DNA of 25,531 nt. Origin: a virus. Under the pieces are notes generated by a model, which saw nothing but the letters and a program-made list of their open reading frames with translations, did no database searches and was not told the origin of the DNA. Below are positions 1-25,531 of this stretch, one piece after another (position 1 is the stretch's first letter; each line of letters opens with the position of its first letter). The stretch lies in the IMG/VR virus record IMGVR_UViG_3300027844_000139, positions 1-25,531 of that record. The stretch is one strand, 5' to 3'. The position numbers and the translations under genes are program-made.

Positions 1-3000
1 TGCATTAATAGAAGACTGATTAGATAGAAGCCGTTGCTGTGCTAATTGAATATCTATTACCTTGCCCTGCTGCTCATTACTTAGATTAGCCATATCCATT
101 TGTAAGAAATTATTAGCGTTAGTAATAGATAACTTGGTTCTTTGATCTACCGCTGACAAATCAAGGTTCGCCATAGCCGTAGCGTTCTGCATAGCTGCTG
201 TTTGTCTTGCGTTAAAGTCCGTTACGGTCATGCTTTGCATAAACTGACTATTAGCTAATTGAGCTTGCTGATTAGCGTCAAACTGTTTAATATCTAGATT
301 AGCATCAATCTGTGCATTAAACATTGCGGCTGCTTGCTCGTTACTTAGGTTAGCAAGCCCCATCTGTTGCGCGAGCTGTGCATTTACTTGTCCTGCCTGC
401 ATTTTCTTTTCATAAACTTGTAGCTCTACAACATTCTCAGCCGACATACTTTCTGAGTCGGCTTGATTTTTAGAATGAAGATTGGCTAAACTTACCTTTT
501 CTTCCATGCTCAGATTAGCCAGATCTGCTTGTTGCAGAAGTGCTTGATTTTGAGACATAACTTGAACTTCCGTATTAAGATCCTGCATACGGAATCTATT
601 ATCTTCAGTAAAGTTAGCAGCATCGGTGGCTGCTCTCTCTGAAAGTTCTGCGAGTTCCATTTGTTGCTCATTACCTAAATTAGCCATGTCCATATTCTGC
701 GCCATCGCCGCATTAGTTTTACGGAAATCTACAAGAACATTAAGATTTGCTAATCTCATTTGTTGATCTGCTGTCATGTTAGCACGAGAAGTGGTATTCC
801 TTTCAGACAGTTCAGATAGTTCTACTCTTAATTTAGAATCAAGATTCACTTCTTCCATACGTTGATCAAGTTCAGCTTGGCGCACTGATCTAGCTACTTT
901 TTGATTAAGCTCTTGCATCCTGAACTGATTGTCTGCTGTAAAGTTTGCAGAATCTGTAGCTGATCTGTCTTGCAACATAGCAAGTTCCATCTGCTGTTCG
1001 TTGGACATATTAGCCATATCCATCTGTTGAGCAAACTGTGCATCAGTTTTTCGGAAGTCTATAAGGGTTTGAAGCTCTACTAAGCGTTCTTGATTTTCTG
1101 CGGTCATTGTATCTTTAGAGGCCGCATTCATTTCAGACACACGTTGCATTTCAACCTGTAAAGCAGGAGGAAGGTTAGCCTTTTCCATATCCTGATTTAA
1201 ATCTGCTTGGCGCATAACTTTAGCAATTTGAGCATTATACTTAGTTAAACGCCCTTGCTGCTCTGCATTCATGGTATCAGCACCAGCAGCATTCATAGCT
1301 TTCAAGTTTGCTAAGTCCATCTGAGCGTTAGTGCTTAATTCAGCTATAGCAGCTTGCTGACGCTGTGCAGACTCCTGCTGTGCTTTCTGTTGAGAAGCTT
1401 GAAAAGTAGCTATCTCAGATTGTTGTTTTTGTTGAGCTGTAGTAATAGTAGCTTGTTGGCTAAAAGAGCCTTGCTGTACTTTAATCTCTTGAGCCATAGA
1501 AGCCGTTTGAGAAGCAGCAGTCTGACGATTAGCAAGGTTCTGCATACGTACAGTCATAGTATTCTGAGCAGATGCTAAGTTAGCCTGTTGCTCGTTACTA
1601 AGGTTTTGCTGTGCTCGCTGCTGTAGGGCCTGTGCATTGCTTTGAGCCATCGGCAGAGCACTTTGAATAATAGCATTAAACAAAGCGTCACGGCCTACTG
1701 TAGAGACTGATAAGCCTCTCTGAGCCATCTGCTGCTCTATGGCTGCTACTGCTGGTCTAGCCCACGCAGGAGTATTACCCTCTTCCATACCGGCTAAAAG
1801 GTTCTCCATCTGTACAGAAACAAGAGCTTCTTGCGGTAAAGCTGCTACTGCCGCTGTTACTTGTGGATCAGCGCCTTCATCTATCTGAGCCTGTACAGTT
1901 GCAGGGTATTCAGAGATTGCAGCAGTAACGTCTTCAGGTATGTCAGCAACAACAGCCAGCATGTCTGCGGCAGCCACTATACGATCTTCACCTGTAACAG
2001 CGTTACGAGATGCAGCTTCAAATGTAGGAATACCACCTATCTGTGCAGCATCTCCTTGTGGTGCAGTGCCTGTAATAGCTTCACGGCCTTCTAAGTCCGC
2101 TGAAGGAGCACTACCGAGTTCTGTTGCTATACGTTGTGCTGCTGGACCTACCTGTGCTTCTCTTGCTGCGGCCTTAGCATAAGCAGGGATAGCATCTATT
2201 TCAGTAGTACCACCTTGAGGAGTGTAATCAGCTCCGTAGGTTTTTGCTCTAGCTTCAGTTTCTGAAGGAGCTTCACCAAGTCTAGGAACGTACTCTTTCT
2301 GGGCTTCTATACCTGTTTGAGCTACACGAGCAGCCGCCTTTTTATATTCTGGTAAACCCTCAATCGGGACACCACGCCCCTTAGCGATCTCACGAAGCCT
2401 TGCTAATTCCTCTGGCCCAATAGTCTGGCCTGTGCGTGTGTGTGCATCAGGGTCATCTGGCTCAGTAACCGTAAATCTTTCGTCTGTCGTAGCTCCCGTC
2501 GCATAATCTTTTGCTTCAGGGCGCTTGGCAGCCTCCATGCGAGCTGCTTCTTCTTGTACAGGATCACGTTTAGCTGCTCTTGCTTGCTCAGTAAGCTCCC
2601 TTATCTCGTCTACGATAGCCGCTTCTGGCTTGTCACCAATAGCAGGCTCAAGGGCTATAAGCTCTCTAGCTAAGGCTGCGGGGTAGCCTGCTGGCGGTAT
2701 CCTGCCATCAGCAAAAGCTTTTTGTAGCTTTCCTGTTGCTACAGCCATTATTTCAGGAGATACACCTGGAGGAGGACTTATATCTTTATAATCGTCTAGT
2801 TGTTCTATTCTCTTACCCAACTCCCCTTTTTCTTGTGTTTGGAATGAAGGATCATCGCCGCCACCTTCAGGAATCTCTATACGTTCTCCATTGGGGCCAT
2901 AAACATATATCATGCCCTCTTTAGGGGGTACTGCTGTATATACACCGTCTCCTCCCGGTGGTGTAGTAGAAAAGCCTTCTGGTATAACGGTAGGAATTTT

Positions 3001-3417
3001 ACCGGCCTTCGCTGCCTCTATTTCAGGTACGCGACCAGGAGGCATTTTAGGCTGTAGTGTACGGGGCGCACCTTCTTTATTTACATCCAGCAAAGCTTGT
3101 GCTTCGGCGTCTGCTATCTTTTTTGCTTCGGCGTCTGCTATCGCTTTCAATCGAAGCCTTTCGTCTTCGTCCTTTTTCGCCTGCTCTGCTGCTGCTTTGG
3201 CCTGCTCTGCTAGGAGGTCGCGATCCGCTTGGGTAACGAGTTCCGGCGCAGGCACAGGCGGCCCCAAACCGTCATAAATGGGGGCGTCTGGGGAACCCCA
3301 CGGAGTTGGCGAGTAATGTCTTTCAGTAACATAGTCTCCTTCTGCGGCTCTTACTCTTTTACGCTCTAGAGATCTCTTGACGCTTTTAGTATTGCGACTG
3401 CTGCGTTTCTTACTCAT
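1..3417 (-). CDS. Large repetitive structural protein, 3' end beyond window
   Basis: The frame is open without interruption from an ATG at 3417 to the window edge, giving 1139 codons with no stop, so the C-terminus is missing. A good ribosome site (AGGA, about 10 bases upstream) precedes the ATG. The N-terminus is basic (MSKKRSSRNTKSVKRSLERK). Residues about 60-560 are rich in Ala, Pro and Glu and look extended or disordered, and the rest is a Gln/Asn/Ala-rich helical region. That region repeats a motif like MDMANLSNEQQ, visible on the complementary strand near 90, 345, 680, 1005 and 1600, roughly every 250-340 bases where regular. No enzyme motif is seen. It is last in the leftward block, after the fibre and holin, and its size suggests a virion component (internal or tail-associated). 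That role is inferred from position only. Confidence 0.75.
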   Translation of the reverse strand, partial: MSKKRSSRNTKSVKRSLERKRVRAAEGDYVTERHYSPTPWGSPDAPIYDGLGPPVPAPELVTQADRDLLAEQAKAAAEQAKKDEDERLRLKAIADAEAKKIADAEAQALLDVNKEGAPRTLQPKMPPGRVPEIEAAKAGKIPTVIPEGFSTTPPGGDGVYTAVPPKEGMIYVYGPNGERIEIPEGGGDDPSFQTQEKGELGKRIEQLDDYKDISPPPGVSPEIMAVATGKLQKAFADGRIPPAGYPAALARELIALEPAIGDKPEAAIVDEIRELTEQARAAKRDPVQEEAARMEAAKRPEAKDYATGATTDERFTVTEPDDPDAHTRTGQTIGPEELARLREIAKGRGVPIEGLPEYKKAAARVAQTGIEAQKEYVPRLGEAPSETEARAKTYGADYTPQGGTTEIDAIPAYAKAAAREAQVGPAAQRIATELGSAPSADLEGREAITGTAPQGDAAQIGGIPTFEAASRNAVTGEDRIVAAADMLAVVADIPEDVTAAISEYPATVQAQIDEGADPQVTAAVAALPQEALVSVQMENLLAGMEEGNTPAWARPAVAAIEQQMAQRGLSVSTVGRDALFNAIIQSALPMAQSNAQALQQRAQQNLSNEQQANLASAQNTMTVRMQNLANRQTAASQTASMAQEIKVQQGSFSQQATITTAQQKQQSEIATFQASQQKAQQESAQRQQAAIAELSTNAQMDLANLKAMNAAGADTMNAEQQGRLTKYNAQIAKVMRQADLNQDMEKANLPPALQVEMQRVSEMNAASKDTMTAENQERLVELQTLIDFRKTDAQFAQQMDMANMSNEQQMELAMLQDRSATDSANFTADNQFRMQELNQKVARSVRQAELDQRMEEVNLDSKLRVELSELSERNTTSRANMTADQQMRLANLNVLVDFRKTNAAMAQNMDMANLGNEQQMELAELSERAATDAANFTEDNRFRMQDLNTEVQVMSQNQALLQQADLANLSMEEKVSLANLHSKNQADSESMSAENVVELQVYEKKMQAGQVNAQLAQQMGLANLSNEQAAAMFNAQIDANLDIKQFDANQQAQLANSQFMQSMTVTDFNARQTAAMQNATAMANLDLSAVDQRTKLSITNANNFLQMDMANLSNEQQGKVIDIQLAQQRLLSNQSSINA

Positions 3418-3436
3418 CGGTTCTATTTCCTAATAA

Positions 3437-3670
3437 TTAGAGAGCTTTATTATCTGGCAAATAAATATCGTTTGCCCCACCAGGAACCCTTTGGTTCTGT
3501 TTCAAATATATATCTGTATTAGCTACTTTTGAAACTTCAGGCAGATAAATATCGTTTACTCCACCTGGAATATTTGCTGGCCCCCCATTAGGAGGATTTA
3601 GTTTATCACTATTGTTAGGCTGTACCCCACTCTTTGGATACGGAAAGCCTTCGTCATACATTTTTGGCAT
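3437..3670 (-). CDS. Small hypothetical protein with NDIYLP repeats
   Basis: This 77-residue protein has no recognised family. It is rich in Pro, Asn and Gly, and repeats a short motif, GGVNDIYLP near the middle and GGANDIYLP near the end, with a weaker NTDIYL between them. Such short repeats suggest an extended, possibly structural or binding peptide. Its ATG lies 17 bases inside the end of the upstream holin-like gene, and the large repetitive gene starts 20 bases after its stop, so all three are probably translated from one message. An AAGGGG stretch sits about 13 bases before the start, a little far for a strong ribosome site. Confidence 0.6.
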   Translation of the reverse strand: MPKMYDEGFPYPKSGVQPNNSDKLNPPNGGPANIPGGVNDIYLPEVSKVANTDIYLKQNQRVPGGANDIYLPDNKAL

Positions 3671-3857
3671 TATATATACGCCCCTTATATTTTTTTACAA
3701 GCTTCTGAACTGTTGCAGTCTCATAAATTCTAATTAATGTCCACAATAGTGTAAGAAGAGCTACTGTCGGTGGGAGCCAGCCAAACAGGGTTGAAGCCGT
3801 TGCCGTCACAGCTATTGCATCCACTAGAGGTTTTGTTGCTTCGGTTTCTATTGACAT
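3654..3857 (-). CDS. Putative holin (small membrane protein)
   Basis: This 67-residue protein has the look of a small phage holin, which would sit in the host inner membrane and open it at lysis. It has a short polar N-terminus, then two hydrophobic stretches (about residues 12-27 and 30-44, with LPP between them), and a basic C-terminal tail (VQKLVKKYKGR). The pattern of a hydrophobic core followed by W-T-x-I-R-I-Y-E-T resembles putative holins I recall from marine podoviruses. It lies downstream of the fibre genes, where lysis genes are common. No endolysin is visible nearby; it may lie beyond the left edge. The holin call rests on size, topology and position. It overlaps both neighbours by 10-17 bases. 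Confidence 0.6.
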   Translation of the reverse strand: MSIETEATKPLVDAIAVTATASTLFGWLPPTVALLTLLWTLIRIYETATVQKLVKKYKGRIYNAKNV

Positions 3858-3961
3858 GCTTTTCTGTGCTCCGATAATATGTTAATGTTAGGATGAAATG
3901 GTGCAAGGAGGATACCTGCTGCCCTTTCTCTAGTCTGGCTTTCTCTTACCTTATCGCCCAT
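3848..3961 (-). CDS. Possible 37-residue coupled protein
   Basis: A short frame starts at an ATG that overlaps the previous gene's stop (TAATG) and ends 10 bases inside the holin start. It fills the only gap between those two genes. The product begins MGDKVRESQTRERAAGI and has no recognised family. Stop-start overlap at one end and overlap at the other are what a translationally coupled gene would show. At 37 codons the frame could also be chance. The alternative is a 100-base spacer carrying only the holin ribosome site. Confidence 0.4.
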   Translation of the reverse strand: MGDKVRESQTRERAAGILLAPFHPNINILSEHRKACQ

Positions 3962-4248
3962 TAAGGATTCGCTGCGACGTAAGCGTTGCCCCTCGTTATG
4001 GCTGCCGTGTAGCTGGTCTTGCTTACAGGCGAGCCTGCTACATCGGGCGTATCGTCATCTGAATCAACCGGGGCATAGAGCAAAATAATAGACAGATGAT
4101 CTACATTTCGCTGAACCTGCTCGTTGATTTCAGCTTGGGTTGCTCCCGCCTGAACATGATCGGAGGAACTGCCGTTGCTGTTGATGTCCGTAATCAGCGT
4201 CACCGAATCGGTAGCCGCTGTTAGCACTTCTGTTACTGTTTGTGCCAT
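3961..4248 (-). CDS. Small hypothetical protein downstream of tail fibre
   Basis: This 95-residue acidic protein has no recognised function. The middle (AEINEQVQRNVDHLSIIL) looks like an amphipathic helix. The C-terminal part is Asp/Ala/Thr-rich and ends in AITRGNAYVAANP. It starts 5 bases after the fibre stop, with GGAGA about 8 bases upstream of the ATG, so it is co-transcribed with the fibre. Like the 3' half of the fibre gene it is richer in G+C than the middle of that gene, so the two may have arrived together. A small tail or assembly factor is possible but unproven. Confidence 0.6.
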   Translation of the reverse strand: MAQTVTEVLTAATDSVTLITDINSNGSSSDHVQAGATQAEINEQVQRNVDHLSIILLYAPVDSDDDTPDVAGSPVSKTSYTAAITRGNAYVAANP

Positions 4249-4252
4249 GTGT

Positions 4253-7200
4253 CTATTCTCCGTTACATTTGCATCTAGGATTGGCTTTTAATTCTTCCAC
4301 TTGTGCAGAAAGTTCTTGGATTGCTCGTACCAGCATCGGCACTAAATTACCCTGCGACAATTGCTGTGTGCCGTCAGGGTCTTCATGCCAGATATTGTTG
4401 CCATCAAGAACGTCAGAATGGTCGTCAATAACGGCCTTAACCTCTTGGGCTATAAAGCCGTGATGAGCCTTGCCTTCGCCAAAAATCGGGTCTGAAGAAT
4501 CAGCATCGTACTGTGGAAGGTCTTCGGCTACTGCGTTCTTATGTTGCCATTTGAACGTAATTGGTCGCAAATCATTCAAAAACGATAAACCGACAGTGGA
4601 ATCAGCTACATCCTTTTTAAGTCTTGAATCTGAAGCTGCTGCCCATGATGTGTCTGAACCATCTAAGCCAAGAGTAGCTGTTCCGCCGCTGCTCGTTCCA
4701 ATCCTTACCGTATTTGTGCCAGCTCCGGTGATGCTATTGCCGATAACGATTTCTTGATCTACATCAACAGCACTTGGCCCATTGTTATACCCCAAGGCTA
4801 TACAATACGACCCCGTTGTCAGGTTATCGTGACAAACAGTGCCAATAATAGTGTTTTGAGCGCCTGTTGATACTGCCAATCCTGCGGAATAACCAATTCC
4901 CACGTTATTAGCCGCAGTACTAGCTTGTAAAGCATACGTTCCTGCGGCTAGATTAGATATCCCAGTTTGATTTGTTGAAAGCGCAGCAGTGCCTATTGCC
5001 GTGTTGTTACTTCCCGTGGTGTTTGCATCCAGAGAATCTGCCCCTACGGCTACGCAGTTCGCGCCGGTCGTATTGGTCTTTAGAGCGGCATTTCCAACCG
5101 CCACGTTGTAATTCGCCGTGGTATTTGCTGCTAGTGCATTGTCTCCGATGGCGATCAGTGCGGCACCGCTTGAATTGGCAGTTGCTGCCTGATAACCCAC
5201 AGCCACGTTATGGCTGCCTGTATCGGTAGCATCTAGCGCCTGATATCCGACCGCAGCATTCCTATCCCCCGTAGTAATCGCCGTACCTGCTTCATCGCCC
5301 ACAACCACATTGTAATTTCCGCCAGACTCAATGCTATTACCTGCGTTGACGCCTGCTCTGAAGTTTGAGGTTCCTGCGGAAGCCGTGATGATGTCTGAAC
5401 CATCTGCATACGTTACGTCTGCTGCAAAGTTTACAGCGCCGTCCACGTCTACGATGTCTAGGTTGGCGGTGCCATCAATGTCGATGTCTCCACTGATATC
5501 AAGAGAAGCGCCTGTTAACACGCCTGCAACTGCAAGGGTACTAGCCATATCCACAGCGCCATCAATGTCTACAACGTCGAGGTTAGCTGTTCCTGCAACA
5601 TCTATTGCACCTGAAATGTCTAGTGTAGCTGCATCTAACTCTCCCGAGATTGTTAAATTTCTAACACCTGTATAATCTTTATTAGAATCTAGTATAACTG
5701 CTTTAGAAGCCACTGCCGTACCAACTGCTGTACTGCCTATGTCAAGAGCATTAAGCTCTCCGACTACCGCAGTAATACCGTCTAAGGCATTAAGCTCGGC
5801 AGCAGTACTAGTAACACCATCTAAGATATTTAACTCAGCAGCAGTAGATGTAACATTTGTTCCACCTATGTCCAGTGTAGTCATTGAGACTTCACCGGCT
5901 ACTGTAGCTATTCCTGAAGCTACTGTTATTAAATCTGTATCTCCTGTGTGTCCAATAGTTGTTCCATTAATAATAACATTATCAACAGTAAGAGTTGTCA
6001 AGGTTCCAAGGCTAGTAATGTTAGTTTGAGCAGCGGTTGTTACTGTGGCTGCTGTGCCACTAGCATTACCTGTAACATTACCTGTTAAGCCACCAACAAA
6101 CGCTGTTGATGTAACGCTTGTTGCACCTGTTACTACTCCTGCGTCTACATTGATTGTTCCATCTAAAACGATAGCAGAACCACTTGCAGGTGTAAGATTT
6201 AAAGCACCAGAGTTTGCTGTAATAGTATTACCATTGACACCAAGATTGTCTACTGTTAAGGCTGTAAGAGTTCCAAGACTTGTAATATTTGATTGTGCTG
6301 CAGTTGTTACTGTGGCTGCTGTGCCACTAGCATTACCTGTAACATTACCTGTTAAAGCTCCTACAAAGGCCGTAGATGTGATACTTGTTGCACCCGTGAC
6401 TACTCCTGCATCTACGCTGATCGTACCATCTAATAGAATTGCTGATCCTGCGGCTGGCTCAATATTAATTGCTGCCCCAGAGTCTAGAGTTAATACTCCT
6501 GCTGAATCAATATCTACTGTACCGTCTGCTGTTATTTGAATATTAGCGGCTGCGGCTGCTGCGTCAGTTGTTACTATACTTAATGTTCCATTTGTACCTG
6601 CTGTAATTACTGTAGTATCACTAGTATCACCAGTCATCGTAATGACTTTACCGTTTATAGCTACATCATCAACTGTTAAAGCTGTTAGTGTACCTACACT
6701 TGTAATAGCTGTTTGTGCTGCTTGTGTTACAGTCAAAGCTGTACCCGAAGCGTTCCCTGTAACATTACCTGTTAAAGGCCCTGCAAACGCATCTGCTGTC
6801 ACAGTTCCGTCAAAAAACGCATCTTTAAATTCTAAAGAACTTGTACCTAAATCTATTTGATTATTTGTGACAGGAGATAATGCTCCGTCACCTATTGTCA
6901 ATCTACCAGAACCGCCTGTAGCTATAGTAATGACATCAGAGCCTGAGAATGTAATGCTTGTATTAGTATCTCCGTCACCTGCTATACTATCTAATTGTAC
7001 AGCACCTACGTTACTTAGTGCAGCATCTCCAAAGTCTACAGCGCCTGCTACAGTTAGTGTACCTGATACATCTACGTTACCGTTTATATCAATAGTAGTA
7101 GCATTGATCTCAATCTCTGTATCTGATACTAAGTCTAAGACACCATCTGCTGATTGATAAATGTAAGTACCTGAATCACCAAACTGAAGTTGGTCAGTAC

Positions 7201-7876
7201 TTGAAAGAAGTAATCCTGTGTCAGCTACGTGTGTAAGAGAAACGTCTTGGTCATCACCAAAGTTTATTACTGCACCATCTGCAAGGAATAAATCACTAAA
7301 TTCTAATGAGCTTGTTCCTAGTGCTGCTCCATCGGAAGCATCTGGAACAAAGGCTGTGGTTGCTGTAATTGTAGTACCTTGTACTGTACTTGAACCTGTA
7401 ACAGCTCCTGTGACTGCTAGAGTACTAGATAGTGTAGTAGCTCCAGTAACTCCAAAGGTTCCTGCTACTGTGCCGTTTACATCTACGTCAAGTGTATCAA
7501 TGTGTGCAGTCCCATCTATAAAGAGGTCTTTAAACTCTAGAGAGCTTGTGCCTAAATCTATATCATTATCTGTTACGGGGGATATAACACCATCAGAAAT
7601 TCTTAATTGTTCTACGGCGGCACTAGAGACTTCTACAAAGACTCCCCAACGATTATTAGTACTATCTGCAACTATCTTATTAAGGAAATCTAAATCACCA
7701 ATCGTATGAACATTACCGCCCTCCGCCGCCGTACCATCGTGCTGATGCCCTGTCGAGGACGAAGTAGTCGAGTACGTGAAAGCATTAACTAATTGGTTGT
7801 ATTCGTCATTAAATAGAGCCGCTGTGATTGTATCCCCATCTGCTAAAGAACTCTGTCGTGTATAGGTCTGCGTCAT
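4253..7876 (-). CDS. Tail fibre with C-terminal intramolecular chaperone (peptidase S74)
   Basis: This 1207-residue fibre would bind the host surface. Residues 1-60 (ending GHQHDG) look like a conserved virion-attachment segment. A long beta-repeat shaft follows, with repeats such as GNVTGNASGTA, TSLGTLTALTVDN and TAAELNILDG. About residues 860-1035 carry YadA-like head repeats (NVAVGYQAA, NTAIGTAAL). The last 126 residues match the intramolecular chaperone domain: SDSRLKKD at 1082, PITFKW, GFIAQEV and AIQELSAQVEELK. In this family the chaperone trimerises the fibre and cuts itself off just before the Ser of the Ser-Asp pair, here predicted between Ala1081 and Ser1082. The start has AGGAG 9 bases upstream. 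The C-terminal third is clearly richer in G+C than the shaft, suggesting domain exchange. Confidence 0.9.
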   Translation of the reverse strand: MTQTYTRQSSLADGDTITAALFNDEYNQLVNAFTYSTTSSSTGHQHDGTAAEGGNVHTIGDLDFLNKIVADSTNNRWGVFVEVSSAAVEQLRISDGVISPVTDNDIDLGTSSLEFKDLFIDGTAHIDTLDVDVNGTVAGTFGVTGATTLSSTLAVTGAVTGSSTVQGTTITATTAFVPDASDGAALGTSSLEFSDLFLADGAVINFGDDQDVSLTHVADTGLLLSSTDQLQFGDSGTYIYQSADGVLDLVSDTEIEINATTIDINGNVDVSGTLTVAGAVDFGDAALSNVGAVQLDSIAGDGDTNTSITFSGSDVITIATGGSGRLTIGDGALSPVTNNQIDLGTSSLEFKDAFFDGTVTADAFAGPLTGNVTGNASGTALTVTQAAQTAITSVGTLTALTVDDVAINGKVITMTGDTSDTTVITAGTNGTLSIVTTDAAAAAANIQITADGTVDIDSAGVLTLDSGAAINIEPAAGSAILLDGTISVDAGVVTGATSITSTAFVGALTGNVTGNASGTAATVTTAAQSNITSLGTLTALTVDNLGVNGNTITANSGALNLTPASGSAIVLDGTINVDAGVVTGATSVTSTAFVGGLTGNVTGNASGTAATVTTAAQTNITSLGTLTTLTVDNVIINGTTIGHTGDTDLITVASGIATVAGEVSMTTLDIGGTNVTSTAAELNILDGVTSTAAELNALDGITAVVGELNALDIGSTAVGTAVASKAVILDSNKDYTGVRNLTISGELDAATLDISGAIDVAGTANLDVVDIDGAVDMASTLAVAGVLTGASLDISGDIDIDGTANLDIVDVDGAVNFAADVTYADGSDIITASAGTSNFRAGVNAGNSIESGGNYNVVVGDEAGTAITTGDRNAAVGYQALDATDTGSHNVAVGYQAATANSSGAALIAIGDNALAANTTANYNVAVGNAALKTNTTGANCVAVGADSLDANTTGSNNTAIGTAALSTNQTGISNLAAGTYALQASTAANNVGIGYSAGLAVSTGAQNTIIGTVCHDNLTTGSYCIALGYNNGPSAVDVDQEIVIGNSITGAGTNTVRIGTSSGGTATLGLDGSDTSWAAASDSRLKKDVADSTVGLSFLNDLRPITFKWQHKNAVAEDLPQYDADSSDPIFGEGKAHHGFIAQEVKAVIDDHSDVLDGNNIWHEDPDGTQQLSQGNLVPMLVRAIQELSAQVEELKANPRCKCNGE

Positions 7877-7880
7877 TTAT

Positions 7881-9497
7881 TTATCTCCTGCCTGACGGTG
7901 CATAATCTACATAAAAACCATTAATTGCATAGGGTGCTTTTTGATCGTCACTAAAGATTTTAAAGCTACATGTATGCCCACTTCCTTGTACAGCATGTCT
8001 GACCATTGGGTCATTACTAGCTCCAAAGGTTGCTGATCCAAAAGTACTGTCTGAATTACCAAATATTGCAGGTAATGGTACATCTATTGTAGAATTTTCT
8101 GGTTGGGGTATATTATTATCTTCATAGTCATAACGAACTCGTAGTGTCGGTGATGTGTCCCCTTCTGGAGACATAGATATTCTTATATAGAATAAAGTCT
8201 TTCTTGTTCCTATATCCCCAAAATCAAAGTTTGGCGTTTGATATTCTGCTGCAATATTAGTGTCTACTCCTGCTGGTGTGAATATGTCACCATCATCATG
8301 TACATAAATATAACCATCTTTATCCCCATGATATGTTTTTTCTACACCATCCTTATTAAAACCAGCTACTAACCCATGAGCCTGTATTCCTAATGTTTCT
8401 GACCACTCAAACCCTTCGGGAGTAATAGTGCCTATAATTCCTTTTGATGTTGAAGAAGTCGCTCCCGCTGCTGAATAAAATAAACGATATTGCGATTTGC
8501 TTCTTAATACTGTACTACTCACTCTAAATGTGTTTATCGAAGCAGCTAAAGTTCCAATAACAGACTGTATTTGTCTACTAACAGAACCTAACTCAACGTC
8601 ACCAATACGTGCTGTACCAGCAACTGTACGGATGCCATCAGGACTCAAAAAGACTAGATCACCACCAATCTCCTGAATACTATTACCATCGAGACAACCT
8701 ACATTCTCTGTGATAGGCGTAACTACAATAGTACTAGAATTATTTATATTCTGTAATTTATAAATCGAGTTAGCACAAAAGATAATTAAGTCCTCACGGA
8801 AGCTCTTTATGCCTACCACTTTATCATCTAAAAGAATACTACCAGAACCTGTACTCGTAAAATCATCTATATCACTTGTACCGCTGTAATAAACAGTATT
8901 AGGTGATGTTGCTGCTCCAGCGACTACTAAATGTTTATCGTGTATTACACAAAACTTAGGATACTCAGTGCTGCTTACCGTAATCTCTTTACAGAAATAA
9001 GTCCTGCTTGATAACGCACTTCCTGTGCCTGTCATCTTAAAGTACATCGGCTTAACACCCGAACCCCTGTCTGTAATAATAACTTCGCCATAGTCTGTAT
9101 TACCTTCGTAGGTTGTGAAGGTCGCTAAGTCTTGTGAAGTTCTTGCTGCCGCACTACGTCCTGTAAAGGCAGTATAGTCATCTCCGCCAGCAGCAACACT
9201 AGCTTTATTTATTTGTAGCCAGCTATCTCCATCTTGACTGAAATAAGCGTTTGTTCCTGAACAAGCAATAACGCCATCAGCATAAACATGAAGCCCTAAG
9301 ATATCATTACTACTGTTAGGTCTTGTGCCATCTCCGAACTGCGAGAAGCCACTGATACGCCTATAACCACCATCAGGATCGACTTCAAAGTTTTTTAACT
9401 TTGTAGCGAGTCCAGGCTGCCCAAGCATTGCAAGTTGATTGAGGTTTGTATTTAAACCTCCTTTACAAGAAAGACCAAACGGTTGTGTGGCTGCCAC
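7881..9497 (-). CDS. Tail tube / DNA-stabilisation-like tail protein
   Basis: This 538-residue protein starts at GTG, one base after the adaptor gene stop. The N-terminus (AATQPFGLSCKGGLNTN ... GGYRRISGFSQFG) is followed by many short beta-rich repeats. The rest resembles beta-propeller-like tail proteins of podoviruses, such as P22 gp10 or tail tubular protein B, which extend the portal-adaptor channel and hold packaged DNA. I recognise this by N-terminal pattern and by its place between the adaptor and the fibre, not by a diagnostic motif. The C-terminus ends AINGFYVDYAPSGRR. The next gene, the fibre, starts 4 bases on. A GTG start with only a distant TAGG suggests translation coupled to the adaptor gene. 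Confidence 0.65.
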   Translation of the reverse strand: MAATQPFGLSCKGGLNTNLNQLAMLGQPGLATKLKNFEVDPDGGYRRISGFSQFGDGTRPNSSNDILGLHVYADGVIACSGTNAYFSQDGDSWLQINKASVAAGGDDYTAFTGRSAAARTSQDLATFTTYEGNTDYGEVIITDRGSGVKPMYFKMTGTGSALSSRTYFCKEITVSSTEYPKFCVIHDKHLVVAGAATSPNTVYYSGTSDIDDFTSTGSGSILLDDKVVGIKSFREDLIIFCANSIYKLQNINNSSTIVVTPITENVGCLDGNSIQEIGGDLVFLSPDGIRTVAGTARIGDVELGSVSRQIQSVIGTLAASINTFRVSSTVLRSKSQYRLFYSAAGATSSTSKGIIGTITPEGFEWSETLGIQAHGLVAGFNKDGVEKTYHGDKDGYIYVHDDGDIFTPAGVDTNIAAEYQTPNFDFGDIGTRKTLFYIRISMSPEGDTSPTLRVRYDYEDNNIPQPENSTIDVPLPAIFGNSDSTFGSATFGASNDPMVRHAVQGSGHTCSFKIFSDDQKAPYAINGFYVDYAPSGRR

Positions 9498-9498
9498 G

Positions 9499-10266
9499 TT
9501 AAATAAAGCCTATTCTATCGTCTTTAAAATAACTTGGTGTCGGTTCAAGTAGAGTAGACCGCATCATACGAATGCCTTTTTTATAGTCATCTAAGGCGAA
9601 TGCAGCCGCTTGAGGGTTATCCTTAAACTGCCATATATAGTATCTTGCTCTAGCTGAAAGAACTGTTCTATAAATATCAGGAAATACTATAGTATCTCCG
9701 TGAGCAGCTAGCTCTGTTGGAAGATCCCAAGCAAAGAACCAGATCCTATAAACTTGATCAGGTATCGGGCTTAATCCAAAATTTCTAGCATCAGGACTAC
9801 GAATAACTCGACTCGGAACACCGTATTGTGTCGTATTAGCATCATCTTGATTTTCAGAGATCCGTAGGTAATCCTTCCATTCTTCTGTAGTCGTATACTT
9901 AAGATTTTTTATTGTATAAGGAGCGGCCTCATTACTTACCCCCACAGTAGTTAGCATGAAGTTATCCCAGTCTACTGAACCATAATCGGTTGTAATACTA
10001 GAACTTGTGGGCTTCAGTTCATACCATCGAGTTCCTGCAACCGTTTCTATATAAGCATTACCATACATAGGATCAGTAGCCCCGCTCTCAGCCGTAGCTA
10101 AGAAGGGCCACTGAGGTTCTTCATTTACAATATCTAAATAAGCACGATTAACCGAATCCTTAGCATGTTGCTGTACACCAACAGCACTACTAAAGTTTGA
10201 AGAAGTTAATATAACCTCATTCAATTCTCTTAATAACTCATTCGTTAAATTAAGAAATGTTGCCAT
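9499..10266 (-). CDS. Head-tail adaptor (gp4/gp11-like)
   Basis: This 255-residue protein is probably the adaptor ring that binds below the portal. It begins MATFLNLTNELLRELNEV, then VQQHAKDSVNRAYLDIVNEEPQWPF, a helical pattern common in podovirus adaptor (tail tubular A-like) proteins. A beta-rich middle and a C-terminal helix with repeated Arg/Tyr (RTVLSARARYYIWQFKDNPQAA) follow. It sits between capsid genes and the tail protein, where adaptors are expected. GAAGG lies about 7 bases upstream of the ATG. The family call is by order and sequence feel; a structure comparison would settle it. Confidence 0.65.
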   Translation of the reverse strand: MATFLNLTNELLRELNEVILTSSNFSSAVGVQQHAKDSVNRAYLDIVNEEPQWPFLATAESGATDPMYGNAYIETVAGTRWYELKPTSSSITTDYGSVDWDNFMLTTVGVSNEAAPYTIKNLKYTTTEEWKDYLRISENQDDANTTQYGVPSRVIRSPDARNFGLSPIPDQVYRIWFFAWDLPTELAAHGDTIVFPDIYRTVLSARARYYIWQFKDNPQAAAFALDDYKKGIRMMRSTLLEPTPSYFKDDRIGFI

Positions 10267-10298
10267 TTATTACCTTCTATCGTTATACGTGTTGTTAT

Positions 10299-10514
10299 TT
10301 ACCACCCAGCCTTCGTTGGGATGGCTAGCATATCATTAATAGGTTCTAAGTCCTCTTGTTGCATAGCTTCGGAATAAGCCTTTTCTTTATTAAAAATACG
10401 ATCATAGTTTTTATCATACTTTTTTTTATCAAAGTTCTTCCTGAAGCGACTATTCTTACTAACAATCGCTTTTCTAAACATTACAGGTTTTTCATCAGAG
10501 CCTAATTGAGCCAT
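10299..10514 (-). CDS. Small basic hypothetical protein
   Basis: This 71-residue protein has a strongly basic middle (KNSRFRKNFDKKKYDKNYDR) and an acidic/neutral end. No family is recognised. The start follows the preceding gene's tandem stops (TAATAGATG) with no clear ribosome site of its own, which suggests re-initiation after the decoration-like gene. Its composition would suit a DNA- or capsid-binding minor head protein, but this is only a guess. Confidence 0.6.
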   Translation of the reverse strand: MAQLGSDEKPVMFRKAIVSKNSRFRKNFDKKKYDKNYDRIFNKEKAYSEAMQQEDLEPINDMLAIPTKAGW

Positions 10515-10517
10515 CTA

Positions 10518-10994
10518 TTAGCTCGCTTGCGTCGTCGTAATACCGTCTTGTACTTTACATGCGCCATCAAGATACCAGTTCGTTCCGTCCGACCACACAT
10601 GAACATAATCGCCATGAACAGCCTTACTAGCTATTAACGAAATTGTATCGGCATCTGTAACAGTAGCAACATTTCCTGCTGCATCTTCAGGTGAAGAAAC
10701 ATTACCTACAATAATGTTTGCGCTTGAAGCTGTCACAATAGTATGAGAACCTGTAGGTTCAGTAGCACCGACATAGAACCAATACTCAAGCCCAGCCGCA
10801 GGCGTTGGTAGAGTTTGGATTCTAGCAGTCGCTGTGTTCATCACAAAACGAGTACCAGACTCAGCAGCCGTAATAGTATTTGCCGCTGTAATTGCCTCTG
10901 TATCTGAGGGCTTCTGAACCTTCGTCGCAAGTTCCCGAACATCGCTGGTTCTCGCTGAGTTGCGGCCCGTATCTCTGATATTTACTATAGACAT
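10518..10994 (-). CDS. Putative capsid decoration / head fibre protein
   Basis: This 158-residue protein is Thr/Ala-rich and probably beta-structured, with patterns such as TRFVMNTATARIQTLPTPAAGLEYWFYVG and VHVWSDGTNWYLDG. Similar short proteins directly downstream of marine-phage coat genes are usually taken to be decoration or head-fibre proteins on the capsid surface. Position is the main evidence: it is the first gene after the coat gene and its terminator. AAGGA sits about 10 bases before the ATG. No enzyme signature is seen. Confidence 0.55.
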   Translation of the reverse strand: MSIVNIRDTGRNSARTSDVRELATKVQKPSDTEAITAANTITAAESGTRFVMNTATARIQTLPTPAAGLEYWFYVGATEPTGSHTIVTASSANIIVGNVSSPEDAAGNVATVTDADTISLIASKAVHGDYVHVWSDGTNWYLDGACKVQDGITTTQAS

Positions 10995-11020
10995 ACTTTT
11001 TTTCCTTTATTTAATTGTTG

Positions 11021-11060
11021 AAATGAAAAAAAAGAAAAAAGGGAGCCGAATCCGACCCCC
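11021..11060 (-). terminator. Rho-independent terminator after coat gene
   Basis: On the - strand, an 8-pair stem (11060-11053 with 11048-11041, including two G-T pairs) with a GATT loop is followed by a run of T broken by a single C. It begins about 20 bases after the coat gene stop. A terminator here would make coat message more abundant than downstream tail messages, or limit read-through. I see no clear promoter between it and the next gene. Confidence 0.8.
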
Positions 11061-11079
11061 CCTCCTCTTCTTTTAATTA

Positions 11080-12069
11080 CTAGTCGATACCATAGAATGC
11101 AGATACCAGTGCTTCGTCACGAAGTACTTTAGCTCCAAATACATGAAGCCCTCGTACTATATCGCCAAAGGAACTAGGATCACGCATTACTTCAGTACTC
11201 GTAATTGTCTGAGCCGTTGCAGTTGAACTGATATGTCCAGCGATACATTTACCAGCAGCGTTAGACGTTGCCGCAATGTTATTCGTTTTGTACATACTAA
11301 ATCCACGCAACTTACCAGAAGTTACTAGACCATTTCTTATTGAACCTTGACCAGCGTTGTAGTCAACAGACAATAGTTTGGATGCAGTCCCAGATAGAAC
11401 CTCATAGAATTCAGGTGCGGCTGCGAACCAGCGACCTTCTTCAGGAACATTCTGGTCGTCTAAAAGACGGGCCATATGTGCTAAAACATCTATAGGGTCA
11501 TGTTCTGACGAACCAAAACCAATGTCAAGATTACCTGTGCCATCAAACGTACCAGCCGCAAGATCAGTAGCACTATCAGAACCTAAAATATGATTAGGGC
11601 TGGAAGCAGCTACACCGCTGAACATCGTTGCAAGAACACCTTCGTCAAATGCATCTCGCAATGCATATGCAGCCGAAGATGAGGCAGCTTCACGCCAGTT
11701 CACATGAGACATTGAGGCTTCAATATCATCAACCTTGAACTTAAAGGCGTTAGCCGTATCTACAATCAGCGTTACTTCAGCATCAGTCAGTTTCGATTGC
11801 GTTACATCTGCACCACGTTCGTATTGATATACGGTGATGGTAGGCTCTTTAACGATCTTTACAGAATCGCCAAAGGCTGTAATTTCACCAGCATAATCAG
11901 TATTAGTAATGGCTTCAATTACAGACGCCTTCCTAAAGAAGTTTAGAACTTTCTTAGAATAGACGGCTGGCAAGAAAAACGAATTCGTCTGAGTACTTAC
12001 GGAGTTCGCAAAGTTAGCGTCAGTATCTGTACTAGGCTCAAAGTATTGGTCACTTTGATTATATGCCAT
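11080..12069 (-). CDS. Major capsid (coat) protein
   Basis: This 329-residue protein is the best candidate for the coat protein that forms the icosahedral shell. It follows the scaffold gene, has a typical length, and ends in a strong terminator. Segments such as YSKKVLNFFRKASVIEAITN, GDSVKIVKEPTITVYQY and NAFKFKVDDIEASMSHVNW look like the N-arm and E-loop region of HK97-fold (P22-coat-like) proteins. The middle holds a likely surface insertion, Gly/Ser/Asp-rich at about residues 155-190. The ATG has GGAG about 11 bases upstream. No cleavable N-terminal scaffold domain is seen, which fits a separate scaffold gene. Confidence 0.8.
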   Translation of the reverse strand: MAYNQSDQYFEPSTDTDANFANSVSTQTNSFFLPAVYSKKVLNFFRKASVIEAITNTDYAGEITAFGDSVKIVKEPTITVYQYERGADVTQSKLTDAEVTLIVDTANAFKFKVDDIEASMSHVNWREAASSSAAYALRDAFDEGVLATMFSGVAASSPNHILGSDSATDLAAGTFDGTGNLDIGFGSSEHDPIDVLAHMARLLDDQNVPEEGRWFAAAPEFYEVLSGTASKLLSVDYNAGQGSIRNGLVTSGKLRGFSMYKTNNIAATSNAAGKCIAGHISSTATAQTITSTEVMRDPSSFGDIVRGLHVFGAKVLRDEALVSAFYGID

Positions 12070-12097
12070 ATTTATTTACTCCAAATTAGACAAAAAA

Positions 12098-12949
12098 TTA
12101 TGATTTGACTACTCTGCCTTCAGTCAGTGCTTGATTAATCTCATTTTCATGGGCATCAAACTCGTCTAAAGACATCGCAGCAATCTCCCGTTCAGTCCAA
12201 ATTTTAGACCCTTGTGCAGTATCTACAGTTGTAGTTTTAGTCGAAACTAAATCTGCTGCCGAGCCTTCTTTAGACCGTTGTGATTGTCTTCGAGATTGAG
12301 GAGGTTGTACACCATTTTCCATTTTATAAAGATCAATAGCCTTAGAAGCTAATTCAATATTATTAGGGTTTTTATATACCCAGTCTTGTATTTCATCCGG
12401 CTGTTCCTTTGCCCAAGTATGAAAGCCCTCGTCACCTCGTATATTTTCAAAATCGGGGTGACGATCTCGCAAGCTAGTTTCAGCTTCTCGGCGCATTATA
12501 TCTGCCTCACGTTGTTGTATTGCAGATAACTGTCCTTGAAGTTCACTTACTTGCCGTTCACTTTGCAAATGAGCAACGGTTTCAACCGTTTCATACAAAT
12601 CAGGATACTCTTGTCTAAACTTTTCGAGATCTTCGACACTCTTTGGTGCTTCATACTGAGGCTGTCCTGCCCTAGCGTCTGCTAAGAATTCTTGTTCTCG
12701 TTGTTTAAACGAAGAAACCTTATCATCATAATGCTTCTTTAGATCATCGTATCTTTTTTTATAATTGGTCCTTTTACGTTTAGGAGCTTCTGTTTGCTCT
12801 TCTTCAGGGGCCGCTTGCGGGGTAGCCTGACCTTCGTAAAATAATGAATCTGCACTTTGCGTCTGAGCGCCGTCTGGCTGATGCCAAGGCTTCTTTGCAT
12901 TATACATATTCGCTTCTGGTTCTACTAAATTCTCTTCTACTTCTGACAC
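12098..12949 (-). CDS. Scaffolding protein
   Basis: This 283-residue protein would guide coat assembly and then leave the prohead. The evidence is composition and place. It is highly charged, with long predicted coiled coil (about residues 55-160, rich in Lys, Glu, Gln and Arg, e.g. KRKRTNYKKRYDDLKKHYDD), has few aromatic residues, and lies immediately before the coat gene. The C-terminus (EREIAAMSLDEFDAHENEI) may be the coat-binding helix. Translation most likely starts at GTG 12949: AAGGAG lies 7 bases upstream. An ATG two bases earlier is out of frame. No protease motif is visible. Confidence 0.75.
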   Translation of the reverse strand: MSEVEENLVEPEANMYNAKKPWHQPDGAQTQSADSLFYEGQATPQAAPEEEQTEAPKRKRTNYKKRYDDLKKHYDDKVSSFKQREQEFLADARAGQPQYEAPKSVEDLEKFRQEYPDLYETVETVAHLQSERQVSELQGQLSAIQQREADIMRREAETSLRDRHPDFENIRGDEGFHTWAKEQPDEIQDWVYKNPNNIELASKAIDLYKMENGVQPPQSRRQSQRSKEGSAADLVSTKTTTVDTAQGSKIWTEREIAAMSLDEFDAHENEINQALTEGRVVKS

Positions 12950-12965
12950 ATCACTTCTCCTTCAC

Positions 12966-13049
12966 GGGGCTTGTCTCGTACAAGGTAGCCAGACGAATAA
13001 GTTCTTTGGCCTAGAACTATCGTTGGGGCTTGCCTACTTCAAGGTAGCC
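12966..13049. repeat. 25-bp direct repeat between scaffold and upstream gene
   Basis: Two copies of a 25-base segment (12966-12990 and 13025-13049) match at 21 of 25 positions, 59 bases apart, and both begin GGGGCTTG and end CAAGGTAGCC. Each copy has CTTG and CAAG arms that could fold weakly. They fill most of the 137-base gap, the longest inside the leftward block. They could be a regulatory or processing site in the message; nothing else is seen there. Confidence 0.6.
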
Positions 13050-13086
13050 GTTACAATTTAAATGATAGAGGGCCTTTCGGGTAGCT

Positions 13087-13983
13087 CTATCTACCAACAC
13101 TTGGCATACGATTAGCAGAGAGCATAGATTTCTTAATCTCTTCATCCCTACTATTGTTGAGTAGTCGCTCTTCTTCAGAGACTGCTCCACCAAATGCATA
13201 TTCCATTCGCTGTACTCCACCATCATAGGCACGTTCTGCGTCATCCATAAGGGATTGCAGGTTATCTGCACCTATCTGTTCGGTAGCATTCTGCGATATT
13301 ACAAACTCTCCATCCGACAATCTAGCCGGTATCGAGTCTGAAACACCAGTTCCAGGGCCTTCTACGGTCCCTTCACCAGTAAATTCTGAGGCCGTTTGAA
13401 CGACCTTATCAAATATTTCACTTAAACGTGGGTCTGCTTCTAGAGCGCCCATTAAGTAACTTTGTTCCTCTTCTTCGAGAGCTTCATCTAAAACATAATC
13501 AACAAAATCACCTTCCATCTCATCATCAGGAAGCTGTAAAGCTTCAGCATTAATTTGATCTTCGGGCGTATAAGCATCTTCAGGGATATCCCCTTGTATA
13601 GGCATATCATCAGATATTCCTTCCATTTCAGGAGGAACCAGTAATGCTCCACCTTGAGCAAGCCTTAAAGGTTTTTCAGGAGAAGGCTCTCGAAAAATAT
13701 CAGCCTCATCCTTTTGTTTATTCCACTCCTTCCCCAATCGTTGTCCTCTTTCACTTCTTAACTTACCTTCTCGACTAGATGCTCTTATTGTATCTTTACT
13801 TTTATCAGCAGCATGTGTAGCACTCTTGGCCTTGCTCTTTATAAGACTATCCCTCTTTTTTATTTCTTTCTCAGCTTTCTTAACTGCTTCACGCCCATAT
13901 CTTTTTATAGATGATTGTGCTCCTTTAGTTAAAACAGCTCTTCCTATAGCAGATAATACTGGTATTATAAGTGGTATTGGCAT
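13087..13983 (-). CDS. Virion-associated protein with GPGTGVSDSIP motif
   Basis: This 298-residue protein starts with a hydrophobic segment (PIPLIIPVLSAIGRAVL), then a Lys-rich helical region to about residue 95, an acidic middle (about 120-180), and the motif GPGTGVSDSIPARLSDGEFVI near 209-229. That last motif also occurs in phage tape-measure and tail-associated proteins, where its role is unclear to me. The gene lies between portal and scaffold. AGGAGG sits about 10 bases before the ATG, inside the end of the upstream overlapping gene. A minor head or ejection protein is possible, but I do not assign one. Confidence 0.6.
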   Translation of the reverse strand: MPIPLIIPVLSAIGRAVLTKGAQSSIKRYGREAVKKAEKEIKKRDSLIKSKAKSATHAADKSKDTIRASSREGKLRSERGQRLGKEWNKQKDEADIFREPSPEKPLRLAQGGALLVPPEMEGISDDMPIQGDIPEDAYTPEDQINAEALQLPDDEMEGDFVDYVLDEALEEEEQSYLMGALEADPRLSEIFDKVVQTASEFTGEGTVEGPGTGVSDSIPARLSDGEFVISQNATEQIGADNLQSLMDDAERAYDGGVQRMEYAFGGAVSEEERLLNNSRDEEIKKSMLSANRMPSVGR

Positions 13984-13984
13984 A

Positions 13985-14218
13985 TTATTCTTCCTCCTCT
14001 CTTTCTAAAGCTTCTCTAACTTCACCCTTCAACTGCCCTAACCGCACCAGAAAATTCACTTTCCCCTGGCTGCGGAACATTTCCAGTTCCGACGATGCCA
14101 CCGCCAGTACCTGTAACTCCAGCACCTTCAGGCCCTCCAGGTGCTCCGCCAGGGCCTCCCATAGCTGGGGGCTGTTGACCAGGGGGGCCAGCTTCTTGGC
14201 CTGTATTTTGTCCAGCAT
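13985..14218 (-). CDS. Small helical protein overlapping the portal 3' end
   Basis: This 77-residue protein is read in a different frame, with 197 of its bases inside the portal gene. It has a regular helix pattern: NSPQLWEALAEHLEGLKVLE, then LAVASSELEMFRSQGKVNFL and LKGEVREALEREEEE. That composition is unlike a chance frame, and it resembles small proteins I recall next to portal genes in marine phages. An AGGA lies 8 bases upstream of its ATG, and its stop lies one base before the next gene's start, as in a real coupled gene. In the portal frame the same DNA encodes a Gly/Pro-rich tail, which tolerates an overlap. Function is unknown. Confidence 0.75.
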   Translation of the reverse strand: MLDKIQAKKLAPLVNSPQLWEALAEHLEGLKVLELQVLAVASSELEMFRSQGKVNFLVRLGQLKGEVREALEREEEE

Positions 14219-16238
14219 TTTGCATTCCTATAATTTGGGCCATGATAGCTGCTTCATCAGGATCATTGAGTAACTCATCAGGATCAAGATCAAGGCTATA
14301 GGCGAGTTCACTAATAAGCTTACTAATTTTAACAAACGGAGCTACGGCTGGATTCTGCACAGTCTGCAAGAATGTAGTGAGCCTTTGACTTCGTACTTCT
14401 TTCTGCATCAAGCTATTTGTGCCTGTTGCTTTAACTTCTAGATCTCCTACAGCACCAATTTTATCTTCTAAGAATTGCATGTTCCATTGAAAGTATGCTT
14501 CTCCAAGAGGTTTTAGTAAGAAATCATCTAGATTCTTTATGACAGTTTTAATATTTAAAGAGGCTGCTCCGAGTAACATGGACATGCCTGAAGCTGTCCT
14601 TGTCATACTTTGTACGCCGGTTTGACCATGACTATAACTAGGGATGCCTGTTTGCTCGTCTGCAAGTTGTCTAAATTTATCGAACATCATCATATTTTCG
14701 TGTGATGTATTAGGAAACTTTATACCATTAATAGCGGTTCCAGGCATTCCTGCTTGCCGCCTGAAGACTTTCCCAGGATATATTTCCATAGATTGTCCGC
14801 CCACGAGTGCTGACTCATCTACATCAAATACAAGCGACCCTGATAACGCAAGATTATCAATAGCCATTCGTGCATGCCCATTCATAATCTTCTGTGAGTC
14901 ATCCATATTCTCAGCTACGCCTATACCAAAGAAGCTATAAGGATTCTTTTCGTATGAGAAAGAGTGATACGGTAATCTATGCGGTGTGAAAGGGTTTACT
15001 ACAGCGCGTAAAAGTTGACCATTGCATACCCACGCATTAATTTGTACTTCATCTAAATCATCTATCTCATCACTAAGTTCCATACCGACTTCACGAGCGT
15101 ACTCAGCATCCATAATACCCCAATACTCTAGTACCTCAAATTGTCCAGATCCATATTCTTGTCCTCTTTGATCATCCTTGAGTTCCTGTTCATAGTCTTT
15201 CTGAACATAGTTTGACCCCATTGATAAACAAGTCCTGATGGCATCCTTGTCGAAGTATGGTAGCCTTGCTAAGGCTCGTACTTGTGATCTGTTAAGTTTA
15301 TGCCTATGGAATATATATTCGCACTCGGCTATATTGGTGGCATTTGGATCTGGAAAGAAATCCCAAATACTGACAAACTCAATACGAGGAACACGAACAT
15401 CTACAGGCTTATATTCTCTTTCTCCCGTGTCTTCATTTTCATCCCACCTATTTAAAGTTTTATTAAAATTAAATGGTCCTTTTACGATACCAGTGCCGAA
15501 TAAAGCAGACTCAAATAAAGCATTACGAATTTCGGATGAACCATTAGATTCTTCAATTTGATCATGGATTAATTTTTCCATCCTTCGTGATGCTTTTTGT
15601 GCGGGGTTGATTTCCATCGTTTGCGGTGTAGGCAACAGCCCTTGCCGCAACAGCCCTGCTTCATCTGCTTCCTTTTCAAGGGGTTCGGTATCGAACTTCC
15701 CTGGGCCAAAGGTTGCGCCTGGTCTGAGTACTTTCCCGTCACCTTCGTATCCGACATCAAAGGGCTTCTCCTCCTCCTCCTCCTGTGGCTCTTCATCTTC
15801 TTTGCTACTTCTTGCTGCTGTAGTTTCAATCCCAGGGACAGGATTTGTAGTGTCTAAGTGAGCGTGTTGAGCAACGCCTTCAGAAATTCTAGTTTCGGAA
15901 ATGCCTATTGGGAACTTACTGGCCCCAAATATAACATCAACTAATTGACCAAAGGCAGCGAGCACTTTTGTCTTCGTTATTTTAACAAAAACTTTAGATT
16001 TTTCTGATTCTCTGAATTTAACATTTTTAGGATATAGGCCACGGTAATTATGATAGCCTGTAATCCATCGTCCCTCATCTTGAGAACGTGCGTCTCCTGC
16101 TGCTGAATATCTATCTTGAAGCAGAGATACAAATTTATTACGAAGAGTTTCGTCAAGTGACAAAGCTTTACCTTCTTCTCCCTCAACATCATCAAAATAA
16201 ATGTTGTTGGCATTTTCTATAAAATTATTTTCTGACAT
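14022..16238 (-). CDS. Portal protein (P22-like)
   Basis: This 738-residue protein would form the ring at one capsid vertex through which terminase pumps DNA. It follows the large terminase and precedes the scaffold and coat, and its length is typical of P22-like portals. Recognisable stretches include RYSAAGDARSQDEGRWITGY near the start and MDDSQKIMNGHARMAIDN in the core. An acidic low-complexity insert (residues about 145-158, mostly Glu) is followed by a linker to about 220. The last 65 residues are Gly/Pro-rich and overlap another gene in a different frame. It is 70 bases downstream of the terminase, with only a weak ribosome site (GAGA) before the ATG. Confidence 0.85.
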   Translation of the reverse strand: MSENNFIENANNIYFDDVEGEEGKALSLDETLRNKFVSLLQDRYSAAGDARSQDEGRWITGYHNYRGLYPKNVKFRESEKSKVFVKITKTKVLAAFGQLVDVIFGASKFPIGISETRISEGVAQHAHLDTTNPVPGIETTAARSSKEDEEPQEEEEEKPFDVGYEGDGKVLRPGATFGPGKFDTEPLEKEADEAGLLRQGLLPTPQTMEINPAQKASRRMEKLIHDQIEESNGSSEIRNALFESALFGTGIVKGPFNFNKTLNRWDENEDTGEREYKPVDVRVPRIEFVSIWDFFPDPNATNIAECEYIFHRHKLNRSQVRALARLPYFDKDAIRTCLSMGSNYVQKDYEQELKDDQRGQEYGSGQFEVLEYWGIMDAEYAREVGMELSDEIDDLDEVQINAWVCNGQLLRAVVNPFTPHRLPYHSFSYEKNPYSFFGIGVAENMDDSQKIMNGHARMAIDNLALSGSLVFDVDESALVGGQSMEIYPGKVFRRQAGMPGTAINGIKFPNTSHENMMMFDKFRQLADEQTGIPSYSHGQTGVQSMTRTASGMSMLLGAASLNIKTVIKNLDDFLLKPLGEAYFQWNMQFLEDKIGAVGDLEVKATGTNSLMQKEVRSQRLTTFLQTVQNPAVAPFVKISKLISELAYSLDLDPDELLNDPDEAAIMAQIIGMQNAGQNTGQEAGPPGQQPPAMGGPGGAPGGPEGAGVTGTGGGIVGTGNVPQPGESEFSGAVRAVEG

Positions 16239-16308
16239 ATTTAAAAAACATCTCTCGTGATAGTTAGAAAGTAGCAGGCATTCTGATTAGGAGCTATCGT
16301 TTTTTCCA

Positions 16309-18003
16309 TTAGTATCCAAACTCTACATCAGAGGGCGTATAGGCTTGCTCCATCCTCATAAATCGTAATTGACTTAGCGGATCATTAATCTTTGGCCTAG
16401 ACATAATTAAATATCGTAAAGCATCGTACGCATGATCTGGCGCATGAGTATTTACATCTTCAGGGTTCTTCTTATCCAAGGGGATACTTTGAAGCTCGCG
16501 TATCAGGTTGGGGCAGCTATTAAATATTTGTAAACGTGGCCTACCGCTTTGCTGTAGCTTTAAGTATTCATGAATTTGGATCTTTCCCTGTATTCTATTC
16601 TTGTCGGCTCTTCGTAGTTTATGCCCTGATTTTTGCAGAGCTTCTCCTACTGTTGGGCCGGTTGTCCCTGTCCTTGCCCAAGCCGAGGTATCTAATACGC
16701 CTTGGACACTAAAAGGATCTTCGAGTTCCATTTGAGTGAGCATCTCACCTAAATCAACCCCAGTCAAATTCTTCCGATATAACTCCCGGTATATAATAAG
16801 AGTTCCATCGGAAGAGTCTACTGTTCCCCATACACAAGCACTCTCAGAAGCATAGCCATAGTCAATACCCTTAATGCGCTCCCATCCAATAGGGATAGCA
16901 AAGGGGGTTATGACATGAGAATCTACATCAAACTCTGTGAATGCTGCTCCCTCCGTAATATCCCAATTCCCTTCCAAGAGCTGTCTGCGTTGTACAGGAG
17001 GCAAGGCTTTCAACATCTCTTCGTAACGTCCATCTTTTGCAAGATAAGGATTATCATCCAAACGTGCCGGGATAAACTTACGAGTCAGGCCGTCTCCGCC
17101 CTTGAAAGTACTATTTGGGGGATTAGGATCGACATAGCGTTTCTTAACCCAATGCGCTCCAACACCTCCAGGGTTAGCCGTACATCGTAAGTATGGCGTT
17201 ATTTCAGAATCAATTGTACGTAATCGTGATGACAAGTAATTCCAGCCAAACTCTGTTGGTAGATGCGTAATTTCATCAAAGCCAATCCACGAATAGGACT
17301 GACCTTGATATCTATAGACATCTGCATCTCTTTCAAGGAATCCAAATTCTATTTTTGCTCCAGAGGGGAAGTTCCAGACCTTCTCGACTTCCCTGAACTT
17401 AGTCCCTGGGAAGGCTTTTGGGTACAATTCCCTTGACTTATCTATCAGTTCTCTTAATTCTGGCATGGTGCGTCGTAGTATTAACGCTCTATGAGCAGAT
17501 CGATGACAGAAGCGCAGCGGATCAACTAGCATAGCATAGGATTTACCGCCGCCTGCTGCTCCACCATAGAGCACATCTTTCTCTGCTGACGCTAAAAACT
17601 CTGTCTGTGGCCCTTCGTTGGGTACAAATAGGATATTTTCTTTAACTTCTTTTTTTAATTGAGTCGGAAGCCTTTCGATATTGTCTTCTGTTACTACCCT
17701 TGAAGAACCTTTGTTGTCTAATTTATTTAATGTAGTCTTTGAATTACTTAAAGACTCTCGGTAGTTACTTAATTTAGCTTTTGTGCGCTCTATTTTCTTT
17801 TCTTTCGTGCGAACTGCCTTCCGAGCAGCTATCTTAGCTTTAGTTGCCGAATGAAAATTATACCCTCTTGACTTAGCCCCTTTTGGACGACCACCTTTCT
17901 TTTTAGGTGTCCCATCTTTCTTTAGTACAAAGTGTCCTTCAGAATCTTGTAAGTACTTCTGAGGGTTAAGTACCCAGTCGGCTTCACCTCCAATTTCATC
18001 CAT
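16309..18003 (-). CDS. terL: Terminase large subunit
   Basis: This 564-residue motor protein would pump and cut phage DNA at the portal. The ATPase half shows Walker A GGAAGGGKS (147-155), Walker B WIGFDE (239-244) and coupling motif TANPGG (275-280). The nuclease half shows the acidic residues expected of the RNase H-like fold: Asp381 (GIDYGYA), Asp438 (GVLDTSAW) and Asp527 (PDHAYDALRY). A basic extension of about 110 residues precedes the motor. It contains an AT-hook-like core (KKKGGRPKGAKSRG, 34-47) and a charged helix. The ATG overlaps the upstream stop (TAATG), showing translational coupling. Confidence 0.95.
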   Translation of the reverse strand: MDEIGGEADWVLNPQKYLQDSEGHFVLKKDGTPKKKGGRPKGAKSRGYNFHSATKAKIAARKAVRTKEKKIERTKAKLSNYRESLSNSKTTLNKLDNKGSSRVVTEDNIERLPTQLKKEVKENILFVPNEGPQTEFLASAEKDVLYGGAAGGGKSYAMLVDPLRFCHRSAHRALILRRTMPELRELIDKSRELYPKAFPGTKFREVEKVWNFPSGAKIEFGFLERDADVYRYQGQSYSWIGFDEITHLPTEFGWNYLSSRLRTIDSEITPYLRCTANPGGVGAHWVKKRYVDPNPPNSTFKGGDGLTRKFIPARLDDNPYLAKDGRYEEMLKALPPVQRRQLLEGNWDITEGAAFTEFDVDSHVITPFAIPIGWERIKGIDYGYASESACVWGTVDSSDGTLIIYRELYRKNLTGVDLGEMLTQMELEDPFSVQGVLDTSAWARTGTTGPTVGEALQKSGHKLRRADKNRIQGKIQIHEYLKLQQSGRPRLQIFNSCPNLIRELQSIPLDKKNPEDVNTHAPDHAYDALRYLIMSRPKINDPLSQLRFMRMEQAYTPSDVEFGY

Positions 18004-18248
18004 TACGAAGTTTCTTCTGAAGGTTCCATGTCCAGCATCTTTTTTAGACCTTGATGACTTAATTTACGACCTGTTCTATGTTCTAACCACATACTACCCT
18101 CTCTTAAAGAGAGAGCCTTTAGCCGTAGTAGCTCTTTTATGTCTTCTAAGGCTTCTAGTTGCTCAGGAATCTCCTCTAACCAGGAAGCAGGCTCTTCGTC
18201 AGAAACCTTGTATCCGAAAGGAATTGTACTACTTAATTTACGCCTCAA
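18003..18248 (-). CDS. Small helix-turn-helix protein between terminase genes
   Basis: This 81-residue protein opens with MRRKLSSTIPFGYKVSDE, followed by a helix (ALEDIKELLRLK) and an apparent helix-turn-helix (SLREGSMWLEHRTGRKLSHQGLKKML). The pattern recalls DNA-binding helices seen in the linker of serine recombinases and in small genes beside marine-phage terminases. It starts at TTG overlapping the terS stop, with GGAG 8 bases upstream, and its stop overlaps the terL ATG, so the three are coupled. It may help recognise packaging sites, or be a second terminase partner; neither is shown. Confidence 0.7.
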   Translation of the reverse strand: MRRKLSSTIPFGYKVSDEEPASWLEEIPEQLEALEDIKELLRLKALSLREGSMWLEHRTGRKLSHQGLKKMLDMEPSEETS

Positions 18249-18618
18249 TAATCAGCTCCTCTTTTGCAGGTAATATAAAAATACCTCCCTTAACTTCATG
18301 GCTAACATCAAGGCGATCCGCTTTCCCTAGACCTATACGATCTAAAATAGTTTGAGCGGCCTGTAAACGCATGTTTGCTTGCGGAATAGGCTTATCTGAG
18401 TCCATTATATCTACAAGTTTTATAGCAGCTTTAGGTGCTGACTGTGCTAAGATATTCGAGGCCAAGTCTATAATTTCAGTTTTTAATGCTTTTGTGACCT
18501 GCCAGTGTGTATTCGGAGCATACCCAGCTAATTCGGCTGCCTTCTTAGGATCACCTCCTGTTTCAATTAAGTGGTCAAGAAACCCTTTTTGTTTTAATGT
18601 TAATTCTTTTTTATCCAT
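18238..18618 (-). CDS. terS: Terminase small subunit
   Basis: This 126-residue protein would recognise phage DNA and hand it to TerL. Residues about 3-50 look like the typical TerS helix-turn-helix (LTLKQKGFLDHLIETGGDPKKAAELAGY), a helical oligomerisation region follows, and the C-terminus ends GGIFILPAKEELIIEA, a common TerS ending that may contact TerL. It is first in the leftward block and directly precedes terL-linked genes. I choose the ATG at 18618. An in-frame GTG 18 bases upstream overlaps the -10 box of the leftward promoter and so could not be transcribed from it. No ribosome site is visible, and the predicted message start is only a few bases before the ATG. Confidence 0.75.
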   Translation of the reverse strand: MDKKELTLKQKGFLDHLIETGGDPKKAAELAGYAPNTHWQVTKALKTEIIDLASNILAQSAPKAAIKLVDIMDSDKPIPQANMRLQAAQTILDRIGLGKADRLDVSHEVKGGIFILPAKEELIIEA

Positions 18619-18627
18619 TGTTTTAGT

Positions 18628-18656
18628 AGTATACACCTCGACTGGGGTTTTGTCAA
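18628..18656 (-). promoter_or_regulatory. Leftward promoter for structural block
   Basis: On the - strand, TTGACA (18656-18651), a 17-base spacer and TATACT (18633-18628) make a near-consensus sigma70-type promoter. The expected start is near 18621, only about 3 bases before the terS ATG. It shares its -35 region with the rightward promoter. Confidence 0.85.
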
Positions 18657-18672
18657 GGTTTAACTTGACAAA
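18649..18672. promoter_or_regulatory. Dyad joining the two divergent -35 boxes
   Basis: TTTGTCAAG (18649-18657) and CTTGACAAA (18664-18672) form perfect 9-bp arms around 6 bases. Both -35 boxes lie in the arms. The symmetry may be a by-product of two consensus boxes back to back, or a site where one protein controls both directions. Confidence 0.7.
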
Positions 18673-18693
18673 TCATAAACTGAGCTGTATACT
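18665..18693 (+). promoter_or_regulatory. Rightward promoter for early block
   Basis: TTGACA (18665-18670), a 17-base spacer and TATACT (18688-18693) make a near-consensus sigma70-type promoter with expected start near 18700. The first rightward gene begins at 19340, so the message would carry a leader of about 640 bases through all the repeats described below. Confidence 0.85.
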
Positions 18694-18697
18694 GTTA

Positions 18698-18717
18698 TAT
18701 GACCTACCGGGGTCATA
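18698..18717. promoter_or_regulatory. Operator-like dyad at the rightward start site
   Basis: TATGACC (18698-18704) and GGTCATA (18711-18717) are perfect 7-bp arms around 6 bases, placed right at the predicted rightward transcription start. A repressor bound there would block early transcription. No repressor gene is visible in the window. Confidence 0.6.
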
Positions 18718-18772
18718 CTAGATATATATATTAATATTAGTAGAGATATTTAATAGTCCTACTAAGTATACT

Positions 18773-18865
18773 AAGGACTTTAAAGCTCGCACTAAAACCT
18801 AGTTGACACTCGCGTTAGTCCCTACTAAAGGACTTTAAAGCTCGCACTAAAACCTAGTTGACACT
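18773..18865. repeat. Two 38-bp direct repeats with TTGACA and CTTTAAAG box
   Basis: Identical 38-base copies at 18773-18810 and 18828-18865, spaced 55 bases. Each holds GGACTTTAAAG at its start and TTGACA at its end (18803, 18858). No good -10 box follows either TTGACA at 16-18 bases. The first half recurs in related form near 23.7 kb. The copies may be protein-binding sites or secondary promoters. Confidence 0.85.
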
Positions 18866-18960
18866 TTGAAATCTCCTTAAATTGTATGTGAAGTAGTATA
18901 TCCCCCCCACGAGGGCCATGGCCTCCTGCCTACCCCTCCAAAGCCCTTCAAAGATTCCCG

Positions 18961-19035
18961 CACAAGACACCACAGATCTAGGCAGTTAGTTACAGCCACA
19001 CAAGACACCACAGATCTAGGTAGTTAGTCACAGCC
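18961..19035. repeat. Two 37-bp tandem copies, 38-bp period
   Basis: Copies at 18961-18997 and 18999-19035 both begin CACAAGACACCACAGATCTA and end with an ACAGCC block, differing at two positions. They sit in the middle of the long leader and hold no gene. Together with the next repeats they resemble an iteron-type array, as at origins or partition/regulatory sites. Confidence 0.85.
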
Positions 19036-19080
19036 CCACAAAACTAGAAAACTTCGAAGAGCTACGAAGATTCGCTGCAA

Positions 19081-19134
19081 AAGATCTTCGAAGATCTACA
19101 AAGATCCGACGCCGCCAAAGATCTTCAAAGATCT
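19081..19134. repeat. Paired AGATCTTC/GAAGATCT palindromes
   Basis: A perfect 16-bp palindrome at 19082-19097 (AGATCTTC then GAAGATCT) is followed 37 bases later by a copy with one changed base at 19119-19134. Half-sites such as CGAAGA and AAAGATC are scattered around them from 19051 to 19141. Dense, evenly spaced half-sites suggest a protein-binding array, possibly a replication origin. Confidence 0.65.
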
Positions 19135-19297
19135 GCGAAGACCTTCCGAGTGCTTACTGGTCTGGAGTTTACAAAGGAACGTTATAGACTTTAGTGGGTT
19201 GAGATATCTTCAAAGCTCTAGGAAGTCTTTAGAAAACAGCGCTCTAGTTAGTTTTTTAAATCTCCAGAGAAATAGCGTGAAGATTCCCACAAAAAGA

Positions 19298-19327
19298 TGT
19301 TAGACTAGCTGCACACAAAACAGGAAA
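19298..19327 (+). promoter_or_regulatory. Leader repeat before first rightward gene
   Basis: TGTTAGACTAG, 3 variable bases, then CACACAAAACAGGAAA recurs with the same spacing at 19607-19636 before the next gene. The AGGAAA is the ribosome site of both genes. No -35 box fits a TAGACT -10, so this is best called a shared leader/ribosome-site module. Confidence 0.6.
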
Positions 19328-19339
19328 AGCACACTACTT

Positions 19340-19546
19340 ATGATTATTTTTGACTATAAATCCAAGGAAGAGTTGGCAGCAGCAATAGGTCAGCCGCTGG
19401 CTTTTACGCAACATACGACGAACAGCATGCTTGGTGGTGCTGCTGAATATCGAGCGGACGGCGAGCTGACGGGCGCAGATCCCTACGGGCGCGAATTCTT
19501 CGCCGTTGTCACCATGAGCGATGGCCTTATATCAAAAGTGAAATAA
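19340..19546 (+). CDS. Small hypothetical early protein
   Basis: This 68-residue protein has no recognised family. It starts MIIFDYKSKEELAAAIG and ends with a short beta-like stretch (GREFFAVVTMSDGLISKVK), suggesting a small alpha/beta fold. AGGAAAA lies about 12 bases upstream of the ATG. It is the first gene of the rightward block, downstream of the long leader, and is closed by its own terminator cassette, so it may be expressed as a separate early message. Codons are richer in G+C than the surrounding non-coding DNA. Confidence 0.65.
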   Translation: MIIFDYKSKEELAAAIGQPLAFTQHTTNSMLGGAAEYRADGELTGADPYGREFFAVVTMSDGLISKVK

Positions 19547-19553
19547 TTATTAA

Positions 19554-19600
19554 CCACAACGCACCCAATCAACCCCGCTTAATTGTGGGGTTTTTGGTTT
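19554..19600 (+). terminator. Terminator cassette, copy 1
   Basis: AACCCCGC (19571-19578) pairs with GTGGGGTT (19585-19592) around TTAATT and is followed by T's. Upstream CCACAA (19554-19559) could instead pair with TTGTGG (19583-19588), which would break the terminator stem. The same arrangement recurs at 19998 and 21087. Confidence 0.85.
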
Positions 19601-19606
19601 TAGGTG

Positions 19607-19636
19607 TGTTAGACTAGTGACACACAAAACAGGAAA
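19607..19636 (+). promoter_or_regulatory. Leader repeat before second rightward gene
   Basis: Second copy of the TGTTAGACTAG / CACACAAAACAGGAAA module, with about 27 of 30 bases the same as at 19298. It supplies the ribosome site for the gene at 19646. Confidence 0.6.
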
Positions 19637-19645
19637 GAGCCAACC

Positions 19646-19990
19646 ATGACCAAGCAAACCGACCAAGAAATGCTAGACGAACATGTACAGCACATAGTTG
19701 AAATAGTCGAAACTGGTGACTACGATGATGCTATCGGTGAGTGCTGTGGATGGGACTACCTATCTAGCGCCCTCGATTATGACTGGGTGCTCCATGACGA
19801 TAAGACGCTAAAGGGCGCAAGAATCCTTGTGTCTTTTGGCGGACCTAATATCTGGATAAACACGGTCACGGCGCAGGTCGAGGGCTATTGGGGAAGCTCG
19901 TCCGTTGTGCGCCATTATCGCAACGATGCGCTAGGTCTTGCGGACAAAGTAGCCAAATTATATGCCATAGCGGAACCGAACACTTATTAA
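19646..19990 (+). CDS. Acidic hypothetical protein with FGGPNIWINT motif
   Basis: This 114-residue acidic protein has a helical N-terminal part (TDQEMLDEHVQHIVEIVE), then a likely beta-rich core around ARILVSFGGPNIWINTVTAQ and VEGYWGSSS, and a C-terminal helix (DALGLADKVAKLYAIAE). The core motif resembles phage and plasmid hypothetical proteins I have seen, but I cannot name a function. It shares leader and terminator sequences with the gene before it, so the two look like parallel cassettes. AGGAAAG lies 9 bases before the ATG. Small acidic early proteins often bind and block host factors; nothing here proves it. Confidence 0.7.
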   Translation: MTKQTDQEMLDEHVQHIVEIVETGDYDDAIGECCGWDYLSSALDYDWVLHDDKTLKGARILVSFGGPNIWINTVTAQVEGYWGSSSVVRHYRNDALGLADKVAKLYAIAEPNTY

Positions 19991-19997
19991 ACCTAAC

Positions 19998-20040
19998 CCA
20001 CAACGCATCCAACGAACCCCGCACGATTGTGGGGTTTTTT
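19998..20040 (+). terminator. Terminator cassette, copy 2
   Basis: AACCCCGC (20015-20022) pairs with GTGGGGTT (20029-20036) around ACGATT, followed by T's. The competing pair CCACAA (19998-20003) with TTGTGG (20027-20032) is kept. It closes the gene at 19646. Confidence 0.85.
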
Positions 20041-20058
20041 GGTTTTATAGAAAGACAA

Positions 20059-20350
20059 ATATGGTATCTCCACTACCTCTCCATTATTGAGTGTATCTTA
20101 TTCCTGATAGGTACTATAATATTGGTGTTGTTGGTGACGGGCATGCGGAGCAAATCCCCCCCAGAGCGAACCAACTAGGTCAGGGCCGGATGGCGCACCT
20201 CTCGAAGCGAGTATTTATTACTTGCAGGAAAGAGTGAAGCCGGATGGGTGGCGGCTGGCTGAAGGACAAAGCGGGTACGAGTGCGCCGAGTCTGATACCT
20301 TACAAGGAATCCGCACGACAAGTAGGCTCTATCACTGCGTACGCAAATAA
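20059..20350 (+). pseudogene. Frameshifted small membrane-anchored protein
   Basis: Just after the terminator a frame encodes a strong membrane segment (SIIECILFLIGTIILVLLVTG, 20080-20142) and then stops at 20178. A second frame, one base later, is open from 20138 to the stop at 20348-20350 and reads like protein (EASIYYLQERVKPDGWRLAE). The two overlap at a run of seven C's (20156-20162). Removing one C there would join them into a membrane anchor plus a domain of about 65 residues with two Cys. The start is also unclear: the only ATG (20061) is out of frame. It may be a decayed gene, an assembly error in the C run, or +1 frameshifting at CCC. It is not a confident call. Confidence 0.4.
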
Positions 20351-20551
20351 GACCAAAACCATGATGAAGCTCTGGTTATAATTCTACTCCATAATATCTG
20401 CGGCATGGCGAATCAAGAATGCGTTAGGCTTCACGCTTGAACGCTGCACGGGTTTGGCTGTGCCGGGGTTTTATGTGTTTAATGTAGAGAACATTTTTTA
20501 AGTGTTCTCTATCCTGAGCATCATTAACCTAGAAAAAAAGAGAGCAATACC
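20351..20551. other. Gap before the 158-residue gene
   Basis: No confident gene. A frame from ATG 20361 stops after six codons (TAA at 20379), but stays open again to 20501, reading FYSIISAAWRIKNALG and on; it may be a broken gene. An inverted repeat at 20485-20511 is listed separately. Ribosome-site-like GAGAG lies just before the next start. Confidence 0.4.
20485..20511. promoter_or_regulatory. Perfect 9-bp inverted repeat upstream of early gene
   Basis: TAGAGAACA (20485-20493) and TGTTCTCTA (20503-20511) flank nine bases rich in T. No T run follows, so it is not a standard terminator. It lies 41 bases before the ATG at 20552 and could be an operator or an RNA hairpin. Confidence 0.6.
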
Positions 20552-21028
20552 ATGATTCATACGAGTATAAAAACAACCGAAGAATTCAGCAGCAAGCTTC
20601 GTGGCGGGATCAGGCGGGACGCAAACCAAAGGAGCTTCTTTGCTGACGCGGCTGCGTTTGTATTTAACCAGGTAGAAGCGCACGGCAATGGTACACCGGC
20701 TACGGCGCTACGCAATGCACTACCAGTTATGGTGTGCAGACCGAAAGGGTTGACCGTAAAGAACCTTGATGTGTTCATCGAAAGGCACACTGGCCTTTCA
20801 TGGGATATGACCGATAAGGTATACAACAAAAATAAAGGCTCATCAGACTTGCAAGCACTGCCGGTAGACCATTGCCGATTTTGGGAATACGAAAGCGAAG
20901 AAGATGCGCCTACGTTTACCGATACCGAGAAATTGCGCAACTACCTAGTTAAGCGCAGCGGCAAACTAAGCATAGATGAAGTACTTGTGATCGTCTCGGA
21001 AGTATACGAAGTCAAGAAAGTGGCCTAG
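20552..21028 (+). CDS. Hypothetical early protein
   Basis: This 158-residue protein has no recognised domain. It begins MIHTSIKTTEEFSSKLRGGI, with a mixed helical first half and an acidic C-terminal part (TDTEKLRNYLVKRSGKLSIDEVLVIVSEVYEV) that looks helical. No signal peptide, membrane segment or metal motif is seen. It is closed by terminator cassette copy 3, so it forms a one-gene unit with the inverted repeat upstream. G+C content is higher than in the AT-rich repeats around it. A cytosolic accessory or host-interaction protein is the most that can be said. Confidence 0.7.
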   Translation: MIHTSIKTTEEFSSKLRGGIRRDANQRSFFADAAAFVFNQVEAHGNGTPATALRNALPVMVCRPKGLTVKNLDVFIERHTGLSWDMTDKVYNKNKGSSDLQALPVDHCRFWEYESEEDAPTFTDTEKLRNYLVKRSGKLSIDEVLVIVSEVYEVKKVA

Positions 21029-21086
21029 TCTGTTAGCTAAGACAGTAGCACCAAGCGCAGAAGCATTAAATAAATAATTATTTAAA

Positions 21087-21130
21087 CCACAACGCACCCA
21101 ATCAACCCCGCATTCTTGTGGGGTTTTTTT
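21087..21130 (+). terminator. Terminator cassette, copy 3
   Basis: AACCCCGC (21104-21111) pairs with GTGGGGTT (21118-21125) around ATTCTT, then a run of T's. CCACAA (21087-21092) again can compete for TTGTGG (21116-21121). The upstream 19 bases match copy 1. Confidence 0.85.
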
Positions 21131-21156
21131 GGTTTTACACAGAAGAGGAGTAGACA

Positions 21157-21474
21157 ATGACAGATAGCGAACGTACAGCAGCACTCACGGCGTTTGATCA
21201 CGCCTTTACTACGTACACGATCTGGTGGCGCGATGGCGGTGGTCGAGAGGAAGGCTTAACTTACGCCGAGATGGTCGAGGCCGCTGACAGGTTTGGATTC
21301 GCTGCACTACCAAGGTCTAAACGCAGTGAGGAAACGTATATTCTGGAGGGCGACGCGGAAGTGACCGACCAGGCATTGCTAACTGAACGGTCGGATGGCG
21401 TGGTGGGTGGGTGCTTTTCTACAACCAGCGGAAGCTGTGCTGACTTACGGCGTGAAGCGCCACGGCCTCAATAG
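21157..21474 (+). CDS. Hypothetical early protein ending at hairpin element
   Basis: This 105-residue protein has no recognised family. Residues 1-45 look helical (TERTAALTAFDHAFTTY-like start, then a WWRDGGGREEGLTYAEMVEAA stretch split by Gly), and the end (SCADLRREAPRPQ) is low in structure. GAGGAG is placed 7 bases before the ATG. The stop codon lies within the sequence GGCCTCAATAGG, which is also the left flank of the second hairpin pair at 22621. Insertion of the element may therefore have supplied the present end, and the last residues may not be original. Confidence 0.6.
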   Translation: MTDSERTAALTAFDHAFTTYTIWWRDGGGREEGLTYAEMVEAADRFGFAALPRSKRSEETYILEGDAEVTDQALLTERSDGVVGGCFSTTSGSCADLRREAPRPQ

Positions 21475-21484
21475 GTCCACTAAA

Positions 21485-21523
21485 CGGACGACAACCTATA
21501 TATACCTTATAGGATGTTGTCCG
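21485..21523. repeat. Hairpin element copy 1, core inverted
   Basis: A 16-pair stem with one mismatch and one G-T pair around a 7-base loop. Read on the - strand, it matches copy 4 at 35 of 37 central positions, whereas its left flank (CCACTA) is in the same orientation as in the other copies. No T run follows. Confidence 0.85.
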
Positions 21524-21538
21524 GTTAAGGCCCACTAT

Positions 21539-21579
21539 GGTGTCAGCATCCTATAGGATACTTATAGGATGTTGACACC
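21539..21579. repeat. Hairpin element copy 2
   Basis: A 17-pair stem, perfect but for one G-T pair, with a 7-base loop. Outer stem GGTGTCA/TGACACC differs from the other copies but stays paired. CCACTA precedes it. It contains ATCCTATA and TATAGGAT as in copy 1. Confidence 0.85.
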
Positions 21580-21669
21580 TTAAGCGTAAAAGAAATGGGT
21601 TATTTCTATTGCGCCCCCGCTTTTTTTAACGTAACCTACTAAGAGTAACTAAGTAAAAAGGAATTGATA

Positions 21670-21831
21670 ATGAAACGATCCCAAGCAGATCAAGTAGAAA
21701 TTAATTTTCTAGCTTTTGAGGACTACACAGAATGGTTTGAGTATGCGCTCAACGAAGACGAGGAGCTTTCGGAAATACTTTTTGAGCTACGGCAAGCCGC
21801 TGACCAGTTCTGGACTCCGGTAAGCTGCTGA
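21670..21831 (+). CDS. Small acidic hypothetical protein (53 residues)
   Basis: A 53-codon frame starts at an ATG with AAGGA 8 bases upstream. The product is acidic and aromatic, with FLAFEDYTEWFEYALNEDEE followed by a helix (ELSEILFELRQAADQFW). That composition is unlike random sequence and fits a small soluble protein, perhaps a protein-mimic or inhibitor. It is followed 16 bases later by a tiny membrane protein gene and then the HhH protein gene, forming a probable three-gene operon. No family is recognised. Confidence 0.65.
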   Translation: MKRSQADQVEINFLAFEDYTEWFEYALNEDEELSEILFELRQAADQFWTPVSC

Positions 21832-21847
21832 CCAGGGGGATGCACGA

Positions 21848-21943
21848 ATGCTAGTAATTATAATTATTATAGTGGTTGTAGCGGTTGTATTATTTGGCGG
21901 CTACCTTGCGAACATTTCACAGCTTTGGAAGAAGGATAATTAA
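21848..21943 (+). CDS. Tiny single-pass membrane protein (31 residues)
   Basis: The frame encodes MLVIIIIIVVVAVVLFGGYL followed by ANISQLWKKDN. It has one strong hydrophobic helix and a short basic tail, so the tail would face the cytoplasm by the positive-inside rule. AGGGGGA lies about 8 bases upstream of the ATG, and the stop is 4 bases before the next gene's ATG. Both support a real gene despite the size. A role in the host membrane (lysis, superinfection or signalling) is possible; none is shown. Confidence 0.6.
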   Translation: MLVIIIIIVVVAVVLFGGYLANISQLWKKDN

Positions 21944-21947
21944 AAGT

Positions 21948-22583
21948 ATGCTAAAACTATCAAAGGCGGCGAAAAAATCTAGCAATCCATTCGCCCAGCA
22001 TAACCCGCTTATCAATAGATATGCTCAGGAAGGCTGGGAAAACCTAGTCCGTATGATTATGATGGCAGTACTATCCATCCAGCAGCCTTGGCATAACGTG
22101 GGCGTGCAGATGTATGACTATAAAGACAAGGGTCTAGGTTCTCGATTTGTTTGGGGAAATAAAAGGAAGACACTCCTTTGGCTTGCTACAAATGGTGAGC
22201 AACTATACTACGAAGCTATTGAGTGCTTGGAATTCACAGGTAAAAAGAGATCTCTTGCACTTATGAATGTGTTCCTGCAAGTACCGGGTTTAGGATTGGC
22301 GAAGGCTGGTTTCTGTTGTCAACTATTCGCAGGCTGCGTAGGTTGTATTGACGTTCACAACCTACGACGATTGTCAATCCCTGCAACAGTGCTAACCTTG
22401 GACAAGAAGGCAAGCGATGTAACAAAGCAGAAACGTATTGAAACATACGTTGATGCATGTTCGCAAAGGCGATGCAGTTGGTTATGGAATAGCTGGTGCG
22501 ATTTGATAGCCAAGAAAGAGCCTAATAGATGGCGAGATGGCGAGCATGTATCGTCAGTACATTTTGAATACCTAACAGGATAA
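21948..22583 (+). CDS. Helix-hairpin-helix protein, DNA-glycosylase-like
   Basis: This 211-residue protein has a helix-hairpin-helix loop, VPGLGLAKAGF (112-122), followed 22 residues after its Pro by Asp135 in CIDVHNLRR. That layout mirrors HhH-GPD base-excision glycosylases such as endonuclease III (LPGVGRKTAN ... VDTH), where the Asp is catalytic. The Lys of endonuclease III is not aligned (Ala118; a Lys is one residue later), so activity may differ or be lost. There is no C-terminal iron-sulphur Cys cluster of the usual spacing, though the core is Cys-rich (FCCQLFAGCVGC). I choose the ATG at 21948 with AAGGA upstream; an in-frame start at 21885 would overlap the membrane-protein gene. Confidence 0.6.
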   Translation: MLKLSKAAKKSSNPFAQHNPLINRYAQEGWENLVRMIMMAVLSIQQPWHNVGVQMYDYKDKGLGSRFVWGNKRKTLLWLATNGEQLYYEAIECLEFTGKKRSLALMNVFLQVPGLGLAKAGFCCQLFAGCVGCIDVHNLRRLSIPATVLTLDKKASDVTKQKRIETYVDACSQRRCSWLWNSWCDLIAKKEPNRWRDGEHVSSVHFEYLTG

Positions 22584-22585
22584 CA

Positions 22586-22693
22586 ATGAAACGTAAACTT
22601 AATATATTCAGTATTTTGTGGCCTCAATGGCCCACTAACCGAACAACATCCTATAAGGTATATATAGCTTCTTGTTCGGTTAACGGACCATAA
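22586..22693 (+). CDS. Possible 35-residue ORF running through a hairpin element
   Basis: A frame from ATG (22586) just after the HhH gene reads MKRKLNIFSILWPQWP and continues through hairpin copy 3 as SYKVYIASC before stopping. The Sel1 gene ends through a related copy in the same frame (TYNVYIDSC). It has no clear ribosome site. It is most likely a chance or decayed frame, kept because of that parallel. Confidence 0.25.
   Translation: MKRKLNIFSILWPQWPTNRTTSYKVYIASCSVNGP
22636..22682. repeat. Hairpin element copy 3
   Basis: TAACCGAACAA pairs with TTGTTCGGTTA (11 bp), then an unpaired 4-base step and CTATA/TATAG. CCACTA overlaps its left edge. The left flank GGCCTCAAT(A/G)GG-like sequence matches that of copy 1. 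Confidence 0.85.
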
Positions 22694-22705
22694 GGAGAAC
22701 CACTA

Positions 22706-22747
22706 CGGGGACAACATCCTATAAGGTATATATAGGTTCTTGTCCCG
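22706..22747. repeat. Hairpin element copy 4
   Basis: GGGACAA pairs with TTGTCCC, with an unpaired CATC/GTTC step and CTATA/TATAG inside. It is preceded by CCACTA. It is the left boundary of the duplicated sequence that flanks the Sel1 gene. Confidence 0.85.
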
Positions 22748-22785
22748 CCAAGAAAAAATAGAGCACAAGAAATGAATAACAGCAA
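22718..22785. repeat. Left copy of direct repeat flanking the Sel1 gene
   Basis: This 68-base segment, from the core of hairpin copy 4 through AAGAAAAAATAGAGCACAAG to AATGAATAACAGCAA, recurs at 23366-23431 with a few changes and a two-base deletion. The two copies are 648 bases apart and enclose the Sel1-repeat gene. Confidence 0.85.
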
Positions 22786-22806
22786 TCAAGAGTGAGAAAG
22801 TAAGAG

Positions 22807-23421
22807 ATGAAAAGAAAGATAACGAAAGGCAACGTCTTTAAGGATATCGGTTTTACTGATGCGGAAGCTATTGCATTGGCAATGCGTGTCGATTTGACGG
22901 TAGAAATTGAAAACAACAATCAAGAGCATGCAATTGTTCAATACAATCTGGGTGTGATGTACCGCAACGGAGACGGTGTCCCACAGGACCATAAGACTGC
23001 CCTGAAGTGGTACACCCTTGCGGCTGAACAAGGGCATGCAGATGCCCAGTTCGGTCTGGGTGTGATGTACGACAGCGGACGAGGTGTCATACAGGACGAT
23101 AAGGCTGCACTGAAGTGGTACACCCTTGCGGCTGAACAAGCGCAGGACTCTGCCCAGTATAATCTGGGCTGGATGTACGACCTCGGACGAGGTGTCATAC
23201 AGGACGATAAGGCTGCACTGAAGTGGTACACCCTTGCGGCTGAACAAGGAAACACATTGGCCCAGTTAAAACTGGGTGGGATGTACGAGAAAGGACGAGG
23301 TGTCATACAGGACGATAAAATTGCAGCGGAGTTATATGCGCTTGCTGAGGCTCCCTGGTGGAAAACCTATAATGTATATATAGATTCTTGTCCCCAAGAA
23401 AAAATAGAGCACAAGAAATGA
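22807..23421 (+). CDS. Chimeric Sel1-repeat protein with HigA-like N-terminal fragment
   Basis: This 204-residue protein has four Sel1-like repeats of 36 residues from about 46 to 182 (pattern LGVMYxxGxGVxQDxKxALKWYTLAAEQ), a fold that binds other proteins. The repeats are nearly identical in DNA, so they duplicated recently. Residues 7-35 (KGNVFKDIGFTDAEAIALAM then RVDLTVEI) look like the start of HigA/XRE-type antitoxins, but the DNA-binding helices are missing. The last 20 residues are encoded by the duplicated hairpin element. There is no signal peptide, unlike most bacterial Sel1 proteins. The ribosome site is weak. It may be a functional adaptor or a recombination by-product. Confidence 0.75.
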   Translation: MKRKITKGNVFKDIGFTDAEAIALAMRVDLTVEIENNNQEHAIVQYNLGVMYRNGDGVPQDHKTALKWYTLAAEQGHADAQFGLGVMYDSGRGVIQDDKAALKWYTLAAEQAQDSAQYNLGWMYDLGRGVIQDDKAALKWYTLAAEQGNTLAQLKLGGMYEKGRGVIQDDKIAAELYALAEAPWWKTYNVYIDSCPQEKIEHKK

Positions 23422-23431
23422 ATAACAACAA
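23366..23431. repeat. Right copy of flanking repeat with hairpin remnant (copy 5)
   Basis: It carries the hairpin core (CCTATAATGTATATATAG) but the left outer stem is lost, then the same tail as at 22748-22785. It encodes the C-terminus and stop of the Sel1 protein. Confidence 0.8.
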
Positions 23432-23451
23432 CGAACTAAAAAGGTCTACTC

Positions 23452-23688
23452 ATGTCTACAAAAATTAGAGCTAGATATTTACACGCAAGCGAGAGCTTGG
23501 TTAATGTTATTGTAGGGTATGCTATAAATCTGCTGTTAGTGTACATATTATTACACGCATTGGGTTACCAGATCAGGCTACTAGAGAACGCTGGTATGGG
23601 ATTAGTGATTGCCTGCTTCGCGTTTGCAAGAGGCTATTGCATCCGACGAATATTCAATAAGATTGTTCAAAGAGCTTACAACAAGTGA
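23452..23688 (+). CDS. Small two-helix membrane protein (DUF7220-like)
   Basis: This 78-residue protein has two hydrophobic helices (about residues 15-38, VNVIVGYAINLLLVYILLHAL, and 45-60, GMGLVIACFAFARGY) and a basic end (CIRRIFNKIVQRAYNK). The order, an ES-x-x-N-V-x-VGYAIN start, then a turn, then R-x-Y-x-x-RR-x-F, recalls small membrane proteins of the DUF7220 type found in phages; the family name is from memory. AAGG lies 9 bases before the ATG. It is followed by the 77-bp repeats. Function unknown. Confidence 0.65.
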   Translation: MSTKIRARYLHASESLVNVIVGYAINLLLVYILLHALGYQIRLLENAGMGLVIACFAFARGYCIRRIFNKIVQRAYNK

Positions 23689-23694
23689 CTATCT

Positions 23695-23867
23695 TCTACT
23701 AAGGTCTTTAAAGCTAACATGGTAGCAATCAATTAATAAATATATATTTAAAAAGAAAAGGATAATAACTATCTACTAAGGTCTTTAAAGCTAACATGGT
23801 AGCAATCAATTAATAAATATATATTTAAAAAGAAAAGGATAATAACTATCTACTAAGGTCTTTAAAG
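23695..23867. repeat. 77-bp tandem repeat, two full copies and a 19-base start
   Basis: Identical units at 23695-23771 and 23772-23848 are followed by the first 19 bases of a third. Each begins TCTACTAAGGTCTTTAAAG and ends in an AT-rich tail. The opening matches the repeats in the control region (18771, 18825). The partial third copy runs into AGAGAC and GTCTCT arms (hairpin-like, 23866-23891). No gene is present. Confidence 0.9.
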
Positions 23868-24044
23868 AGACTTGAGTCTATCATGTCTCTCTAAAGATGT
23901 CAAGAAATATATTTAAGATAAATAATATAGCGAGGTAATCACAGTATGTGTACATAAAGTTAGTTGATGCGCTTGACAGCGCCCTTTGACATGTGTTAAG
24001 GTATGTGTCACACCAACCAACCAACCAAGGAAGAGTAATTTAAA
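23868..24044. other. AT-rich gap before the 62-residue gene
   Basis: It holds two TTGACA sequences (23973-23978 and 23986-23991) without good -10 boxes at the usual spacing, and four tandem CCAA units near 24013-24028. A weak promoter is possible; no gene is seen. Confidence 0.5.
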
Positions 24045-24233
24045 ATGCAGACTATGTACAGAAAACGGACCCAACGTAATCGTTATGAACTGTCGAATGG
24101 CGAATGCTATGTTGGCTTTCATTTTGGCAAGCGATCACTCTATTTTAAAAAGCAGAGATCTCGACCGTGTGGAATTCGTAAACTAAGGGATGTAAATGGA
24201 ATAGAAACTATTGACTGCGATGTACTCGCGTGA
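24045..24233 (+). CDS. Small basic hypothetical protein
   Basis: This 62-residue protein is rich in Arg/Lys (MYRKRTQRNRYELSNGE, KRSLYFKKQRSRPCG) and has a likely beta-hairpin core (ECYVGFHFGKRSLYF). AAGGAAGAG lies 9 bases before the ATG, which supports the start. No family is recognised. The basic surface would suit nucleic-acid binding. A longer frame starting at 23986 in another phase is a shadow. Confidence 0.6.
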   Translation: MQTMYRKRTQRNRYELSNGECYVGFHFGKRSLYFKKQRSRPCGIRKLRDVNGIETIDCDVLA

Positions 24234-24350
24234 GATAAGATGATTGAATAAACAGGCCACACGGCGAATGGATGTACATCTACGCCGTTGCACAAGTTGG
24301 TCACCGGATGCATGTAACCGGGCATTTAATTTAAAACAGGGAAAATGATT

Positions 24351-24554
24351 ATGACTGTGGAACCTAGTGTAAAGTCTACTGAACTCTCAGAATTTTTTGA
24401 GGTATTCTTTGGCCGTACTACTGCTATTAAGAATCAAATATGTACGTGTTGTGGTGGACGTGCAATTTCTTTTTTGAATAAATTGAGCCGCCGTGAATAT
24501 AGTATTTCAGGACTCTGCCAAGAGTGTCAAGGCGAGGTATTTGATAATGACTGA
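24351..24554 (+). CDS. Small zinc-ribbon-like protein
   Basis: This 67-residue protein has two Cys pairs, CTCCG (about residues 31-35) and CQEC (about 56-59), spaced as in a zinc ribbon. Between them is FLNKLSRREYSISGLCQECQ, a pattern I recall in conserved phage hypotheticals. A role in binding nucleic acid or protein is likely but not specific. I choose the ATG at 24351: AGGGA is about 9 bases before it, but only 3 before the ATG at 24345. The stop overlaps the next start (ATGACTGA), so the two genes are coupled. Confidence 0.7.
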   Translation: MTVEPSVKSTELSEFFEVFFGRTTAIKNQICTCCGGRAISFLNKLSRREYSISGLCQECQGEVFDND

Positions 24555-24831
24555 TTTAGATTTACACGCTGAGATAATGCTAGGTACGTGTACCTTTCGA
24601 GACACAATGGAAGAACTTTGGGGACAGTTATGGGGTAATCATTGGGCCTGCAAAGCTCCCAATGTCTTTGAAGATTTCCTTAGCTTTACCGAGTCTAGCG
24701 TCTTAGAGACAGGTTCCCGCCTCCCTCCCAGGCATTGGGGCGATGAAGCTCAAAGGCAATTAGATTCAAAATTGATGGATGAGTTCAAAGAATACTTCAT
24801 TAAGTATGTAGAATACAGAGCAACTAACTAA
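24547..24831 (+). CDS. Hypothetical protein coupled to zinc-ribbon gene
   Basis: This 94-residue protein starts inside the end of the zinc-ribbon gene (8-base overlap), which suggests the two products are made together. It is acidic and helical, with many aromatics (EELWGQLWGNHWACKAPNVF) and a C-terminal helix (LMDEFKEYFIKYVEYRA). No family is recognised. The longer frame starting at 24493 would overlap more and lacks a reason to be preferred. Confidence 0.65.
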   Translation: MTDLDLHAEIMLGTCTFRDTMEELWGQLWGNHWACKAPNVFEDFLSFTESSVLETGSRLPPRHWGDEAQRQLDSKLMDEFKEYFIKYVEYRATN

Positions 24832-24855
24832 CTATAAATAATTTAGGAAAAATAT

Positions 24856-25531
24856 ATGAGCCATGAAATTGAAGAGATCAACGGTGCATTTCAAATGGCC
24901 TATGCAGGCGAGAAGCCTTGGCACGGCTTGGGTACATCTGTAGGCAACGATTTACTACCAGCCGAAATGATGCAAGTCGCTGGTTTAGATTGGACTGTTC
25001 ATAAAGAGGATCTGGTGACATCAGCAGGCCATCCTATCCCAGATAAAAAAGGACTAGTCAGATCTTCTGACAATAAAGTTCTTGACATAGTCGGGAAAGA
25101 CTGGAACCCAGTTCAAAATAGTACAGCATTCTCTTTCTTCGATGAGTTCATTCGAGAGGGCGGTGGCATGCAAATGCATACTGCTGGTTCACTAAGGGGC
25201 GGTCAAATTGTATTTGCTTTGGCGAAGGTGGACGATAGCTTTGAGCTATTTGGTGGTGATAAAGTAGAGTCTTATCTTCTCTTCACAAACCCTCACAAAT
25301 TCGGGCGAGCTATTGATGTACGGTTCACTCCGATCAGAGTCGTATGTGATAACACGTTGGCCTTCTCCCTGAGTCAGCACGATAAGAATGTCGTAAAATT
25401 AAATCATACAAAAGAATTTCGAGCAGAAGACGTGAAGGAAATGATGGGTATTGCATCCTTCAAGCTAAACAAATACAAAGAAATGGCGGAGTTCTTAGGA
25501 TCTAAGCTGTATAGCACAGACAAGGTTGTTC
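24856..25531 (+). CDS. DUF932-type phage/plasmid protein, 3' end beyond window
   Basis: An ATG with TAGGAAA about 6 bases upstream opens a frame of 225 complete codons without a stop. It starts MSHEIEEINGAFQMAYAGEK, then PWHGLGT, and has GKDWNPVQN, SLRGGQIVFALAKVD, a Phe/Asn/Pro turn (YLLFTNPHKFGRA) and the signature FTPIRVVCDNTL. That set is what I recall for DUF932, a family of phage and plasmid proteins of unknown function. Some members lie near replication or recombination genes. The C-terminal part is missing because the window ends. It is the last gene of the rightward block. Confidence 0.85.
   Translation, partial: MSHEIEEINGAFQMAYAGEKPWHGLGTSVGNDLLPAEMMQVAGLDWTVHKEDLVTSAGHPIPDKKGLVRSSDNKVLDIVGKDWNPVQNSTAFSFFDEFIREGGGMQMHTAGSLRGGQIVFALAKVDDSFELFGGDKVESYLLFTNPHKFGRAIDVRFTPIRVVCDNTLAFSLSQHDKNVVKLNHTKEFRAEDVKEMMGIASFKLNKYKEMAEFLGSKLYSTDKVV

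Follow-up and report, generated by a model that had tools for sequence, protein, structure and literature searches.

The hairpins in the virus record analysed here (25.5 kb over its whole length, hereafter the window) probably represent a facultative, relocating quasi-palindromic DNA repeat that has been shaped by recombination in a shared core and by template switching during replication. Compensatory stems are commonly read as proof of RNA structure, but in this natural case from uncultured marine phages they appear as swapped blocks, together with mosaics, one-arm changes and core inversions. The repeat, with both filled and empty sites, is thereby named in the main regulatory region of HMO-2011/HTVC103P relatives.

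Hairpins of the window virus

The window contains four full hairpins and one partial copy (Table 1), which fall in register as repeat family D2, and CCACTA lies before the four full copies as stated in the preliminary description. The core CCTATAWNGTATATATAG has four mismatch-free matches in the window (21496 on the minus strand; 22650, 22718 and 23366 on the plus strand) against 0.25 expected from shuffling, and the region 18501-25531 contains six strong hairpins, four of them the elements, where 30 dinucleotide shuffles gave 0.03 on average. RNA fold z-scores are about -6, -6.5, -4.1 and -2.2 for copies 1-4, and -0.07 for copy 5, from which the left arm is missing. Copy 1 matches copy 4 at 35 of 37 bases when reversed and at 26 of 37 directly, and its spacer and core are inverted between colinear flanks, as is characteristic of template-switching quasi-palindromes. 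The earlier claim of a hairpin family with one inverted core is hence confirmed, and the left flank GGCCTCAAT, described as common to both pairs, is found before copies 1 and 3.

Of the five copies proposed, only the four full hairpins stand. Copy 5 marks the left, truncated edge of a direct duplication of 66-68 bp (22718-22785 versus 23366-23431; 92.6%), composed of the right half of copy 4 and downstream DNA, and is therefore not an independent copy. This repeat flanks a Sel1-repeat gene (22807-23421), and the last residues of the ORF run into it. Two contigs of the same virus, L007 (whose end falls inside copy 5) and L092, carry the hairpins they cover without any difference from the window, and assembly errors are therefore unlikely. 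The four copies of the window comprise one of each of the stem codes described below, and L224/L226 hold the same four.

Table 1. Positions of the repeat copies and associated features in the window
Feature	Coordinates	Strand	Remarks
Divergent sigma70-type promoter pair	18628-18693	late/terS - (18656-18628); early + (18665-18693)	Consensus matches only; hairpin home in relatives, empty here
Left flank GGCCTCAAT of copy 1	21464-21472	+	Found at copy 3 and in the related phage L008 as well
Copy 1	21477-21531	-	Stem code X: CCGGAC on one arm, other arm with one base changed; core inverted relative to flanks; hairpin 21481-21527
Copy 2	21530-21586	+	Stem code Y (GGTGTC/GACACC); near-perfect palindrome; hairpin 21539-21579
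Small second hairpin and T tract 3' of copy 2	21583-21630	+	Common to bacterial copy L167, which aligns with copy 2 over about 100 nt, this hairpin included
Left flank GGCCTCAAT of copy 3	22620-22628	+	
Copy 3	22630-22686	+	Stem code Z (CCGAAC/GTTCGG); hairpin 22636-22682
Copy 4	22698-22754	+	Stem code V (CGGGGAC/GTCCCG); hairpin 22706-22747
Copy 5	23366-23393	+	Right hairpin part only, no stem; left edge of duplicated segment 23366-23431 (from 22718-22785)

The terminase, portal and capsid of this virus find their matches among marine podovirus-like phages. Of the annotated phages, Pelagibacter phages HTVC115P, HTVC103P and HTVC104P match best, with 65-67% identity in the terminase, and HMO-2011-type phages come next. 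Structural genes lie on the minus strand and early genes on the plus strand, both read from the divergent promoter pair. The back-to-back TTGACA promoters form a TTGTCAAG/CTTGACAA dyad that is common to the phage group (19-112 nt box to box inclusive). Other repeats were also observed, namely three similar intergenic terminator-like units (AACCCCGC...GTGGGGTTTTTTGG; 19550-19602, 19994-20046 and 21083-21135; 79-83% alike over 53 nt) and tandem repeats with CTTTAAAG at 18773-18865 and 23695-23867 (units of 55 bp and 77 bp). A conserved protein of 200-230 aa encoded at 21885-22583 carries a helix-hairpin-helix-like motif (VPGLGLAKAGF) and has relatives in 75 viral loci, with no Pfam or PHROG match.

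Distribution of the repeat and its home site

Further copies in related genomes, which the preliminary description had proposed to look for, were found by pattern and covariance-model searches in about 25 viral contigs, all from terminase relatives of the HMO-2011/HTVC103P-like window virus, and in one contig of a bacterial metagenome-assembled genome (MAG). The first exact patterns returned mostly the window virus and chance matches, giving the wrong impression of a family nearly private to this virus, which was overturned when right-arm and left-arm patterns widened it. Early scans yielded L008, a related phage with two copies upstream of terS, and the MAG contig L167, while the further carriers (L197-L233) came from scans with either hairpin half. 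Most copies score 44-72 bits with the covariance model, whose E-values are rough and whose palindromic matches occur on both strands. Most loci were retrieved with element-derived patterns from fragmentary records, so that counts of copies and orientations are biased and do not estimate prevalence. With the elements of the window, L167 and L226 as queries, blastn gave no match in collections of annotated phages and plasmids.

The repeat measures about 47-57 bp, with partly conserved flanks, and its home is the divergent spacer between terS and the early promoter, where 0-4 copies occur singly or in tandem arrays. In nearly all other viral loci with both terS and a scored hairpin, the hairpin lies at most 0.4 kb upstream of terS, the exceptions being L008 (0.3-0.55 kb) and L230 (1.1 kb). 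Two whole records of 50.9 kb and 37 kb have copies at the home site only. In the window the home site is empty, and the copies are found at a distance of 2.8-4.8 kb, in the spacers of early genes; L230 and the MAG contig also have copies away from home.

Loci with and without the element could also be compared. Full or half hairpins occupy the home site in 25 loci, whereas 84 hairpin-free terS loci (from protein searches blind to the element and from annotated phage records; one is a contig of the window virus) keep the promoter region. Hairpin-free relatives have the divergent TTGACA boxes as well, together with a conserved block lying further upstream, but their spacer is shorter: the block is 54-237 nt from the early promoter in 57 of 58 such loci, and as much as 375 nt from it where four hairpins are present. 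In L205, L208, L209 and L210 the hairpin is placed between the two -35 boxes, which are 109-112 nt apart compared with 19-102 nt elsewhere. TTTAAAG palindromes are also seen between hairpins in relatives. In a TerS tree supported by few columns, and with the window itself counted as a carrier, the hairpin falls within one clade and requires at least three, most simply five, gains or losses. Moreover, a unit of 77 bp comprising hairpin and flank (window 22611-22682, L008 335-259) is 87% identical between non-homologous places. Such non-homologous positions, the 0-4 copies at the home site and the bacterial copy support the earlier suggestion of mobile palindromes.

The bacterial copy (L167:146-202) lies beside a PAS-domain gene on a contig that was assigned to a MAG of the Pseudomonadales and ends about 150 bp away. 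It is the only copy in that MAG. No copy was detected in 97 relatives of the MAG by pattern, in 57 by model, or in 390 further genomes sampled from the order. Synteny of the PAS gene and the element is lacking in the relatives of the MAG, so that the comparison gave no empty counterpart of this locus. A search for phage contamination, run without a positive control, gave no terminase match in the MAG. The copy may represent either a host link or a mis-assembly.

Stem codes, core inversion and possible functions

Four stem codes recur among 35 distinct hairpins: CCGGAC (X), CCGAAC (Z), GGTGTC (Y) and GGGGAC (V). Both arms carry the same code in 25 of them (X 11, Z 8, Y 5 and V 1), while the arms are unmatched in the other 10, about six of which join two codes (L208, L209, L228, L230 and L233, as well as L198, which has one additional change). 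The raw sequence shows two other joins, X/Y in L219 and Z/Y in L227, and L216-L218 are half hairpins. Most of the 35 copies have CTAA as the 5' flank, which pairs with the 3' flank, and the majority of non-Y hairpins show the same internal mismatch, CATCC/GAAGC. The same core was found in both orientations relative to terS across relatives, as the preliminary description had proposed to check. L197 and L215 share an orthologous site with colinear flanks on both sides, where the cores agree at 28 of 41 positions directly and at 37 of 41 when reversed. Half-sites are conserved across distant relatives, and the cores and the sequences between hairpins are conserved too. The core (ACAACATCCTATA...TATAGCTTCTTGT) is conserved even between phages with TerS only 60-80% identical, which suggests either constraint or recent spread.

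The differing but paired stems were previously taken to point to selection for the fold, which is not established by these data, since the stems are recurrent block codes with unmatched and mosaic arms. A change of one arm alone is seen in L208 (Z/X) beside its near-identical sister L210 (X/X) and weakens the claim further, although a recombinant would give the same pattern as an unhomogenised intermediate. When the template is switched between the arms of inverted repeats, the arms are homogenised and the spacer between them is inverted (PMC8604942); compensatory changes in stems can arise in this way too (PMC8794818). Compensated stems therefore need not mean selection for the fold. As to covariation, 84% of cells pair and 37 cells are changed on both sides against 16.2 in shuffles, with a score also above shuffles, whereas the number of covarying pairs (seven) equals that of shuffles (6.7).

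We prefer the relocating, recombining DNA repeat as the explanation. Copies would multiply and be lost by recombination in the shared core, which would produce the mosaics and the changes in copy number. The DNA polymerase, switching template within the palindrome, would copy one arm onto the other and invert the core, and so give rise to the inverted cores, the near-perfect palindrome of copy 2 and the paired stem changes. The element and its flanks may occasionally relocate to a new intergenic place, and the way in which they would move is among the least certain points. Some observations are at odds with this scheme: pure homogenisation would remove the recurrent CATCC/GAAGC mismatch, the excess of cells changed on both sides would be equally expected from selection for the fold, and neither a mobilising enzyme nor a clean target-site boundary was found in the hairpin-bearing records. 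Equally among the least certain points is whether the sites are simply tolerated or serve, facultatively, to control the early/late region at the level of DNA.

With some, though lesser, probability the elements may instead be a regulatory or replication site in DNA, i.e. an array of dyad half-sites (stem code, CAA, a 5-mer and TATA) to which a protein of the phage or the host would bind. The array would belong to the divergent early/late control region and might be extruded as a cruciform. Their concentration in the divergent promoter spacer, the half-sites kept across distant relatives, and their occurrence in either core orientation and on either side of the early -35 box are consistent with such a site, but 84 relatives keep the promoter region without it, the copies of the window and of L230 lie apart from the promoter pair, and mosaic and half hairpins persist. 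Core flips would be neutral in this case because a dyad reads the same both ways. It is rather unlikely, although conceivable, that the elements form a phage control array placed at the divergent early/late promoters or close to them. Such an array would consist of 0-4 dyad sites that have four interchangeable stem codes and a core free in its orientation; the number of copies and the mixture of codes would tune the switch from early to late and would alter rapidly through template switching and recombination.

A structured RNA in the early transcript, with leader or intergenic hairpins serving as RNase III sites, mRNA stabilisers or antiterminators, is decidedly unlikely. The hairpins do fold stably, lie downstream of the predicted early promoter in the window and most relatives, and have stem changes on both sides; however, in the four loci with the hairpin between the -35 boxes it is outside both predicted transcripts, the core occurs in either orientation, and Rfam covariance models gave no match at gathering or relaxed thresholds. 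In 24 of the 35 copies the fold is more stable on the early strand, but this tracks core orientation and not G-U use, leaving no strand preference beyond it; G-U pairs as a marker of the transcribed strand gave no clear answer. Hence the regulatory RNA mentioned earlier is not favoured, and the position outside predicted transcripts together with the free orientation leads us to favour a function that would act at the level of DNA, for which a protein-binding site or cruciform is a candidate. In some phages binding sites adjoin the terminase genes, and the home site is directly upstream of terS, but a packaging (pac/cos) or TerS-binding array seems very improbable given the 84 terS loci with no element upstream, the splitting of the window copies over two places 2.8-4.8 kb from terS, and the copy on a bacterial contig.

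Comparison with known systems

Among known repeats, REP/BIME sequences, which TnpA-REP (RAYT) mobilises, are likewise short extragenic palindromes with an internal stem mismatch, often arranged between genes in pairs or tandem arrays (PMC8266576). They differ in that a conserved tetranucleotide, usually GTAG, is found immediately 5' of the REP palindrome, whereas the elements described here are without GTAG and their CTAA flank pairs into the stem. REP/BIME also reach high genomic copy number, compared with one copy in the MAG and 1-4 full copies per phage genome here, and the present elements reside in phages. The Y1 transposase domain (PF01797) was detected in none of 10 records including the MAG (G001), among which the phage records may be incomplete, while control genomes were positive. 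Integron attC sites were considered only, as neither an integrase nor a cassette structure was seen.

TIGR arrays (PMC12045711) are tandem stem-loops in phage genomes too, and the CCA beside each stem here resembles box C. However, they have paired variable guide spacers of 8-12 nt, whereas the inter-hairpin sequences and cores of the present family are conserved; a Nop/Tas gene (PF01798) was found in none of nine fragmentary hairpin-bearing records, with a positive control. The PeSL cassettes of T4-type phages (Arbiol 2010 and Comeau 2014, as summarised in PMC4503421) are likewise small cassettes with a stem-loop, linked in phage genomes to the shuffling of genes, with which the single duplication of copy 4 and downstream DNA around the Sel1 gene may be compared. 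According to that summary PeSLs combine an early promoter with a stem-loop, while a promoter scan gave no match inside our hairpins, which also have no terminator T run, and a scan for intrinsic terminators (G+C-rich stem followed by a T run) flagged none of them, in line with the earlier remark that they are not standard terminators.

The quasi-palindromes generated by template switching (PMC8604942 and PMC8794818) share with our elements the inversion of the spacer between the arms and, apparently, the homogenisation of arms and the compensatory changes. These precedents concern individual loci in yeast and in RNA genes, where the spacers are short, whereas the phage elements constitute a dispersed, tandem and multi-code family with a longer inverted core.
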